A DNA stretch of 64,000 nt from Natronocalculus amylovorans (GTDB lineage: Archaea > Halobacteriota > Halobacteria > Halobacteriales > Haloferacaceae), in the NCBI RefSeq assembly GCF_023638035.1, contig NZ_JAKRVX010000003.1, positions 310,001-374,000 on the forward strand, in the 5' to 3' direction. Under the pieces are notes generated by a model, which had not been told where the DNA came from, did not search any database, and saw only the letters and a list, made by a program, of their open reading frames with translations. A program made the position numbers and the translations under genes. Positions 1-64,000 of the stretch are shown here, one piece after another; positions within the stretch are counted from its first letter, which is position 1, and each line of letters opens with the position of its first letter.

Positions 1-1914
1 CAACTCCTCTTCAGCGGGCTGAGGATCGACTCCGTTGTCCCGCATGAGCTTTCGGTTGCCGACTAATGTCTTACCAAACTCAGTCTGTGCACTAATTCCA
101 TGCCCAGGAATGTTTTCAAACTGTGTTGGCTCCGCAAGCGCAAGATTCCGATCGGTTGCGCCGGCGACGATCGACTGTGCTAGTGGGTGTTCCGACCCAC
201 GTTCCGCACTGGCTGCGGCAGCGAGGACGAACGCTTCTGCATCACGGTCTGGTTTTTCAATAGCGATTCCCGCACCGTCAGTACGAACGGGGTCTTCGAG
301 CGACACCACATCTGTGAGTGCCAACTCGCCGTGTGTCAGCGTCCCTGTTTTATCGAAGACGATTGCATCAATCTCTTTTGCGCGTTCGAGAATGTCAGCC
401 CCTTTGAACAGGACGCCGTTTGTTGCAGCGATCGTCGAACCAACCATCGTTGCTGCAGGCGTTGCCAGCCCGAGTGCACATGGACATGCAATAAGGATCG
501 ACGACGCAAGCACAACCATCGAGAACTCAAGCAGTGGGACGCCGCCCGCAACTGGGCCGCCGCTTACAGGAGTTAGTGGGAGCAGTCCAACGACTGATGA
601 CAGCTGTGCTGGGAATAGATACCACAGCACCGCCCACGTGAATGCGTTTATAATGACCAGTGGAACAAAGTAGGCACTCACTTTGTCAACAAGGCGTTGG
701 ATATCCGGCTGTCGGGATTGCGCCTCTTTAACGCGTTTGACGATCTGCTGGATTGCCGTCTCTGCACCAACCTTCGTCGCTTCAATAGTGAGCACTCCGT
801 TCTCGTTGATCGTCGATCCGATAACCTCATCACCAACCGATTTCTCTACGGGGACGCTTTCGCCCGTTAACATCGACTCATCAACTGCGCTCTCACCGGA
901 AACAACGACGCTGTCAGTTGGAATCCGTTCGCCAGGTCTAACTTTCAGTCGATCGCCAACCTGTATCGAATCAACCGCAATTGTCTCTTCTGTCCCGTCT
1001 TCATGGACGAGCGTTGCATCATCTGCTTTCAGCTCAAGCAGTGCGCGAAGGGCATCGCTGGCTTGCGCTTTCGATCGCGCTTCAAGCCAGTTGCCAAGCG
1101 TAATAAACCAGAGGATGAACGCAACGGCCTCGAAGTAGAGTCCTTCGCCAGTGATGGCACCTCCAAGCACACCGACACTGTAGAGATAGCCAACACTGGT
1201 TCCCATTGCAACAAGCGTATCCATGTTGGCTTGTCGATTGTGGACTGCCGCGCGGTAGGCACCAACAAGGAACTCCTTTCCAAGCGTTGCCATCAATGCA
1301 GTGGCAAGAACGAACTCAATAATGCCAAGCTCGATTCCTGCGATCGTCTCCGGGAGTGAGACGAGCCCAAACATCGACGCCATGATTGGAAGGAATGGCA
1401 GGGTAAGGATGCCACCGATAATCACGAGCCGCCACTGCTTTTTCATCTCACGCTTGGCAACCGACTCGCGCTCAGTCTTGGGGTCGCCGTCTTCGGTTGG
1501 GCGGATCGGCTCATAGCCTGCCTGTTCGATCGCGTCAAACACCGCATCGAGTTCGATGTCCACCGGGTTGTATTCGACAGTCGCTTCATCTGCTGCGAAG
1601 TTAACCGACGCTTCAATAACTCCCGGCACTGCCTCGATCGCGCGTTTGTTCGCTGCAGAACAGTTTGCACAGGACATACCGCCAATCTCGATCGTTTTTC
1701 GCTCTCGGAGTGGCTCATAGCCTGCGTTTTCGATCGTTTCATAGATTGTTTTAAGCGAAACAGTATCCGGGTCGTATGTCACCGACCCGTCGTCTGTTGC
1801 GAAGTTTGCACTCGCGGACTCAACGCCAGGAAGATCATGTAAGGCATCTTGGACAGTTCCGGTACATGTTGCACAGGACATGCCGGAGATTTCAAGATGG
1901 GATGTGTGGCTCAT
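1..1914 (-). CDS. copA: Copper-translocating P1B-type ATPase (3' part outside window)
   Basis: Membrane pump that exports Cu(I) using ATP. The frame is open to base 1, so 638 N-terminal residues are seen and the rest of the ATP-binding domain and last membrane segments are missing. Two heavy-metal domains come first (GMSCATC near residue 11 and GMSCANC near residue 79), then membrane helices, the TGES actuator motif (residues 350-353), the CPC transport site (477-479) and DKTGT with the phosphorylated Asp521. The ATG at 1914 directly precedes the first metal domain. The metal sensor and CopZ-like gene are adjacent, and an operator-like motif lies at 1982-1997. The CPC motif and neighbours fit copper better than zinc. 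Family assignment is sure. Confidence 0.95.
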
Positions 1915-1981
1915 ACTAGTCTATACGGGCTCCACTTTCAACCGATTTTTCATTTTGAATCGATAGTAAATCGTGTCCTGA

Positions 1982-1997
1982 ACTTTGGATTCAAAAC
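1982..1997 (+). promoter_or_regulatory. Candidate copper-responsive operator, copA side
   Basis: ACTTTGGATTCAAAAC lies 68-83 bp before the copA start and overlaps the end of the regulator gene. It matches 15 of 16 bases of the site before the CopZ-like gene at 2664-2679. A T/A-rich stretch that could be the copA TATA element lies between the site and the start codon, a position expected for an activator. The shared motif is seen; the copper function is inferred. Confidence 0.5.
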
Positions 1998-2590
1998 TAC
2001 GCATCAGCAGCAAAGCGGTCGTACCGTTCGGTGAAGTTCCCCAAACACGAGCCACAACAAAAGTGGTACAGCGTTCCGTCAATACGTTCGGACTCGCCCT
2101 CTCCAGTTACTGCGTTTCCACACTCAACACAGTCAATGGCAAGCTGTGCGTCCGAGCCGATACGTGGTGACCATGACGAATTCGAGAGGAGATGGACATT
2201 GATCGATCGAACTCGGTTGAAATCCAGAACGCTATCAAGTAACGCTGTAACGCTGTCCGTTCCAACCGTCGCATGGACAAAAATCGACGCATCTGCGGTG
2301 GTGTATTGGTGCTCGATCCGTTCAACATCGCGTAATGCATCGCTTGCAACGGAGAGATATGCGGGTTCAACCGCCAGTTCAACTAATACTGGAACACCGT
2401 CCCGAAGCAACCCTGTATCGAGATCGACAGAGAACCCTTCGATCAGACCAACCGCTCGAAGCCGATCGATTCGATCGGTAACTGCAGGTGCGGAGAGCCC
2501 AACATGCGCTGCAATATCGCTGTACGGTCGCCTGCCATCTTCAAGCAGAAGCTGGATGATCTCGCGATCGATCTGGTCTAATTCGCGCAT
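1997..2590 (-). CDS. Lrp/AsnC-family regulator with C-terminal TRASH metal-binding domain
   Basis: Probable copper-sensing transcription regulator of 197 residues. Residues 4-50 form an AsnC-type winged helix (DREIIQLLLEDGRRPYSDIA), residues about 60-140 the RAM-like effector domain, and residues 152-190 a TRASH motif with Cys154-x2-Cys157 and Cys178-Cys179-x2-Cys182. In other haloarchaea, Lrp proteins with a TRASH tail control copper ATPase genes. Here the gene sits between copA (same strand) and the divergent CopZ-like gene, which supports the same role. The ATG at 2590 starts the MRELDQIDRE sequence typical of the family. Function follows from the family and context. Confidence 0.85.
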   Translation of the reverse strand: MRELDQIDREIIQLLLEDGRRPYSDIAAHVGLSAPAVTDRIDRLRAVGLIEGFSVDLDTGLLRDGVPVLVELAVEPAYLSVASDALRDVERIEHQYTTADASIFVHATVGTDSVTALLDSVLDFNRVRSINVHLLSNSSWSPRIGSDAQLAIDCVECGNAVTGEGESERIDGTLYHFCCGSCLGNFTERYDRFAADA

Positions 2591-2663
2591 ACTTCATTTA
2601 TGTACTGTGTCTCATTAGAGCTATCGATGGGGGTTTATGATCCCAAGTTGGTATACACATATA

Positions 2664-2680
2664 CTTTGGTTTCAAAACCA
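2664..2680 (+). promoter_or_regulatory. Candidate copper-responsive operator, CopZ side
   Basis: ACTTTGGTTTCAAAACC contains the inverted repeat TGGTTT-CA-AAACCA (2667-2680) and repeats the motif found before copA at 1982. It lies about 36 bp before the CopZ-like start, just upstream of the likely TATA region, in the divergent intergenic space with the regulator. It could serve both directions. No binding data are available. Confidence 0.5.
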
Positions 2681-2715
2681 TAATCAACTTACTTGAGTGT
2701 CTACTTTCCAAATAT

Positions 2716-2910
2716 ATGGTACTCAAACTCGCCGTGAGCGGAATGAGCTGTACGGGCTGTGAAGCGAATGTTGAGAGTTCAGTGAGCGACATTACTGGCG
2801 TATCGACTGTCGACGCAGATCATGAGTCAGGTGTGGTCACTGTTGAGGGTGATAGCGACAAACCAGCGATCGAAGCCGCAATCACCGAAGCAGGATATAA
2901 AATCGAATAA
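2716..2910 (+). CDS. Heavy-metal-associated domain protein (copper chaperone, CopZ-like)
   Basis: A 64-residue single HMA domain of beta-alpha-beta-beta-alpha-beta type. The metal-binding loop GMSCTGC has Cys12 and Cys15. Such proteins carry Cu(I) in the cytosol and hand it to the CopA metal domains. The protein is acidic (many D/E after residue 30), as expected for a halophile. It is transcribed away from the Lrp/TRASH regulator and shares an operator-like motif with copA, so the three genes probably form one copper-response unit. Confidence 0.88.
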   Translation: MVLKLAVSGMSCTGCEANVESSVSDITGVSTVDADHESGVVTVEGDSDKPAIEAAITEAGYKIE

Positions 2911-2926
2911 TACTGTTCGTTCACAG

Positions 2927-3514
2927 TTACTCTCGGCCAAGCGTATGGAACTCCTCGTTTGGCCGCATATCCGCAAAATGGGCCATCCGATTTGAGAGGT
3001 TATAGAATGCAGTCACGGCACCGATATCCCAGATTGCTTGTTCGCTGTAGCCGACCTCGGCTAAGCGATCGAGGTCCGCCTGTGTGATCTCCATTGGCCG
3101 CTCAGTAAGGGTAACTGCGACGTCTAACATTGCCTTGCGTTTGTCAGAAATATCTGCAGTTCGATAGTTCGAAATGAGTTGATCAGCAAGCAATGGATCC
3201 TTCGCATAGATCCGACAGAGTGCACCGTGTGCAACGTTGCAGTAGTAGCAGTGATTGACGCCGGAGACTGCAACCACGATCATTTCGATCGCTTCTCGAT
3301 CGAGTGCAGACACCTCAACAAGCGCGTCGTGATACGCCATGAATGCACGCCACTGAGCGGGGCTGTATGCCATCGCTGCAAACACGTTTGGGGTAAATCC
3401 AGCACGGGCGGTCTCTTCTTCGATCCGCTCTTGTATGTCTGCAGGCAGTGAGTCATACTCCGGGACCGTGAAATTACGCATTGCGTCTTGATCAAGTGTC
3501 GGCTGGTCGGTCAT
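2927..3514 (-). CDS. Carboxymuconolactone decarboxylase-like / peroxidase-related protein
   Basis: An AhpD-like all-helical protein of 195 residues from the ATG at 3514 (a TTG lies nine codons further upstream). The redox motif HCYYCNVAHG gives Cys89-x2-Cys92 and His96, the pair used for peroxide reduction in alkylhydroperoxidase-like proteins. The sequence matches the 'uncharacterised peroxidase-related enzyme' branch, which has a longer N-terminus than AhpD. It converges on the CopZ-like gene with a 16-bp gap. Physiological substrate is unknown; a role against peroxides is plausible. Confidence 0.8.
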   Translation of the reverse strand: MTDQPTLDQDAMRNFTVPEYDSLPADIQERIEEETARAGFTPNVFAAMAYSPAQWRAFMAYHDALVEVSALDREAIEMIVVAVSGVNHCYYCNVAHGALCRIYAKDPLLADQLISNYRTADISDKRKAMLDVAVTLTERPMEITQADLDRLAEVGYSEQAIWDIGAVTAFYNLSNRMAHFADMRPNEEFHTLGRE

Positions 3515-3564
3515 ACCGATCGGTTTCGGTGCAATCTTCAAAAAGATACGCGCAGGTTAGACTC

Positions 3565-4053
3565 TTAAAAGACGCCGAATGCAAGGCCCATAACGGCTGC
3601 GGAGACGAGCACCCCAAGCGCGAACAGTCCCTGATTTGCGATCGTGTTATCCGCTCGTGTGAGATACACCGAGAACGTTTTTGTGCTCAGTGGCCACAGG
3701 TAGTTCACTCCTGCAGGCGTGAGCGTGTCGCCAATAAGATGTGCAAAGACGCTCACGAATCCAAGAAAAAACCCAAATGCAGCAAGACTGAATCCAGCAA
3801 CGGTAAACGCACCCTCTAACAAAAACCCAGCACCAGCAAACACTCCACCAACCAATGCGGCAAACAGGAGCGAATGTGTTGGTCCTCGATGTGAAATAAT
3901 TGGAAGACGATGATCAATATCCGGGAGCATCGCTAACCAGACCATCACCGCACCAGTGAGGAGCGAAAGCTCCGGCTCTCCGATTGAGACAAGCCCGTAT
4001 CCGATCGGTGCAAAGACAAGTAACGAAACACCGAGATGCCCTTTTCGATACAT
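3565..4053 (-). CDS. Membrane-bound metal-dependent hydrolase-like protein (YdjM/DUF457 type)
   Basis: A 162-residue integral membrane protein with about four or five hydrophobic helices. It starts MYRKGHLGVSLLVFAPIGYG and has His/Asp clusters at helix edges (LPDIDHRLP, SHRGPTHS, HLIGDTLTPAG) that match the YdjM/LexA-regulated membrane hydrolase family. These residues probably bind a metal at the membrane face. Biological role is not established for the family. It is divergent from the phosphohexomutase gene with a 101-bp gap. Confidence 0.8.
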   Translation of the reverse strand: MYRKGHLGVSLLVFAPIGYGLVSIGEPELSLLTGAVMVWLAMLPDIDHRLPIISHRGPTHSLLFAALVGGVFAGAGFLLEGAFTVAGFSLAAFGFFLGFVSVFAHLIGDTLTPAGVNYLWPLSTKTFSVYLTRADNTIANQGLFALGVLVSAAVMGLAFGVF

Positions 4054-4154
4054 ATCAGAGTATTTGAACGCACCCCATCAAAACGTGGCGGTTTCTGTTC
4101 ACCTGTGTACAGAGTGACAACAAACCTATAGGCGGCTCTCCCGACAGCTATGGT

Positions 4155-5477
4155 ATGTTCGGAACGAGTGGCGTTCGTGGCCCTGTTGGAACCGACGTGA
4201 CTGCATCTCTTGCATTGGATATTGGCCGTGCAGTTGGCGCAACAGCCGATCGGGTCGTTCTTGGCCGAGATGCTAGAGATTCCGGACGAGCCCTCCTTTC
4301 TGCACTTGAGGCAGGTCTTGTCGAATCTGGGACGGATTGTATCAAACTTGGAACCGTCGCAACACCCACACTGGCCCGTGCAATTGCCAGACATGATGCT
4401 TCGGCTGGAATCATTGTCACCGCATCGCACAACCCACCGGAAGATAACGGAATAAAGCTCTGGACACCGTCTGGGCAAGCATTCGACACGACTGCACAGA
4501 ATGCGATCGAAGCGCGAATTGAGACCAGTAGTTTTGATCTCACATCGTGGGATGAACATGGATCGGTAACGCATGATACAAGCGCCACGGATGCACATAC
4601 TGACGCACTGACCTCGTATATCGATGCAGCGAATGCAGACCTTTCGGATCTATCTGTGGTTATTGATCTCGGCAACGGGATGGGACAGGTAACCGCAGAC
4701 GCACTGTTCCAAGCGGGCGCAGATGTTGAAACGCTCAATGGGCAGCCGGATGGTCGGTTCCCCGGACGACCAAGCGAACCAACCGCAAAGACAACGGCCA
4801 CACTCCAAGCACATGTTCGTGCAACCGATGCTGATCTCGGTATTGCACACGATGGTGACGCCGATCGGATGATGGCTGTCACAGATACTGGTGACTTTGT
4901 CGCCGGAGATCTGTTGCTCGCAACGTTTGCACGCGAGATTGCGTCTGACGGCGATCGGGTCGCAGCACCAGTTGACACAAGCCTTGCCGTTGATGATGCG
5001 CTCTCAGCGATCGGTGCATCCGTTGTCCGGACACGAGTTGGCGACGTCTATGTTGCGGAAAAAACACGCGAGCCGGATGTATCGTTCGGCGGTGAGCCTT
5101 CCGGGGCATGGATTTTCCCTGAACAGACCTACTGCCCGGATGGCCCACTGGCTGCCGTGACACTCGCCGTATTGGCAGCAACACAGCCGCTTTCCGAGCG
5201 GCTTGCATCGATCGACACCTATCCAATCCTGCGCGATTCAATCGAGGTCGCAAACAAATATGACGTTATGGAGACGATCGTTAAAACCGTTAAATCGAGG
5301 TATGATGACGTGACAACGATCGATGGCGTCCGAGTTGGGGTAGCTGATGGGTGGTTCCTCATTCGAGCATCCGGCACACAGCCAATTATCCGACTCACTG
5401 CTGAATCACGAGATGGGGATCGAACTGTTGAGATCCTCGAAGAGGCACGATCGATTCTCGACAGTACAATGGAGTGA
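4155..5477 (+). CDS. glmM: Phosphohexomutase, phosphoglucosamine mutase-like
   Basis: Interconverts hexose 6- and 1-phosphates; by sequence, most likely glucosamine-6-phosphate to glucosamine-1-phosphate. The 440-residue protein has the four alpha-D-phosphohexomutase signatures: FGTSGVRGP at the start, the phosphoserine loop VTASHNPP with Ser91, the metal loop HDGDADRMM, and the sugar loop FGGEPSGAW followed by the phosphate loop RASGTQPIIR. Length fits the archaeal enzyme. A GlmU-like enzyme is encoded 1.4 kb away, so the pair could supply UDP-GlcNAc or another sugar nucleotide. Substrate choice among glucose, mannose and glucosamine cannot be read from the sequence alone. Confidence 0.85.
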   Translation: MFGTSGVRGPVGTDVTASLALDIGRAVGATADRVVLGRDARDSGRALLSALEAGLVESGTDCIKLGTVATPTLARAIARHDASAGIIVTASHNPPEDNGIKLWTPSGQAFDTTAQNAIEARIETSSFDLTSWDEHGSVTHDTSATDAHTDALTSYIDAANADLSDLSVVIDLGNGMGQVTADALFQAGADVETLNGQPDGRFPGRPSEPTAKTTATLQAHVRATDADLGIAHDGDADRMMAVTDTGDFVAGDLLLATFAREIASDGDRVAAPVDTSLAVDDALSAIGASVVRTRVGDVYVAEKTREPDVSFGGEPSGAWIFPEQTYCPDGPLAAVTLAVLAATQPLSERLASIDTYPILRDSIEVANKYDVMETIVKTVKSRYDDVTTIDGVRVGVADGWFLIRASGTQPIIRLTAESRDGDRTVEILEEARSILDSTME

Positions 5478-5536
5478 CGTAACAGTAGTCACCGAGACAC
5501 ATATATTGAATCCGCACAAACCGCGAAGTATCGTAG

Positions 5537-6880
5537 ATGGCCGATCGAAATAACTCCTCCAAACGGTACTCGTTCTCCCGTCGGAACGCGATCAAAGCAA
5601 GTGGTGCTGCACTCATTGGTGGTCTTGCGGGATGTGTCGCCGCACCTGGAACACCAGTATATGACAAGACACAGGCTGAGTTCAACCCAGAACTGCTGCC
5701 GTACGATCGGACGTATCCGGATGACGAGAATATTACAATGTTTCGCCGTGGGCTTCGACGGCTTGGATACTATCCAGAGCAAACGGTTCCGGATGCAGTC
5801 GAAATTAACTGGCAACTTCCGGTAAACTACATCGGCCATACCGCAGCAAAAGCAAGTCCACTTCCAACACCTGATGGAGAGACCGTACTCATCCCTGCTG
5901 ATACCGGTCGAGTCCACGCAGTCACCCCAAACGGCGAGCACAAATGGACCGTCCAAACAGGGGCGACAAACCTTGGTATTCATGGCACACCTGCGATCGT
6001 CGATAACGTCGCCTACATCGGCGGCTATGATGGAGATCTCTACGCGTTCAATATTCACACTGGCGAGGAGGTATGGCGAACCTCACGGATGGAGTTAGAC
6101 GGATCGATCGCAATTGGCTCCTCACCTGCATATTGGGATGGCGTGATCTACGTCGTTACCGAGTACAATCATCCACCGGCCGGGACGATGTGGGCGATCG
6201 ACGCCGCCTCTGGACAGCCGCTCTGGAAAGACGATCGACCATTGGGGATGCCACATCCATCAACGGCGATCGACCCCAAAACCGAACGGATGGCGATCGG
6301 CTCGAACGACGGTGTGATGTATTGCTGGGAGTTCCCGTCGTTGGAGCCTGCATGGGAGTTCGAAACCGGTGCGGAGATCAAAGGAACCACACCAATGTAT
6401 GAGGGTGGTGTTTTTGTCGGCTCGTGGGATGGGAACTTCTATCGCCTCAATCTCGAAGACGGCACAGAGACGTGGCGATTTGAGACTGGACGTGTCATCA
6501 TGTCAAATCCGGGGATCGACCCGGAAACAGGCATTGTCTACATGGGTGGTGACGACAACCATGTTCACGCATTGGATACCGAAACTGGTGAGGAGATTTG
6601 GTCAACAAACGTCGGCGGAAGCGTTATCGGATCACTCACAGTGACTGCAGATGCGGTACTTGTTGGTTCGTATGACACACACCTATATGCACTTGAAAAG
6701 GATACCGGAACGGTTCGTTGGCGAGTCCAGAGCCGAGGGCATGTTACAAGCGAAGCCGTTCCACACGACGGCCGGATATACTACGCAGAACGAGGCGATA
6801 TTTCGGGATACTGGGATGAAGATGAAGCGGAAGTTGTCAACGCACCAGGTCACGCATACTGCTTGGTACCTTCTGAGTGA
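5537..6880 (+). CDS. PQQ-like beta-propeller lipoprotein, Tat-exported
   Basis: A 447-residue exported protein. The N-terminus has a twin-arginine signal (SRRNAIKASGAALIGG) ending in a lipobox LAGC, so it is probably anchored to the outer face of the membrane. The rest is a repeated beta-propeller with blades that end in G-x-x-x-W (GEHKWTV, GEEVWRT, GQPLWKD, GTETWRF, GEEIWST, GTVRWRV), typical of PQQ/BamB-type repeats. No cofactor ligands can be identified, so it may be a binding or scaffold protein, not a dehydrogenase. It stands alone between the two sugar-metabolism genes. Confidence 0.82.
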   Translation: MADRNNSSKRYSFSRRNAIKASGAALIGGLAGCVAAPGTPVYDKTQAEFNPELLPYDRTYPDDENITMFRRGLRRLGYYPEQTVPDAVEINWQLPVNYIGHTAAKASPLPTPDGETVLIPADTGRVHAVTPNGEHKWTVQTGATNLGIHGTPAIVDNVAYIGGYDGDLYAFNIHTGEEVWRTSRMELDGSIAIGSSPAYWDGVIYVVTEYNHPPAGTMWAIDAASGQPLWKDDRPLGMPHPSTAIDPKTERMAIGSNDGVMYCWEFPSLEPAWEFETGAEIKGTTPMYEGGVFVGSWDGNFYRLNLEDGTETWRFETGRVIMSNPGIDPETGIVYMGGDDNHVHALDTETGEEIWSTNVGGSVIGSLTVTADAVLVGSYDTHLYALEKDTGTVRWRVQSRGHVTSEAVPHDGRIYYAERGDISGYWDEDEAEVVNAPGHAYCLVPSE

Positions 6881-6899
6881 GGGTCGAAGAGCTGCACCA

Positions 6900-8084
6900 T
6901 TAGCGATCGTGTGTCACAACCTCTCCCGGTGTCGTAAATGATTCACTGGAGAGAATAACACCCGGATTTAAACTCGTATTGATTCCTGTTTTTACCTCAT
7001 CGCCACAGACGACGCCCATCTTCCGGCGACCGGTAGAGACACGCTTACCCTTGACTGTTAGCTTAATCGGTTCGCCATCATGACGAAGGTTTCCGACTGT
7101 TGTTCCCGCGCCGAAATTTGTCTGCTTGCCAATGAGGCTATCACCAATATACGAGAGGTGTCCAACAGTGGCACCCTCAAAGAGAATACTGTTTTTGACT
7201 TCAACAGCGTGGCCGACTTTTGCATTCGAGCAGATGTATGTTGAGCCCCGAATGTACGCGTTTGGACCGATGGTCGCACCGCTTCCGATATATGCTGGCC
7301 CCTCAATCGTCACACCACTTTTAATAGTTGCACCGTCCGCGACAACAACTGATCCTGAGATCGTCGCATCTGAGTGAACGGTCCCCGCCTGCTCGGATAC
7401 AAGAGATTCAGACAACCATTCGTTTGCAGAGAGCAACTCCCACGGTCGGCCGACATCAAGCCATCGCTCGAATGGAACTGCAGTCACAGTATGTGCGTCA
7501 CAGACTGCTTGCAGGACGTCTGTAAGCTCTAGCTCACCGCGTTCTGACACACCAACATCGAGCCGATCGCGGGTCTCAGCAGGGAATACATAGGCACCTG
7601 TGTTGATGAGATTTGATGGCGGATCTATTGGCTTCTCGACAACACCAGTGACTCGATTGCCGTCGGTTTGTAATACACCGTACGAACTTGGGTTCGAGAC
7701 TCGGTACGAACCAACTGCGGGACCATTCTGATACAGTTTCTGGAGGGCAGGGATGTCATAAAGTGCATCACCATTCAGTACCACAAACGGCTCATCAGCA
7801 AGTGCTTGCGAAGCAACACGGACAGCATCTGCAGTCCCTCGCTGTTCAGGTTGGACTGTATATTCGATCGGAACACCATCATATGAGTTACCAAAGTACG
7901 TTCGGACCTGGTCGGATTCATATCCAATAACGAGAATGATTCGACTTGCCCCTGCGGCGACCGCTCGCTCAATGGTATGCGCGACGAGTGGTTGCCCCGC
8001 AACAGGTAGCATTGGTTTAGGGATAGAGTCGGTAAGCGGACGCATCCGAGTCCCAGCACCTGCAGCAAGTACGACTGTTTGCAT
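6900..8084 (-). CDS. glmU: Sugar-1-phosphate nucleotidylyltransferase / acetyltransferase (GlmU-like)
   Basis: About 395 residues from the ATG at 8084; a GTG three codons upstream is the other option. The N-terminal half is a nucleotidyltransferase (LAAGAGTRMRPLT, KPMLPVAG, NGDALY). The C-terminal half is a left-handed beta-helix of hexapeptide repeats (ATIGPNAYIRGSTYI, NAKVGHAVEV), as in bifunctional archaeal GlmU/ST0452-type enzymes. The expected role is acetyl transfer to glucosamine-1-phosphate and UTP-dependent activation to UDP-GlcNAc, after the mutase encoded at 4155. Glucose-1-phosphate thymidylyltransferase activity is an alternative known in relatives. Confidence 0.85.
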   Translation of the reverse strand: MQTVVLAAGAGTRMRPLTDSIPKPMLPVAGQPLVAHTIERAVAAGASRIILVIGYESDQVRTYFGNSYDGVPIEYTVQPEQRGTADAVRVASQALADEPFVVLNGDALYDIPALQKLYQNGPAVGSYRVSNPSSYGVLQTDGNRVTGVVEKPIDPPSNLINTGAYVFPAETRDRLDVGVSERGELELTDVLQAVCDAHTVTAVPFERWLDVGRPWELLSANEWLSESLVSEQAGTVHSDATISGSVVVADGATIKSGVTIEGPAYIGSGATIGPNAYIRGSTYICSNAKVGHAVEVKNSILFEGATVGHLSYIGDSLIGKQTNFGAGTTVGNLRHDGEPIKLTVKGKRVSTGRRKMGVVCGDEVKTGINTSLNPGVILSSESFTTPGEVVTHDR

Positions 8085-8199
8085 ATACAACACGTGCTGC
8101 CGTCGGCAATAAAGCGATTGTGGTCACGTCAGTGTAAAGACATCAATATTCTCCAAACTGCTGGATAAGTACTGTTTTATCGCCACACACTACACAGGT

Positions 8200-9285
8200 A
8201 TGACAATGGGCGATCGAACCAGCAATTTGTCTGAAACGGCCACCACCGCAGACATTGATGCAACCGCTTCCGACGTCTGCGTCTTGTTGCCGACATTAAA
8301 TGAGGCTGCAACGATCGAGTCTGTCGTTCACGGCTACATTGATGCCGGGTTTAGCAATGTGCTTGTTGTTGATGGCGACTCCGAAGACGAGACACGTCAG
8401 TTGGCACGTGATGCTGGTGCTCGTGTAATTACACAAACTGGAACTGGAAAAGGCCAAGCGATCCGCGAGGCAGTGGAACATATCACGGCAGAGGTTGTGT
8501 TGATGGCGGATGCTGATGCAACATACGATGTTTCGGATGCAGAGCGAATGCTTGAGCCGATTCTTGTTGGAGACTTCGACCACGTCATTGGAAACCGGTT
8601 TGCAAATATGCAGCCCGGAGCAATGACTCCGCTCAACAAAATTGGAAATCGGATCATAAACAGCGCATTTGCTCTTATTCACGGGCAAAACTACCGAGAT
8701 ATTCTCTCCGGGTATCGAGCATTTACGACGGAATCGTTCTCACAGATGCAACTGAGCGCCGATGGGTTCGGTGTTGAGACAGAGATGTCAGTTGAATGTG
8801 CAAAGCGCGGATTCAAAACAGAGGTTGTTCCGATCACGTACCGCCCGCGTCCGGATGGTTCAGACACGAACCTGCATCCAATCCGTGATGGTGGCATTAT
8901 TTTCATAGAACTGTATCGAAAAGCAAAGACAAACAACCCGTTGTTTTATTTTGGAAGCGTTGGTGCAATCTCAACGACGATCGGTCTCATACTTGGATTC
9001 TATGTGGTCTATCGCTGGCTTGCATTTGGGATTGGCCATGAAATCCTTGCGATCGGCGCAGTTGCAGGCGTTCTGTTTGGCGTTCAACTGCTCATGTTCG
9101 GTGTGCTCTCGGATATGTTGCTCTCGCTGCACCGCGAACAGCTGTCACGATTTGAGCTTCTCGAAGCACGGACACAGACACAATCACCGCCAACGTCGCA
9201 ATCGTCTGAAGGGGACCGCAGTGCAAACGCTGACGACGCAATATCTGCAGAGTATACCGATCCACAAAAATCATACAACAAGTAG
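8200..9285 (+). CDS. aglJ: Dolichyl-phosphate hexosyltransferase, S-layer N-glycosylation (AglJ-like)
   Basis: A GT2-family enzyme of 361 residues that charges dolichyl phosphate with the first sugar of the N-linked glycan. GT-A features are PTLNEAATI (nucleotide site), VVDGDSEDET and the metal motif DADATYD. Two C-terminal hydrophobic helices (about residues 250-310) place it at the membrane. The sequence NRFANMQPGAMTPLNKIGNR and the layout match haloarchaeal AglJ. The tail (after about residue 325) is polar and low-complexity. The start could be ATG 8200 or the third codon, also ATG. Confidence 0.85.
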   Translation: MTMGDRTSNLSETATTADIDATASDVCVLLPTLNEAATIESVVHGYIDAGFSNVLVVDGDSEDETRQLARDAGARVITQTGTGKGQAIREAVEHITAEVVLMADADATYDVSDAERMLEPILVGDFDHVIGNRFANMQPGAMTPLNKIGNRIINSAFALIHGQNYRDILSGYRAFTTESFSQMQLSADGFGVETEMSVECAKRGFKTEVVPITYRPRPDGSDTNLHPIRDGGIIFIELYRKAKTNNPLFYFGSVGAISTTIGLILGFYVVYRWLAFGIGHEILAIGAVAGVLFGVQLLMFGVLSDMLLSLHREQLSRFELLEARTQTQSPPTSQSSEGDRSANADDAISAEYTDPQKSYNK

Positions 9286-9300
9286 CAGTTTCCGGTATGG

Positions 9301-9627
9301 TTAGAATGGGAGCAGCGATCGGAGACGACCAAAAAACCCACTGCTTGCTTCTTCGCGATACATCTCAAAAACGGGGTGTAGCTGGTTGAGTAGCTCGGTT
9401 TTATTTTCAAATTCTTGCTGTGGAAGTTGCTCGAGTGCCTCTTGTAACTCGACCGTGTTTCCAGAGCCATCAATTGGTATTGCAGTTTGCTGTACAGCGT
9501 CAACAATCTTGGTAGCTGTTGTAGGGTATGTTAGCTCAGTATTTTCAAGTCGTGCATCAAGCGCAGCAATACCAAATTCGATGAGATCTGGCTCTGATGA
9601 ATCACTTGGTGGGGGTCGTGCTGCCAT
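9301..9627 (-). CDS. Small haloarchaeal conserved protein, function unknown
   Basis: A 108-residue soluble acidic protein that starts MAARPPPSDSSEPDLIEFGI and ends in SGFFGRLRSLLPF. It resembles the small haloarchaeal DUF5789-type proteins (an EFGIAALDARL opening and a middle GNTVELQEALE), but I cannot confirm the family. No catalytic motif or membrane segment is seen. It converges on aglJ with a 15-bp gap. Confidence 0.6.
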   Translation of the reverse strand: MAARPPPSDSSEPDLIEFGIAALDARLENTELTYPTTATKIVDAVQQTAIPIDGSGNTVELQEALEQLPQQEFENKTELLNQLHPVFEMYREEASSGFFGRLRSLLPF

Positions 9628-9726
9628 TGTAACTGGATATGAATGCAGCTACCAAAAAGCCCGGCGACATTGGATTTCGCTCACGCGACCCCAAAACGTA
9701 TCCATTGCCATAGCATCATCCCCTAC

Positions 9727-9936
9727 ATGACTGAATACACGACCGTCTCTATCCCGAAGGATCTCGCAGAACGTGTTGAGGAGACAATTGAAGGAACATC
9801 ATTCACAAGCACGAGTGACCTTGTTCGGTTTCTGCTCCGAAGTATCGTTATTCAGCATCAACGAGAGGGACAGCTTACCGAAGCGGAGTTCACTGAGATC
9901 GCAGACCAACTCCGTGATCTGGGATATCTGAAATAA
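9727..9936 (+). CDS. Ribbon-helix-helix (CopG-like) DNA-binding protein
   Basis: A 69-residue protein. It begins MTEYTTVSIPKDLAERVEET, the usual N-terminal beta strand plus first helix of an RHH domain, then FTSTSDLVRFLLRSIV as the second helix and a short acidic tail ending in LGYLK. The ATG at 9727 starts the fold; an upstream in-frame ATG at 9643 would add 28 residues unlike the family. It probably binds DNA as a dimer. No partner toxin is seen beside it. Target unknown. Confidence 0.8.
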   Translation: MTEYTTVSIPKDLAERVEETIEGTSFTSTSDLVRFLLRSIVIQHQREGQLTEAEFTEIADQLRDLGYLK

Positions 9937-9939
9937 TGC

Positions 9940-10362
9940 TCATTCGAGCAGGTCGATCGGCGGTTCAGCCTCAACAACGTGCAGTTCAAATCGATCGCCT
10001 GACCGATCGAACGCTGCGACCGATTCATCATCCCACGGCGGAACCGCGACAAAAATAACGCCCGCAAGGTCATCCGTTTTTGTCACGGCTAACGGGCCGG
10101 ATGGATGAGAGACAAACTTAGCATTTGCACCACCTGCTGGCCTCCCTAAGTCCATCCCAAAGACCGAATTTACCGACCGGCCTGCATCTGGGATGTACAT
10201 ATCAGTTACAATCGGTGTTTCCGGAGGAACAACATCAGCCAGCGACTCACCAAACTCGCTTGCTGGCAGTGTTGCTAAAGAGATCGTCACTGGTGCTGGT
10301 GCTCGTTTATCTGCGTGCTCAAGGAGTACAGAGAGCAGTCCACGGGTTATGTAGATAGCCAT
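9940..10362 (-). CDS. Conserved protein with a degenerate JAMM/MPN-like motif
   Basis: A 140-residue soluble protein of unknown function. Residues 84-97 read V-S-H-P-S-G-P-L-A-V-T-K-T-D, which lines up with the JAMM metalloprotease motif H-x-H-x7-S-x2-D except that the first His is Val84 and Ser is Thr94; His86 and Asp97 are kept. The start (MAIYITRGLLSVLLEHAD) resembles the first helix of MPN domains. This suggests a catalytically altered or inactive JAMM-like fold. It ends 3 bp after the RHH gene (convergent) and begins 3 bp from the end of the next gene on the same strand. Confidence 0.55.
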   Translation of the reverse strand: MAIYITRGLLSVLLEHADKRAPAPVTISLATLPASEFGESLADVVPPETPIVTDMYIPDAGRSVNSVFGMDLGRPAGGANAKFVSHPSGPLAVTKTDDLAGVIFVAVPPWDDESVAAFDRSGDRFELHVVEAEPPIDLLE

Positions 10363-10365
10363 CTA

Positions 10366-11052
10366 TTAGAGTGGGAGGAAACTTTTCAGTGTCTTCCCAT
10401 AGAGTTTTGGCGTTTTCCCTCTTGACCCCGAAAGCGCGTGCTGAAGTGCCCGATCGGCATCCGAAAGAATACCCTCACCATGTCCAACGAGAATACGCGC
10501 TGGACGATACTGTGAGAGTACCTCAGTTGGAGGGAATAGTCGAAGCATTGGATGGACACCTAGCCGCTCTTCCTCAGTGACAAAATACGACGCAGTGCCC
10601 ACTGACTCTGGAATAATGAGTGTGCCATTGTCTGCGTTGAACAGGCCTGCTTCCTGCCATGGTGGGACTGTTGAATCACGGACAACAAACGCTTCATACC
10701 CTGTGTCTGCTAGCTTCGACCCAAACCGCTCAACTGGAGCGTTAAGCTTCGTCTCAACACCAGTCATCCAGTTTGGAATATAAACTGACACATCGTGGCG
10801 TGTTGCAATCTCGGCTGCATCCCGTTTGTGTCGATCAAGACAAACTGCAATACCTTGAACAGGCCCAAACTCAGCGAGTAGCTCGTCAAGTCCATCCGCA
10901 TCAACAGGATCAACAAGCCAGACACCATCATCGGTAGCGATCGCATGGCTCGCACGCTCCATTGTTTCATCCGGGTATGAAATCCACCCAACGCCACCAT
11001 CGAATCGATCGATCTCGCGCAACGCAGTCGTCCCCGCTCCTTTCATCGGCAT
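10366..11052 (-). CDS. Metallo-beta-lactamase-fold-like protein without metal ligands
   Basis: A 228-residue haloarchaeal protein. The pattern SHAIATDDGVWLVDPVDADGL then GIAVCLDRHKRDA and the late RILVGHGEGI resembles an MBL fold (strand with substrate cover, then the site of the H-x-H-x-D-H loop, then GHxxG). However, the canonical HxHxDH cluster is absent: LDRHKRDAAEIA takes its place. It may be a non-hydrolytic relative. It lies 3 bp upstream of the JAMM-like gene, so the two are probably co-transcribed. A start at codon 3 (ATG) is also possible. Confidence 0.6.
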   Translation of the reverse strand: MPMKGAGTTALREIDRFDGGVGWISYPDETMERASHAIATDDGVWLVDPVDADGLDELLAEFGPVQGIAVCLDRHKRDAAEIATRHDVSVYIPNWMTGVETKLNAPVERFGSKLADTGYEAFVVRDSTVPPWQEAGLFNADNGTLIIPESVGTASYFVTEEERLGVHPMLRLFPPTEVLSQYRPARILVGHGEGILSDADRALQHALSGSRGKTPKLYGKTLKSFLPL

Positions 11053-11104
11053 GACTCAAGATATGTGATACAGCCGCATAAACGCAAGGCGTCTTGAACT
11101 GTGT

Positions 11105-11389
11105 TCAGAGCCGATCGGTATTAATCGACACGTCCGGTGGAGAGACGATGAGGAATTTTCGAAAATGCATCAGCTCGCCCCCCATATCTTTTATTTCCCG
11201 AGCAAAGCCCGACGCAAGGGTGTTCAAATCACCTTCAACAGCGAGGACAAGTACGTTTCCGTTTTCCACTGTTTTCACCCAATCCTCTGGTGGTGTGGTC
11301 CCGTTAAGAATGCCCAGAACAACTTCATCAGCAGGAATTTCATCTAAATGATCTTCCGCATTTCGAAGGTCAAGATCGAATTCGCTCAT
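11105..11389 (-). CDS. Small haloarchaeal conserved protein (DUF5779-like)
   Basis: A 94-residue protein starting MSEFDLDLRNAEDHLDEIPA, with a compact alpha/beta pattern (VVLGILNGTTPPEDWVKTV, GNVLVLAVEGDLN) and the end LIVSPPDVSINTDRL. It looks like the haloarchaeal DUF5779 family from memory; this has not been searched. No active-site motif is visible. It is transcribed away from leuA. Confidence 0.7.
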   Translation of the reverse strand: MSEFDLDLRNAEDHLDEIPADEVVLGILNGTTPPEDWVKTVENGNVLVLAVEGDLNTLASGFAREIKDMGGELMHFRKFLIVSPPDVSINTDRL

Positions 11390-11651
11390 ACTCCACCGTT
11401 ACCCGGGCACCCCAAAAGACTTCGGGCCTCTTTTTGAAGATTGTCCAACCACCCAACAGATACTCATCGGTAAAAGTTGAAAAACAGAACCAAAAAATAG
11501 CGCACATATATAAAGGCAAATATCACGACGATGAATATTAGGTATTAATACACATACAAATTCTTCCTAACTCGGTTGTGTACCGCGATTAGCCGCTAAA
11601 TTCATCATTTTCTATCTACACATTTGTCCAGTTGTTTTGAAATAGCGGTGC

Positions 11652-11680
11652 ATTTATATAGATACACGTCTGAGGAAGAG
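11652..11680 (+). promoter_or_regulatory. leuA promoter and ribosome-binding stretch
   Basis: A TATA-like ATTTATATA (11652-11660) is centred about 30 bp before the ATG at 11686, and GAGGAAGAG (11672-11680) lies 5 bp before the same ATG. Both point to translation starting at 11686. The rest of the 296-bp gap 11390-11685 is AT-rich and shows no gene; only a five-codon ORF at 11531 is seen. Confidence 0.55.
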
Positions 11681-11685
11681 ATACA

Positions 11686-12910
11686 ATGTCATACAACGAC
11701 ACGGAGGATTCGTCGGCTACCCCGGCGGATCGAGTTCTTCCAGGGCACACTGGACAACACTGACGGAATTGAGTCAGTACGAATTTTCGATACGACACTG
11801 CGTGACGGCGAGCAATCGCCACGCACCTCGTTCGATTACGATGATAAGCGCGAGATTGCCGAGGTTCTGGATAACATGGGCACCCATGTTATTGAGGCAG
11901 GATTCCCGGTAAACTCTGAACCAGAATTTGAGGCGGTCTCGGACATCGCTGCAGCCACGGATACAACGATATGTGGGCTTGCACGCGTCGTCGACAAAGA
12001 CATCGAATCTGCGATCGACGCTGGCGTAGACATGGTCCACGTGTTCGTGAGCACAAGCGATGTACAGCTGCAAGACTCGATGCATGCGAGTCGAGAAGAG
12101 GCCAAAGAGCGTGCGGTCGAAAGCGTTGAGCGCATTCGCGACGCCGGTGTTGAAGTAATGTTCTCACCAATGGATGCGACTCGAACACAGGAGTCGTACC
12201 TGATCGAGGTCATTGAAGCGGTCGACGAAGCAGGTGTTGATTGGATCAACATTCCAGACACCTGTGGTGTTGCAACACCGACGCGGTTTGCAAAACTCGT
12301 CACAACTGTCCGAGAGCATACCGACGCACGTGTTGACGTGCATGCACATGATGACTTCGGCCTTGCTGCAGCAAATGCAATTGCCGGATTCGAAGCAGGT
12401 GCACACCAAGCACAAGTCTCTGTCAACGGAATTGGTGAACGAGCCGGCAATGCAGCCTACGAGGAGGTTGTCATGACTGCAGAGTCGCTGTACAATGTCG
12501 ATACCGGAATCGATACCACACAGATCACGAAACTGGCACGGATCGTTGAGGAGAAATCCGATATCCCGATTCCGGCCAACAAATCGATCGTCGGCAGAAA
12601 CGCATTTGCTCACGAGAGTGGGATTCATGCAGCCGGCGTCATTGAAAACTCGGATACATTTGAGCCGGGTGTCATGACACCGGAGATGGTTGGTGCCCGT
12701 CGAGAGTTCGTGATGGGCAAACATACCGGAACGCACTCGGTTAAAAAGCGTCTGGTTGATGCAGGATACGATCCAACCGACTCGGAGGTACGAGCGGTAA
12801 CGAAGCGTGTCAAAGAGTTCGGCGCTGAAAAACGCCGTGTGACTGACCAAGTCATCTCACGCTTCGCAGAGGAGATCGGTGTTCGCTCAAAAGAGGAGGT
12901 CAGAATTTAA
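11686..12910 (+). CDS. leuA: 2-isopropylmalate synthase / citramalate synthase family, apparent frameshift near start
   Basis: HMGL-like acyl transferase that condenses acetyl-CoA with 2-ketoisovalerate (leucine branch) or pyruvate (citramalate, isoleucine branch). The body has RIFDTTLRDGEQSPR, the VHAHDDFG metal motif and NGIGERAGN. About 400 residues, without the C-terminal LeuA allosteric domain. The promoter and ribosome-binding site serve the ATG at 11686, which opens MSYNDTEDSSATPAD in frame 1, but the conserved EFFQGTLDNTD runs in frame 2 from about 11732. One extra base (or two missing) near 11725-11735 would join them. The conserved frame alone extends back to an ATG at 11624 without family-like sequence. 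Sequencing error or a recent mutation are both possible. Confidence 0.85.
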
Positions 12911-12993
12911 TGACTTCCTCGCGGTTTTTCTCCCACCGAGAGCGACCGCATTGGGTTCTGTCGTGGAGCGTCAACAGTTGCCAGACGCGTAAC

Positions 12994-13002
12994 GATTATA
13001 AG
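12994..13002 (+). promoter_or_regulatory. Promoter of the ilv-leu leader
   Basis: GATTATAAG (12994-13002) is a TATA-like element. Its centre is about 30 bp before the ATG of the small leader ORF at 13028, so transcription would start at or a few bases before that ATG, giving a leaderless transcript. The stretch 12911-12990 after leuA shows no gene, only T-rich sequence near 12923 that could end leuA transcription. Confidence 0.5.
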
Positions 13003-13027
13003 CCTGTGGGAAAATCGAACATATACG

Positions 13028-13105
13028 ATGGAACAGTCAATCGTACTCGGTGTACACGAGTCCGGAGCGATTGCTGTCGGTTCGATTATTATTGTAGGGG
13101 CCTAG
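13028..13105 (+). CDS. Candidate branched-chain leader peptide, 25 residues
   Basis: ATG at 13028 to TAG at 13103, placed directly after a TATA-like element. Ten of 25 residues are Ile, Val or Leu (IVLGVH at 5-10, AIAVGSIIIVGA at 14-25), ending in Ile20-Ile21-Ile22-Val23. The Val23 codon begins a perfect 7-bp hairpin that contains the stop codon in its loop. The position, 169 bp before ilvB, and the composition match leader peptides that sense charged branched-chain tRNAs in bacteria. Such control is not known to me for haloarchaea. The ORF and its composition are seen; translation and function are inferred. Confidence 0.5.
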   Translation: MEQSIVLGVHESGAIAVGSIIIVGA

Positions 13106-13113
13106 TCCCCTAC
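13094..13113 (+). promoter_or_regulatory. Hairpin over the leader stop codon
   Basis: GTAGGGG (13094-13100) and CCCCTAC (13107-13113) pair perfectly around a 6-nt loop CCTAGT that includes the TAG stop. A ribosome stalled on the Ile-Ile-Ile codons (13085-13093) would cover the 5' arm and stop it from folding. No clear T-run follows directly, so a simple intrinsic terminator is not obvious. Confidence 0.55.
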
Positions 13114-13156
13114 TTATCCCACCTCCACGATTCTATTGTACAACTTTCGAACAACA

Positions 13157-13199
13157 GTGCTGTCTCTGTTTCGAGACAGACAGCTGTAACCGACAGCAC
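13157..13199 (+). promoter_or_regulatory. Mutually exclusive stem-loops before ilvB
   Basis: CTGTCTC (13160-13166) pairs with GAGACAG (13173-13179) around TGTTTC. Alternatively GTGCTGTC (13157-13164) pairs over 8 bp with GACAGCAC (13192-13199). The two pairings share bases, so only one can form. The long form ends 3 bases before the ATG of the small ORF at 13203 and could hide its start. This gives a plausible two-state switch; whether the folds form in cells is not known. Confidence 0.45.
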
Positions 13200-13202
13200 A
13201 TC

Positions 13203-13277
13203 ATGAGTAGGCGAACATCACAATCCAACCGAACCGTCCGACAGACAGACCATCAACCAATGAGGCCCTATCGATGA
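13203..13277 (+). CDS. Small ORF overlapping the ilvB start, 24 residues
   Basis: ATG at 13203, stop TGA at 13275-13277. It overlaps the ilvB ATG (13274) by four bases, the same ATGA arrangement that joins most genes of this operon. The product is polar and basic (MSRRTSQSNRTVRQ, ending in RPYR), unlike the acidic proteins around it. It may only serve to couple translation into ilvB, downstream of the alternative stem-loops. Could be chance. Confidence 0.35.
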   Translation: MSRRTSQSNRTVRQTDHQPMRPYR

Positions 13278-15061
13278 GTAAGCACGCAACTGCACCACAA
13301 GACGAGACCGCAACGGACACAAATCCGGACTCGGAAACAGACGCAGAATCGACTACAGAAGCAACACCAACACAAGTTACCAACGGCGCGACTGCGGTCG
13401 TCAGATCGCTTGAGAACGCGGGTGTGACGCACGCGTTTGGTGTGCAAGGTGGTGCAATTATGCCCGTTTATGATGCACTGTGGGATTCTTCCATTCGCCA
13501 CATTACGATGGCGCACGAACAAGGTGCATCTCATGCCGCTGATGCATACGGTGTCGTGAAAGGAGTTCCCGGAATCTGTCTTGCGACGTCCGGACCAGGG
13601 GCAACAAATCTGGTTACTGGAATTGCTGACGCAGCGATGGATTCGGATGCAATGCTTGCCCTGACCGGCCAAGTGCCAAGCGGCATGGTTGGCTCTGATG
13701 CATTCCAAGAGACTGATACAACCGGTGTCACCGCGCCAGTCACAAAACACAACTACTTTGCATCGGATGCAACCACCGTCGGAAAGACGGTTGGCGAAGC
13801 ATTTGCACTCGCAGAAGCTGGTCGACCAGGACCAACGCTTGTCGACCTTCCAAAGGATGTTACATTCGGTGAGACGGATGATGACCCCGGTCCACCAAAA
13901 GCACCTGCACGATCGTCGCCATCACCGGATGCTGATCCTGATGCGGTGATAGCTGCGGCAGAAGTAATCTCCCGTGCAGAGCGCCCAGTCTGTTTGTTTG
14001 GCGGCGGCGTTATCAAGGCCAACGCGTCCGAGCAGGCTCGTGCGTTCGCACGTGAGTACAACGTCCCAGTTGTGACTACAATGCCTGGAATCGGGTCATT
14101 CCCCGAGGACGATGAACTTTGTTTGTCATGGGCGGGAATGCACGGAACCGGCTATGCGAATATGGCAATTACACACACTGATTGTTTGATCGCAGTTGGG
14201 ACTCGATTTGACGATCGGCTCACCGGTGGGATTGAGACGTTTGCTCCGGAGGCCGAGGTTGTGCACATTGATATTGACCCGGCTGAAATCTCGAAAAACA
14301 TCCACGCGGATTATCCACTGATTGGCGACGCTGCAACCGTCTTAGAGCAGTTGTACGATGCGATCGACGATGATCCGGAGACGGACGCATGGGTCGAACA
14401 GTGCACAACATGGAAAGAGGAGTATCCGATGGACTATACAACGCCAGAGGATGAACCAGTAAAACCGGAGTTCATTGTTGAGGCGTTCGATGAAGCCACA
14501 GATGATGATACGATCGTCACAACCGGTGTTGGCCAACATCAGATGTGGGCCGCACAGTACTGGACCTACACCAAGCCACGGACGTGGGTTTCATCCCACG
14601 GGCTTGGAACGATGGGATACGGTCTTCCTGCGGCGATTGGTGCACGATTTGCAGCAGACGACGACCAGAGCGTCATCTGTTTTGACGGTGATGGGTCATT
14701 CTTGATGACACTTCAAGAGCTGTCAGTTGCGGTTCGTGAAAACCTTGATATCACGGTTGCTGTGCTCAATAACGAATATATTGGTATGGTTAGACAGTGG
14801 CAGGATGCGTTCTTCGAGGGGCGACATATGGCATCCGAATACAACTGGATGCCGGAGTTTGACAAACTCGCGGAAGCGTTCGGTGCCAAAGGCTGGCGTG
14901 TCGATGAGTATGACGAGGTCGCAGCGGCGATCGAAGAAGCACTCGCATACGATGGCCCATCGGTCATTGATTTCCATATCGATCCTGGTGCGAATGTCTA
15001 TCCAATGGTTGCAAGCGGGGGCGCAAACGGCAAATTTGCCCTCTCGGAGGATCAGCTATGA
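13274..15061 (+). CDS. ilvB: Acetolactate synthase, large catalytic subunit
   Basis: First common step of branched-chain synthesis: joins two pyruvates, or pyruvate and 2-ketobutyrate, using thiamine diphosphate, FAD and Mg. Of 595 residues, the first 38 are an acidic low-complexity tail typical of halophiles. Then come the pyrimidine-binding domain with the catalytic Glu in MAHEQGASHAADAYG, the central FAD domain (GTRFDDRLTGG) and the pyrophosphate domain with GDGSFLMTLQEL ending in LNNEYIG. It is preceded by the candidate leader and overlaps ilvN by four bases, so the two subunits are made together. Confidence 0.97.
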   Translation: MSKHATAPQDETATDTNPDSETDAESTTEATPTQVTNGATAVVRSLENAGVTHAFGVQGGAIMPVYDALWDSSIRHITMAHEQGASHAADAYGVVKGVPGICLATSGPGATNLVTGIADAAMDSDAMLALTGQVPSGMVGSDAFQETDTTGVTAPVTKHNYFASDATTVGKTVGEAFALAEAGRPGPTLVDLPKDVTFGETDDDPGPPKAPARSSPSPDADPDAVIAAAEVISRAERPVCLFGGGVIKANASEQARAFAREYNVPVVTTMPGIGSFPEDDELCLSWAGMHGTGYANMAITHTDCLIAVGTRFDDRLTGGIETFAPEAEVVHIDIDPAEISKNIHADYPLIGDAATVLEQLYDAIDDDPETDAWVEQCTTWKEEYPMDYTTPEDEPVKPEFIVEAFDEATDDDTIVTTGVGQHQMWAAQYWTYTKPRTWVSSHGLGTMGYGLPAAIGARFAADDDQSVICFDGDGSFLMTLQELSVAVRENLDITVAVLNNEYIGMVRQWQDAFFEGRHMASEYNWMPEFDKLAEAFGAKGWRVDEYDEVAAAIEEALAYDGPSVIDFHIDPGANVYPMVASGGANGKFALSEDQL

Positions 15062-15753
15062 GTTCAGACGAAGATCCAACGTCACAGCGAGGACTACAAG
15101 GAAAGCCGCCGGAACAGCGTCCACATCCAACTGGACGACGGAACAAACAAGGCATTCGGATCGATCCCGAAGCAGAAGCGGAACCACGTGTTCGCAAAGC
15201 GGTGGTTTCGGCGCTTGTTGACAACGAGCCCGGCGTGTTGTCCCGTGTTTCAGGGCTGTTCTCTCGACGACAGTTCAATATCGAGAGTTTGACTGTCGGC
15301 CCGACAACTGTCGAAGGGAATGCCCGAATCACGCTTGTTGTTGAGGAGACCGATCCAGGAATTGATCAGGTGAAAAAACAGCTCGCTAAGCTCAAACCCG
15401 TAATGTCCGTTGGCGAGCTTGAAAATAACGCTGTTAGAGCGGAACTTGTGTTGTTGAAGGTCCACGGCGATGAGCCCGATAAGGTCCACGCAATCACACA
15501 GATGTATGACGGACAGACACTCGATGCCGGCCCGCGGACGATTACCGTCCAGATAACCGGTGATGAGAGTAAAATCGATGATGCAGTCGATGCGTTCAGA
15601 CAGTTCGGGATTATTGAAATTGCTCGAACTGGACAGACTGCGTTGGCTCGCGGTGACACCCCAACGACACCTGGTGAAGAGCCAGCACCGGAAGGGACGA
15701 TCGCTGAGGAACCATCACAACCGAGCGCAAACGTACAGTATTCAGACGACTAA
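15058..15753 (+). CDS. ilvN: Acetolactate synthase, small regulatory subunit
   Basis: Activates IlvB and gives feedback control by valine. The protein has 231 residues, with a polar N-terminal extension of about 45 residues, an ACT domain ([20 protein letters not shown], then [11 protein letters not shown]) and the C-terminal small-subunit domain ([33 protein letters not shown]), then an acidic Pro/Glu tail. The NEPGVL loop is the usual effector site. The start overlaps the ilvB stop by ATGA. Confidence 0.95.
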
Positions 15754-15785
15754 CAGACGAAGACGAGACTACATATTACATAACA

Positions 15786-16829
15786 ATGACTGACGAACTT
15801 AACGCAACAATCTACTACGAAGACGATGCGGACGCAAACTATCTCAGCGGTAAAACAGTAGCTGTCCTTGGCTACGGAAGTCAAGGCCATGCCCACGCAC
15901 AGAACCTTGCAGACAGCGGGGTTGACGTTGTGGTTGGCCTCCGAGAGGACTCATCCTCCCGTGCGGCTGCTAAAGAAGACGGCCTCGAAGTTGCAACGGC
16001 AAAAGAAGCCGCAGCAAAAGCGGACGTCGTCTCTGTATTGGTACCTGATACCGTACAGCCAGCAGTGTACGAAGAGATCAAAGACGAACTTGAAGCAGGT
16101 AACACGCTTCAGTTCGCACACGGATTCAACATTCACTACAACCAGATTAAGCCAAAAGACGGTATCGACGTGACGATGGTTGCCCCAAAATCACCGGGGC
16201 ATCTTGTCCGTCGAAACTACGAAGCAGGCGAGGGAACGCCCGGATTGGTTGCGGTCTATCAGGACGAAACTGGAGAGGCAAAAGAGCGAGCCTTAGCATA
16301 TGCACAGGCGATCGGCTGTGCCCGCGCAGGCGTTGTAGAGACAAGCTTCCGAGAAGAGACCGAAACCGATCTGTTCGGTGAACAGGCAGTCCTGTGTGGC
16401 GGTGTCACGTCCCTTGTTAAAACAGGCTATGAGACGCTTGTTGATGCGGGATACAGTCCAGAGATGGCATACTTTGAGTGTCTCAACGAGCTCAAACTGA
16501 TCGTTGATCTGATGTACGAAGGCGGACTCGGTGAGATGTGGGACTCCGTTTCGGATACGGCTGAGTACGGTGGTTTGACACGTGGAGATGTCGTTGTTGA
16601 CGATCATGCACGAGAGCGAATGGAGGAAGTTCTCGAACAGGTACAAAACGGCGAGTTTGCTCGTCAGTGGATCGTCGAGAACCAAGCAGGTCGACCAAGC
16701 TACACCCAACTTCGCGAGGCGGAAGGCAACCACGAGATTGAACAGGTTGGCGAAGAGCTTCGGGCACTATTTGCGTGGGCCGAAGAGAAAGAGACAGAAG
16801 AAGACAAAGAGTCACCAGTTAACGCATGA
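15786..16829 (+). CDS. ilvC: Ketol-acid reductoisomerase (class I)
   Basis: Converts acetolactate to dihydroxyisovalerate with NADPH and Mg. The protein has 347 residues. The Rossmann motif is [17 protein letters not shown], and the knotted C-terminal domain keeps the metal ligands ([33 protein letters not shown]). Length is that of the short class I enzyme plus a 15-residue acidic tail. It begins 32 bp after ilvN and overlaps the next small gene by four bases. Confidence 0.97.
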
Positions 16830-17098
16830 ACAACCGATCGAAGACGGGGCGGACAATGAAACAAGTGAGCCACACACATCCGTTTACGGGTGAAACCTTT
16901 GGCTCGGTCTATCGGCGAGGGCCACTCCTTGCAGATGGTGGGCAGACAGTTCCAGTTCGCACGGGCGAACAAACGGAGCCACATGAAGAACAGCCACGGA
17001 TGCGAGACATCGACCATACACCACGACATGACGCGGAGACAAATCGTGTCTGGTCTCGTGGGCGACCCGCTGAAGTAGACGATGGAGATAATCAATGA
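16826..17098 (+). CDS. Small protein inside the ilv-leu operon, function unknown
   Basis: A 90-residue polar protein joined to ilvC and to leuC by 4-nt ATGA overlaps on both sides, strong evidence that it is translated. The middle reads [18 protein letters not shown], which looks like a short structured core; the rest is charged and probably disordered. There are no Cys residues or membrane segments. No family recognised with confidence. A role in the pathway, for example with the LeuCD iron-sulphur enzyme, is only a guess from position. An internal ATG at codon 11 is an alternative start. Confidence 0.75.
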
Positions 17099-18516
17099 GT
17101 AACGGAACACTATACGACAACGTATGGGACAAACACGCAGTCACTGAACTACCAACTGGACAAACACAGCTGTTCATTGGACTCCACCTTATTCACGAGG
17201 TAACGAGCCCACAAGCTTTTGGGATGCTCCGAGAGCGAGGGCTTGAAGTCGCATATCCGAAACGGACGCACGCGACAGTTGATCACATTGTCCCAACCGC
17301 AGATCAGTCCCGTCCATACGGTGATAGTGCGGCCGAAGAGATGATGTCCGAGCTCGAACAAAACGTGCGTGACTCGGGCATCGTGTTCGATGACCCGACG
17401 ACAGGAAATCAGGGAATTGTTCACGTTATTGGACCCGAGCAAGGGATTACGCAACCGGGAATGACGATCGTCTGTGGTGACTCACATACATCAACTCACG
17501 GTGCATTTGGTGCGCTTGCATTCGGTATCGGAACGAGCCAGATTCGTGATGTGTTGGCAACCGGGACCGTTGCAATGGAGAAACAGAAGGTTCGAAAAAT
17601 CGAGGTTACGGGTGAGCTCTCAGCGGGGGTTACTGCAAAAGACATTATCCTCACGATCATCCGAAAGCTTGGTACTGACGGTGGTGTTGGGCATGTATAC
17701 GAGTATGCTGGGAGTGCAATCGAAAGCCTTGGCATGGAAGGTCGGATGTCGATCTGTAACATGTCGATCGAAGGCGGTGCTCGCGCAGGCTATGTGAACC
17801 CTGATGAGACAACCTACGAATGGCTCAAAAACACCGATGCGTTCAAAGACAACCCAGAGCGGTTTGAGACGCTGAAAACGTACTGGGAGTCAATCCGAAG
17901 CGACGAAGATGCTGAGTACGATGACGTCGTCACGATCGACGGCAGCGCAATTGAACCAGTTGTCACATGGGGTACCACACCTGGTCAGGGGATCGGAATT
18001 TCAGAACCGATCCCAGAGCCAGAATCGCTCAGCCCGGAGAAACAGGAGACTGCGCGGAGAGCGCAGAAACATATGCGTGTCAAACCAGGAGAGACGATGG
18101 AGGGCTACAACATTGATGTTGCATTCCTTGGCTCCTGTACAAATGCTCGGTTGCCTGACCTGCGTGCTGCAGCAGAGATTATTAAAGGACGAGAGGTTGA
18201 CCCAAGTGTCCGTGCAATGGTTGTTCCGGGAAGCCAACGGGTCAAAGCAGCCGCAGAGGCTGAAGGCCTCGATGAGATATTCAGAGAAGCAGGCTTCGAC
18301 TGGCGAGGTGCAGGCTGTTCGATGTGTCTTGGAATGAATGAAGATCAATTAGAAGGGGATGAAGCATGTGCATCCTCATCGAACCGTAACTTTGTGGGTC
18401 GGCAAGGATCAAAGGATGGCCGAACCATCTTGATGAGTCCACTCATGGTCGCTGCAGCGGCGGTGACTGGTGAGGTTACAGATGTTCGTGAGCTTGAGGA
18501 GGTGGTCTCAGCATGA
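17095..18516 (+). CDS. leuC: 3-isopropylmalate dehydratase, large subunit
   Basis: Aconitase-family subunit that carries the 4Fe-4S cluster and isomerises 2- to 3-isopropylmalate. The 473 residues include [21 protein letters not shown] and the cluster ligands in [12 protein letters not shown] and [11 protein letters not shown], and the end [19 protein letters not shown]. Length fits the standard LeuC. It overlaps orf90 upstream and leuD downstream by four bases each. Confidence 0.96.
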
Positions 18517-19151
18517 GTGACGGACCTGCTGACATCGTTGAGTACGTTTCGGGAACCGGTATTCCAGTTCGCGGAAACGATATTGATACGGACCAGATCA
18601 TCCCTGCCCGATTCATGAAGGTCGTCACGTTCGATGGCCTTGGTGAGTTTGCATTCTTCGATCAGCGTTTTGATGACGAAGATAACCAGAAAGAACATCC
18701 GTTCAATGAGCCACAGTTCCAGAATGCGAACATCCTCGTGGTTAATAACAACTTTGGCTGCGGCTCATCGCGTGAACACGCACCACAGGCATTGATGCGG
18801 TGGGGTATCGATGCGGTGGTTGGTGAAAGCTTTGCAGAGATCTTTGCAGGAAACTGTCTCGCACTCGGCATCCCGACAGTAACCGTCTCACAAGAGGATG
18901 CAGAGGCGTTACAGGCGTTCGTTGATGAGAATCCTGATGCAGAGATCGATGTTGATGTCGCAGCCGAAACGGTCACCTACGGTGACAAAACGGTTGATGT
19001 GACAGTTGACGATGCACAGCGGAAGGCACTTGTTGAGGGTGTTTGGGATACAACTGCACTCATGAAAGCAAATGCGAACGCTGTTCGTGAGAAAGCAAAA
19101 TCGCTTCCATATATCCAGGATCATGAGGTTCCAGCGGTGAAGGATGACTGA
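18513..19151 (+). CDS. leuD: 3-isopropylmalate dehydratase, small subunit
   Basis: Partner of LeuC and bearer of the substrate-recognition swivel domain. Of 212 residues, key motifs are [32 protein letters not shown] and [16 protein letters not shown]. The C-terminal extension [16 protein letters not shown] is as in longer LeuD proteins. Overlaps leuC by four bases and leuB by eight, so all three are translationally coupled. Confidence 0.96.
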
Positions 19152-20121
19152 GGAGATCGTTGTTATTCCAGGTGACGGGATCGGCAAAGAGGTCATCCCA
19201 GAAGCCAAACGGGTAGTTGAGTCGGTGATCGATGTTACATTCATCGAAGCCGATGCGGGTGATGCAGTCAAAGAAGAGACGGGAACCGCACTTCCACAGG
19301 AGACGTATGATCTCGCAGCCAGCGCAGATGCAACGCTCTTTGGTGCGGCTGGAGAGACTGCCGCAGATGTGATCCTCCCACTTCGAGATGCTGTTGGCTC
19401 GTTTGTCAATATTCGGCCTGCAAAAGCATACCCGGGTGTCGATGCCCTTCGACCGGAGACCGATTTGGTCTTCCTTCGTGAGAACACAGAGGGCGTCTAC
19501 TCAGGACATGAGGATCGGCTTTCGGATGATCTGTCAACACTCACACGCGTTGTGACAACATCCGCATCCGAAGCATTGGCAGCGTTCGCTTGCGACTACG
19601 TTAGCGGCGAGGAACACGATGGGTTCACGATTGCACACAAAGCGAATGTCATGCGAGAAACCGATGGTCGGTTCCGTGACGCCGTTGTTTCTGTGGCGAA
19701 GGAAAACGATGTTCCTGTTGATGAGGTACTCATGGATGCGTTCGCAACCCGTGTCTGTCTCGATCCGACACAGTTTGACGTGATTGTCTGCCCAAACCTT
19801 GCTGGTGATGTGCTTTCGGATCTCGCAGCTGGGCTTGTTGGCGGACTTGGACTGTTGCCGTCAGCAAACGTTGGAACCGATCGTGCATTGTTTGAACCTG
19901 TTCACGGAACAGCGCCGGATATCGCAGGCAACGGGATTGCGAACCCAACGGCGACAATTCTCTCTGCGGCGATGATGCTTGAATATCTTGGATATGAAAC
20001 CGAAAGCAACGCGGTGAACGATGCTGTTGAGGCTGTCCTCTCGGATGGTCCACGGACGGGAGACCTGGGTGGCAACGCAACCACTACGGAAATGACAGAT
20101 GCGATCATCAACCACCTGTAA
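19144..20121 (+). CDS. leuB: 3-isopropylmalate dehydrogenase
   Basis: NAD-dependent oxidative decarboxylation of 3-isopropylmalate, last step specific to leucine. The 325-residue beta-decarboxylating dehydrogenase has [15 protein letters not shown], the substrate loop [17 protein letters not shown], the metal site [16 protein letters not shown] and the cofactor loop [12 protein letters not shown]. Glu rather than Arg/His near the NAD ribose suggests NAD use by analogy. Last gene of the ilv-leu operon; starts inside leuD. Confidence 0.95.
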
Positions 20122-20201
20122 CACAGGTTGTTTGGCTGTCGGCTGGAGTATGTAACCGGCCATGTTATTTTTTGTAGCTCTGTGCGGTATCCTGTTACAG
20201 T

Positions 20202-20348
20202 ATGCCACAGATACAGGTATCAGAAAAGACGGTACAGCGGCTTGATCGACTCCGAGAAGATGATGAAACGTATGATGAGTTGGTTACAGAACTCCTCAAT
20301 ATCTATCGAGCAAGCGAGATGACGATGTTTCGGAGTGGCGATGGATAA
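20202..20348 (+). CDS. Small antitoxin-like haloarchaeal protein, 48 residues
   Basis: ATG 20202 to TAA 20346. The sequence MPQIQVSEKTVQRLDRLRED followed by YDELVTELLNIYRASEM has the strand-helix-helix layout of short VapB-like or RHH-like proteins seen widely in haloarchaea. No toxin gene is adjacent. It lies 80 bp after leuB and converges on the next gene. Probably DNA-binding; target unknown. Confidence 0.6.
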   Translation: MPQIQVSEKTVQRLDRLREDDETYDELVTELLNIYRASEMTMFRSGDG

Positions 20349-20353
20349 CAACG

Positions 20354-20806
20354 CTACTCTTGATACGCAATCCGAACCTGTTCCCACGTTCCTTTCTCTT
20401 CAAGGTGCGATTGTAGCAGGTCCGCATACGCCTGTGTGAGCTGTTTTGCAGCTGCTAACTGCTCGTCATCGACACCGTCGGAACTGCTACCAAGCCCAAG
20501 GGCATTTTTAATCGAGGAGACGATTCCGCCACTGGACTTTGTCGACGAGCCACCAGCACCACCCATTGCAGCCATTTGGGATTGGATAGTATCCAGCTCT
20601 GGCATAATATGTTTGAGTTTCTCAGTGTTTGCGACGATCCGTGCCTCCTCTGGATCGTCCGCGTGTTCGATCTCAAACTCCGTGGCAGTCATGATTAGCC
20701 CCCACTGTTGGCTACTAAATTGTGACTGGTGGACCTGTTCGTTGAACTGCCTATCGACCGCCATTCGATCGCCAACGATCGCATCTGTCCAGTTGCTATT
20801 GCTCAT
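20354..20806 (-). CDS. Haloarchaeal conserved protein (DUF5799-like)
   Basis: A 150-residue soluble protein. N-terminal half NWTDAIVGDRMAVDRQFNEQ and SSQQWGLIMTATEFEIEHAD, then a Gly/Ser/Ala-rich linker (about residues 77-110) and a C-terminal helix AAKQLTQAYADLLQSHLEEK. It resembles the haloarchaea-specific DUF5799 family from memory. No enzymatic motif. The start ATG at 20806 is the only good one. Confidence 0.7.
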   Translation of the reverse strand: MSNSNWTDAIVGDRMAVDRQFNEQVHQSQFSSQQWGLIMTATEFEIEHADDPEEARIVANTEKLKHIMPELDTIQSQMAAMGGAGGSSTKSSGGIVSSIKNALGLGSSSDGVDDEQLAAAKQLTQAYADLLQSHLEEKGTWEQVRIAYQE

Positions 20807-20863
20807 ACACGACGTAAGAAAAGCAGCCGTATCAGCGTTTCCGTCCGGATGATGTATCGTATT

Positions 20864-21658
20864 CTATTCTCCGCTAAACTCTGGCTCACGACGCTCTGCA
20901 AATGCAGCGGCACCCTCTGCATGATCTCGTGAGTCAAGCACCGCTGCTTGGGCTGCTGCTTCCTGTTCGATCGCTGCGTCCAGCGACGTGTTCGGATTAT
21001 GCCGGAGCAGTCGTTTGGAAGTCCGAAGCGCGACGGTCGGACCTGTTGCGATCGTCTCGGTGAGCTCGGTTGCGTTTGCCTCGAACGCGTCCGTGTCGTA
21101 CACATGGTTTACGAGACCGATCTCTTTGGCTCGATCGGCATCAAGTAGCTCGCCAGTAAACACAAGCTCACGAGCAATATTGTCTCCGACAAGTCGAGGG
21201 AGGAGATACGAGGTTCCTGAATCTACTGCAAGCCCAACCTGACGGAACCCAAAGCTGATTTTTGCATCATCACTGAAGAGCACGATGTCACAAGCAATTG
21301 CTAGATTTGCACCGGCACCAAACGCAGCGCCGTCTACTTTCGCAACGGTTGGGAACTCACACTCTGCGACGCGTTGAATTGCACGACCGGTCTGTTGAAT
21401 CACGTGTCTGACACCCGCATCCAGTGACATCTCATCAGCAAATCGTTCAATCATCATCTTTACATCACCACCAGCACAGAACGCAGGCCCAGCACCCGCA
21501 AGCACAACACAGCGCGTCTCTCCCCCCTCAATTTCATCTAACGCATCCATGATACCATTGGAGACCGCAATGCTGAGTGCGTTCCTTCGATCGGGTTGAT
21601 TGATTGTGATTGTTGCAATGCCGTTACGCTGTTCAAGCAGTACTGGGTCGTCACTCAT
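20864..21658 (-). CDS. Enoyl-CoA hydratase/isomerase family protein
   Basis: Crotonase-fold enzyme of 264 residues. The oxyanion-hole elements are RNALSI and AGAGPAFCAGGDVKMM, then AKVDGAAFGAGANLAIACD. The segment GLAVDSGTSYLLPRLVG carries an Asp where isomerases and 2-ketocyclohexyl types vary, so hydration is not certain. It could act in beta-oxidation of fatty or branched acyl-CoAs. No other beta-oxidation gene is adjacent; a MaoC-like hydratase lies 0.6 kb away. Confidence 0.85.
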   Translation of the reverse strand: MSDDPVLLEQRNGIATITINQPDRRNALSIAVSNGIMDALDEIEGGETRCVVLAGAGPAFCAGGDVKMMIERFADEMSLDAGVRHVIQQTGRAIQRVAECEFPTVAKVDGAAFGAGANLAIACDIVLFSDDAKISFGFRQVGLAVDSGTSYLLPRLVGDNIARELVFTGELLDADRAKEIGLVNHVYDTDAFEANATELTETIATGPTVALRTSKRLLRHNPNTSLDAAIEQEAAAQAAVLDSRDHAEGAAAFAERREPEFSGE

Positions 21659-21788
21659 TCAGTAGCTACTGGATGGGCGAGCGTCCTAAATCCATACTAA
21701 ATAATCACGAGCATCGTTTTCTTACGTTGTTTCTCAAAAAATGAGAGGAAACGGCGAGACTCAAGAGCACTGACCTGCTAGAGACGGT

Positions 21789-22250
21789 ATGGACGAACCG
21801 ACGACTCGACGTCGTGTACTGCTTGGAACTGCGGGTGTAGCCACAGTTGCGCTTTCAGGGTGTATGGGTGGCGATGATGGCGGGAACCCGGATGCAGATC
21901 TTGAAGAAGACACGTATGGAGACTGGTTCGCAAGTGCACGTGGATACGAGGGGACAGTTGATCAGACAGGCAACTCGGAAGTTACTGTCGAGGTTGGAAC
22001 TGAAGGTGGATTAGCATATACGCCGGCAGCAGTACGAGTAAGCACTGGTACAACGGTTGTTTGGGAATGGACTGGACAGGGTGGCTTACACAATGTTGTC
22101 GAGGAGGATGACGTGTTTTCGAGTTCAAATAAAGGGGAAGAGGGTGCAACCTTCACGCATACGTTCGATGAGCCTGGTGTGTATCGTTATGTTTGTACAC
22201 CGCACGAGCATCAAGGGATGGTTGGTGCGGTTGATGTCGTCGAAGAGTAG
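21789..22250 (+). CDS. Halocyanin-type blue copper lipoprotein
   Basis: A 153-residue Tat-exported electron carrier. The signal TRRRVLLGTAGVATVALSGC has twin Arg plus a lipobox. The plastocyanin-like domain has ligands His in GGLHNVV and the cluster YVCTPHEHQGM, which supplies Cys, His and Met for a type 1 copper centre. It probably moves electrons at the outer membrane face, between respiratory complexes. An acidic linker follows the signal. Confidence 0.88.
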   Translation: MDEPTTRRRVLLGTAGVATVALSGCMGGDDGGNPDADLEEDTYGDWFASARGYEGTVDQTGNSEVTVEVGTEGGLAYTPAAVRVSTGTTVVWEWTGQGGLHNVVEEDDVFSSSNKGEEGATFTHTFDEPGVYRYVCTPHEHQGMVGAVDVVEE

Positions 22251-22266
22251 TTCGAGTTCGTGACGC

Positions 22267-22731
22267 TTACTCCGGTCGTGTTTTGATCATAAATTTCATA
22301 TCGCCCTCAAACACAACGGTCCCTTCCTGATTCGTCATTGTTGTATCGATCACAACAAGACCAGCATCATCACGGCTGGAGAACGGTTTTGTTTCTATGA
22401 CTTCCATTGCAAGTGAAATACTGTCGTCCATTTTGACTGGTGCTGGAATATCCATATAGTTCATGCCCAAGAATGCGACAACCGTCCGCTCGAGGAAGCC
22501 ACAGCGATAGACGAACCCAGTCGCTAACGTAAACGTCATTGGCCCATGAGCGACCCGCCCACCAAAGTACTCCTCTTCGGCATAGTGACGGTTACTATGG
22601 AGTTCTGTCCAATCACCAGTAAACATCGAGTGGAATGTAAAATCCGATTCAGTGACCGTTCGACCAACACTCTGGAACGTTTGTCCAACAGCAAAGTCTT
22701 CGAAGTAGTGTGGTTCGTAGCTATATGCCAT
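22267..22731 (-). CDS. MaoC-like hot-dog dehydratase
   Basis: A 154-residue hydratase 2 family protein. The catalytic Asp-His segment is in GDWTELHSNRHYAEEEYFGG followed by RVAHGPMT. Such enzymes hydrate trans-2-enoyl-CoA or related thioesters; substrate cannot be read. It is convergent with the halocyanin gene (16-bp gap). Confidence 0.82.
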   Translation of the reverse strand: MAYSYEPHYFEDFAVGQTFQSVGRTVTESDFTFHSMFTGDWTELHSNRHYAEEEYFGGRVAHGPMTFTLATGFVYRCGFLERTVVAFLGMNYMDIPAPVKMDDSISLAMEVIETKPFSSRDDAGLVVIDTTMTNQEGTVVFEGDMKFMIKTRPE

Positions 22732-22840
22732 GGCTGTCCGCTCGCAACGAGGAATAAAAAAGCATAGTGATTCTACACGATCGATTATTTCATTGAGTCA
22801 TGATAACGCTTAACACATATTGTAGCTTATAGTGTAATCG

Positions 22841-22957
22841 ATGCGTGTTCAATCTGGGTTTAGATGTTCCGAGTGCAATCATCGGGTAAGCACGGCCTCA
22901 TACCACTCACGATGCCCACAGTGTGACGGTAGGTTAACATCTCAGCGGACCTATTAG
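22841..22957 (+). CDS. Small zinc-ribbon protein, 38 residues
   Basis: ATG 22841 to TAG 22955. The sequence RCSECNHRVSTASYHSRCPQC holds two C-x2-C knuckles 14 residues apart, enough for one zinc ribbon, as in the tiny rubrerythrin-like-domain proteins of haloarchaea. A TATA-like CTTATAGTG lies just upstream, though closer to the ATG than usual. It ends 6 bp before the next gene, so they are likely co-transcribed. Function unknown. Confidence 0.6.
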   Translation: MRVQSGFRCSECNHRVSTASYHSRCPQCDGRLTSQRTY

Positions 22958-22963
22958 TCGACA

Positions 22964-23404
22964 ATGGTTGACTCGGATGGTCCAACAAGCAACGATCCGC
23001 ATGTAATTCGATCGATTGCAGTGACTGTTGATGATATCGTGACTGCAGTGGAAGCAAATCACCGAACCGATCGAACCGCTGTGCTTCGAATTACGCCGCC
23101 GTTTAACGGACGAATGCGCGCTCGCATACATATTGCTGGTGGTGAGGGTAAGTATGGCACAGCACCAGTTGAACCGATCCATATTGACCCATCTACATTT
23201 GTTGACACGGTTCCAGCGTATCCAGAAGTCGATGAGACCGCTGAACAGCTTGTGTCTGGGTACTCGGTTGAGAAGCACTATGAATCGCACACAAAAGCAG
23301 TCAGCGCCTGGAGAGAGACAGTAACAACCGAGCTAGTGGATTCAATCACTATTGAGACTCCAACCGGAACTCATTCAGTTCGTGTGGCGTATTTAGGTCG
23401 TTAG
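22964..23404 (+). CDS. Haloarchaeal conserved protein, function unknown
   Basis: A 146-residue protein. It begins with a polar tail (MVDSDGPTSNDPHVIRSIAV), then VDDIVTAVEANHRTDRTAVL and RITPPFNGRMRARIHI, a beta-rich core, and ends in HSVRVAYLGR. No family is recognised with certainty. It directly follows the zinc-ribbon gene, and its stop overlaps the convergent lipoprotein gene by four bases. Confidence 0.65.
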   Translation: MVDSDGPTSNDPHVIRSIAVTVDDIVTAVEANHRTDRTAVLRITPPFNGRMRARIHIAGGEGKYGTAPVEPIHIDPSTFVDTVPAYPEVDETAEQLVSGYSVEKHYESHTKAVSAWRETVTTELVDSITIETPTGTHSVRVAYLGR

Positions 23405-24048
23405 TGCGCGTGCTCAATCGACTCAAAAAGCTGCGGTGTGGAAGACTCCGCTTGCTCGTGGATACGTTCTGGAGATACTGCAGCCGAAATAATAAAATCA
23501 TCCGCATTTCGCATCACTGCAATCTGTCCACGGATGTCGACTGACTGCCCCTCCATCACCGCTTCGGCAGTGAATAGTGAAGCGGTTACTGATTCGCCCA
23601 AGATTGTGTACGTTTCTGTCCCTCTCTGTTCAAGATTGGAGACCTCACCGTACTGTTCTGTGAACATCTCAATGAGTTCTCTGTGATCCAGCTCTGCAAC
23701 GGGATTAAACTCTTGACCTGCAATCTCCACTGCAGGTGTTGCGACAGCTGCAAACACACCCGTTTCGGTTTCCCCCACATCAGGGATCTCGAACTGTTTG
23801 TAATAGATTGCAAGTTGGTTTGTCGCCTCGACCTCTCGTGTTTGTCCTGCAGCAGCAAACTCCTCGCGAAGCGTTTGTGCTTCCTCTCGATCGACTTCGT
23901 ACCCGGTGTCAGCAAGCGTATTCGATGGCACTGTTGCGGGTGATGCTTCAACGCTGAGCGGCCCGCTTCCAGTAACAAAATCAGCACAGCCACTGAGCAG
24001 CGTCACACCACCGATCGACATTCCCAACAATTGTCTCCGTGATACCAT
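23401..24048 (-). CDS. Haloarchaeal Tat lipoprotein (DUF6517-like)
   Basis: A 215-residue exported lipoprotein. The signal SRRQLLGMSIGGVTLLSGC has twin Arg and a lipobox Cys at residue 20. The mature part has two alpha/beta repeats (VEATNQLAIYYKQFEIPD; TESVTASLFTAEAV pattern) and a middle GVFAAVATPAVEIAGQEFNP, as in the haloarchaeal DUF6517 family. Likely located on the outer face of the membrane. Function unknown. Confidence 0.75.
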   Translation of the reverse strand: MVSRRQLLGMSIGGVTLLSGCADFVTGSGPLSVEASPATVPSNTLADTGYEVDREEAQTLREEFAAAGQTREVEATNQLAIYYKQFEIPDVGETETGVFAAVATPAVEIAGQEFNPVAELDHRELIEMFTEQYGEVSNLEQRGTETYTILGESVTASLFTAEAVMEGQSVDIRGQIAVMRNADDFIISAAVSPERIHEQAESSTPQLFESIEHAH

Positions 24049-24142
24049 GATTTATAAAAAATATGTGTTCGAGTATCATAAACGGTAACAAAAAGAGGGC
24101 TCTCCCAACAGTGAAAAACGCGAAAATAGATTATGTATATCG

Positions 24143-25096
24143 TTATCTGAAGCCCATTGCTTCGATCTGCTCTTGATACCGGTTTCGAATGGTCACTTCG
24201 GTGACTTGCGCAACGTCTGCGACTTCTCGTTGTGTCTTCTTTTCGTTACACAGAAGCGAGGCCGCGTAAATTGCGGCCGCCGCAAAGCCAGTTGGGGATT
24301 TCCCTGAAAGCAGACCTTGCTCAGCTGAAACGTCAATAATTTCCGTTGCTTTTGCTTGCACTTCTTCAGAGAGGCCAAGCGAAGAAGCAAACCGTGGGAC
24401 AAACTGTTTTGGGTCAACCGGTCTCAGCTCAAGGCCGAGCTCTTGGGAGATGTATCGATAGGTTCGACCAATCTCTTTCTGTGGGACTCTGGACACTTCT
24501 GCGACTTCATCAAGCGATCGTGGGATTCCCTCTTGTCGGCATGCTGCATAGAGTGCCGCAGTTGCAACACCTTCGATCGATCGACCACGGATCAGATCCT
24601 CGTTGAGTGCACGACGATAAATCACGGAGGCAACTTCCCGAACCGATCGTGGGACACCAAGGGCGGATGCCATCCGATCGATCTCCGAGAGTGCAAACTG
24701 GAGATTCCGCTCACCAGCATCTTTTGTTCGGATACGTTCTTGCCATTTACGGAGTCGATGCATCTGACTTCGTTTTTCGGAAGACAACGAGCGGCCATAG
24801 GCATCTTTATCTTTCCAATCAATCGTTGTTGTCAATCCCCGATCGTGCATTGTCTCGGTGATTGGTGCCCCCACACGAGACTTGCTTTGACGCTCGGAGT
24901 GATTGAATGCACGCCACTCAGGACCGCGATCAATCTGACGCTCATCAAGAACCAACCCACAATCATCGCAGACGAGTTCGCCTTGATCTGCATCGGTGAT
25001 AACCTCATCTGAGCCACACTCTGGACACGATAAGATTTCGTCCGATTGTTGTTCCGATTCCCGCTCCTGTTGGCGTTGCCTGCTCGGACGTTCCAT
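24143..25096 (-). CDS. tfb: Transcription initiation factor IIB (TFB)
   Basis: General factor that bridges TBP/TATA and RNA polymerase. The 317-residue protein has a zinc ribbon with Cys24, Cys27, Cys43 and Cys46, the B-finger/linker ([21 protein letters not shown]), and two cyclin repeats (about 115-205 and 210-305) ending in [12 protein letters not shown] with the BRE-binding helix-turn-helix ([20 protein letters not shown]). Haloarchaea have several TFBs; which paralogue this is cannot be told. A TATA-like TTTAAAT lies about 30 bp before the ATG, on the minus strand. Confidence 0.95.
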
Positions 25097-25369
25097 TAAT
25101 AAGGTTTTTGGTCGGTGGAGTATTTAAATCTTTGTGCAAGATATAATATCCACGATATATTAGAAATCCTACTTTTCAAATCTAAACACGTGGTATAACG
25201 CTTAGAAGTGCGTATTTCAAGGGTCAATTGCGTATACGAGATGTTAATATGTGTTGCTGTATAATTATTATCGTGACGTTTGATCACATGTTATATGATG
25301 TCTCACTGCTTGGAAATAACCACTGGGCATTAACAAACATTTTTGTATAACTAGTGAATATGTGTTTGT
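25097..25369. other. AT-rich divergent intergenic region
   Basis: A 273-bp AT-rich gap between divergent genes. It holds a TATA-like element for tfb near 25124 and one (TTTTGTATAAC) near 25340 for the gene at 25370. No ORF or RNA gene was seen. Confidence 0.5.
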
Positions 25370-25780
25370 ATGAGCACCACCCATCTCGCCCCTGCGGTAC
25401 GTACATCTCACACGCACGAAATTACCCCAGTTGAAATCACTGAGTCTGAACTTGAGTCAACGGCACCCGAATCGCTCCGGGACCTCAAAGCAACGCTTGC
25501 ACAGGAAGGATACCAGCCAACAACCCTCCACGTCTCTGCGTGTTTCAGTGAAGATTGTTCTCTCAAAACACAACATGAGATTGAGCGACTCCGAAACTCT
25601 GTCCGAACGGCGGCATTTCTTGGCGTTTCAACGCTTCAGATTGAGATTGATGACGTCGAATCGGTTGAAAAAACAGGAGACGCACTATCTGCCCTCTCGG
25701 AACGAGCGTACAGAGAGGGGGTTTCACTGAACCTTTCGGGGAAAGGGGCCGAACATATCACCCTTGAGACCACAGTGTAG
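25370..25780 (+). CDS. Haloarchaeal conserved protein, partner of METTL5-like gene
   Basis: A 136-residue acidic protein starting MSTTHLAPAVRTSHTHEITP. The core DLKATLAQEGYQPTTLHVSA and EIERLRNSVRTAAFLGVSTL suggests an alpha/beta fold. No catalytic motif was found. It precedes the methyltransferase gene by 2 bp, so they are probably one operon; an accessory role is a guess from position. Confidence 0.7.
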   Translation: MSTTHLAPAVRTSHTHEITPVEITESELESTAPESLRDLKATLAQEGYQPTTLHVSACFSEDCSLKTQHEIERLRNSVRTAAFLGVSTLQIEIDDVESVEKTGDALSALSERAYREGVSLNLSGKGAEHITLETTV

Positions 25781-25782
25781 CT

Positions 25783-26409
25783 GTGGCATCAAAACGCGCA
25801 CTCGCAGGAAAGCTCTCGGTTGTTGCTGGATTTGAGAATCCACAACTTGGGCTTGAACAGTATCCAACGCCCCCAGACCTCGCAGCGCACGTCATACACT
25901 TAGCTGATTTACAAGGTGACATTGCGGGCCGAACAGTGATCGATTTAGGTGCTGGAACTGGTATGCTTACCCTTGGTGCGGCGCTACGGGGGCCCGCACG
26001 TGTTGTCGGCGTTGAAGTCGATCGATCGGCAATTGAGACCGCACGTAAAAATCAAAACCGCGTTGGAACAACAACTGCAATTCATTGGATACAAGCAGAT
26101 GGTGGTCGAGTTCCACTTCAGTTATCCGAACCAACGACGGTCGTAATGAACCCACCGTTTGGTGCACAAAACGGCTCTCACGGTGCCGACAAGCGGTTTC
26201 TCAAAAGCGCAGCAGAGCTCTCTGATGTGTCGTATTCAATCCACAACGCCGGGAGTCAGTCGTTTATTGAGTCGTTTGCTGGAGACCACGGTGGTACGGT
26301 AACACACGCATTCGAAGCGGCATTCGAGGCGCCCAAGCAGTTTGCACACCAGACCACCGATCGAAAGGAACTCTCAACAGAAGTGTACCGCATTGTGTGG
26401 TCTACGTAA
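25783..26409 (+). CDS. METTL5-family RNA/DNA adenine methyltransferase
   Basis: SAM-dependent class I methyltransferase of 208 residues, started by GTG at 25783. The SAM motif is VIDLGAGTGMLTLGAAL (residues 52-68), followed by VVGVEVDRSA, and the catalytic NPPF at 123-126 is the adenine-N6 signature. YPTPPDLAA near residue 27 and GSHGADKRFL near 131 are typical of the METTL5 branch, which in eukaryotes modifies 18S rRNA. The archaeal substrate is likely rRNA but not proven. Confidence 0.85.
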   Translation: MASKRALAGKLSVVAGFENPQLGLEQYPTPPDLAAHVIHLADLQGDIAGRTVIDLGAGTGMLTLGAALRGPARVVGVEVDRSAIETARKNQNRVGTTTAIHWIQADGGRVPLQLSEPTTVVMNPPFGAQNGSHGADKRFLKSAAELSDVSYSIHNAGSQSFIESFAGDHGGTVTHAFEAAFEAPKQFAHQTTDRKELSTEVYRIVWST

Positions 26410-26415
26410 CCGGTA

Positions 26416-28182
26416 CTATCTCTGCTCGTTGCCATACCGCTCTTTTTCAGCAACACGAACTCGCGTCTCCGTTTCCTCATCAACAGCAAACAGAACGTTC
26501 TCTACGTTTTCTATCTGAAGCCCTGCAAGCGCTGCAGTCTCATTCTCTGCCGGGATCTCTTCGGTAGCCACGTCACCGTCAACATCCGTTGCAACAACAA
26601 AGACGTCCTCTACAACACCGACTGTGATGTTTTGTCCAGCGATGGTCGGCTCCGCAGTTACTGGATCGGAAACAAACTGCGTTCGTTCTTCTCCAGCATA
26701 CCGAAGCGAGACGCGATACGCAGTCCCACTGTTCGCTGCACGCCAACCCTCGCGTTCTGCAATCACGGTCTCTTGCCACCCAACGCCACCAACGCGGATT
26801 GCTGCCCGACCATCAAACGCCAACCTGCCGCGTGTTGTCGCTGTTGTCCAAATATGTCGATCGGTGTTTCGAACAATCACACCCGAGGTGTTAACCTGTG
26901 TACTTTCACCAAACGCGTCAATATCAACAACACCGATCATACCATCCGGAACATCTTCTCCATACGTTATTTCATAGCCGTCGATTTCGATCGGATCGCC
27001 CGGGAGGTCGCTTTGATCTGCAGTGTTGAGGCTAATCGGAATCGTCGGTCCGAGAAGCGAGGCAACAGCAACCAACAAGACAACAAATGCAACCTGTTGT
27101 GTCGTCCCGCTCGTTAGTGACTCGAACGTCGTTGTTGGGTTTGGGACCACACGAGTTGGAAAGAGCGGCCGATCGCGCGAAACGACAGCGGCAGCAATGA
27201 TCGTCGCTAATATGAACACAAGCGCAAGCCCGAGCCCTCGGTAGAGTATGTACTGCTCGCCACCTCGATACCAGTAGATCGCCCACAGTGACTGGCTTAC
27301 CGCATAGAGTAATGCACCGGTCCACAGCCGAAGCGCAGTCGGCGGGTTATCGTTTCGGTACCACATGAGCGCAACACCAGCAACAACGCCAAGTAGGAGG
27401 CCGATCGCATGGCCCTGAACCGCAATGCCTGCAAACCACGGTGTACTGTATGTCGCTTCTGCGGCTGCAAACTGTACCGGGTTTGCGAGTGCATTGTTGA
27501 GTCCGCTAATCACCTGTCGAGCGGTGAGCGCGACCACGGTTGCGATCGGGTAATACACCAACGCAAACCCAGCAAATGCATAGACGACACCGGAGAAGCC
27601 GATCGACGGCCCAAGCGAGAATACACCTGTGAGAATGCCGATTGCAATGACTCCAAGCGGAAAGAGCACGAACGCACGAATGTATGGGTTCGTTCGGAGC
27701 GAACTGAAGGTTGACTCACCACGTTTGTCGGTGTAGTGACCAAACGCAAACTCCGCAAGCGGTGCAAGCGCGAGTGTCCCGATCATATTCCCACGCAGGT
27801 GACCGTAATTTGCGTGTGCAAACCCGGATACTACGACCGGGAATGGGTCAAGGTAGCTCCACGCACGGAACGGAATAACCGTTGGTGCATATCGGTTGTG
27901 GATCCCACCTTGGATGAATAGATACACCCCAATAACAAGTGCCATCGACACGATCGTCCCCCAGGGTACGCCAAAGAGCAATCGGGATCTCAGTGTTGCC
28001 CCCCACGCACCACGCGGTGTGTCGAGGCGGTACACAACGTAGAGCGAGCCAACCACTACAAAAAGTAAAAAGAGCTCAAAAATCGGTATCTGTTGGGAAA
28101 CAGCAATGAGGTCAACCTGCCCGGAAAGACCAGTTATTGGTCTCAGGCTGAGTGAGCTGTCACTTCCAAACACCGTGCTCAT
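26416..28182 (-). CDS. Rhomboid-family intramembrane serine protease with large C-terminal domain
   Basis: A 588-residue membrane protein. The rhomboid core has the His/Asn helix FAHANYGHLRGNMIG (residues 121-135), the catalytic Ser197 in GFSG and His258 in VQGHAIGLLLG, giving a Ser-His dyad. Eight or more hydrophobic helices extend to about residue 385. The last 200 residues are a polar, acidic domain (GYEITYGEDVPDGMIGVVD, RVSLRYAGEERTQFV), probably outside the cell, that is not part of the protease core. Substrate unknown. Confidence 0.85.
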   Translation of the reverse strand: MSTVFGSDSSLSLRPITGLSGQVDLIAVSQQIPIFELFLLFVVVGSLYVVYRLDTPRGAWGATLRSRLLFGVPWGTIVSMALVIGVYLFIQGGIHNRYAPTVIPFRAWSYLDPFPVVVSGFAHANYGHLRGNMIGTLALAPLAEFAFGHYTDKRGESTFSSLRTNPYIRAFVLFPLGVIAIGILTGVFSLGPSIGFSGVVYAFAGFALVYYPIATVVALTARQVISGLNNALANPVQFAAAEATYSTPWFAGIAVQGHAIGLLLGVVAGVALMWYRNDNPPTALRLWTGALLYAVSQSLWAIYWYRGGEQYILYRGLGLALVFILATIIAAAVVSRDRPLFPTRVVPNPTTTFESLTSGTTQQVAFVVLLVAVASLLGPTIPISLNTADQSDLPGDPIEIDGYEITYGEDVPDGMIGVVDIDAFGESTQVNTSGVIVRNTDRHIWTTATTRGRLAFDGRAAIRVGGVGWQETVIAEREGWRAANSGTAYRVSLRYAGEERTQFVSDPVTAEPTIAGQNITVGVVEDVFVVATDVDGDVATEEIPAENETAALAGLQIENVENVLFAVDEETETRVRVAEKERYGNEQR

Positions 28183-28272
28183 ACCGATAGGAGCCGTGGA
28201 GGGGTTAAGAAATCGCTGGTTGGTGCAGGGTGCGATAGTTGACCACCGCTATCTACCCACCACACGGCTAAC

Positions 28273-28551
28273 TTACAGTTTGTTTTCGGCGTCTTTTGCG
28301 AGCTCTTCCATGCGCTTGCCGACACGACCGGCGCTCGAGAACTCATCTTCGCTCATTGCGGTTGCGAGTGCGTTTCCAAGGACAAACACTGCATGTTTGT
28401 GTTCGCTTTTTGATTTGTGAACGTGAGATGGGTCGACAGATAGCTGTTCGTACGGGTCAAACAGCGAGGAGTCGACGTCTTCGCGCGATCGGAAGTACTC
28501 CATAATCTGAACCATCTGTTCGTGTAGTTCAAGTAGCTCGTCTTTGTGCAT
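28273..28551 (-). CDS. UPF0058 family protein
   Basis: A 92-residue helical protein. It begins MHKDELLELHEQMVQIMEYF and has HVHKSKSEHKHAVFVLGNAL and MSEDEFSSAGRVGKRMEELA, the recognised UPF0058 pattern of archaea. Function unknown. Convergent neighbours are absent; the rhomboid gene follows on the same strand after 90 bp. Confidence 0.85.
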   Translation of the reverse strand: MHKDELLELHEQMVQIMEYFRSREDVDSSLFDPYEQLSVDPSHVHKSKSEHKHAVFVLGNALATAMSEDEFSSAGRVGKRMEELAKDAENKL

Positions 28552-28615
28552 AGGTCCACGTAAGACGGGTTACGTTTTAAGGATTATTGGGGAAACCTCG
28601 CACGCAGACAAAATA

Positions 28616-28828
28616 TTAGAACACGTATTCGTCTTCGTGGCCCATCATTCCGTCGTCTTCGAACGCCGGATCCTCGTCTTCGAGGGGACCGCTTGTTTTG
28701 TATGCTTTAAGACCGGTTGAGAGAAGCCCTTCAACGGCCTCTTCTCGGTTGAGGAACTCGCCCTGCTCAACCAACTGCGTTACTTGCATTTCAAGGTGCT
28801 CGGGGATATTGATCTCGACTTTCGGCAT
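28616..28828 (-). CDS. Ribbon-helix-helix DNA-binding protein
   Basis: A 70-residue protein. MPKVEINIPEHLEMQVTQLV is an RHH strand-helix, then EFLNREEAVEGLLSTGLKAY the second helix. A long acidic tail (EDEDPAFEDDGMMGHEDEYV) follows, typical of a small haloarchaeal family. It probably acts as a dimer. No toxin partner is adjacent. Confidence 0.75.
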   Translation of the reverse strand: MPKVEINIPEHLEMQVTQLVEQGEFLNREEAVEGLLSTGLKAYKTSGPLEDEDPAFEDDGMMGHEDEYVF

Positions 28829-28988
28829 CTGATCATTCTGGGCTTAACGGGATGGTTATTTAAACCTACCGCCGTGTATGAGATCTACACAACCGGAACG
28901 TCTGTTTCGTTGACTAGTACTACGACCGAATACAGTGAACCACCGCCAGAGCGGTATACATACACGTCTTGAGAATCAATCAGCGTCT

Positions 28989-29579
28989 ATGAAAGACGTC
29001 ACCGATCTCTATCAGTCATACAGTGATGATCGGCTCCCACCAGGGCAACGAGAAACCGATCGATTCCCCGTCCTGTCAAAGAGTGGAACTCCGAGTTGGA
29101 ACCCAAGCGAGTGGGCGTTTGAGGTGTGGGGAGCAGTTGAGGAACAATTCTCGCTTTCATACGATGAATTCTGTGAACTCCCGTCAGAGACGCAGCTACA
29201 AGATTTCCACTGCGTAACGGGCTGGAGCAAGTTCGACTGCCAGTTCACCGGTGTCCGTTTTGAGACAATCACAGAGCGTGCGGAGGTCGCAGATGATGCG
29301 GTGCACGTGATGTTTCACGCTCTTGATGGATACACGACCGATCTAACACTGGAGGAGTGCATGCGCGAGGAGGTTCTGTTTGTGTATGAATATGACGGCG
29401 AAGAGCTGCCAGCAGATCATGGCGGACCGCTTCGTGTTGTGACACCACACAAGTATGCATATAAAGGTGCAAAATGGGTTACCGGTGTTGAGTTCCTTAC
29501 CGAGCATGAGCTTGGATACTGGGAGCGCCGAGGTTACTCAGACACAGCAAACCCGTGGAACGAAGAGCGATATAGCTAA
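28989..29579 (+). CDS. Sulfite oxidase-like molybdopterin oxidoreductase
   Basis: A 196-residue protein made only of the molybdopterin-binding domain. The molybdenum-ligand Cys75 is in QDFHCVTGWSKFDCQF, and the end has PHKYAYKGAKWVTGVEFL, as in YedY/MsrP and sulfite-oxidase relatives. The ATG at 28989 gives the family-like N-terminus. No Tat signal is present, so it is probably cytoplasmic, unlike MsrP. Substrate unknown. Confidence 0.85.
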   Translation: MKDVTDLYQSYSDDRLPPGQRETDRFPVLSKSGTPSWNPSEWAFEVWGAVEEQFSLSYDEFCELPSETQLQDFHCVTGWSKFDCQFTGVRFETITERAEVADDAVHVMFHALDGYTTDLTLEECMREEVLFVYEYDGEELPADHGGPLRVVTPHKYAYKGAKWVTGVEFLTEHELGYWERRGYSDTANPWNEERYS

Positions 29580-29643
29580 TTTTCGATCGCAGCCGCTTTT
29601 TTAATAGTCAATCTAAAGAGTGCGCAGCCCTGAGTGAGAGTGA

Positions 29644-30990
29644 ATGAGTCCGCCCCAGATAACTGATCGGCAGGCACTGGTGAGCCGTGCAACACCGATC
29701 AACAACGTGGACATCCGGGCGGTATTGGATGCAACAACCGAACCACGAATTGTTTGGGGTGCACCGGATCAAGCAACCGTCGTTGGCTGGGGGTCCGCTG
29801 CGACATTAGTTGCGAACGGTCCGGATCGCTTCTCAGAGATCCAAACACAGGCAGAAGCGCTTTTTTCATCGGGTGATGTGCATGCGGGGACAGAAGCCGC
29901 ACGGCCACGACTGTTTGGTGGGTTCTCGTTTCACGAACAGACGGCAGCTCGATCGCCATGGAACGCGTTTCCGGATGCCCGATTTGTCTTTCCACGCGTG
30001 CAGGTTACGTATGCCGATTCCGGTGTCTGGCTGACGGTTAATGCAGTTGGGACGGATGCAACGCCAACACAGGTTGAAGACACGCTCCAACAAGCGAAAG
30101 ATCGGCTCGAATCACTCGAACCACACAGTCACGATCCAGTTGCACCGGGAATTGGTGAATCACACCGAACAACCACGAAGCAAGCGTGGACCGAGAGTGT
30201 GAACGAAGCGACTCGACGGATCAACGCGGGTGAATTACAGAAGGTCGTGCTTGCACAAGCGCTTGAAGCATCGCTTGCCTCTGAGCCCTCGATCGGCGAT
30301 ATTCTCAATCAACTCTCAGTAAGCTATCCAAACTGTCATCTGTTTGCGATTGAGCCACCTGCGTCCGAGCGGATCAGTTTCTTTGGTGCAAGCCCAGAGC
30401 GTCTCGTTTCGGTTCACGGGCGAACTGTTGAGACGGACGCACTCGCGGGGACGACTGGCCGTGGTGAGACGCCTGCCGAAGACGAGTGGCTTGCCGAGGA
30501 GTTGCTGGCGGATCCAAAGAACACCCACGAACATCAGCTTGTTGTCGAAACAATCAGAGAACAGCTCAAGCCATACGTTGCGTCAATTTCGGTTGGCGAT
30601 CGGCGTGTGAAACGACTTGCGACCGTCCAACATCTTCACACACCAATCACTGCTGAGTTAGCTACTGATGAGCACGTACTGTCGCTTGTCGAAGCACTCC
30701 ACCCGACACCGGCTGTCGGTGGGCTCCCGCCTGAGAAGGCACTGGAGACAATTATCCGAACGGAACCATTCGAACGCGGGTGGTATGCCGCACCAGTTGG
30801 ATGGATTGATGCTGCAGGTAATGGGACATTTGCCGTGGCACTTCGATCGGCAGTCACAACACCAACAACGGCGACGCTCTTTGCCGGTGTTGGCTTGGTT
30901 GCGGATAGCGACCCTGACGCTGAATGGGACGAGGTTGAATTAAAATATCGATCGATTCTTGATGTCCTTGAAGGCTCGTCAGTTCGATAG
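29644..30990 (+). CDS. menF: Isochorismate synthase
   Basis: Chorismate-binding enzyme that makes isochorismate for menaquinone. The 448 residues show the C-terminal chorismate-binding domain: NAGELQKVVLAQAL, FFGASPERLVSVHG, LAGTTGRGETP, HTPITAELA and HPTPAVGGLPPEKA. The N-terminal third is family-like but divergent. menD follows 44 bp later, which distinguishes it from salicylate or anthranilate relatives. Confidence 0.9.
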   Translation: MSPPQITDRQALVSRATPINNVDIRAVLDATTEPRIVWGAPDQATVVGWGSAATLVANGPDRFSEIQTQAEALFSSGDVHAGTEAARPRLFGGFSFHEQTAARSPWNAFPDARFVFPRVQVTYADSGVWLTVNAVGTDATPTQVEDTLQQAKDRLESLEPHSHDPVAPGIGESHRTTTKQAWTESVNEATRRINAGELQKVVLAQALEASLASEPSIGDILNQLSVSYPNCHLFAIEPPASERISFFGASPERLVSVHGRTVETDALAGTTGRGETPAEDEWLAEELLADPKNTHEHQLVVETIREQLKPYVASISVGDRRVKRLATVQHLHTPITAELATDEHVLSLVEALHPTPAVGGLPPEKALETIIRTEPFERGWYAAPVGWIDAAGNGTFAVALRSAVTTPTTATLFAGVGLVADSDPDAEWDEVELKYRSILDVLEGSSVR

Positions 30991-31034
30991 CCGTTTCCAC
31001 ATCGCTATTGTATGCACAGTTCATACTCACAGCT

Positions 31035-32792
31035 ATGTCTTTCCCCAATCGGAACACGCTCTGGGCACACGCAATCGTTGAAGAGATTGCACGGGCTGGT
31101 ATTTCTGCGGTCTGTATCTCTCCGGGTAGCCGATCGACGCCCCTAACGGTTGCATTCGCAGAGCATGACGACATCCATGTCTTTTCACACCTTGATGAAC
31201 GCTCAGCAGCGTACTTTGCGCTCGGGCGGGCACGTCGGACAGGCGATGTGACGCCTCTTGTCTGTACATCTGGAACAGCAGCAACGAACTTTCATCCAGC
31301 AGTAATCGAAGCATCAACTGCGCGTGTTCCACTGTTGTTATTGACTGCAGATCGACCACCAGAACTCCGTGACTCAGGGGCAAATCAGACCGTCGATCAA
31401 GAGAAACTGTACGGTGATGCCGTTCGTTGGTACAAAGACCTGCCAGAGCCGGAAGCCACCGACAGAAAGCTTCGATCGCTCAGAACAGACGTCGGGCGAG
31501 CGATCGGCACCGCAACAGGAACACCGTCAGGACCAGTGCATCTCAATGTGCCGTTCCGAAAGCCACTCGAACCAGTGCATGTCGAGGGAGACATCCCTGA
31601 CTCGCTTTCAGCGCTCGCAGCGACTGGTCGAACAGACGAGTCACCGTTTGTTCGAACCACTGCTGGGACGATGGGGCTTGGCGATCGAGACGTCCATCGG
31701 CTTGCAGAGGCAATTAGCGTCGATCGCGGACTGATTGTTGCTGGGCCAGCCGATCCCCCCGGGTATGACAAAGAGTCTCTCCTCGCATTCGCGCATGCGA
31801 GTGGCTTCCCAGTGCTTGCGGACCCACTCTCGGGGCTCCGATTCGGGGGCCAGAATCGAGTCGCACCGATCATCGGTGGCTATGATGCATATGTAAACAC
31901 TGACGCTACTGCGCTGTGGCCGGATCCAGAGGTTGTGATTCGATTTGGGGCGTCACCAACGTCGAAACCGCTACGGAAATATTTGGCCGGGACGGATGCA
32001 CGACAGCTCCTTGTCGATCCAGCAGGCGAGTGGCGTGAAGCCGAGTTCACGGCAACGGATCTTATTTCAGTTGACCCATCACAGTTCTGTGCACGGCTTG
32101 CACGCAGTATTCGACAGCCAGGTGATCCACAGTGGCGATCGAGATGGGTGGATGCAGACAACGCGCACTGGTCCTGTGTTGAACAGTCAGAAACGTTCTC
32201 TGAGGGTCATATCTTGAATACGGTTGTCTCGGAGAGCCCAGATCCGGCCACGATCGTCGTCTCAAATAGTATGCCAGTGCGCGATCTCGATCGGTACGGA
32301 AAGCCAACAACAACATCGATCACTGCGCTTGCAAACCGCGGTGCTTCCGGGATTGATGGCGTTGTCTCGACCGCACTTGGGGCAGGGAGTGCGACAACCG
32401 ACCACCTAACGCTTGTGATCGGTGATTTGGCGTACTACCATGATATGAACGGACTGCTTGCGCTCGATCGGTGTGACGTCGATGCGACGATTGTGCTCAT
32501 CAACAACGATGGCGGCGGTATCTTCCACATGCTCCCGATCGAATCGTACGATCCACCGTTTACGTCACAGTTTAAAACACCACATGGAGTAGACTTTGAG
32601 CCAACAGGTGAGCTGTACGGGAGTCCGTTCTATCGTGTCTCTAATATGGAGACGTTTACAGAACGCTATACTGAGTCGATCACCACGCCTGGCTCGACAA
32701 TTATTGAAGTCCAGACTGATGCATCCGAAAGTCACGAGGTTCGAGATAACTTGCAGGCGGAGACGATTGAAAACGTCTCGTCGATCGAGTAA
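31035..32792 (+). CDS. menD: 2-succinyl-5-enolpyruvyl-6-hydroxy-3-cyclohexene-1-carboxylate synthase
   Basis: Thiamine-diphosphate enzyme that adds succinyl semialdehyde to isochorismate in menaquinone synthesis. About 585 residues from the ATG at 31035 (MSFPNRNTLWAHAIVEEI); an in-frame ATG at 31008 adds nine unlike residues. Motifs are ISPGSRSTPLTVAF, VCTSGTAATNFHPAV and the cofactor segment VIGDLAYYHDMNG to NNDGGGIFHMLPI. Length is standard. Coupled with menF in position. Confidence 0.94.
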   Translation: MSFPNRNTLWAHAIVEEIARAGISAVCISPGSRSTPLTVAFAEHDDIHVFSHLDERSAAYFALGRARRTGDVTPLVCTSGTAATNFHPAVIEASTARVPLLLLTADRPPELRDSGANQTVDQEKLYGDAVRWYKDLPEPEATDRKLRSLRTDVGRAIGTATGTPSGPVHLNVPFRKPLEPVHVEGDIPDSLSALAATGRTDESPFVRTTAGTMGLGDRDVHRLAEAISVDRGLIVAGPADPPGYDKESLLAFAHASGFPVLADPLSGLRFGGQNRVAPIIGGYDAYVNTDATALWPDPEVVIRFGASPTSKPLRKYLAGTDARQLLVDPAGEWREAEFTATDLISVDPSQFCARLARSIRQPGDPQWRSRWVDADNAHWSCVEQSETFSEGHILNTVVSESPDPATIVVSNSMPVRDLDRYGKPTTTSITALANRGASGIDGVVSTALGAGSATTDHLTLVIGDLAYYHDMNGLLALDRCDVDATIVLINNDGGGIFHMLPIESYDPPFTSQFKTPHGVDFEPTGELYGSPFYRVSNMETFTERYTESITTPGSTIIEVQTDASESHEVRDNLQAETIENVSSIE

Positions 32793-32832
32793 CGCAAGGT
32801 ACTTACCATCGTTCTCTCATAGATATAGGTGC

Positions 32833-32916
32833 GCGTGGGTAGCCAAGCCAGGAAACGGCGCAGCGCTTAGGACGCTGTCTCATAGGAGTCCGCCGGTTCA
32901 AATCCGGTCCCACGCA
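32833..32916 (+). tRNA. tRNA-Leu (anticodon UAG)
   Basis: Type II tRNA of 84 nt. Acceptor GCGTGGG pairs with CCCACGC (discriminator A at 32916). The anticodon stem CAGCG/CGCTG encloses CTTAGGA with anticodon TAG, a long variable arm follows, and the T arm has TTCAAAT. CCA is not encoded. Its 3' part from 32860 onward is duplicated at 35042, so the gene served as an integration site. Confidence 0.95.
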
Positions 32917-32917
32917 T
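32860..32917 (+). repeat. Attachment-site copy within tRNA-Leu (attL)
   Basis: 58-bp segment from the anticodon stem to the tRNA end, repeated at 35042-35099 with three mismatches; the first 30 bp are identical. The copy inside the intact tRNA is the functional one. Confidence 0.85.
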
Positions 32918-33026
32918 CCAATAAATCGGTGCATTCTTGCGTTTTCTTCCTGTCAAAACCATTTTAGTCAACCCAACGAAAAACTGTGACAATATATTAG
33001 AGGTGAATTTGGACCCCGGACACCAC

Positions 33027-33128
33027 ATGAAAATTGTCCCATCAGCCAATCGCGAGCGACTCAACGAGAAACAGATTGTTGACTACCACAGTTACCGGGA
33101 ATCGTTCCTAGAATGGTTCTTCATATAG
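33027..33128 (+). pseudogene. Probable tyrosine-recombinase N-terminal remnant
   Basis: ATG 33027 to TAG 33126. The reading RERLNEKQIVDYHSYRESFL resembles the core-binding domain of haloarchaeal integrases (helix with Tyr and Phe-Leu-Glu-Trp). After the W-F-F the frame stops, but another frame continues with HIGKNPVYGLVYQ, similar to the GKNP segment of these integrases. It lies 110 bp from the tRNA, the usual place for an integrase. The call rests on short similarity only. Confidence 0.4.
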
Positions 33129-33502
33129 GGAAGAATCCCGTGTATGGCCTCGTTTATCAATGAAGGGAATCCACGCTCCATTCTGGGGTGTCCACAGTAC
33201 CCTCAGATAGCCCTCTGCTTTGTTATGGGTTTATAGAGAACACAGCGAGCGAGGTGTGGTGATATCTGTAAGATTTCAAAAAAGGCCGACGGGCTAAACG
33301 ACGGAGTTCCTAATAAGGGTAAGAATAAGAACCAATTTTGCTTGCTGATATATTTATTCACCCCATTGTGAAAAGAAAATGACTTCATGCCGATATTTAT
33401 ATTTATTTAAGTAATATTGGCGTGATTTCCCGGACGTGCCCTCTCTAAATTGTATATATGTTGTTAAGATCGTCTTTTCGCGAACATTATCCCCGCAAGT
33501 GA
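33129..33502. other. Gene-free AT-rich stretch of the tRNA island
   Basis: 374 bp of AT-rich DNA with no ORF showing protein-like composition and no hairpin of note. It may be eroded sequence of the former integrative element and contains the downstream end of the HsdR_N-type gene. Confidence 0.4.
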
Positions 33503-34870
33503 TTACACTTCATCAGAATTCACCGGGAGCCAAGACCTATTATCAAGACGAACCAAATTTAAATCACGAAGATTTTGGAGCGCAGTTTGAACATCAGTAC
33601 GGGACTCTCCCCATTCATCATCCCACTCAATCGGAGACTCATCAAACTTAGCAACCGTGCGGTGAATTGAGCGGAGCGATCTACCCGGATTTGCTCTAAC
33701 TGCCCTGAGAACAAACTCTTCCTTCGAATTAGGTTCCTCTCTTCGTTTAGAGTCGTCTGCAAATAGGTCATCTGTAGTCTCGGCAGTTCGCAATTCCCCA
33801 AGGGTGGTATATTGTAGTGACTGAGGCCATTTGTTCTTGAACGGAATGGGGTCTTCCAATTCATAGAGGCTATTCTTTTCAAAGACAACGACCCTCTTCC
33901 CATCCTCAATTTCTTTTCTATCCACGTAGGATTCCGGTTCACGTCGAAGTTGAGCATTTTCGGGAGAAACAATCTCTTTGACCTTTGCTAAGTATCTCAC
34001 TTCCTGAGCATCTCGAGATAGATACATAGCCACATAGTCTGGCTTGCCCCCAATCCGGACAAATCCCCAAGCGTTGTTTTCGGTGAGGAACTTGAGTCCC
34101 GATTCACGGGAAGGGAATACTGCGACCTTGGCGTTATCAGGGCCTGAGATATTCTGCCTTCTAATCGCTCCCACTACTCCACCCCCACCCGAATCAGGAC
34201 TCTCAATCTCTTCTTCAATGTTATCGATGAGCCGGTCAATCATCTCCTTGGCTTGAGACTCAGCAGGTTGGGAGAGAGTTTCTGAGACGTTATTGGCTAA
34301 CAGTTCAGCGATTTCGGTAGCTAAGTCATCCTTGTCTCTTCCGAGTGTATCACGGGCATCCCTCAATTCCGTAATGCGATTCAGAATTTTCACCCACTCA
34401 TTATTCTCAATAGCATCTTTCGTAAACGCTCTCAGAATCGTAACTCTTTCACAAAGGTTCTGAAGGTCTGTCTTAGCGAGTGTATTCACATTGACTTTGG
34501 TATCAACAACCTGCCGTCTGTAGAACTCATAGTCTTCACCGTTGGTCAATATCCCTAAATTCACGTCTTCGTTCTTCAGGTATGCTCTCAGTTGCTCCCG
34601 GTGCTTGTTGCCGAGCGAGTTGTCAACGCCTTTGGCTTCAAGAAATGCGACAGGGGTTCCTTCCAAGACCAGCGCATAATCTACCTTGTAGGTCTTTCCG
34701 AACGCCTTCACCGAGTATTCAAGTTGAGTGTTGGCCGGAATATTCCATCCGAGAAGGCCAAGAAAATCCCGTAGGATTGCCGCCTTCGTGTTCGCTTCAT
34801 CCATTTGAGGCGAAGCGTCTATAATTGATTGAGCGTGTTCAATGTACTCTCTCACCGCTTCCCGTTCCAT
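33503..34870 (-). CDS. HsdR_N (type I restriction endonuclease-like) domain protein, solitary
   Basis: A 455-residue protein with an N-terminal PD-(D/E)xK nuclease-like domain: YKVDYALVLEGTPVAFLEAK gives Asp64, Glu78 and Lys80, after QLEYSVKAFG. This is the HSDR_N domain of type I and related restriction proteins, but no helicase motor, HsdM or HsdS is present. The middle (about 150-230) is helical with coiled-coil character, then a Gly linker. The tail (about 390-455) looks like a winged helix (FVLRAVRANPGRSLRSIHRT, VQTALQNLRDLNLVRL). It is the only full gene of the tRNA-Leu island. A stand-alone defence nuclease is a fair guess; a DNA-damage role is possible. Confidence 0.7.
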   Translation of the reverse strand: MEREAVREYIEHAQSIIDASPQMDEANTKAAILRDFLGLLGWNIPANTQLEYSVKAFGKTYKVDYALVLEGTPVAFLEAKGVDNSLGNKHREQLRAYLKNEDVNLGILTNGEDYEFYRRQVVDTKVNVNTLAKTDLQNLCERVTILRAFTKDAIENNEWVKILNRITELRDARDTLGRDKDDLATEIAELLANNVSETLSQPAESQAKEMIDRLIDNIEEEIESPDSGGGGVVGAIRRQNISGPDNAKVAVFPSRESGLKFLTENNAWGFVRIGGKPDYVAMYLSRDAQEVRYLAKVKEIVSPENAQLRREPESYVDRKEIEDGKRVVVFEKNSLYELEDPIPFKNKWPQSLQYTTLGELRTAETTDDLFADDSKRREEPNSKEEFVLRAVRANPGRSLRSIHRTVAKFDESPIEWDDEWGESRTDVQTALQNLRDLNLVRLDNRSWLPVNSDEV

Positions 34871-35041
34871 AATTACTTACAGATTGTTCAGCCCAATGTT
34901 ATCAAAGTATCTGACTCAACTCTCCAAACGACAATATCGTTTGGCCCTGTGGGGTGGGTGTTCTTATAATGATATAGACCCAAATAAGGCTTATCAGGCA
35001 GGGAATCGGTGAGATACGCCGGAATTGAAGTTGGTCCTACT

Positions 35042-35099
35042 GCAGCGCTTAGGACGCTGTCTCATAGGAGTGCGTCGGTTCAAATCCGGTCCCGCGCAT
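35042..35099 (+). repeat. Partial tRNA-Leu copy (attR)
   Basis: Repeats bases 32860-32917 with three changes (in the variable/T arm and acceptor). No 5' half pairs with it, so it is not a tRNA gene but the far end of the island. Confidence 0.85.
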
Positions 35100-35211
35100 T
35101 TTTGCTCCGAATAATAAGACCTGCAATCTTTCTGAATGGAGTTAACACAGTAACCGATCGAGGTTCAAATTTCAACAGTGGGTTCAATAATCCGAATCCG
35201 ACTATGACGTT

Positions 35212-35994
35212 CTAACAGTCTTTATACGCCGCAGCAAGCCCATCAAGCGCTTCGTGATGTTCTGCCGTATGTGGTGCCGTGAGTGGTGATACACTCACTC
35301 GACCTTCCATGATCGCCCGCCGATCGTATCCCTCCGGATCAGGGATAGTACCATCTCGCATCTGCTCCCAGATGTAGTCTTTAATTGCCACCGTTGAGCC
35401 GTTCTTTTCGGCACCCATTTTGTACCACCGAGATGGTGTTGTCACTTCGATCGGTGCCACCGTTCCGTTAAACAGCGGTGCATTCACGTTGAGGTAATCA
35501 ACCTGTTCGAATACGCCTGCATCGACCGAGTGTTTAACCAGATAGGTTGCGGCTTCGGTCGCATTTCGGTAGTCTTGCGGGTCGGTCGCCTGTTCACGCC
35601 AATTGTCGCTTGCTGGAATATACATCGAGACGGCGATCGCTGGCACATCAAAATATGCGGCCTCAACTGCAGCACTCACAGTGCCCGATCGGCCGAGTAC
35701 GTACGACCCAATGTTTGCACCTTTATTACAGCCAGCGACGACAATATCGGTATCTGGACACAGCGACCCTAGCCCTGCAACAACACAGTCTGTTGGTGTT
35801 CCAGCAACTGCGTATCCGAGTTCGTGTTCTTCAAGTGTAACTTCGTGTGACATCGATCGACCAACCGCGCTCTGGTCGTTTTTTGGGGCGACGGCAGTGA
35901 CAGAGCCGACAGTATCTAACGCATCATAGAGGGCACGGAATCCAACGCTGTCGATACCATCGTCGTTTGTCAGCAAAATCGAAGGGTCATCCAT
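35212..35994 (-). CDS. surE: 5'/3'-nucleotidase SurE
   Basis: Metal-dependent phosphatase for nucleoside monophosphates, 260 residues. Motifs are ILLTNDDGIDSVGF (metal Asp pair) and VAGCNKGANIG with Asn ligands, SAVGRSMSHEVTLEE and the end MEGRVSVSPL. Length fits the family. Divergent from the coiled-coil gene at 36074. Confidence 0.95.
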   Translation of the reverse strand: MDDPSILLTNDDGIDSVGFRALYDALDTVGSVTAVAPKNDQSAVGRSMSHEVTLEEHELGYAVAGTPTDCVVAGLGSLCPDTDIVVAGCNKGANIGSYVLGRSGTVSAAVEAAYFDVPAIAVSMYIPASDNWREQATDPQDYRNATEAATYLVKHSVDAGVFEQVDYLNVNAPLFNGTVAPIEVTTPSRWYKMGAEKNGSTVAIKDYIWEQMRDGTIPDPEGYDRRAIMEGRVSVSPLTAPHTAEHHEALDGLAAAYKDC

Positions 35995-36073
35995 GCGTGA
36001 CAGTTACGCGGACAGCGCAAAAACACACCGACAACCCACAAAGAAGACAAGGGGGGAGCATATATCAGAGAGT

Positions 36074-36409
36074 ATGGGACTCGGTAGTACAACAAAAAAG
36101 ATTCAATCGATTGCTGATACCGCAGAGCAGATGTACCAACGAATGAACGAACTCCGGATTCAGGTCGAAAATACCCAAGATACGGTACAGACAACCGGTG
36201 AAAAGGTGCAGAGACTCGAAGCAGAAATTATTGAACAGCGAGCAATCATTGAAGCGATCGCCGAAGAGTTGGATGTTGATCTTGAATCAGTCACTGCTGA
36301 AGCTCATATTCTAGAGGCAGAAGCCGAAGCGGAGAAGGCTGATTCGGACAACACTGATACCGAGTCATCGATCGATAACGCAGAGGAATCAAACAACCCC
36401 ACCGAATAA
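36074..36409 (+). CDS. Haloarchaeal coiled-coil protein (DUF5798-like)
   Basis: A 111-residue acidic helical protein. The ATG at 36074 gives MGLGSTTKKIQSIADTAEQM, the family-type start; an earlier in-frame ATG at 35993 adds unlike residues and overlaps the surE start. A TATA-like CATATATCA lies 15 bp upstream. Heptad pattern from residue 18 to 62 (VQRLEAEIIEQRAIIEAIAE), then an Asp/Glu-rich tail. Matches DUF5798 from memory. Function unknown. Confidence 0.72.
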   Translation: MGLGSTTKKIQSIADTAEQMYQRMNELRIQVENTQDTVQTTGEKVQRLEAEIIEQRAIIEAIAEELDVDLESVTAEAHILEAEAEAEKADSDNTDTESSIDNAEESNNPTE

Positions 36410-36476
36410 CTCTCCGTATTTATTGACAACGGGTCGATGAAAAGGTACACAAACAGGGGCAACATTTGCCTACCTA

Positions 36477-37457
36477 ATGACAACCCATCGGCAGCCACTC
36501 GATTCTGTGCTTGAGACGATCGGCGAAACGCCGCTCGTCCGAGTACACGCTGGGCCTCCGGGAGTTCCGATCTACGCGAAATTGGAATCGTTCAATCCGG
36601 GGGCGAGTATCAAAGACCGGATTGGCAAGTATATGCTTGAAGAGATGTTAGCAGATGGAACCCTCAAACCAGGTGGGACCGTCATTGAGCCAACCGCGGG
36701 GAATACGGGTATTGGAATCGCGGTGGCTGCAGGTCAACTCGATTTGGAGGCTGTGTTTGTTGTCCCAGAGCGGTTCAGTCTTGAGAAACAGCAATTAATG
36801 CGCGCTCTTGGTGCAACGGTCATTAATACACCAACTGAGAAGGGAATGGGATATGCGATCGATCGGGCTCATGCGCTTGCCGAAGAGCTTGCGAACGCAG
36901 TTGTTCCACAACAGTTTGAGAACCCACTAAACGCTAACGCGCACTATGAGACGACCGCACCGGAAGTCTATGAGGCGCTTGAAAATGAAGTCGGGGCGAT
37001 CGTCGCCGGTTGTGGGACTGCAGGGACACTCATGGGGATGGCACAGTATGGCCGAGAATACGATGCACAAACCCATGTAGCCGCAGTCGAGCCGGAAGGT
37101 TCACTCTATGCAACATTCACTGGTAAGGACGTCGAAGAAGGATCGTACAAAACGGAGGGTATCGGAACGCATGATCCATCAACAAACGCCTTATTTGACC
37201 CCACGCTTGTTGATGAAGTGCTTCGGTTCTCCGATCGCATGATCCACGAAGAAATGCAACGGCTTGCGGCTGAGGAAGGCCAGCTTGTAGCTTCCAGTGC
37301 TGCAGCAAACAGTTTAGCTGCACAATCTGTGGCAAACCGGATCGCTGACGGATCCATTGATGCACCATCCGATTCGGTTGTTACGGTGTTTGCAGATTCA
37401 AGTGAGCGGTACCTCTCGAAAGGAGTGTATCGATCGTACGACGAGTGGGAAGGATAG
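36477..37457 (+). CDS. Cysteine synthase / cystathionine beta-synthase family (PLP)
   Basis: Fold-type II PLP enzyme of 326 residues that joins a serine derivative with sulphide or homocysteine. The PLP Lys is in NPGASIKDRIG (Lys46). The Asn loop reads EPTAGNTGIG (72-80), with Ala74 where the common CysK/CBS sequence has Ser. The phosphate loop is GCGTAGTLMG. No CBS domains. The altered loop leaves open O-acetylserine, O-phosphoserine or serine as substrate. Cystathionine-synthase-type enzyme is encoded 6 kb away. Confidence 0.88.
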   Translation: MTTHRQPLDSVLETIGETPLVRVHAGPPGVPIYAKLESFNPGASIKDRIGKYMLEEMLADGTLKPGGTVIEPTAGNTGIGIAVAAGQLDLEAVFVVPERFSLEKQQLMRALGATVINTPTEKGMGYAIDRAHALAEELANAVVPQQFENPLNANAHYETTAPEVYEALENEVGAIVAGCGTAGTLMGMAQYGREYDAQTHVAAVEPEGSLYATFTGKDVEEGSYKTEGIGTHDPSTNALFDPTLVDEVLRFSDRMIHEEMQRLAAEEGQLVASSAAANSLAAQSVANRIADGSIDAPSDSVVTVFADSSERYLSKGVYRSYDEWEG

Positions 37458-37489
37458 TCCGACAGTGAGGCGTGAATCAGCACTCCAAG

Positions 37490-37912
37490 CTATCGAAGTA
37501 ATAGTCCGTGCTCAACTTTCATACAGCGGTCTTCTACAACAGTGAGTCCAGCGGCTTCTGCTTTCGCAACCGCATCGTCATCATGAATTCCAAGTTGGAG
37601 CCAAATAGTATCTACGTCACCACGTGCTTCGTGCCGATCAAGAACTGAGTCAACAATCCCAGCAACTTCCTCACTTGGCCGGAACACGTCAACAATGTCG
37701 ATCTCCGAATCTATATCTGCTAGTGACTCAACGGCGGGGACTCCAAGAATTTCATCCGCATATGGATTGACCGGAATGATCGTATAGCCGTGTCGCTGGA
37801 GGTACGCTGGTACTTCGTGTGCTGCTTTCCCGGGCGTTGTTGAACAACCAATAACTGCAACAGTCTGTTTTTTAAGTATCTCCGTCAGTCCGGCAGCATC
37901 TGAAACAGGCAT
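37490..37912 (-). CDS. CoA-binding domain protein
   Basis: A 140-residue Rossmann-like CoA_binding protein (YccU type). Motifs are TVAVIGCSTTPGKAAHEVPA, YTIIPVNPYADEILG and IWLQLGIHDDDAVAKAEAAG, ending in DRCMKVEH. Single domain; binds CoA or a related nucleotide. Biological role unknown. Converges on the cysteine-synthase gene. Confidence 0.88.
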   Translation of the reverse strand: MPVSDAAGLTEILKKQTVAVIGCSTTPGKAAHEVPAYLQRHGYTIIPVNPYADEILGVPAVESLADIDSEIDIVDVFRPSEEVAGIVDSVLDRHEARGDVDTIWLQLGIHDDDAVAKAEAAGLTVVEDRCMKVEHGLLLR

Positions 37913-37975
37913 ACATAGACAACAACGGTAGCGAAAAAAAGTGTTTGTGGCGTATTGTTCGGTCTCAAAGGCCGG

Positions 37976-38000
37976 AGGTCAGAGGTCAGAGGTCAGAGGT
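37976..38000 (+). repeat. Short tandem repeat AGGTCAG, about 3.6 copies
   Basis: AGGTCAG repeated at 37976, 37983 and 37990, then AGGT, in the short gap between two genes. Simple slippage repeat; no function evident. Confidence 0.7.
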
Positions 38001-38010
38001 TAAAAGCCAG

Positions 38011-38661
38011 TCACGATCGAGCAATTCGGATATCTGGATCAGCATCTTCACTGGTGGTGATGATCCCATCGAAGAGCTGTGTGAGCGTATTCATTGTCTG
38101 TTGGTCATGTGCTGTCGAATCAATGCAGAACAGGCCAAGTCCACCAACGCTTTGAATACGTCCAGTAAAGACGTGAAGGAACCGGAAGACAGTCTGTAGA
38201 TCGGAGTACATTAACAACGTTGACAGTGAATGCACCATGATCCGGTTCTTTTGGATCCCACGATCTTGGTAGAACGCTTGGAGAAACTCAGAGAGTTTGA
38301 TTCCAATACCAGTCATATCAACCGGTGAAGACGTGTACTTGATTCGCTCATCATCAAGTACATCATTTACGCCTTGTTGGCGAGTGACACAGTCGACAAC
38401 CGCAACAGGTCTTCCTTGGTACGCTGTTCGCTTCTTATAATCGCTCAACACTCGCTCTGCACCGTCTTTTGTTGTCACGACGATCGCCCCGTTCTTTTGT
38501 TCAGTTCCAGCCGCAAGAATGTCAAGACACAGTGCTCGTTTACCTGTCAGTGGTGGACCTGTGACGAGTAGATTGGTGCCTGGTTCGACCTCTGTCTCAA
38601 GGTCGGGACCTAAATCATACATTGTGTGATCCTCGTGAATACCACTCCCGACTTCTGCCAC
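38011..38661 (-). CDS. RecA/KaiC-superfamily ATPase-like protein
   Basis: A 216-residue P-loop protein. Walker A is GPPLTGKRALCLDILA (residues about 34-49), then GAIVVTTKDGAERVL and VAVVDCVTRQQGV; the middle reads RIMVHSLSTLLMYSDLQTVF, as in RAD55/KaiC-like proteins of haloarchaea. The Walker B acid is not clearly kept. The start is GTG at 38661, or ATG at 38622, which gives a more usual N-terminus MYDLGPDLETEV. May be a signalling or regulatory ATPase. Function unproven. Confidence 0.75.
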   Translation of the reverse strand: MAEVGSGIHEDHTMYDLGPDLETEVEPGTNLLVTGPPLTGKRALCLDILAAGTEQKNGAIVVTTKDGAERVLSDYKKRTAYQGRPVAVVDCVTRQQGVNDVLDDERIKYTSSPVDMTGIGIKLSEFLQAFYQDRGIQKNRIMVHSLSTLLMYSDLQTVFRFLHVFTGRIQSVGGLGLFCIDSTAHDQQTMNTLTQLFDGIITTSEDADPDIRIARS

Positions 38662-38769
38662 TCAAATGACGTTGTATCTCGTCGGAAGTCATTAGCTGTT
38701 AAAAACATACTCCGAGCCAGTAATATTCTTTTTGATTACGACGGAGATGTATATTTATATTTTCAATCA

Positions 38770-39609
38770 TCAGACACCGCCAAGTCGCCCTAATAAAAAT
38801 GCAACTGCAGCGAGGAGCATCCCCACTTTGAGATATTTTTGTCCAACTGTTGGATCACTGAAGGATCGATAGGTCGCCCACAACATCACAATATCCGCAG
38901 GAATAATCGCGAGCAGGTAGATCAAGCCAAATGTTTCAGTTACATACGGAATGACACTCGCAGCGACACCGAGAACGATTGCACCGGTACCAACCCACAA
39001 TGCAGGTCGCTCGCCAATGACAATCGGTAGCGTCCGAAGATTCTCCTTTCGATCTCCATCAATATCTTCGACGTCCTTAACAATCTCTCGAGTGACGGTT
39101 GCGATTGCAGCAAGGAAGAACAATATTATCGCCCCAAACGGCTCACCGACGGCGGCCCCGCCAAAGAGGAACGTACTCCCTGTAAGGTAACCAACAATAA
39201 CGTTGCCAACCCCCGGAAGCCCTTTGAATAGCTCTGTGTACGCAAGGAGTGCGAGCAGATTGATCACTGCAATAATAATCGCTTCGATCGGAAGCAAGAG
39301 TGCCGCAGTGACTGCACCAAAAAAGAGTGCAATGCTGAATACAAGCGTTTCGCGGGGACTTACACGACCGCTTGGGATTGGCCGATCGGGACGATTAACT
39401 GCATCAATCTCGCGATCGAAGTAATCATTGATCGCATTCCCAGCTCCGGTTGCAAGTCCAGTTGCTGCGATCGCAAGCGCAACATTCAGCGGACTAACGG
39501 AGAGCCCACCCGCAACAAATGCACCAATAAATGTGAGAAAGGATGCAGCGACGACATTGCCCGGTCGCGTGAGTTCAACGCACCCACTGAGTTTCTGTGT
39601 GAGACTCAT
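38770..39609 (-). CDS. UbiA prenyltransferase, digeranylgeranylglyceryl phosphate synthase-like
   Basis: Membrane enzyme of the archaeal ether-lipid path that adds the second geranylgeranyl chain to the glycerol-phosphate ether. About 279 residues from the ATG at 39609 (MSLTQKLSGCVELTRPGN); the frame extends to 39726 without family-like sequence. The two Asp-rich motifs are NAINDYFDREIDAVNRPDRP and KDVEDIDGDRKEN. Seven to nine hydrophobic helices. UbiA members for quinones are the alternative. Confidence 0.85.
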   Translation of the reverse strand: MSLTQKLSGCVELTRPGNVVAASFLTFIGAFVAGGLSVSPLNVALAIAATGLATGAGNAINDYFDREIDAVNRPDRPIPSGRVSPRETLVFSIALFFGAVTAALLLPIEAIIIAVINLLALLAYTELFKGLPGVGNVIVGYLTGSTFLFGGAAVGEPFGAIILFFLAAIATVTREIVKDVEDIDGDRKENLRTLPIVIGERPALWVGTGAIVLGVAASVIPYVTETFGLIYLLAIIPADIVMLWATYRSFSDPTVGQKYLKVGMLLAAVAFLLGRLGGV

Positions 39610-39746
39610 ACCCCTCCGTTCGTCTGTTCTTGTGGCCCCTGTTCTGACATACCCACTCTCATCAGGGGAACCGAATAAAACACCCGCATCTTGTGTTTGT
39701 GTCGATCGCGTGGTATAGTGGCGCACTCTCGATGCAGACCGACGGC

Positions 39747-39755
39747 CTTATAACC
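39747..39755 (+). promoter_or_regulatory. tRNA-Arg promoter TATA element
   Basis: CTTATAACC lies about 29 bp before the first base of tRNA-Arg, the usual archaeal spacing. Confidence 0.55.
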
Positions 39756-39779
39756 AATCTGACCGCTACATGTGAATGC

Positions 39780-39854
39780 GGGCACTTAGCTCAGTCTGGA
39801 CAGAGTGCTTGGCTTCGGACCAAGTTGCCGCGGGTTCAAATCCTGCAGTGCCCA
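39780..39854 (+). tRNA. tRNA-Arg (anticodon UCG)
   Basis: 75-nt tRNA. Acceptor GGGCACT pairs with AGTGCCC, discriminator A. Anticodon stem CTTGG/CCAAG holds CTTCGGA with anticodon TCG. T arm GCGGG-TTCAAAT-CCTGC. CCA not encoded. AT-richer, gene-poor DNA with a broken gene follows, as is common next to tRNA genes, but no repeat of the tRNA end was found. Confidence 0.95.
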
Positions 39855-40038
39855 TCACATTTTGTGACAGTCCACATTTCGCAGACGGGAGCGACCCGCT
39901 TATAAAAGATACCCCGATCGGCGTAATAGAAGGTTACTTACGACGCATCAATCTACGTCTCTTAGTACCAAAACCGTCGGAAAATCCAGTCATTATTATT
40001 TATATCCTCTGATTCCTACTTTTGAGATGAATAAACAC

Positions 40039-40920
40039 TCAAGCAAATTCCAAGTTCGAATGCTTGTATGAATACAGCTGAATATCTTGATCATCACAGT
40101 ACGAAGCAAGTTTCGCAGCATGGATCGTTTCCCAGTCGCCAGGCCCTTCTTCTAAGTGTGGCTGGAATGCAACGTTTACAGCCTCATCTTCCATAGCGTT
40201 TCCATAAATACTGGTCTCTGCTTCCGGTGGTAACACTTCAATCACAATAGCAGGGTCTCCTCTATGGCCCTCTTTTTTCACAACCCGATCGCCAGGTACG
40301 GACGGATTTTCTGGCATCTGATTCAGGTGAGCTGTGTTCGGTCCAATATCAATCAACTCATTCATTGGATTCAGCGAGATCGGCTCCAACTTGGCAGGTG
40401 TTTCACCTGAATACTTCTCGTCCATTTTTACCTTCGTTACCAAGCTATGAACCCACTCCCAACCAAGTAGAATAAGAGCATCCTCATTATCACGATGTCA
40501 AACCATCACAATGATATCGTCGTCTGAATCATTCTCAACCAATGACTCTGGTGAAAAAGCTGAGATATCTCTTGATGTTTTCACATCAACTTCATACTCG
40601 AAGATCTCAAAATCATAGCTACTGAAACTCTCTGGATTGCAGCGCCGAATCGCCTCTTCATTCATCCAAGTCCACATCTCAACAGGAAGATACTCTCGGC
40701 AGAACCGTTCAAAAGCTATTTCTCCAAGGTTTCCTACTCGCTTACTATCTAATTTATCACCCTTACATCCCTGTAGTAGTGCTTGGTGATTTGATCGTTC
40801 TCTGTCAATTTCGTCTGGTTCAAACCGATACATAAGTGACTCACCGGAAACGACACCCCGTATCTTGACCGAACAATGTATGGGGCCAAGGTATAGGAAG
40901 CAATCTCCGTAGCTTTGCAT
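40039..40920 (-). pseudogene. PD-(D/E)xK-like nuclease gene interrupted by an in-frame TGA
   Basis: Two open stretches, 40920-40498 and 40500-40039, are in the same frame and separated only by a TGA at 40498-40500. Read through, they give one protein of about 293 residues. The first part has VGNLGEIAFERF (Glu67), SSYDFEIF (Asp103) and EVDVKTS (Asp112, Lys114), a restriction-fold pattern. Around the stop the reading DDIIVMV-stop-HRDNEDALILLGW is smooth, so a Trp codon TGG probably became TGA. The second part ends SYKHSNLEFA. No helicase or methylase is adjacent. Selenocysteine is unlikely, as no Sec context is seen. Lies in AT-rich DNA after tRNA-Arg. Confidence 0.7.
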
Positions 40921-41192
40921 CTATTTGTCCTGAAAGATATAATTTCCCCTCAAGCGATAGTTCTACAAAAAGCATCTTTTCTATCAGTTCGTGACGTGTG
41001 ATTACAGTATTGGTTCGTGTGTTCGAATGACTATTTACGGACAGAGACACACGAAATAAAACCAATATATAAGGACACAAAATATTGCCACAGCTGAAAT
41101 CGAATCCACTGATAAGACCAGTTATGTGAAACAACTTCCACTCTGTTGGTCGAGTCTACACACTTTTACTCAGTTACTCAATAGAGATATCT
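40921..41192. other. AT-rich intergenic region before malic enzyme
   Basis: 272 bp, AT-rich, with no gene seen. Near 41164 the sequence CTTTTACTCAG may be part of the malic enzyme promoter. Confidence 0.4.
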
Positions 41193-43448
41193 ATGACGCT
41201 AGAAGAGGATGCACTCGAGTATCATAAATCGAAGCCACCGGGCAAGATCGAGGTTACCACAACAAAACCGACAAACACCCAGCGCGAGCTCAGCCTCGCG
41301 TATTCGCCGGGCGTTGCGGAGCCGTGCCGCAAGATCGCAGCAAATCCTGACGATGCGTACCGCTACACTGCAAAAGGAAATCTTGTTGGTGTGATTTCAA
41401 ACGGGAGTGCCGTACTCGGGCTCGGTGACATTGGACCACAAGCATCAAAACCGGTTATGGAAGGGAAAGGAGTCCTATTTAAGCGATTTGCTGATATTGA
41501 TGTCTTCGATATCGAGATTGGTCATAAAGACACCGATGCCTTCATTGAGTCTGTTGTTGGGTTGGAACCCACATTTGGCGGTATCAATCTCGAAGACATT
41601 GCTGCACCGGAGTGTTTTACGATCGAAAAGCGGCTGCGTCAACGAATGGACATTCCAGTCTTCCATGACGATCAGCATGGGACTGCGATCATTACTGGGG
41701 CAGCTCTACTGAATGCACTTGAGATTGCCCAAAAGGATATCAAGTCGATACAGATCACATTTGCGGGGGCTGGCGCTGCCGCGATCGCAACCGCTCGGTT
41801 CTATGTCTCTCTTGGGGTTCAAAAAGAGAATATTACGATGGTTGATATTGATGGGATTCTCACTGCCAGCCGTGCTGACGCTGGTGAACTTGATCCATAC
41901 AGTCAAGAGTTTGCTCGTGATATTCCGGATGGCGGCCTTGCGGATGCAATTGCCGGTGCGGATGTCTTCGTTGGTCTGTCTGCTGGTGGGATTGTTGACC
42001 CGGAGATGATTCGATCGATGGCGGCAGATCCGATCGTGTTTGCGATGGCAAATCCGGATCCAGAGATTGGGTACACTGCGGCTAAAAACGCCCGCAAGGA
42101 TACGGTCATCATGGCAACAGGCCGATCGGATTATCCAAATCAGGTCAATAATGTGTTAGGGTTCCCGTTTATTTTCCGTGGGGCGCTCGACGTCCGAGCG
42201 ACCAAAATTAATGAAGCGATGAAAGTTGCTGCCGCAGAGGCGTTGGCCGAGCTTGCAAAAGCAGACACGCCTGATGCAGTTCGCAAGGCCTACGGTGACC
42301 AACCGCTCAAATTCGGCCCAGAGTATATTATTCCAAAACCGATGGACCGTCGGGTTTTATTCGAAGTCGCGCCTGCAGTGGCAGAGGCTGCAATTGCTAG
42401 TGGTGTTGCTCGGAGAGAACTCGATCGTGACCGGTATGTCGAGCAGCTTGAGGCTCGCTTAGGGAAGTCACGAGAGATGATGCGTGTCGTGTTGAACAAA
42501 GCAAAAAGCGATCGCAAACGGATTGCACTCGCAGAGGGTCACAGCGAGAAAATTATCAGAGCAGCACATCAGCTCATCGATCGTCATATTGCGGACCCAA
42601 TTTTGATTGGGAATGCAGCCCACATCAGGCGGACGGTTGACGATCTTGGGCTAGCGTTCGTTCCGACAATCGTAGATCCGACAGCCGAACCGTATGATAA
42701 GTATATCGAATCGCTGTATACCCAACGACAGCGCAAAGGAATTACACGAAGGGAGGCTGCCGAGCGGATTCAGGATAGCAACTATTTCGCCTCAATGATG
42801 GTACAGCAGGGAGATGCAGATGCGATGTTAACTGGATTAACACATCACTATCCCTCTGCACTGCGACCACCGTTACAAGTCATTGGGACTGCAGATGACG
42901 TCGAATACGCTGCAGGAGTCTATATGTTGACATTCAAAAATCGTGTGATCTTCCTTGCGGACGCAACAGTCAATCAGGATCCTGATGCAGAGACGCTCGC
43001 CGAAATCACTCGGCATGCTGCAGCGACTGCGCGTCGATTTGATGTCGAGCCACGGGCTGCGCTCTTATCATATTCGGACTTTGGAAGCGTCGACAACGAA
43101 GGGACACGGAAGCCCCGCCGTGCAGCCGAACAGCTACGAACCGACCCGAGCGTTGATTTCCCAGTTGATGGTGAGATGCAAGCAGATACTGCAGTGGTCG
43201 AAGAACTGCTTGAGGGAACATACGAATTTACAACACTGGAACAGCCTGCAAATGTGCTCGTGCTCCCAAACCTTGAGGCAGGTAATATCACATACAAACT
43301 GCTCCAGCGGCTCGGTGGTGCAGAGGCGGTTGGCCCAATGTTGGCAGGGATGGCAAAGCCAGTGCATGTGCTCCAGCGTGAAGATGATGTGAAAGATATC
43401 GTTAATTTAGCTGCTGTCGCAGCAGTCGAAGCCCAAGAACCCGAATAG
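41193..43448 (+). CDS. maeB: NADP-dependent malic enzyme with C-terminal phosphotransacetylase-like domain
   Basis: Oxidative decarboxylation of malate to pyruvate. Of 751 residues, the first about 425 form the malic enzyme: [35 protein letters not shown] and the Rossmann motif [15 protein letters not shown]. The last about 320 form a phosphate acetyl/butyryl-transferase domain ([37 protein letters not shown]) that in this class is usually regulatory. Length fits multimodular MaeB. It may supply NADPH and pyruvate. Single gene. Confidence 0.93.
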
Positions 43449-43555
43449 CAACACTATGTCTTTGACAATCAGGTAACGTATCGATCGTTCCAGCGTGGCC
43501 TGAGACAAATGAAATGCGTACGCTCTTTGTATGGCTACCGAGAACGTGGAGACAG

Positions 43556-44719
43556 ATGACAAAGCGACAATTCGCAACCAATGGTGTCCACTCAGGCGAA
43601 GGAGAACACGATGCACATGGTGCACTCGTTACACCAATCTACGCAAATGTAACGTATCGATACGACTCTCCAACAGAGATGAAAAGCGAGTATCGGTACT
43701 CACGGATGAAAGAACCGACGCGAGAGTCACTCAACGCCGTTGTCTCGGATCTCCATAATGGAGAATATGCACGCACCTTTGCGAGCGGGATGGCTGCAAT
43801 CAACACGCTCTTTACCACCGCTCTGTCTGCAGACAGTCATGTTGTCGCCGGACAAACCCTCTATGCAGAGTCACACACACTGTTGACGCGTGTCTTTTCT
43901 GATTTCGGTGTCGATGTGACGTTTGTCGATACAACAGATACAGAGAACGTTGCGAATGCGATCGAAGAGAACACTGATCTCATCTATCTCGAGTCACCAA
44001 CGAACCCAATGCTGCAGATTACAGACATTGCTGCAGTCGCAGCGATCGCGGATGAACATGACGTACTCATGGGGGTTGATAATACGTTCTCTTCACCAGC
44101 ACTCCAACGGCCGCTTGATCTTGGTGTTGATGTTGTTGTTGAGTCGCTCACAAAATATGTCTCGGGGCACTCCGATGCGATCGCCGGTGCGATTGTGACA
44201 AACGACAAAGCGCTTGATGCGGAGTTTGAGGTGATACAGTACAACCAAGGCGCAACCCTTGGCCCACATGATGCATTCCTCGCGCGCCGCGGTGCAAAAA
44301 CACTCGGTGCACGGATGGAGAAACACTGCGAAAATGCTCGTGCAGTTGCACAGTTCCTTGATGAGCATGATGCAGTCGATCGCGTCTACTACCCAGGCCT
44401 TGCGTCACATACCAACCACGAGGTTGCGGCTGAACAGATGGCGGACTTCGGTGGAATGGTCAGCGTCGAACTCGATGCGACGCTTGAGGAGACGATCGCC
44501 GTACTTGAAGCGCTTGAGGTGTTCCAACTGGCAGAGAGTCTCGGTGGTGTCGAGAGCCTTGTTGAACAGCCAGCAGTAATGACGCACCAAGACCTTTCAG
44601 TCGAGGAGCGCGACAAAGCAGGCATCGCTGACAGTTTGATCCGATTCTCGATCGGGATTGAGGGAACTGAAGACCTCCTCCACGATCTCGAACAGGCACT
44701 TGCGGCGGGCTGCAACTAA
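43556..44719 (+). CDS. Cystathionine synthase/lyase-type trans-sulphuration enzyme (PLP)
   Basis: Cys/Met metabolism PLP enzyme of about 387 residues. Motifs are FATNGVHSGEGEHDAHGALV, SRMKEPTRESLNAVVSDL, YLESPTNPMLQITDIAA and the PLP-Lys segment VESLTKYVSGHSDAI. The ATG at 43556 is preceded at the right distance by TTTGTATG. Gamma-synthase, gamma-lyase and O-acetylhomoserine types share these motifs, so the exact reaction is open. May work with the cysteine synthase-like enzyme at 36477. Confidence 0.88.
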   Translation: MTKRQFATNGVHSGEGEHDAHGALVTPIYANVTYRYDSPTEMKSEYRYSRMKEPTRESLNAVVSDLHNGEYARTFASGMAAINTLFTTALSADSHVVAGQTLYAESHTLLTRVFSDFGVDVTFVDTTDTENVANAIEENTDLIYLESPTNPMLQITDIAAVAAIADEHDVLMGVDNTFSSPALQRPLDLGVDVVVESLTKYVSGHSDAIAGAIVTNDKALDAEFEVIQYNQGATLGPHDAFLARRGAKTLGARMEKHCENARAVAQFLDEHDAVDRVYYPGLASHTNHEVAAEQMADFGGMVSVELDATLEETIAVLEALEVFQLAESLGGVESLVEQPAVMTHQDLSVEERDKAGIADSLIRFSIGIEGTEDLLHDLEQALAAGCN

Positions 44720-44733
44720 TCTACGCTACTGCA

Positions 44734-45915
44734 ATGACGCTCGAATACGACACGATCGAATCATTGGCTGCTCGCTTAGTCCAGATTCCGTCCGAAAACC
44801 CCCCCGGAGAGGAAGCCACGTGTGCGGAGTTCATTCATCAGTGGTTCACTGATAGAGACATCGCTGCCGAACTGCTCGAAGAACCGGATCCCGATCGACC
44901 ACAAGTCGGTGCACGTGTTGGTAGTGGTGCGCCAACACTTGTGATTAACGGCCACACAGACGTTGTCCCTCCGGGCGACCACGATGCATGGACAGACGGC
45001 CCGTATGACGGAGTCGTCTCCGACGGTCGCCTCTATGGTCGTGGCAGTGCAGATATGAAGACCGGGCTTGCGATCGGGATGCTGTTATTGGCTGCGTTTG
45101 CAGACCGACTCTCGACAGGAGAGCTGCCAGGTTCGCTTGTATTTCATGCTGCAATGGGCGAAGAAACCGGCGATCCAGGGACAAAAACGCTGCTTGAACA
45201 AGGCTATGATGGTGATCATGCGATCGTGATTGAGCCAACTTCGTTCCGTGCCGCAACGAGTTCAAAAGGACTTGCCGTCTATGAAGTGACACTCACCGGT
45301 GCGGCAACACATGCAAGCCATCCGGAGAAGGGTGTTAACCCGATCGAATCCGCTGAGCCGGTCCTCAACGCCATTCAGGAGTATAATACAGAGCTCATCA
45401 ATCGCGGGACAGGCCTCTGTGGGACCGCGCTTGCAAGTGTGACCGAATTTGAGTCCGGTGTGGGATCGAACTACGGTGTCATTCCCGAAACTGCTCGGTT
45501 TATTTTCGATCGACGGATTGTGCCGGGTGAATCACTGGAATCGGTCGACGCTGAGGTGTATGCGCTATTTGATGAGATTGCGGCTTCGATTCCGCTCTCA
45601 ATCGAGGCGACGCGAGTCCAACATTATGCTGCATCGGACATTCCGGTTGACGATCCGCTCGCAGTCCGAACACGTGAGCTCTCAGCGGACCGTGCTGGTG
45701 CTGACACGAAACCATGGGGAATTGAAGCCGCAACGGATATGCGGAATTTCATCAACGATGCAGACATGCCTGCGATTACGTGGGGACCTGGGTCGTTATC
45801 ACAAGCACACACTGTTGATGAGTCGATCGACCTTGCCGAAGCCGCACTCGGTTATGATCTGTTGACACAACTCACAGAGGAGTTCCTCAACGGAGCAATC
45901 ACGGACAACCGGTAG
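44734..45915 (+). CDS. M20-family metallopeptidase/deacylase (ArgE/DapE-like)
   Basis: Zinc-dependent hydrolase of N-acyl amino acids or peptides, 393 residues. Motifs are VINGHTDVVPPGD (metal His/Asp), YGRGSADMKTG (bridging Asp) and AAMGEETGDPGTKTLLEQG (catalytic Glu), with a dimerisation domain between. The gene starts 15 bp after the previous stop, so they may be co-transcribed. Substrate (acetylornithine, succinyl-DAP or other) cannot be told. Confidence 0.88.
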   Translation: MTLEYDTIESLAARLVQIPSENPPGEEATCAEFIHQWFTDRDIAAELLEEPDPDRPQVGARVGSGAPTLVINGHTDVVPPGDHDAWTDGPYDGVVSDGRLYGRGSADMKTGLAIGMLLLAAFADRLSTGELPGSLVFHAAMGEETGDPGTKTLLEQGYDGDHAIVIEPTSFRAATSSKGLAVYEVTLTGAATHASHPEKGVNPIESAEPVLNAIQEYNTELINRGTGLCGTALASVTEFESGVGSNYGVIPETARFIFDRRIVPGESLESVDAEVYALFDEIAASIPLSIEATRVQHYAASDIPVDDPLAVRTRELSADRAGADTKPWGIEAATDMRNFINDADMPAITWGPGSLSQAHTVDESIDLAEAALGYDLLTQLTEEFLNGAITDNR

Positions 45916-45979
45916 CGACCGGTTTGTCACTATTGTCACCGTTTCACCGATCGAACGAAACTCCTTTTAGGCTCGCTGA

Positions 45980-45995
45980 CTGACTGATCAGTCAG
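45980..45995 (+). promoter_or_regulatory. 16-bp palindrome, likely TetR operator
   Basis: CTGACTGATCAGTCAG is a perfect palindrome ending 6 bp before the regulator's ATG, between a TATA-like TCCTTTTAG (near 45962) and the start. This position would let the regulator block its own promoter and, by read-through, the efflux genes. Function inferred from location and symmetry. Confidence 0.7.
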
Positions 45996-46001
45996 GACTC
46001 A

Positions 46002-46610
46002 ATGACGAGCGAACAGACACATGACAAAATTATGGAGGCCACGCACACGGCCCTCTGTAAACAGGGATATGGCGGCCTCACAATGCAAGATATTGCAAAC
46101 GAGGCTGGCAAATCAAAGTCGCTTCTTCATTATCATTATGATACCAAGGCTGACCTCCTCGTCACATTTATCGAGCATCTACTCGACGACTTTGAAGATC
46201 GAGTGGCGGTAACTGAAGATGCATCGCCACAGGATCGGCTGCTCTCATTTATTGAGTGGTTTATTATCGAACCACACGAGGAGGAGCGAGCAGCATTTCA
46301 TCTTGCACTGTTGGAGCTTCGGGCGCAGGCAGCATTCAACGAAGCGTTCAGCGAACAGCTTCGCGCAAGCGATGAGCTGCTCCGGGAGACGGTTGCATCG
46401 ATTATCCGTGAAGGGATTGGCGACGGTGTATTCTACGATGTGGAAGTTGAACCGCTCGCAGCAATGATTATTGCAACACTGGATGGTGCACGTACCCGTC
46501 AAATCACACTTTCGACCGACTGGTATACCGAAACCGTCTGTACGCAACTGATCTCTGCCCTCCAAACGATGCTCTTTGTTGATTCGGAAGTGGTGACTCC
46601 GCGTGAGTAA
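46002..46610 (+). CDS. TetR/AcrR-family transcription regulator
   Basis: A 202-residue repressor. The N-terminal helix-turn-helix is GGLTMQDIANEAGKSKSLLH (about residues 23-42) followed by YHYDTKADLL. The C-terminal helical ligand domain has ETVASIIREGIGDGVFYDVE. It sits 6 bp behind a perfect palindrome and is followed by a MATE, an MFS and a small-export gene, so it probably controls them in response to a toxic compound. Confidence 0.9.
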   Translation: MTSEQTHDKIMEATHTALCKQGYGGLTMQDIANEAGKSKSLLHYHYDTKADLLVTFIEHLLDDFEDRVAVTEDASPQDRLLSFIEWFIIEPHEEERAAFHLALLELRAQAAFNEAFSEQLRASDELLRETVASIIREGIGDGVFYDVEVEPLAAMIIATLDGARTRQITLSTDWYTETVCTQLISALQTMLFVDSEVVTPRE

Positions 46611-46642
46611 CGGGCAACGCTCACGAGTCGCTGGAGGCGTCG

Positions 46643-48151
46643 ATGAGTAAATCGAAGGAGACCGATCGATCCGTCAACGTCACTGATGGAAAGCTTGCAG
46701 GGCCGCTTGTCCTGCTGTCTGCACCGATCGTTGGCTCACAGCTGCTCCAAGTAGCATACAATCTTGCAGACACCTACTGGGTTGGGCGTCTCGGTGAGGA
46801 TGCAGTTGCAGCGCTCTCGTATTCATGGGCGATCGTGTTTCTGATGGTGAGCGTTGGTGGTGGACTCACGGTTGCAGGAACGGTCCTCATCTCACAAAAT
46901 AAAGGTGCAAACAACCTCACACAGTCACACCACGTTGCCGGACAGACGCTTTCGTTTGTCACACTCATCGCAGCAGCCTTTGCGGTTATCGGCTATATTG
47001 GATCGCCATATCTGCTTTCACTGGTTGGCGCAACGCCCGGAACGGACCCGCACACATTGGCGACACAGTACACGAGAATCATCTTTATCGGTGTGTTGTT
47101 CATGTTCTGGTTCTTCATTTTTGACGCACTCTCTCGTGGATGGGGAGATACACGGACACCGCTGTATCTGATGGCAGTCAGCGCGCTCATCAATGTAGTC
47201 ATTGATCCATTCTTGATTCTTGGCTTTGCTGACAATCCCGTCTTTGGCTGGGTTGGGATGGAGTCGCTTGGAGAGACACTCTTTGCGGCAACCGGATTTG
47301 AAGGGTACGGGGTTGCTGGTGCTGCCGTTGCCACGGTTATTTCCCGCGGCCTAGCAGCAACGGCTGGTCTCTACATTCTCTTTAGTGGTCGTGTTGGACT
47401 CAAACCACAGCTTTCAGACCTCATTCTCCAGCGAGAGACTGTGGCGAAAATCGTTGAAATCGGCGTCCCGATTGCAACCGAGCAAGGATTCCGATCGCTC
47501 GGAATCGCGCTTCTCACCGCAATCATTGCGATCGCAGGTGACCAAGCGGTTGCTGCATATGGAATCGTAAACCGTCTCTCCTCGCTCATGTTTCTTCCTG
47601 CGCTTGGGCTTGCTCGTGGGACCGAGACTGTTGTCGGACAGAACATCGGTGCAAACCAGTTCGATCGCGCAAAGCGGGCGGTGTATCTTAGCTCAGGAAT
47701 TATCGTTGGCGTGTTTATTCTCGTGCTGGCAGTCGCGATCCCGTATGCGGAGGCGATCGTTGCATTCTTCATTGAAACAACAGGCGAGTCGACGGATGTG
47801 GTGACGATCGGTGCGGCATACATCATGATCGCTGGGCCAGCCTACATTTTCCTTGGCGTCTTTCAGATGCTTCTCGGAGGGTTCAGAGGCGCAGGAAGCA
47901 CACGTGCGGCAATGCTCTTTTCGCTACAGGAGTTGTGGCTCTTCCGCCTGCCGATCGCATACGCAGCGCTCGTCTGGTTTGATGTTGGGATCGTCGGCGT
48001 CTGGTATGCCGTTGCGATCTCATACATCGCATCAGCCATCACCACCGCACTCTGGTTCTTCCGAGGAACGTGGATGAAGCGGGTCGTCGACGACGATTCT
48101 CCAAAAGACCCGGACCCAGCAGTTGGGACACAAACAGCGGGAGACGACTAA
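46643..48151 (+). CDS. MATE-family efflux transporter
   Basis: A 502-residue membrane protein with about 12 helices in two repeated halves (PLVLLSAPIVGSQLLQVAYN; KIVEIGVPIATEQGFRSLGI), each followed by the typical NLADTYWVGRLG and NRLSSLMFLPALGLARGTET parts. It exports drugs or metabolites with an ion gradient. The gene starts 32 bp after the TetR gene; the MFS gene starts 1 bp after its stop. Confidence 0.92.
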   Translation: MSKSKETDRSVNVTDGKLAGPLVLLSAPIVGSQLLQVAYNLADTYWVGRLGEDAVAALSYSWAIVFLMVSVGGGLTVAGTVLISQNKGANNLTQSHHVAGQTLSFVTLIAAAFAVIGYIGSPYLLSLVGATPGTDPHTLATQYTRIIFIGVLFMFWFFIFDALSRGWGDTRTPLYLMAVSALINVVIDPFLILGFADNPVFGWVGMESLGETLFAATGFEGYGVAGAAVATVISRGLAATAGLYILFSGRVGLKPQLSDLILQRETVAKIVEIGVPIATEQGFRSLGIALLTAIIAIAGDQAVAAYGIVNRLSSLMFLPALGLARGTETVVGQNIGANQFDRAKRAVYLSSGIIVGVFILVLAVAIPYAEAIVAFFIETTGESTDVVTIGAAYIMIAGPAYIFLGVFQMLLGGFRGAGSTRAAMLFSLQELWLFRLPIAYAALVWFDVGIVGVWYAVAISYIASAITTALWFFRGTWMKRVVDDDSPKDPDPAVGTQTAGDD

Positions 48152-48152
48152 T

Positions 48153-49400
48153 ATGAGTAAGACAGCACAATCAGACACAGGAATCGGCTCAAAAGCAGTT
48201 ATTTTAGCAGTGGTTGGAAGTACGTTCTTCGTCGGCTTTGGTGGCGGTGTGATTTTCCCAATCCTCCCGAATTTGGGTGTTGTCTTGGGAATCACGCCGT
48301 TCATGGTTGGAATTATTCTGAGTGCAAATCGGTTTACTCGGCTGTTTATGAACGCCCCTGCAGGGATGTTCGCCGATCGGTTTGGCACCCGAAAACCGTT
48401 CATTATTGGGCTATTCATCCAAGGATTTGCCACCCTTGGCTATGTCATTGCGCTCAATTCCACACTGCCGGAGGCTTGGTTCCTTGCGGCTCGATTGCTC
48501 TGGGGCATTGGGAGTGCATTCGTCTTTGCAACCGCCTATACGATCGTTGCAGATATTACACCGAGTGAATCTCGCGGTTTAGGGATGGGAGTTGTCCGAG
48601 GTGGAATTACGCTTGGGTTCCCAACGGGCGTGGTGCTTGGTGGAATCGTCAGTGAGTGGTACGGCATCTCGGAAGCATTCATTCTTGCGGCTGTATTTGC
48701 ACTCTTGGCAGGTGTTGTTGCGTTTGCAACGGTCCCCGAAACACACGTTGAAGAGGAGAACTCAACCGTCAAACCATGGGATGTAGATACGAGTATTCCT
48801 GCAGTCACCGTCGGATTAGTTAATTTTGGGCTCTACTTTGCGTATATTGGCGCGCTGTTTGCATCGCTTGTGATCTTCCTCGATGCATACGACATCGGTG
48901 TCTTTGGATTTGGGGCCCAAGGCTCATCGGGAATCTTCATGGCTGTGACTGTCCTCTCAGCGTCGGCGTTCATGATCATCGGTGGGAAGATGAGTGATAT
49001 GCTTTCTTCACGGGTCCCGCCACTCATGGGTTTCATTGGCGTCTCATTTATTGGCTTTATTCTCCTCACACTGAGTACTGAGATTTATGTGCTCACGATC
49101 GCGTGTATCCTTATTGGAGCTGGACAAGGTGGAACGAGTGGCCCACTTATTGCGCTGCTTGCGGATCTAACACCAAGCGATCGGATGGGTCGAGCGATGG
49201 GGACAAATAACGTCTTTGGCGACATTGGTGGCGGACTCGGCCCAGTTGTAACGCTTCCATTGATTGATTGGGTAGGATTCGCTCCAATCTATGCGGCGTG
49301 TGCAGTTATTCCACTACTCGCCGGCGCGGTGCTGCTTGTCGGTATTCGGCGTGAGACCGGCTCGGCACTTCCAAAGACAGACCTTGTGAGTGCAGACTAA
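48153..49400 (+). CDS. Major facilitator superfamily transporter
   Basis: About 415 residues and 12 helices, from the ATG at 48153 (MSKTAQSDTGIGSKAV). The loop 2-3 signature is AGMFADRFGTRKPF, and the middle loop is acidic. Of the sugar/drug exporter type (TIVADITPSESRGLGMGVVR; ALLADLTPSDRMGRAMGTNN). Third gene of the TetR cluster; probably exports the same class of compounds. Confidence 0.9.
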   Translation: MSKTAQSDTGIGSKAVILAVVGSTFFVGFGGGVIFPILPNLGVVLGITPFMVGIILSANRFTRLFMNAPAGMFADRFGTRKPFIIGLFIQGFATLGYVIALNSTLPEAWFLAARLLWGIGSAFVFATAYTIVADITPSESRGLGMGVVRGGITLGFPTGVVLGGIVSEWYGISEAFILAAVFALLAGVVAFATVPETHVEEENSTVKPWDVDTSIPAVTVGLVNFGLYFAYIGALFASLVIFLDAYDIGVFGFGAQGSSGIFMAVTVLSASAFMIIGGKMSDMLSSRVPPLMGFIGVSFIGFILLTLSTEIYVLTIACILIGAGQGGTSGPLIALLADLTPSDRMGRAMGTNNVFGDIGGGLGPVVTLPLIDWVGFAPIYAACAVIPLLAGAVLLVGIRRETGSALPKTDLVSAD

Positions 49401-49401
49401 G

Positions 49402-49926
49402 ATGATCGCAGAGCTGTCACTCGTGGTTGATCTTGGCATTGGTGAGTCCCTCTCTGAGGCAAGTGGGATTGTTCAGTATCTTCTTGTATTTATTTTCGCT
49501 GCGATTCCATGGGTCGAAATCTTGGTTGTGATTCCGATCGCGATCGGTCTTGGTCTCAACCCATTTTTTGTTGGTATCTTCGCGTTTGTTGGCAATATTG
49601 CGACTGTGTACCTGCTCATTATTTTCCACAGACGGATTGCAACATGGTGGGCAGAGCGGAAGTCACGTGATCCCGATAAGCCCACTGAAAACGATGACAC
49701 AGGGCGATCGAGCCGGGCACGCCAGCTCTGGAAAAAGTACGGAATTGCCGGCTTGGCACTGGCTGCACCAATCGTGACAGGCGTTCATTTGGCTGCCTTT
49801 ATCGCAATGCTCGCAGGGAGCCGTGGCCGCGTTGTTGGATGGTGGATGACTGTTTCAATGGCAATCTGGACAGTCGTTATTGTGATCGGATCGATCTATG
49901 GGCTTGGATTCCTCGGGATCATCTAG
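49402..49926 (+). CDS. Small multidrug export protein-like membrane protein
   Basis: A 174-residue protein with four or five helices (QYLLVFIFAAIPWVEILVVI; GIAGLALAAPIVTGVHLAAF; MAIWTVVIVIGSIYGLG) and a charged cytoplasmic loop near 90-115, matching the Sm_multidrug_ex family. The ATG at 49402 is 1 bp after the MFS stop. The family name does not prove drug export. Confidence 0.82.
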   Translation: MIAELSLVVDLGIGESLSEASGIVQYLLVFIFAAIPWVEILVVIPIAIGLGLNPFFVGIFAFVGNIATVYLLIIFHRRIATWWAERKSRDPDKPTENDDTGRSSRARQLWKKYGIAGLALAAPIVTGVHLAAFIAMLAGSRGRVVGWWMTVSMAIWTVVIVIGSIYGLGFLGII

Positions 49927-50135
49927 CGCTGTTGTGCTCGCTCGAGCGACCCCACGAATCCAAAGTATGCCACAATCCCCGCAAGCATGAACATATAATA
50001 CGCCCATGTTGGGCCATCAAGTATCGAAAAGATGGCGCTGACGATCGTTACCCAGACGATCGCAAACGCCAAATCACCAACCATACCCCACTTTTGTGCT
50101 CGCACATCAGTGAGAAACCCATCCAGTCGACTCAT
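49923..50135 (-). CDS. Two-helix membrane protein, function unknown
   Basis: A 70-residue protein from the ATG at 50135 (MSRLDGFLTDVRAQKWG); the frame goes on upstream to 50168. Two hydrophobic helices (LAFAIVWVTIVSAIFSI; YYMFMLAGIVAYFGFVG) with a short polar loop. The gene overlaps the end of the small-export gene by four bases, convergent. No family recognised. Confidence 0.7.
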   Translation of the reverse strand: MSRLDGFLTDVRAQKWGMVGDLAFAIVWVTIVSAIFSILDGPTWAYYMFMLAGIVAYFGFVGSLERAQQR

Positions 50136-50189
50136 TTGAGACTCACAACAGTGATTACCAGACCCCAATAAATAAATCCAAACTTCCAG

Positions 50190-50681
50190 TTAGCTGTTTG
50201 TCGGAATCCGTGCCGTTGGGCTCTCTGCCTCGGCCTCATCGTATGTGGCATACAATATACCAAGCACAATCAATGTCGCAGTCTCTAATATTTTTGAAAT
50301 CAGTGCCGTTGTTTCAACAGCCAAATGAGAGACCATCGTCTCGATGAATCCTGTGTCGTGATGCCCACCCATTTCACCCGGCCCCCATGGCCAGAACGCA
50401 CCATGTCCTAAGACGGTGTGCCATGCTGCATACCCGACAATGTATGTCGCCATCAGGACCATCCCAAAAAGATAGATCTGTTTTGGGTCGTGTCCATCGA
50501 GAATACGCGTGATGCCAAAAATAATGAGGACGCTTGAGAGAACGAACGTGATCGGCCGTGGATCGTGAACCATACCAATCTCAATCTGTGTGACCAATCG
50601 CGGGAACCCCCAATAGAGGTGGACTGCCGCAACTGCAAGTGCGAGTGCTCCTGCGAGGTAGTGAAGCCCTGTCCGGTTCAT
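50190..50681 (-). CDS. Multi-helix membrane protein, function unknown
   Basis: A 163-residue protein with about four helices, the first starting HYLAGALALAVAAVHLYWGF. A His-rich loop (HTVLGHGAFWPWGPGEMGGH) could bind a metal or heme, but this is only a suggestion. Haloarchaeal-type; the gene lies alone. Confidence 0.7.
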   Translation of the reverse strand: MNRTGLHYLAGALALAVAAVHLYWGFPRLVTQIEIGMVHDPRPITFVLSSVLIIFGITRILDGHDPKQIYLFGMVLMATYIVGYAAWHTVLGHGAFWPWGPGEMGGHHDTGFIETMVSHLAVETTALISKILETATLIVLGILYATYDEAEAESPTARIPTNS

Positions 50682-50722
50682 TGGTAACTACTCAGCGATG
50701 GACGTACCTGAGCGTTTCTTTC

Positions 50723-52018
50723 TCAGGTAACTTGTGAATCGACGTTCACCGTTGTAACTTCCTCATCTGCAAGCGATCGGATCAGCTCTACCGCATCCCA
50801 CACATCAACAAACCGCGTGTACAGCGGTGATGGACAGAGCCGAACCACATTCGGTGGTCGATAATCAACAACCACCCCCGCCTCCCGAAGTGCGGCACTC
50901 AGCTGTTTTGCGTTTGGATGTTCGATCGACACATGGCCACCTCGACTAGAGGGCTCTCGTGGCGTTCCCACCGAAAACACCTCACCAAGCCGTCCATCAA
51001 CAAGCGTAATGAGATAGTCGGTGAGCGCGACGGATTTCGATCGGATCTGTTCAATTCCTGCCTCATCAATCACCGCAAGCGCACCTTCAAGCGGTGCAGC
51101 ACTCAACATCGAGACAGTTCCAATCTGCCATGCACCTGCCGTTTCAGCAGGTGTAAACGTCTGATTCATCTCAAACTGCGTTGCTTTCTCATGACCCCAC
51201 CACCCAGCCAATGTGGGTTCTGCTCCGAAATGGTTCTTATTCACATACAGTCCTGCCAGCGCACCGGGGCCTGCATTGAGATATTTATAACTACACCACA
51301 CCGCAAAATCGACGCCGACAGTAGACAGTTCGTGTGGCACAACACCGACAGAGTGCGCACAATCAAATCCAACGTATGCATCTGCCTCGTGTGCAGCCGT
51401 TGTAATCGCTTCAAGATCAAATAGCTGTCCGCTCCGATACAATACACTTGGCATAAAAACGATCGAAATATCAGCATGCGTCTCAAGCGCGTCAATGATC
51501 GCATCCATCTCAATCGTCCGGCCATCACTGCTTTCGACAACCCGTAGCTTCTCATCAGGATCAATGCCGCGCTGTGTGAGTTGTGCGGCGATCGCATAGT
51601 GATCCGTCGGGAAGTCAAGATCGTTCACTAACACCGCGGGAGGGGGAGTATTTTCAGGCTGCTCCGCAAGTGCGAGGTCAAGAAACGTCCCAATGAGTGT
51701 ATGTATGTTGACTGTCGTTGAGTTTCCGACGACGACCTCCGAAGCGTTCGCGCCGACAAGCGGTGCCACTAGCTCACCGAGATACTCCCCGTAGTGGAAC
51801 CAGTCGGGATCGCTGTCGGTCCACCCACGGATTGCAAGCGCTTTCCACTCCTCGACAACCCGATCGAGCGTTTCGATCGACGCATCCGAGGCAAGTCCAA
51901 GCGAGTTGCCATCCATATAGAGCGCATCCTCCGGCTGGATGAACCGATCGCGAAATGACGCAAGCGCATCGGCGCTGTCGCGTTCGATTGCGTCAGCCCG
52001 ATCGTACTGTGGAGACAT
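50723..52018 (-). CDS. kynU: Kynureninase
   Basis: PLP hydrolase that cleaves kynurenine or 3-hydroxykynurenine to anthranilate(s) plus alanine; 431 residues. Motifs are YMDGNSLGLASDASIETLDR, VVGNSTTVNIHTLIG, VGFDCAHSVGVVPHEL and the PLP-Lys region WCSYKYLNAGPGALAGLYV, ending in VDYRPPNVVRLCPSPLYTRF. Length fits. No kynurenine formamidase or tryptophan dioxygenase gene is near; an ABC importer follows on the same strand side. Confidence 0.92.
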   Translation of the reverse strand: MSPQYDRADAIERDSADALASFRDRFIQPEDALYMDGNSLGLASDASIETLDRVVEEWKALAIRGWTDSDPDWFHYGEYLGELVAPLVGANASEVVVGNSTTVNIHTLIGTFLDLALAEQPENTPPPAVLVNDLDFPTDHYAIAAQLTQRGIDPDEKLRVVESSDGRTIEMDAIIDALETHADISIVFMPSVLYRSGQLFDLEAITTAAHEADAYVGFDCAHSVGVVPHELSTVGVDFAVWCSYKYLNAGPGALAGLYVNKNHFGAEPTLAGWWGHEKATQFEMNQTFTPAETAGAWQIGTVSMLSAAPLEGALAVIDEAGIEQIRSKSVALTDYLITLVDGRLGEVFSVGTPREPSSRGGHVSIEHPNAKQLSAALREAGVVVDYRPPNVVRLCPSPLYTRFVDVWDAVELIRSLADEEVTTVNVDSQVT

Positions 52019-52062
52019 ACCACATCACAGACCTGCAGATAAAAACCAGTTCCTGTCTGCGC

Positions 52063-52827
52063 TTATTCTCGTGCGCCAATCAGTCGTCGAATCTGCTCGA
52101 CATACGCACCCACAGCAGGATCCGATCGCCGTCGTGGTCGGGGGACATCAATTGAAACAATCTCGCTGACACGCCCAGGGTCGGCCGCCATCACGACCAC
52201 TCGATCAGCAAGCGCGACTGCCTCGTCAACGTCGTGCGTAATAAAGAGAATCGTCTTTTTTGTCTCCGTCCAGATCTCCAACAGCTCTTGTTGAAGATGC
52301 TCTTTCGTTCTGGCATCAACCGCGCCAAACGGCTCGTCCATCAAAAGCAGCGATGGGTCGACGGCAAGCGAGCGGGCGATCGCAACTCGCTGTTTCATCC
52401 CACCTGAGAGCGCTGATGGATACGATGATGCAGCATCTGCTAACCCAACAAGCGAAAGCATCTCTGTGACCCGGCGCTGTCGTTCTTTTTTATCAACACC
52501 TTGTTGTTTGAGACCAAAGCCAACGTTCTCCTCTACAGTGAGCCACGGGAAAAGGTGGTATTCTTGAAAAACGACACCCAGTTCAGGCCCTGGTTCCGTC
52601 ACTGCTGTTCCATCCAAACGGATCTCCCCATCCGTGGGAGGCTCCAGTCCAGCAACAATTCGAAATAGCGTTGTTTTCCCACAGCCAGAGGGGCCAACAA
52701 TACAGACAAACTCACCATCATCGATCGAGATATCGACAGCATCAAGCGCTCGAACTGGCTCATCACCACCGAACGTTTTGCCCACTCGATCGATATCCAG
52801 TTTTGTCATCTCATTCATGCTCGCCAT
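52063..52827 (-). CDS. ABC transporter ATP-binding protein (nitrate/sulfonate/taurine type)
   Basis: A 254-residue importer ATPase. Walker A is GPSGCGKTT, Q-loop VFQEYHLFPWLTVEENVGFG, signature LSGGMKQR, Walker B LLLMDEPFGAVD and switch His in LFITHDVDEAVALADR. The sequence belongs to the SsuB/TauB/NrtD branch. It overlaps the permease gene by 13 bp; the start could be one of two ATGs. Confidence 0.93.
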   Translation of the reverse strand: MASMNEMTKLDIDRVGKTFGGDEPVRALDAVDISIDDGEFVCIVGPSGCGKTTLFRIVAGLEPPTDGEIRLDGTAVTEPGPELGVVFQEYHLFPWLTVEENVGFGLKQQGVDKKERQRRVTEMLSLVGLADAASSYPSALSGGMKQRVAIARSLAVDPSLLLMDEPFGAVDARTKEHLQQELLEIWTETKKTILFITHDVDEAVALADRVVVMAADPGRVSEIVSIDVPRPRRRSDPAVGAYVEQIRRLIGARE

Positions 52828-53636
52828 CGGAGAGCCCTCCGTTGTCCAACGCGGAACAGTGTATCAACTACCAGGAACATCAAACTCAGTACGAGAATGT
52901 AGGCGATGACGCGATCGACAAGTAGATTAGTGCTTGCTCGTTGGATTTCGCGCCCGATGCCCGGAACACCAAAAATCTCGGCGGCAACGACAAGCATCCA
53001 ACAGCGACCAATCCCGGTTCGAATACCAGTCAAAATCTCGGGAAGTGCACTAGGAATGACGATCGTTCTGATTGTCGCAAGGTTTCCATTCACGCCGAGG
53101 GTTCGACCAACGTCGATGAGATCATCCGAAACCGATTCAACGCCACCATACGTCGCGTAGAAGTTGATCCAGAACGCACCGAGTGCAATAATAAATGCTG
53201 CACCGACATGGTTGATTCCGAACCAAGCGATTGCGAATCCAATCATCGCAAGCGGTGGGATCGGGCGGAGAATCCGAACCACTGGCGCAGTGATCTGATC
53301 AGCAGTTCTGCTCCAGCCAAGAATGACACCAGCACCAACACCAAGTGCGGTTCCCACGATCGTCCCCGGGAGCCAATGCATCATGCTCTGTTGGAGTGCC
53401 GTGGTCATGTCACCGGATAGTAACTCATCAACAAATCGCTCGCCAACCGCGATCGGAGACGGGAGCACAATATCCGGCTGTGTCAATGAGAGAAGATGCC
53501 ACAGTATCAAGAAACCAATGACACCAGAGACACCAAGCAGATACGATCGTACCGTCTCCGAATCGATACGTGAACGGTATCGTATCCATGGCTGCGTTCC
53601 GGAGGCAACACCACCGTCAGTTTGTTTCCGACCCAT
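52815..53636 (-). CDS. ABC transporter permease (nitrate/sulfonate/taurine type)
   Basis: A 273-residue membrane protein with about six helices and the EAA-like loop VGRTLGVNGNLATIRTIVIP. Family features include VSGVIGFLILWHLLSLTQPD and GIRTGIGRCWMLVVAAEIFG, as in SsuC/TauC. It lies 2 bp after the substrate-binding gene and before the ATPase gene, completing an importer. Confidence 0.92.
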   Translation of the reverse strand: MGRKQTDGGVASGTQPWIRYRSRIDSETVRSYLLGVSGVIGFLILWHLLSLTQPDIVLPSPIAVGERFVDELLSGDMTTALQQSMMHWLPGTIVGTALGVGAGVILGWSRTADQITAPVVRILRPIPPLAMIGFAIAWFGINHVGAAFIIALGAFWINFYATYGGVESVSDDLIDVGRTLGVNGNLATIRTIVIPSALPEILTGIRTGIGRCWMLVVAAEIFGVPGIGREIQRASTNLLVDRVIAYILVLSLMFLVVDTLFRVGQRRALRWRA

Positions 53637-53638
53637 GC

Positions 53639-54682
53639 TTACAACGAGTCGTAGAGCGTATAATCGAAGATGTCATCCACTGATAGCTCGGCTTCCGTTT
53701 GTTCATTTTCAGCCGCAACACCCGCAAACACTTCGACACCGGACTCGATCTCTCGTGGATCAGTAATGAAATTTGAAAGCGGCGAGTCAAGCGCTCTTCG
53801 TGCACGATCCTCTGGCATACCGATTCCGTCGCTTACATGAACGGCTGTTTCATCGGGATGGTCGTTAATGAATTCGGTTGCTCGGACGTGCTGTTCGATG
53901 AACTCCAACCCAACACCGTTCTCTCGGACTTCATCGCTCATGAGCGTCACCGCAGCCGGCTGTCCGGGCATAATCTCGCTTGCAGTTCGGAGCATTGTTA
54001 CATCGGAGTCCTCTTCCTCAGCGATCGTTGGAACCGGCTCCATGATGCTTGTGCCGTCGATCTCATCATTTGCGATCGCTTGCCAGACTGCACTTGCACC
54101 GTTTATTTCGGTAATTTCGACGTTCTCGTCGTTTTCTGGATCAACACCGTTGTTCGAGAGCCAGTAGCGTAGCAAGACGTCAGGGACACTCCCTTGCGGG
54201 AACGTTCCAAACCTGAATGGTTCGCCGTGTTCATCTGCCCATGCCTCGAATGCTTCTGGGCCCTCTGTATCGTTCCACAATGGGTGGAACGACTCATCTG
54301 TGAGTATCCCCATCGGTTCAACAATGTTTGCAGCGGTTACCTTGGCGGGTATTCCTCGATCGATCACAATCATCGAAGGGACTGCACCAAACATTGCAAC
54401 GTCAATCTCATCGCCGGCGTATGCTTGGACGATCGCGGGTCCATCACTGAACTCACGTCCGTCAACGGAGACGGAAAGATCGTCAAAGTACCCCTCACCC
54501 TCCATTACGAAATACTGCAGATCGGGATAGATCGGCATATATGCGACTCGGAGTTCGCCAATATCGTCATCACCGAGGCAGCCCGAGAGTCCAGTAAGCC
54601 CTGCCGTTGCAGCAATCCCAGTTCCTGTCGTTTGAATAAACTTTCGTCTGTCGATGCTCCTGTTGCTCATGCCCGTAGTCAT
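53639..54682 (-). CDS. ABC transporter substrate-binding lipoprotein (NMT1/SsuA-like)
   Basis: About 347 residues from the ATG at 54682 (or 54670). The Tat signal is SIDRRKFIQTTGTGIAATAG ending in the lipobox LSGC. The mature protein begins LRVAYMPIYPDLQYFVMEGE and has the NMT1-type pattern AIVQAYAGDEIDVAMFGAVP and WQAIANDEIDGTSIMEPVP. Such proteins bind sulfonates, nitrate, taurine or thiamine precursors; the ligand is open. The frame runs to 54799, but the TATA-like region near 54708 supports the shorter start. Confidence 0.88.
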   Translation of the reverse strand: MTTGMSNRSIDRRKFIQTTGTGIAATAGLTGLSGCLGDDDIGELRVAYMPIYPDLQYFVMEGEGYFDDLSVSVDGREFSDGPAIVQAYAGDEIDVAMFGAVPSMIVIDRGIPAKVTAANIVEPMGILTDESFHPLWNDTEGPEAFEAWADEHGEPFRFGTFPQGSVPDVLLRYWLSNNGVDPENDENVEITEINGASAVWQAIANDEIDGTSIMEPVPTIAEEEDSDVTMLRTASEIMPGQPAAVTLMSDEVRENGVGLEFIEQHVRATEFINDHPDETAVHVSDGIGMPEDRARRALDSPLSNFITDPREIESGVEVFAGVAAENEQTEAELSVDDIFDYTLYDSL

Positions 54683-54910
54683 TACATCTCTTACGTGCCC
54701 AATCAATAACCGCCCTCTGTCTACGGTAACTGCCGCGGCTGGCTGGGTTACGTGCTTTTGTCCTATTCCCGTATGAAAACGCAGCGCATCCTCCAACACC
54801 CGCAGATTCTATTTCACCGTATGTCACAGAAACCGGTAATTTACGTCTGTTTGTATGACACTCCACAACACAAGGTAAGAACTATCGCTCCCCGTACCCG
54901 GAGTGTAGGT

Positions 54911-56032
54911 ATGACGGAGTTTTCCTCTCGTGTTGAACGGATTTCGATCAGTGGTATTCGGAAAGTGTTTGAAGCCGCAGGCGAGGATGCAATTAATCTT
55001 GGACTTGGGCAGCCGGATTTCCAGACGCCAGCGCACGCTCGACAGGCAGCGATCGATGCAATCAATGATGGCTTAGTGGATGCATATACCCAAAACAAAG
55101 GGACGGAGTCGCTCCGGGAGGCCATTGCTGCAAAACATGAACGTGATCAAGGCATTGATCTTGACCCAGACGATATCATCGCAACAGCAGGTGGAAGCGA
55201 AGCGCTCCATATTGCGATCGAGGCACACGTCGATCAGGGTCAAGAGGTTATTATCCCTGATCCGGGCTTTGTCTCGTATGATGCACTAACCAAGCTTGCC
55301 GATGGTGAGCCGGTTCCAGTGCCGCTCCGGGATGATCTGACGATTTCACCCGACGCAGTTGAAGACGCGATTACAGAAGACACCGCTGCATTCATTGTTA
55401 ACAGCCCAGGAAACCCGACCGGTGCAGTCTCACCAAAGGAGGATATCGAAGCGTTTGCACGGATTGCAGATGAGCATGATGTGCTCTGTATCTCCGATGA
55501 AGTGTACGAATACACGGTGTTTGAGGGCGCACACTACTCGCCAATCGAGTTCACAGAAACAGACAATGTTGTCGTCGTAAATTCAGCTTCAAAGCTCTAC
55601 TCGATGACTGGTTGGCGACTCGGATGGGTGTTTGGCTCCGCCGATCGGGTTGAGCGAATGGTTCGGGTTCATCAGTACGCACAAGCGTGTGCAAGCGCTC
55701 CCGCACAGTACGCTGCTGAGGCTGCCCTCACAGGGCCACAGGATATTACCGAGGAGATGACAGCGTCATTCAAGAAGCGTCGAGATATCCTTGTGGATGG
55801 ATTGGAGTCACATGGGATTGCGGTCCCAACTCCAAAAGGAGCTTTCTACGCGATGCCGGAGGTTCCAGATGGTTTTGTCGAGGAGTGTATCGATCGTGGC
55901 GTAATTCTCGTCCCCGGTGAGGCCTTTGGTGAACACGGAGCAGGCTATGCTCGAATCTCGTACGCAACAGATGAAAAACAGCTTCGCGAGGCGATCGAAA
56001 TTATGGGCGATGCAATGGCTGCGCTCGAATAA
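54911..56032 (+). CDS. PLP-dependent aminotransferase class I/II
   Basis: A 373-residue aminotransferase, from the ATG at 54911 (MTEFSSRVERISISGIRKVF). The frame extends upstream to 54752 without family-like sequence. Motifs are NLGLGQPDFQTPAHARQAAI, NSPGNPTGAVSPKEDIEAFA, and the PLP-Lys segment NSASKLYSMTGWRLGWVFG. Likely acts on aspartate or aromatic/branched amino acids; exact substrate unclear. Confidence 0.88.
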   Translation: MTEFSSRVERISISGIRKVFEAAGEDAINLGLGQPDFQTPAHARQAAIDAINDGLVDAYTQNKGTESLREAIAAKHERDQGIDLDPDDIIATAGGSEALHIAIEAHVDQGQEVIIPDPGFVSYDALTKLADGEPVPVPLRDDLTISPDAVEDAITEDTAAFIVNSPGNPTGAVSPKEDIEAFARIADEHDVLCISDEVYEYTVFEGAHYSPIEFTETDNVVVVNSASKLYSMTGWRLGWVFGSADRVERMVRVHQYAQACASAPAQYAAEAALTGPQDITEEMTASFKKRRDILVDGLESHGIAVPTPKGAFYAMPEVPDGFVEECIDRGVILVPGEAFGEHGAGYARISYATDEKQLREAIEIMGDAMAALE

Positions 56033-56041
56033 CGGCGCGAG

Positions 56042-57307
56042 TTAGCTTCGTGCTTGTGGCGCGCGCAAACGCTCTTCGCGCCGTGATTTTGGTGTGATGA
56101 GCCGATCAGTCACACGCCGTGCACCGACAATATTCCGTGCGAGTGGACCAACTGAGCCTTCTGCAAGATAGCCGCTGAGATAGATGTTTGATTCAGTTTG
56201 GTCTGTGGTCTCCCATGCGAGCGTTCGATCGTTGAGAATTGGCATTCCTCGATAGCCACGTGCAAGCGAGAGAGTGCTCGCAACGCGATCGCAGAGCGGA
56301 TGTGCGTACGTCGCTTCCGTTCCGGTCGCAAGCAACACGCAATCAGCGGTGAGCATCGTACCGGTTGTCTGCTGAAGCCGGATACACTCACCCGCACTCG
56401 TTGCGGACTCCACCTCACCGTATTTGATCGTGAGCCTATCCGCATCAATCGCCTGGTCCATTCGATCGAGCAAATGCGGTGGGATCGTTCCATCACGGCG
56501 CTCACGCTGAATAACTTCGTATCGACCCTGCGATCCTGCAGGCAGTGAATGGAGTTGCTTTTCGATCCGTTGCCAGTTCATCCACGGCGGTGCTGCCTCC
56601 GTATTTGCTTCCCGTAGCTCGTGCCGTGAGAGGAGTGTTACCGTTGCACCGTCTCTGATGGCTTTCAGTGCAGATTGTGCGGCAGTAATCCCACCACCAA
56701 CGACAACCACGTGCGTGTCCGAGTGGACTGGTGGCTGATCTTCATCCCATACGTGGACAATCCGATCGTCAAGATGGTTCGAGCATGATCCAACTTCGGC
56801 CCAAGGAGGAACGGCTGGCGTTGTTGGTGGGCCAAGTGCAAGCACACAGTTTTCGGCGGCGATCGTTGTGGTCGGTGTGCTGGCCACAAGTAGCTCACCA
56901 TTCGCCTCAATATCTACGATCGGCTCGGATCGATGGCACTGATTCAGACCCGATCGCTCAATGACTGACTGAGCGTGGTCAAGGAATAACGAACGTGTTG
57001 GCCGTGGCGGATACCCCACCGAGTCGACAATCTCATCTGTTCGATCGTGCTGTTCGGCAAACGATTCAAGATCAAACGGCTCCGCACCGACATGTTGGAC
57101 GTACGTCGATCGAAGCGTCTTCATTCCACACTGTTTCGCCTTCTCGGAAAATGCGGCCAAGAGCTTTTCATGCGGATCACAGATACAGAGATCGCTTTTG
57201 TTGAGGCTAGTTTCGCGCAGTAGCCGGTTTCCAATGTAGGTACCATGGATACCCCCGCCAACAATGAGGTATGAGTACGGCGTCTGTTCGGGTGTTTCGA
57301 TCGCCAT
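56042..57307 (-). CDS. FAD/NAD(P)-binding oxidoreductase
   Basis: A 421-residue flavoprotein from the ATG at 57307 (a GTG seven codons upstream is the alternative). The N-terminal dinucleotide motif is YLIVGGGIHGTYIGNRLL, and a second is VVVVGGGITAAQSALKAI, as in lysine/ornithine N-monooxygenases and bacterial FAD/NAD oxidoreductases. Also VLLATGTEATYAHPLCD. It is divergent from a CobW GTPase gene with a dyad in the short gap between them. Hydroxylase or other oxidase activity is unproven. Confidence 0.8.
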   Translation of the reverse strand: MAIETPEQTPYSYLIVGGGIHGTYIGNRLLRETSLNKSDLCICDPHEKLLAAFSEKAKQCGMKTLRSTYVQHVGAEPFDLESFAEQHDRTDEIVDSVGYPPRPTRSLFLDHAQSVIERSGLNQCHRSEPIVDIEANGELLVASTPTTTIAAENCVLALGPPTTPAVPPWAEVGSCSNHLDDRIVHVWDEDQPPVHSDTHVVVVGGGITAAQSALKAIRDGATVTLLSRHELREANTEAAPPWMNWQRIEKQLHSLPAGSQGRYEVIQRERRDGTIPPHLLDRMDQAIDADRLTIKYGEVESATSAGECIRLQQTTGTMLTADCVLLATGTEATYAHPLCDRVASTLSLARGYRGMPILNDRTLAWETTDQTESNIYLSGYLAEGSVGPLARNIVGARRVTDRLITPKSRREERLRAPQARS

Positions 57308-57343
57308 AGCAGTCTGGTTGAATAACACAACTCAGTACTAATA

Positions 57344-57360
57344 ACAATTTTGGAAATTGT
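57344..57360 (+). promoter_or_regulatory. Inverted repeat in the divergent FAD-enzyme/CobW promoter region
   Basis: ACAATTTTGGAAATTGT: perfect 7-bp arms around TGG, in a 94-bp AT-rich gap between two start codons. It lies about 36-52 bp from each start and could bind one regulator for both genes. Zinc control is a guess from the CobW neighbour. Confidence 0.55.
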
Positions 57361-57401
57361 AATAACAAGAATTAATAAGTGAATTCTATTTTTTGTTACG
57401 T

Positions 57402-58676
57402 ATGGTAAATCAGACGATCCCGGTGACTGTACTTAGTGGCAATCTCGGTGCTGGGAAGACAACGGTACTTAACCACCTGCTTCGTTCGGCGACCGATCGA
57501 GAGATCGCAGTGCTTGTTAACGATATGGGCGAGGTGAATATTGATGCAGAGCTTGTCGCAGAGGCATCAGATATCTCCGAGGAGGACGACGAAATAATTG
57601 AGTTGTCCAATGGCTGTATCTGCTGTGAGCTTCGTGGCGATCTGTTGGACGCGATCGGCCAGCTTGCACGGTCACGATCATTTGATACACTTATTATCGA
57701 GTCAACTGGTGTTGCTGAGCCGCTTCCGGTTGCACAAACGCTTACACTTGGATTCGACCAGACCGATCTTGAACCAACCGAGTTCTACGAAGAAACCGGT
57801 ATTGAACCGCTCGAACAGTATCACTTGGATACCGCAGTTACGGCTGTCGATGCCCATCAGTTCTTTTCGACGTTCCGATCGGAAGAGTCGCTACTTGATG
57901 GTGACACTGAAAAGCAGCTCGGCGATCTCCTTGTTGAACAGATCGAGTTCTGTGATGTGTTGTTGCTCAATAAGTGCGACCTTGTCGATTCAGCACAGTT
58001 GGACGAGATTGAAGCGATCCTTGAAACGCTCCAGCCCCGAGCAGAGATCATTCGAATAGAACATGGACAGGTCGATCCGGATGCTGTGTTGGAAACTGGT
58101 CGATTTGATTTTGCGGCTGCAAGCCAGTCTGCGGGTTGGATCAATGAGCTTCAGGAGCCACACCAATCCGCAGAAGAAGAACATGGCGTCACCTCATTCG
58201 TGTTTGAGACCGGCCGTCCGCTTCACCCGGAGCGATTCGCAGATTTCCTTGATCATGTCCCTGTGTCGATCGTCCGTGCAAAAGGTCATTTCTGGATCGC
58301 CGGCAGAGAGGACGAAGCACTGACACTCAACATTGCTGGACAATCAATCCGTGTCGGTGCTGGCGGCCAGTGGATTGCGACATTGCCAACTGAAGAACAA
58401 AAAGAGTATTTTGCGACGTACCCGAATCTCGAAGCATCGTGGAATGAGACGTGGGGCGATCGCGGCTCGCAGCTTGTCTTCATCGGGACTGAGATGGACC
58501 ACGACAGCATCCGATCACAGCTTCAATCATGTTTGCTATCGGAAACAGAGATGGACGAACAGTGGGAGCAGTATGACGATCGGTTCCCACAAATAGAGCC
58601 AGAACCGGATCCCGATTCAGATCTCTCAGACAATGAGGCTGGAAAAGATGCAGCTGAGATCGCACTGACCGACTAA
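57402..58676 (+). CDS. CobW/COG0523-family GTPase, metal chaperone-like
   Basis: A 424-residue G3E GTPase from the ATG at 57402 (a TTG three codons upstream). Walker A is GNLGAGKTT (13-21), metal-binding CxCC is SNGCICCELRGDLL (Cys72, Cys74, Cys75), then ESTGVAEPLPVAQTL and NKCDLVD. A CobW C-terminal domain (about 275-385, TGRPLHPERFADFLDH) and an acidic tail follow. Members deliver zinc or cobalt, or help under zinc shortage. Divergent from the FAD enzyme. Confidence 0.9.
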   Translation: MVNQTIPVTVLSGNLGAGKTTVLNHLLRSATDREIAVLVNDMGEVNIDAELVAEASDISEEDDEIIELSNGCICCELRGDLLDAIGQLARSRSFDTLIIESTGVAEPLPVAQTLTLGFDQTDLEPTEFYEETGIEPLEQYHLDTAVTAVDAHQFFSTFRSEESLLDGDTEKQLGDLLVEQIEFCDVLLLNKCDLVDSAQLDEIEAILETLQPRAEIIRIEHGQVDPDAVLETGRFDFAAASQSAGWINELQEPHQSAEEEHGVTSFVFETGRPLHPERFADFLDHVPVSIVRAKGHFWIAGREDEALTLNIAGQSIRVGAGGQWIATLPTEEQKEYFATYPNLEASWNETWGDRGSQLVFIGTEMDHDSIRSQLQSCLLSETEMDEQWEQYDDRFPQIEPEPDPDSDLSDNEAGKDAAEIALTD

Positions 58677-58739
58677 CATGTTGGAAATGAACAGTACAGA
58701 CATGCACACTGTTTTGAGGGATCCATGTGAGTAGCTGAT

Positions 58740-59858
58740 ATGAATCCGCTTGATCTTCGTACACAGATCCCTATTACGAGTGAATGTGCATTTTTTAATA
58801 CTGGTGCGAGTGGACCAAGCCCGACTCCAGTTCTTGATGCAGCAACCGGATTTATCACTCACCACAAAACGATCGCCCCCTACACAGATGGGATGTACCC
58901 ACACGCAGACAGTGCGTATGAGTCCAGCCGAGAGACAATCGCCACACATCTTGGCACCGCCCCTGAAAACATCGCACTGACCGAGTCGACAACGGATTCG
59001 ATCGGGATGGTTGCTGGTGCGATCGACTGGCAGCCTGGTGATGTGATTGTCCGGACAGATACGGAACACCCCGCTGGCGTACTGCCGTGGGAACGCGCAG
59101 CCCGTGTCCATGGTGCGACTGTCGAGGTGCTTGAGACGGATGCAGGTGTGATCGATCGAGAGCAGTTCACAGATGCGGTTGCTGATGCACGAGTGGTTTG
59201 TTTTAGTTCGCTTGTGTGGAGCTATGGAAACCGAGTTCCAGTGCGAGAACTAGTTGAGATCGCCCACGACCACGATACGTTTGTCATTGTTGATGCCGTC
59301 CAGTCAGCCGGCCAGATGGCTGTCGATCTTTCCGAATGGGGGGCAGACGTGGTTGCAGGCTCCGGTCATAAGTGGCTGCTCGGGCCATGGGGGTCGGGGT
59401 ATCTCTATGTCGACCCGGATTCGATCGATCAACTCCACCCACAACAGGTCTGCTATCGTGGCGTTGTTGATCCGAATACACCAGCATACGAACTCAAACC
59501 GAATGCACTGCGGTTTGAGCGCTCAACTGCCTCACCGGCACCACACGTTGGGATGGCAGCAGGCATCGAGCTGATCGAATCAATCGGTCTGAATACCGTC
59601 GAATCACGAATCGAGTCGCTTACCGATCGGCTCAAATCACAGCTTCCTGAAGAGCGATTGTACGGACCACAATCGTACCATTCGGGGCTTGTCTCAGTTG
59701 ATGTCGACAATCCAGATGCCACTGTTGAAACATTGAAACAACAGGGGTTCATTCTGCGTTCGATTCCAGATATTGACGCCATTCGAGTCTCAGTACACGT
59801 GTTCAATACGGAAGATGAGGTCGATCGTGTTGCTGCTGCGATCTCTGAACTGTTGTAG
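58740..59858 (+). CDS. Aminotransferase class V / cysteine desulfurase-like
   Basis: A 372-residue PLP enzyme. It begins MNPLDLRTQIPITSECAFFN and has ALTESTTDSIGMVAGAIDW, VIVDAVQSAGQMAVDLSEWG and the PLP-Lys region VAGSGHKWLLGPWGSGYLYV. The conserved SufS Cys loop was not recognised, so desulfurase function is doubtful; an isopenicillin-epimerase-like or selenocysteine-lyase-like role is possible. It is 63 bp after the CobW gene and may be co-transcribed. Confidence 0.85.
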   Translation: MNPLDLRTQIPITSECAFFNTGASGPSPTPVLDAATGFITHHKTIAPYTDGMYPHADSAYESSRETIATHLGTAPENIALTESTTDSIGMVAGAIDWQPGDVIVRTDTEHPAGVLPWERAARVHGATVEVLETDAGVIDREQFTDAVADARVVCFSSLVWSYGNRVPVRELVEIAHDHDTFVIVDAVQSAGQMAVDLSEWGADVVAGSGHKWLLGPWGSGYLYVDPDSIDQLHPQQVCYRGVVDPNTPAYELKPNALRFERSTASPAPHVGMAAGIELIESIGLNTVESRIESLTDRLKSQLPEERLYGPQSYHSGLVSVDVDNPDATVETLKQQGFILRSIPDIDAIRVSVHVFNTEDEVDRVAAAISELL

Positions 59859-59945
59859 CAGTCGGGTGAATAACACAGCGTAGTGGCGTGTTAAGATCCA
59901 TCATACCAGGCGGAATCTAAAAATCAAGCGTTGAGGAGCATCCGT

Positions 59946-60413
59946 ATGGAACTCGTGGAAGCCACCGCAGACGATCTTGATGCGCTCGTCAGTCGCTGGT
60001 ACGACCTCGCAAAAGGAATCGAGGAGTACTCCGAACTAAATGCACTCACTTACTCGAACGTTGACGAGGTTCCAGACGACGGGTTCCGAGCCCATCTTAA
60101 CAGCGACGGCACCACCGACTATCTCATCGTTCACGAAAATGAGACAATCGGATTCGTCACGCTCTCTGTGGGCCGTCATCCCTCTCGAACGTACGCGAAA
60201 TACATTCAGATTGTGAACATCGCGATCGATGAAGACAGCCGGGGGAAAGGCCACGGTACTGCTGTTGTCGAACATGTCAAAGAGCGAGCCAGAGAACACG
60301 GCTGTGATCATCTCAAAGTTTCCTGTGAGTGGCAAAACGAGGATGCCCGCCAATTCTATCGTCAGACTGGATTTAAACAAAAACAAGTGGACTACGCACA
60401 ACCACTGGAATAA
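59946..60413 (+). CDS. GNAT-family N-acetyltransferase
   Basis: A 155-residue acetyltransferase from the ATG at 59946 (an upstream TTG adds five residues). The acetyl-CoA motif is IAIDEDSRGKGHGTAVVEHV (motif A, R/Q-x-x-G-x-G/A), and motif B is WQNEDARQFYRQTGFKQKQ. Substrate unknown. Last ordinary gene before the cassette region; its end is 33 bp from the first GTPase-end repeat. Confidence 0.87.
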   Translation: MELVEATADDLDALVSRWYDLAKGIEEYSELNALTYSNVDEVPDDGFRAHLNSDGTTDYLIVHENETIGFVTLSVGRHPSRTYAKYIQIVNIAIDEDSRGKGHGTAVVEHVKERAREHGCDHLKVSCEWQNEDARQFYRQTGFKQKQVDYAQPLE

Positions 60414-60446
60414 GCCGACACGGTTGGTATAGAATTGTCTGTAGTG

Positions 60447-60473
60447 TCAATTTGTACTCACGATCTTGATCAC
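60447..60473 (-). repeat. Copy of GTPase gene 3' end, distal (att-like)
   Basis: On the minus strand it reads V-I-K-I-V-S-T-N-stop with codons GTG ATC AAG ATC GTG AGT ACA AAT TGA. Identical in protein terms to the end of the GTPase gene at 61972. Marks the outer end of the first cassette. Confidence 0.8.
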
Positions 60474-60574
60474 TACTTCTGAGTACACACAACGTACACA
60501 ACGGAAAACATAGCCAGGCTCTGTGAGCTGCAATAGCAAGGATTACCTCGAGTGCAATCTGAGTGAACGAACGA

Positions 60575-61063
60575 ATGACAGACTCGTTCTGGTATCCGTC
60601 AGTGGACGACGTTCTCGCCATCCACGACGACATCGTATCAGAGTACTCTGACACGCACGCTGGCGTCCAGAATCGTGGCGATATCGAGTTTGTTTTGAAC
60701 TACGTCAAGGACGGGAGTTTCGGGACGGTACCCGAAACGATCCACGAGAAAGCGTTTCACCTCATCCGGCTGTTGGTTGCGAACCATCCGTTCGTCGATG
60801 CCAACAAACGCACCGCGCTCAACACGACGGTCGTATTCTACTTCCTCAACGGATATCGGTTCACATACGACGACGAGATCAGGACGATCCTCAAGCAGTT
60901 CGGCACCGATCAGACGACCGTCGAAGAAGCAGAAACCATCGAATACCTTCGTTCTCACACTGAAGAAATCGACCTCGTGGGAGAGATTGAACAGTGGCGC
61001 GACGATCTCATCCGGTACGGACTGGACGAACTAACCGGCGACTCGTCTAACCCGAACGATTAA
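60575..61063 (+). CDS. doc: Doc/Fic-family toxin
   Basis: A 162-residue protein from the ATG at 60575 (a GTG four codons upstream). It opens FWYPSVDDVLAIHDDIVSEY and carries the Fic/Doc core HPFVDANKRTAL (H-x-F-x-D-x-N-K-R) with KAFHLIRLLVAN before it. Doc inactivates EF-Tu (archaeal aEF1A) by phosphorylation in known cases. It has no antitoxin gene upstream, where Phd usually lies; a 46-residue ORF follows 25 bp later. CGATCG is absent, consistent with acquisition. Confidence 0.85.
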   Translation: MTDSFWYPSVDDVLAIHDDIVSEYSDTHAGVQNRGDIEFVLNYVKDGSFGTVPETIHEKAFHLIRLLVANHPFVDANKRTALNTTVVFYFLNGYRFTYDDEIRTILKQFGTDQTTVEEAETIEYLRSHTEEIDLVGEIEQWRDDLIRYGLDELTGDSSNPND

Positions 61064-61088
61064 CCGAAGTCGGGGCGATATAACAACT

Positions 61089-61229
61089 ATGGCGACCAAG
61101 GAAAGTTCAGAGTCTGAGACCCCACTCGATGAAGTGATGGAGGATATCCGAGGTGAGCTTGTCCGTCGGGTAGCAGCGGCTGACCGAGACGCGAATCGAG
61201 ATATCTACGACGCGCTCGAAAACGAATAA
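61089..61229 (+). CDS. Candidate small antitoxin downstream of Doc, 46 residues
   Basis: ATG 61089 to TAA 61227. Sequence MATKESSESETPLDEVMEDI then RGELVRRVAAADRDANRDIY: an acidic N-terminus and one amphipathic helix. Antitoxins that bind Doc use a similar disordered helix. It lies 25 bp after the toxin gene on the same strand, in the same cassette, with reversed gene order. Function inferred from position. Confidence 0.5.
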   Translation: MATKESSESETPLDEVMEDIRGELVRRVAAADRDANRDIYDALENE

Positions 61230-61250
61230 CCCGCCACGACTCCTGCTGTA

Positions 61251-61277
61251 TCAGTTAGTACTCACGATCTTGATGAC
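61251..61277 (-). repeat. Copy of GTPase gene 3' end, middle (att-like)
   Basis: Minus strand V-I-K-I-V-S-T-N-stop: GTC ATC AAG ATC GTG AGT ACT AAC TGA. Same protein end as at 60447 and 61972, with third-base and stop changes only. It joins the two cassettes. Confidence 0.8.
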
Positions 61278-61370
61278 TGCTTATGAGCCATAACTTTGTA
61301 CACAACTTAGTCAGTTAGAGGACACAGTGTAGTAGTAAATTTGATGCGATTCAATAGTCCATAACAAAGT

Positions 61371-61904
61371 ATGCCCTCCAGACGCAAATTACTCAGTATA
61401 TCGGGAATTGTCGTGGTAGGGAGTACACTAGCTGGATGTCTTTCCAACACTGTTTCAGCTGAATCGGTTCAATCGAAAACAGTTACCGTCGAATGGGATT
61501 ATGAGGGACAGTCATACAGGGGCCACATTCTCCGGGTTCTTTCTGATGGTGAAAGTGAAATAACTGGGCGAGTTGCGGCAGAGTATAGCCAGCTCGTATC
61601 TTCACCCGATACTGTCACAGTTAGCGAGGAAGTACGAGATGAATTAGAGCAGGAATTTGCCGATGTTAGTTACGGGGTCGGAATTTGTGGTGAGGACTTG
61701 GGTTCAGACGACGATTTTGGATGCCGAAATGCACCAACTGACAGAGAGGATTTCAATACGCTTCAATTCGGTGATCAGGCCGAAGCAGAGATCGTCAATA
61801 ATCACATTACCATTCATGATGTCGAAGAAGGCGATATTAACGGCTGGAGTGTAGATATTAGTGAATTCGATTGGAGCGACAAGCACGCAGGGCATGGACA
61901 GTGA
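61371..61904 (+). CDS. Tat-exported lipoprotein, cargo of cassette 2
   Basis: A 177-residue protein with the signal SRRKLLSISGIVVVGSTLAG followed by Cys (twin Arg, lipobox LAGC). The mature part is acidic (VEWDYEGQSYRGHILRVLSD, VSEEVRDELEQEFADVSYGV) with two more Cys (GICGEDLG, FGCRNAP) that could form a disulfide, and ends DKHAGHGQ. No family recognised. Likely surface-anchored; it could be an immunity or binding protein of the element, with no proof. Confidence 0.65.
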   Translation: MPSRRKLLSISGIVVVGSTLAGCLSNTVSAESVQSKTVTVEWDYEGQSYRGHILRVLSDGESEITGRVAAEYSQLVSSPDTVTVSEEVRDELEQEFADVSYGVGICGEDLGSDDDFGCRNAPTDREDFNTLQFGDQAEAEIVNNHITIHDVEEGDINGWSVDISEFDWSDKHAGHGQ

Positions 61905-61971
61905 ATAGCGACACTGTACTGATCGGTGTGCTCAATTAGAACACAAATAATCCGATTGTGTGGGCGTTTAA

Positions 61972-61998
61972 TTAATTAGTGCTCACGATCTTGATTAC
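61972..61998 (-). repeat. Functional GTPase gene 3' end (att-like)
   Basis: The current end of the GTPase gene: GTA ATC AAG ATC GTG AGC ACT AAT TAA, giving V-I-K-I-V-S-T-N-stop. Fourteen bases (ATCAAGATCGTGAG) are identical in all three copies and are the likely crossover core. Confidence 0.8.
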
Positions 61999-63150
61999 GT
62001 CACCTTCTTCTAGTTCGTAGCTATCCGATATTTTTCGATTTGATTTCCCATTCACTGCGTGTAAGTAGCCTTCGCCAATATCTGTGTGGACCGCAAATGC
62101 GAGATCTTTCGGTGTCGATCCGCGTGGAAGTAAGAACGCATCCGGCAGCACGTTTCCGGTTGCGTCTGTCCATTTTGACTCGTTTTGCACCGGAAATGCG
62201 GTGAGGTGATCGAGCAAGTCATAGACGGCTGCATTCAGTGCGGTCTGCACGCCTGTGCCCCCATACTCGCTCATTACCTCACGGATCTGTTCGAGCCCTT
62301 TCGTTTGTGCATCATTCAGATCGCCAGTAATTGTGAAATCCGCATCGCCTGGATCGTAGTCGATCACACCGGCTTCAACGCCACGACGGAGCGCCAACTC
62401 ACCATCTGCGGTTGTAGGGATCACATACTCCGCAGCGTCAGAAAGGCGTTCAAGATTCGATTTCGGTGCAACGTCTGCTTTGTTTGCAACGAGAATGATC
62501 GGTTTCGTTCGCTCGCGAATATCGGTTGCGAGTGCGTTCCGATCGTCATCCGTCCACTGAATCGGATCGTCTGGATACTCTAGCTCTCGAAGGCTGAGCG
62601 CAACGGTGTACTCTGTCGCACCAAACCCAGTGAGCATGTCGGTGAGTGCCTCGTCAATCTCGAAATCCGGCGATCGGGACTTCCGCTCGATCGTTTCCCA
62701 GTTTCTGTCGACAATCCCTGTAAGCCACATATCCAACTCGTTTTGGATGAATTCGACATCGGCAACCGGATCATGGCTTCCAATTTCGACGGGCTCACCC
62801 TCTTCGTTAGTCCCACCCGATGCATCAAGGACGTTGATAATCACATCGGCGTTCGTCAACTCATCAAGGAACTGGTTTCCGAGGCCACGACCTTCGTGTG
62901 CGCCGGGTACCAACCCTGCAACGTCGATCAACTCAACTGGGACGTACCGCTTCCCATCATGGCAGCGATCGACGCCACAGCGTGCATCACGTTCGAGACA
63001 TGGGCAGTCCGTCCGAACCGTAGCGACACCACGGTTTGCATCGATTGTTGTAAACGGATAGTTTGCGACATCAACATCAGCGAGCGTTGCTGCGGTATAA
63101 AAAGTAGATTTCCCCGCGTTCGGTTTTCCCGCGAGTGCGATCGAAAGCAT
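61972..63150 (-). CDS. OBG/YchF-type GTPase
   Basis: Ribosome-linked P-loop GTPase/ATPase of 392 residues, from the ATG at 63150 (another ATG two codons upstream). Motifs are G1 GKPNAGKSTF, G2/G3 TTIDANRGVAT and IDVAGLVPGAHEGRGLGNQF, and NKAD; a TGS domain ends in SYELEEGDVIKIVSTN. The family includes redox-regulated YchF and archaeal OBG proteins. The final codons are repeated twice downstream with intervening cassettes, showing the gene end is a natural integration site that remains intact. Confidence 0.92.
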   Translation of the reverse strand: MLSIALAGKPNAGKSTFYTAATLADVDVANYPFTTIDANRGVATVRTDCPCLERDARCGVDRCHDGKRYVPVELIDVAGLVPGAHEGRGLGNQFLDELTNADVIINVLDASGGTNEEGEPVEIGSHDPVADVEFIQNELDMWLTGIVDRNWETIERKSRSPDFEIDEALTDMLTGFGATEYTVALSLRELEYPDDPIQWTDDDRNALATDIRERTKPIILVANKADVAPKSNLERLSDAAEYVIPTTADGELALRRGVEAGVIDYDPGDADFTITGDLNDAQTKGLEQIREVMSEYGGTGVQTALNAAVYDLLDHLTAFPVQNESKWTDATGNVLPDAFLLPRGSTPKDLAFAVHTDIGEGYLHAVNGKSNRKISDSYELEEGDVIKIVSTN

Positions 63151-63203
63151 ACACATCCGTTCACAACCTGGAGGAAATTGCCTTTCGGTCCGAACTTACA
63201 ATC

Positions 63204-63401
63204 TCAGCGGAGAATATCTTGTACTCGTCGTGGCTCACCGGAAAATGTGGGCTCTTTCTCTACCATTCGCAAGACATCGTGATCGGTGACATCCGGATAC
63301 GATTTCTCTGTTGCCTCCTCAATAAGGGCTTTTTCAAGCCGGAACTCGGTGCCTTCGTACTCAACGTCAACACCATCATCATCAAACGAGAGAACGGTCA
63401 T
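63204..63401 (-). CDS. Small haloarchaeal conserved protein (DUF5800-like)
   Basis: A 65-residue protein from the ATG at 63401 (a TTG nine codons upstream). MTVLSFDDDGVDVEYEGTEF and EEATEKSYPDVTDHDVLRMV match the haloarchaeal DUF5800 pattern from memory. No catalytic motif. Lies between the GTPase gene and the kinase gene on the same strand. Function unknown. Confidence 0.75.
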   Translation of the reverse strand: MTVLSFDDDGVDVEYEGTEFRLEKALIEEATEKSYPDVTDHDVLRMVEKEPTFSGEPRRVQDILR

Positions 63402-63451
63402 ACCAGACAGTATCACATCCGAAGGCAAATACTTCGGGATTTTCGTACGAC

Positions 63452-64000
63452 TCAGTCTGTGATCTCCACGTCAGAGATCTCAAATCGTGCACCACCGTGT
63501 GCTCCCTCAGTCACTCGTATTTCCCACTCATGTGCATCGACAACCTGTTTAACGATCGCAAGCCCAAATCCGGTTCCGTGGGCTGAGTTGCTATATCCAC
63601 GATCGAAAACAACAGTCCGCTCTGCGTCCGGGATCCCGGGACCTGTATCTTCAATATAGAACCCAGTTCCGTCCTCCAACATCCCAGCAATAATTGTGAC
63701 TGACGGGCCACCGTGTTCGATCGCATTCCGGAGGATATTTTCGATCGCCTCTATTGTCCGCGCTGGGTCACAGCGTATTTGTTTTGAGTCCCGAATCTCA
63801 AGTGTTGCCTCTGGCATGAGGATGTTCTGGCTGCTTGTTTGAACCAGTTCTGAGAGTGTGATCTTTCGACGGTCTTTGAGTACCGCACCCTCTTTTGCAA
63901 GCGTTAACAGTTCGTTAATAAGTGTATTCATCCGGCTGAGAGCACCTGCTGCAGTTTTGAGATATGGGCTGTCATGCGCTTCTCGTGCGAGATCAATATA
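63452..64000 (-). CDS. Sensor histidine kinase, C-terminal part (gene cut by window edge)
   Basis: The frame is open to base 64000, so only the last 182 residues are seen. They hold the end of the dimerisation helix region (LSRMNTLINELLTLAKEGAV) and the HATPase_c domain: N box NAIEHGGPSV, G1 DTGPGIPD and G2 HGTGFGLAIVKQVVDAH. The phosphoacceptor His and input domain lie outside the window. It would autophosphorylate and pass phosphate to a response regulator not seen here. Confidence 0.9.
   Translation of the reverse strand, partial: YIDLAREAHDSPYLKTAAGALSRMNTLINELLTLAKEGAVLKDRRKITLSELVQTSSQNILMPEATLEIRDSKQIRCDPARTIEAIENILRNAIEHGGPSVTIIAGMLEDGTGFYIEDTGPGIPDAERTVVFDRGYSNSAHGTGFGLAIVKQVVDAHEWEIRVTEGAHGGARFEISDVEITD

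Follow-up and report, generated by a model that had tools for sequence, protein, structure and literature searches.

A One-Gene tRNA-Leu Island in Natronocalculus amylovorans Carrying a Solitary Nuclease of a Family Often Found beside Haloarchaeal tRNA Genes

Within a 64,000-nucleotide stretch of the Natronocalculus amylovorans genome (positions 310,001 to 374,000 of contig NZ_JAKRVX010000003.1; the window in what follows) a tRNA-Leu gene and a partial copy of its 3' part enclose a single intact gene, coding for an HsdR_N-type nuclease, together with the remains of an integrase. A decayed tRNA-Leu element with one kept gene is the simplest account of this arrangement. The kept gene is a member of a haloarchaeal nuclease family whose genes are solitary and often lie next to a tRNA, either by themselves or at the tRNA side of an element, and because the family recurs at tRNA edges, and in places makes up the whole insertion, the gene is not an arbitrary survivor. 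Our best explanation as a whole, to which we would give a probability of roughly 0.6, is a decayed tyrosine-integrase element with a solitary nuclease as its cargo and a type IV-like restriction role for that nuclease. Islands at tRNA genes are usually viewed as multi-gene elements undergoing decay. Decay is not the only route to an island of one gene, however, since at other loci the cargo gene has been inserted alone, and reduction may be only part of the explanation.

The tRNA-Leu(TAG) Site

The features of the site are collected in Table 1. A repeat search over positions 31000-37000 gave one strong direct repeat only, 58 nt long with 95% identity and a longest exact stretch of 30 nt, that runs from the anticodon stem to one base beyond the end of tRNA-Leu, the copies being spaced by 2.2 kb. 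The initial annotation, in which a 58-bp copy of the tRNA 3' part with three mismatches closes a 2.2-kb segment, is thus reproduced to the base. A same-orientation match of this length to a tRNA 3' end is not chance, because even 18-nt copies of tRNA tails occur in none of 325 random 420-nt stretches of cargo loci. The site has the full tRNA at one end and a partial 3' copy, in which ARAGORN calls no tRNA, at the other. Between the two copies the G+C content is 0.42-0.48, as against 0.52-0.59 across most of the men gene region on the left, where the flanking gene is menD-like. A TATA-like stretch ahead of the right tRNA copy has counterparts in two other genomes (G069 and G073) at nearly equal spacing, yet 110 and 26 of 500 shuffles reach the alignment score, and the likeness is no more than suggestive of a common promoter.

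Table 1. Features of the tRNA-Leu(TAG) site and of the cargo gene (window positions)
Feature	Position	Strand	Basis
Left flank: menD-like gene	31008..32792	+	ORF list; homologs tracked in relatives
Native left copy (attL side): tRNA-Leu(TAG)	32833..32916	+	ARAGORN; menD junction common to sister genus g4 (G006, G007)
58-nt direct repeat, left copy; tRNA position 28 to 1 base past the 3' end	32860..32917	+	repeat search
Integrase N-terminal remnant with stop and frameshift; directly after the tRNA, as in intact islands	32985..33149	+	tblastn E 4e-4 to L095 integrase; reading frames
Intact cargo gene, 455 aa, HsdR_N-type nuclease	33503..34870	-	ORF list; Pfam HSDR_N
Codons 383-450: additional C-terminal segment, possibly a winged helix (low confidence)	33521..33724	-	model pLDDT ~40-60; alignment A1
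Codons 242-365: predicted PUA-superfamily (ASCH/YTH/EVE-like) domain	33776..34147	-	Foldseek ASCH 5y6c E 3e-3, prob 1.00; Z 8.3 ASCH, 8.1 YTH
Codons 1-156: PD-(D/E)XK nuclease domain; E25, D64, E78-x-K80, Q93, Y97 present	34403..34870	-	alignment A1; model vs DrdV, 3h1t
TATA-like box of cargo gene, ~30 nt before ATG, recurring in relatives	34899..34907	-	upstream sequence comparison
TATA-like stretch, ~50 nt ahead of expected start of right tRNA copy, as in G069, G073; suggestive	34964..34977	+	alignment
58-nt repeat, right copy; partial tRNA (attR side); 3 mismatches	35042..35099	+	repeat search
Right flank: surE	35212..35994	-	Pfam SurE E 1e-44

The DNA directly behind the tRNA corresponds to residues 11-65 of a complete 386-residue integrase from Haloferax massiliensis that is matched by Pfam PF00589 (E 1.5e-18) and that comes from an intact tRNA-Leu(TAG) island, where it occupies the same place behind the tRNA. 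In the window an integrase beside the tRNA is present as a remnant only, breaking off at the stop and frameshift, and excision or transfer of the element is not expected, judging from the sequence, because the integrase is broken. The segment had been annotated initially as holding only an HsdR_N-type protein, an apparent integrase fragment and empty DNA, and this description stands, with one intact long ORF between the tRNA copies. The repeat, the integrase remnant and the relatives described below show that a tyrosine-integrase element once entered tRNA-Leu(TAG); the functional tRNA stayed at the left end and the right end received a partial copy. The integrase has since decayed, as would the remainder of the element, while a single gene stayed intact.

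Judged by its relatives the window is haloarchaeal, and its genome is the sole representative of its genus among the 170 family genomes searched. In two genomes of the sister genus (G006 and G007) the menD-tRNA-Leu junction is the same as in the window and the cargo gene is missing from it in both; elsewhere in these genomes the cargo search found nothing in G007 and, in G006, a single distant match on a different contig. What relatives carry at this tRNA-Leu had been put forward as a check of the island, and the outcome is mixed: the cargo is absent from the junction, but only the left flank and the tRNA are shared, the right flank in the sister genus differs from that of the window, and these relatives offer no empty site bounded by the two flanks. 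Across the 17-kb stretch of G006 there is no integrase match and only two short tRNA-tail copies. Directly behind tRNA-Leu in G007 lies a relative of the integrase, split over two frames (locus L119, 8477-9112), so that broken elements may be present here in the two genera alike.

The Cargo Nuclease

Residues 49-119 of the cargo protein match Pfam HSDR_N with E 3e-6, above the family cut-off, as do 30 of 32 aligned relatives. Residues E25, D64, E78, K80 and Q93 are kept in at least 90% of the 32 aligned sequences and Y97 in all of them, and the window has every one, so that Pfam, alignment and model agree on a nuclease domain with intact catalytic residues. In the AlphaFold2 model (mean pLDDT 82.7) the nuclease part compares with DrdV at Z 14.1 and with the HsdR fragment 3h1t at Z 11.9, and is followed by long helices at residues 158-223 that would form a coiled coil. 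The middle domain, residues 242-365, resembles ASCH and m6A-reading YTH domains; since its Z scores of about 8 lie near the background of which the comparison tool warns, a reader domain is likely, not certain, from the model, and Pfam matches no modified-base reader family in the protein. Residues past ~375 are poorly modelled and have no counterpart in those A1 relatives that possess the middle domain. Type B relatives, which make up about half of the total, end in another domain. Pfam also finds no helicase family in the 455 residues, that is, no HsdR motor domain, the C-terminal part being modelled as PUA-like. Two of the aligned relatives, L096 (G154) and L098 (G103), carry the same C-terminal PUA-like domain behind an unrelated N-terminal part in which there may be an E-T-K nuclease motif, as though one reader had been combined with different nucleases.

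A comparison of the cargo with its relative L080 over 213 codons gives dN/dS of approximately 0.14 (0.18/1.30). Synonymous divergence was saturated (a value of -1) for seven of the nine pairs tried and could be obtained for L080 (1.30) and L081 (3.9) only, so the estimate uses L080 alone. In sequence terms the ratio shows constraint on the protein over the whole divergence and not specifically since the insertion.

Several other assignments were tried and rejected. A viral origin found no confirmation among 53 IMG/VR pattern hits with the type A alignment, and phage records gave eight matches, to bacterial or unstated-host phages, at 24-38% identity over the N-terminal 220 residues. As a known defence system the protein has weak PADLOC matches, the strongest of which (E 8e-5) is with a type IIG enzyme and spans the nuclease part, and PHROG 4225 'endonuclease' (E 3e-17) covers residues 17-197 only. 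A PDB sequence search with the type A alignment gave nothing useful, its single match having E 0.35. The window's genome holds a second, distant relative of the cargo (L101, G000:C12:631103-631753; 30%, 383 aa), ~2 kb from a tRNA-Thr, and a short piece of the type A C-terminus at G000:C16:111811-111891.

Relatives of the Cargo Gene at tRNA Genes

Cargo matches occur in 62 of the 170 family genomes. In 79 loci of named records, 1.44 Mb in total, there are 76 T-arm-like stretches, 25 of them within 600 bp of the cargo gene (at 23 loci, one of which, L235, is bacterial with a T-arm match that may be chance) and 17 at 300 bp or less. Because 56 of the 79 loci have no T-arm within 600 bp, the linkage of the family to tRNA genes is a strong tendency rather than a rule. 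A group of relatives that contains L091, L097 and L099 likewise lacks a T-arm at this distance, and members of the family are found on plasmids as well. With control loci retrieved in the identical manner (the match and 1.5 kb on each side), a T-arm was present at 12 of 29 cargo loci and at 2 of 30 loci for each of the control families, N6_Mtase and PIN (Fisher p 1.6e-4 for the pooled controls, 4/60); the 29 loci are from other genomes, three from the window's own genome having been excluded, and are in part non-independent as some of the genomes are related.

The tRNA genes concerned are diverse. Complete adjoining tRNAs in the named-record loci have ten anticodons (Arg TCG and CCG; Gly CCC, TCC and GCC; Val CAC; Ser TGA; Leu TAG; Ala CGC; Thr TGT), to which the family genomes add His GTG and Thr GGT, giving 12 in all for tRNA genes or fragments. 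The suggestion that the same cargo be sought at other tRNA islands has thus been borne out, and the finding that was to speak against an island, one fixed location free of repeats for this gene across most relatives, is not what we see, with the gene absent from both sister-genus junctions and at many kinds of tRNA elsewhere. Proteins at different tRNAs can be close, as for L071 (tRNA-Leu) and L162 (tRNA-Gly) at 89% identity, and those of L160 (Natronomonas) and L161 (Halobellus) are 96% identical. Type B relatives are likewise found at tRNAs; therefore the PUA part is not what links the family to them.

Four intact islands show the cargo in a larger context. They are located at tRNA-Leu (G032, 9.8 kb), tRNA-Thr (G054, ~13 kb) and tRNA-His (G094, ~13 kb, and G147, ~21 kb), and in each the native tRNA is followed first by an integrase or integrase-like ORF, and the gene order ends with the cargo ahead of the tRNA copy, a position whose frequency is biased because the islands were selected for a tRNA copy near the cargo. 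Pfam was run on the G032 island only, where it identifies the integrase and an Eco57I-type enzyme of 1306 residues; the integrase label in the other three follows from place, size and N-terminal likeness. The G094 island has a 1289-residue ORF whose start resembles the Eco57I-type enzyme, and that of G147 an N6_Mtase gene with neighbors that presumably form something like a type I system. From the contents of these three islands it follows that the companions vary while the cargo stays. The G094 island (locus L152) lies between two complete tRNA-His genes, 1972-2045 and 15026-15099, and is thus an element that apparently supplies a complete additional tRNA gene in place of just a 3' part.

Short copies of tRNA tails are a feature of the cargo loci in their own right. 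Among 65 complete tRNAs in these loci, 25 (17 of the 27 for Leu) have 18 nt of their own T-loop-to-acceptor tail repeated 72-154 nt downstream, at loci that include L111, L116, L118, L122, L123, L129, L162, L189 and L191. Nine of these 25 copies form the 3' side of a hairpin in which the tail's complement makes up the 5' side, with a sequence that follows the tRNA (Gly, Thr, Leu). These copies, which could be old att sites or a trailer structure, are unexplained.

Origin of the One-Gene State

The initial annotation described an island reduced to a single gene. Its reading of the segment as a tRNA island holds, and the one-gene state may have arisen by loss, but in three genomes comparison with empty sites shows insertions of the gene alone at tRNA genes, so that it may also travel by itself. 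In Halorientalis regularis (L162, G350) 1643 bp with no other ORF of note lie between perfect 107-bp repeats, each made up of 59 nt of tRNA-Gly(CCC) and 48 bp of flank, and the site is empty in the genus-mates G257 and G435. In G069 ~1.4 kb with the cargo alone are located directly before tRNA-Leu, where seven genus-mates have 70-162 bp, and in G116 a cargo-only segment of ~1.2-1.3 kb follows tRNA-Gly(TCC); in relatives the distance between this tRNA and the same flank ranges from 38 bp in G109 up to 131 bp in G105.

These insertions bear on the alternative that we take most seriously, although we consider it unlikely, namely that the mobile unit is the gene itself. The nuclease gene and a promoter of ~50 bp would be inserted at tRNA sites, or exchanged between them, with no integrase of their own, by means of an integrase acting in trans or of homologous recombination between conserved tRNA sequences, and the integrase scrap in the window would be from an older element at the same hotspot. 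Pairwise comparison of ten type A genes fits such a unit, the DNA in common being limited in 36 of 45 pairs to the ORF, at most 56 bp upstream, generally ending ~50 bp ahead of the ATG, and at most 37 bp past the stop. Set against this, non-coding flanks diverge fast, and the remaining nine pairs share longer flanks (up to 5.9 kb for L160/L161), so that transfer with neighbors also happens; moreover, no transposase-like ends are known and tRNA repeats on both sides are seen at only one of the three insertions, that of Halorientalis.

Doubtful to a slightly greater degree is pure erosion in the absence of selection, with the gene as the last part of a dead element that has yet to be lost. Haloarchaeal tRNA-linked remnants that have no integrase are known, as in the tRNA-Thr1 remnant described in PMC3119063, and truncated copies of the cargo do occur, for example in G073. 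A full 455-codon frame with all of its catalytic residues next to an integrase with a stop and frameshift argues in the opposite direction, however, as does the low dN/dS relative to L080. Selection for the cargo after loss of mobility, as proposed with the initial annotation, may have acted, but dN/dS averages over the whole lineage.

More speculative still, and in our view rather improbable, is a one-gene cassette that homes to tRNA edges, with tRNA tails as landing sites and its own nuclease perhaps opening the target, in which case one-gene tRNA islands would be a distinct self-spreading class and not remnants. Local duplication of the tRNA in place of integration, for which the abundance of short tail copies behind tRNAs might be cited, is very hard to credit given the 2.2-kb spacing, an integrase remnant that lies where one is expected and whose match does not come from an unrelated reading frame, the low G+C content and the absence of the gene from the sister-genus junction.

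Proposed Function

From its sequence and model the cargo is most likely a stand-alone, modification-dependent (type IV-like) restriction enzyme. Its architecture suggests that the PUA-fold domain would read a modified base in incoming DNA, that the coiled coil would pair subunits and that the HsdR-type PD-(D/E)XK domain would cut. Such an enzyme would need no partner methylase and the gene could therefore be kept, and moved, alone. A search of the window's genome for N6_Mtase gave no match, a result that is at any rate compatible with an enzyme directed against modified DNA. We give little credence to a role in element upkeep or competition, for example as a nuclease that excludes rival elements from the same tRNA hotspot: the cargo does adjoin the right tRNA copy in four islands with otherwise differing genes, but most of the 79 loci have no tRNA nearby and the plasmid-borne members fit poorly.

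Relation to Known Systems

Haloarchaeal tRNA-island remnants that lack an integrase are already in print, and what is unusual here is the recurrent cargo. Haloquadratum walsbyi has a 6.7-kb remnant at tRNA-Thr1 and the island GI3 at tRNA-His (PMC3119063), which have, like the window, a full tRNA at one end and a partial 3' copy at the other, with the integrase lost (tRNA-Thr1) or beside the tRNA (GI3); the window differs in measuring only 2.2 kb and in having one intact gene that recurs, also alone, at many kinds of tRNA. As with the archaeal tRNA-using tyrosine integrases covered by PMC8371274, the integrase adjoins the tRNA and the repeat runs from the anticodon region to the 3' end, although in the window an N-terminal remnant is all that is left. 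The cargo shares its N-terminal nuclease domain with HsdR of type I restriction enzymes and, unlike HsdR, is the product of a solitary gene and has no Pfam helicase match. The joining of nuclease and PUA-fold reader in one protein that needs no methylase, as predicted for the cargo, is found in VcaM4I (PMC7897488) and in EVE-HNH and EVE-PD(D/E)XK enzymes, the latter predicted (PMC7641849). The cargo is distinguished from these enzymes by an HsdR/DrdV-type nuclease with a coiled coil and by a predicted ASCH/YTH-like reader that Pfam does not recognize. Our search of the open-licence literature gave no report of this gene family at tRNA genes, and in term searches of the text the words 'tRNA' and 'HsdR' do not occur in two surveys of haloarchaeal and archaeal restriction (PMC6471742, PMC10609329).

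The recurrence of the cargo beside many tRNA genes suggests a defence-like gene that spreads and survives alone. A single such gene at tRNAs of 12 anticodons, both at island edges and by itself, would show how a restriction gene that needs no partner can persist beyond its carrier and disseminate independently, and the minimal cargo insertions provide a clean set for testing how such a gene spreads.
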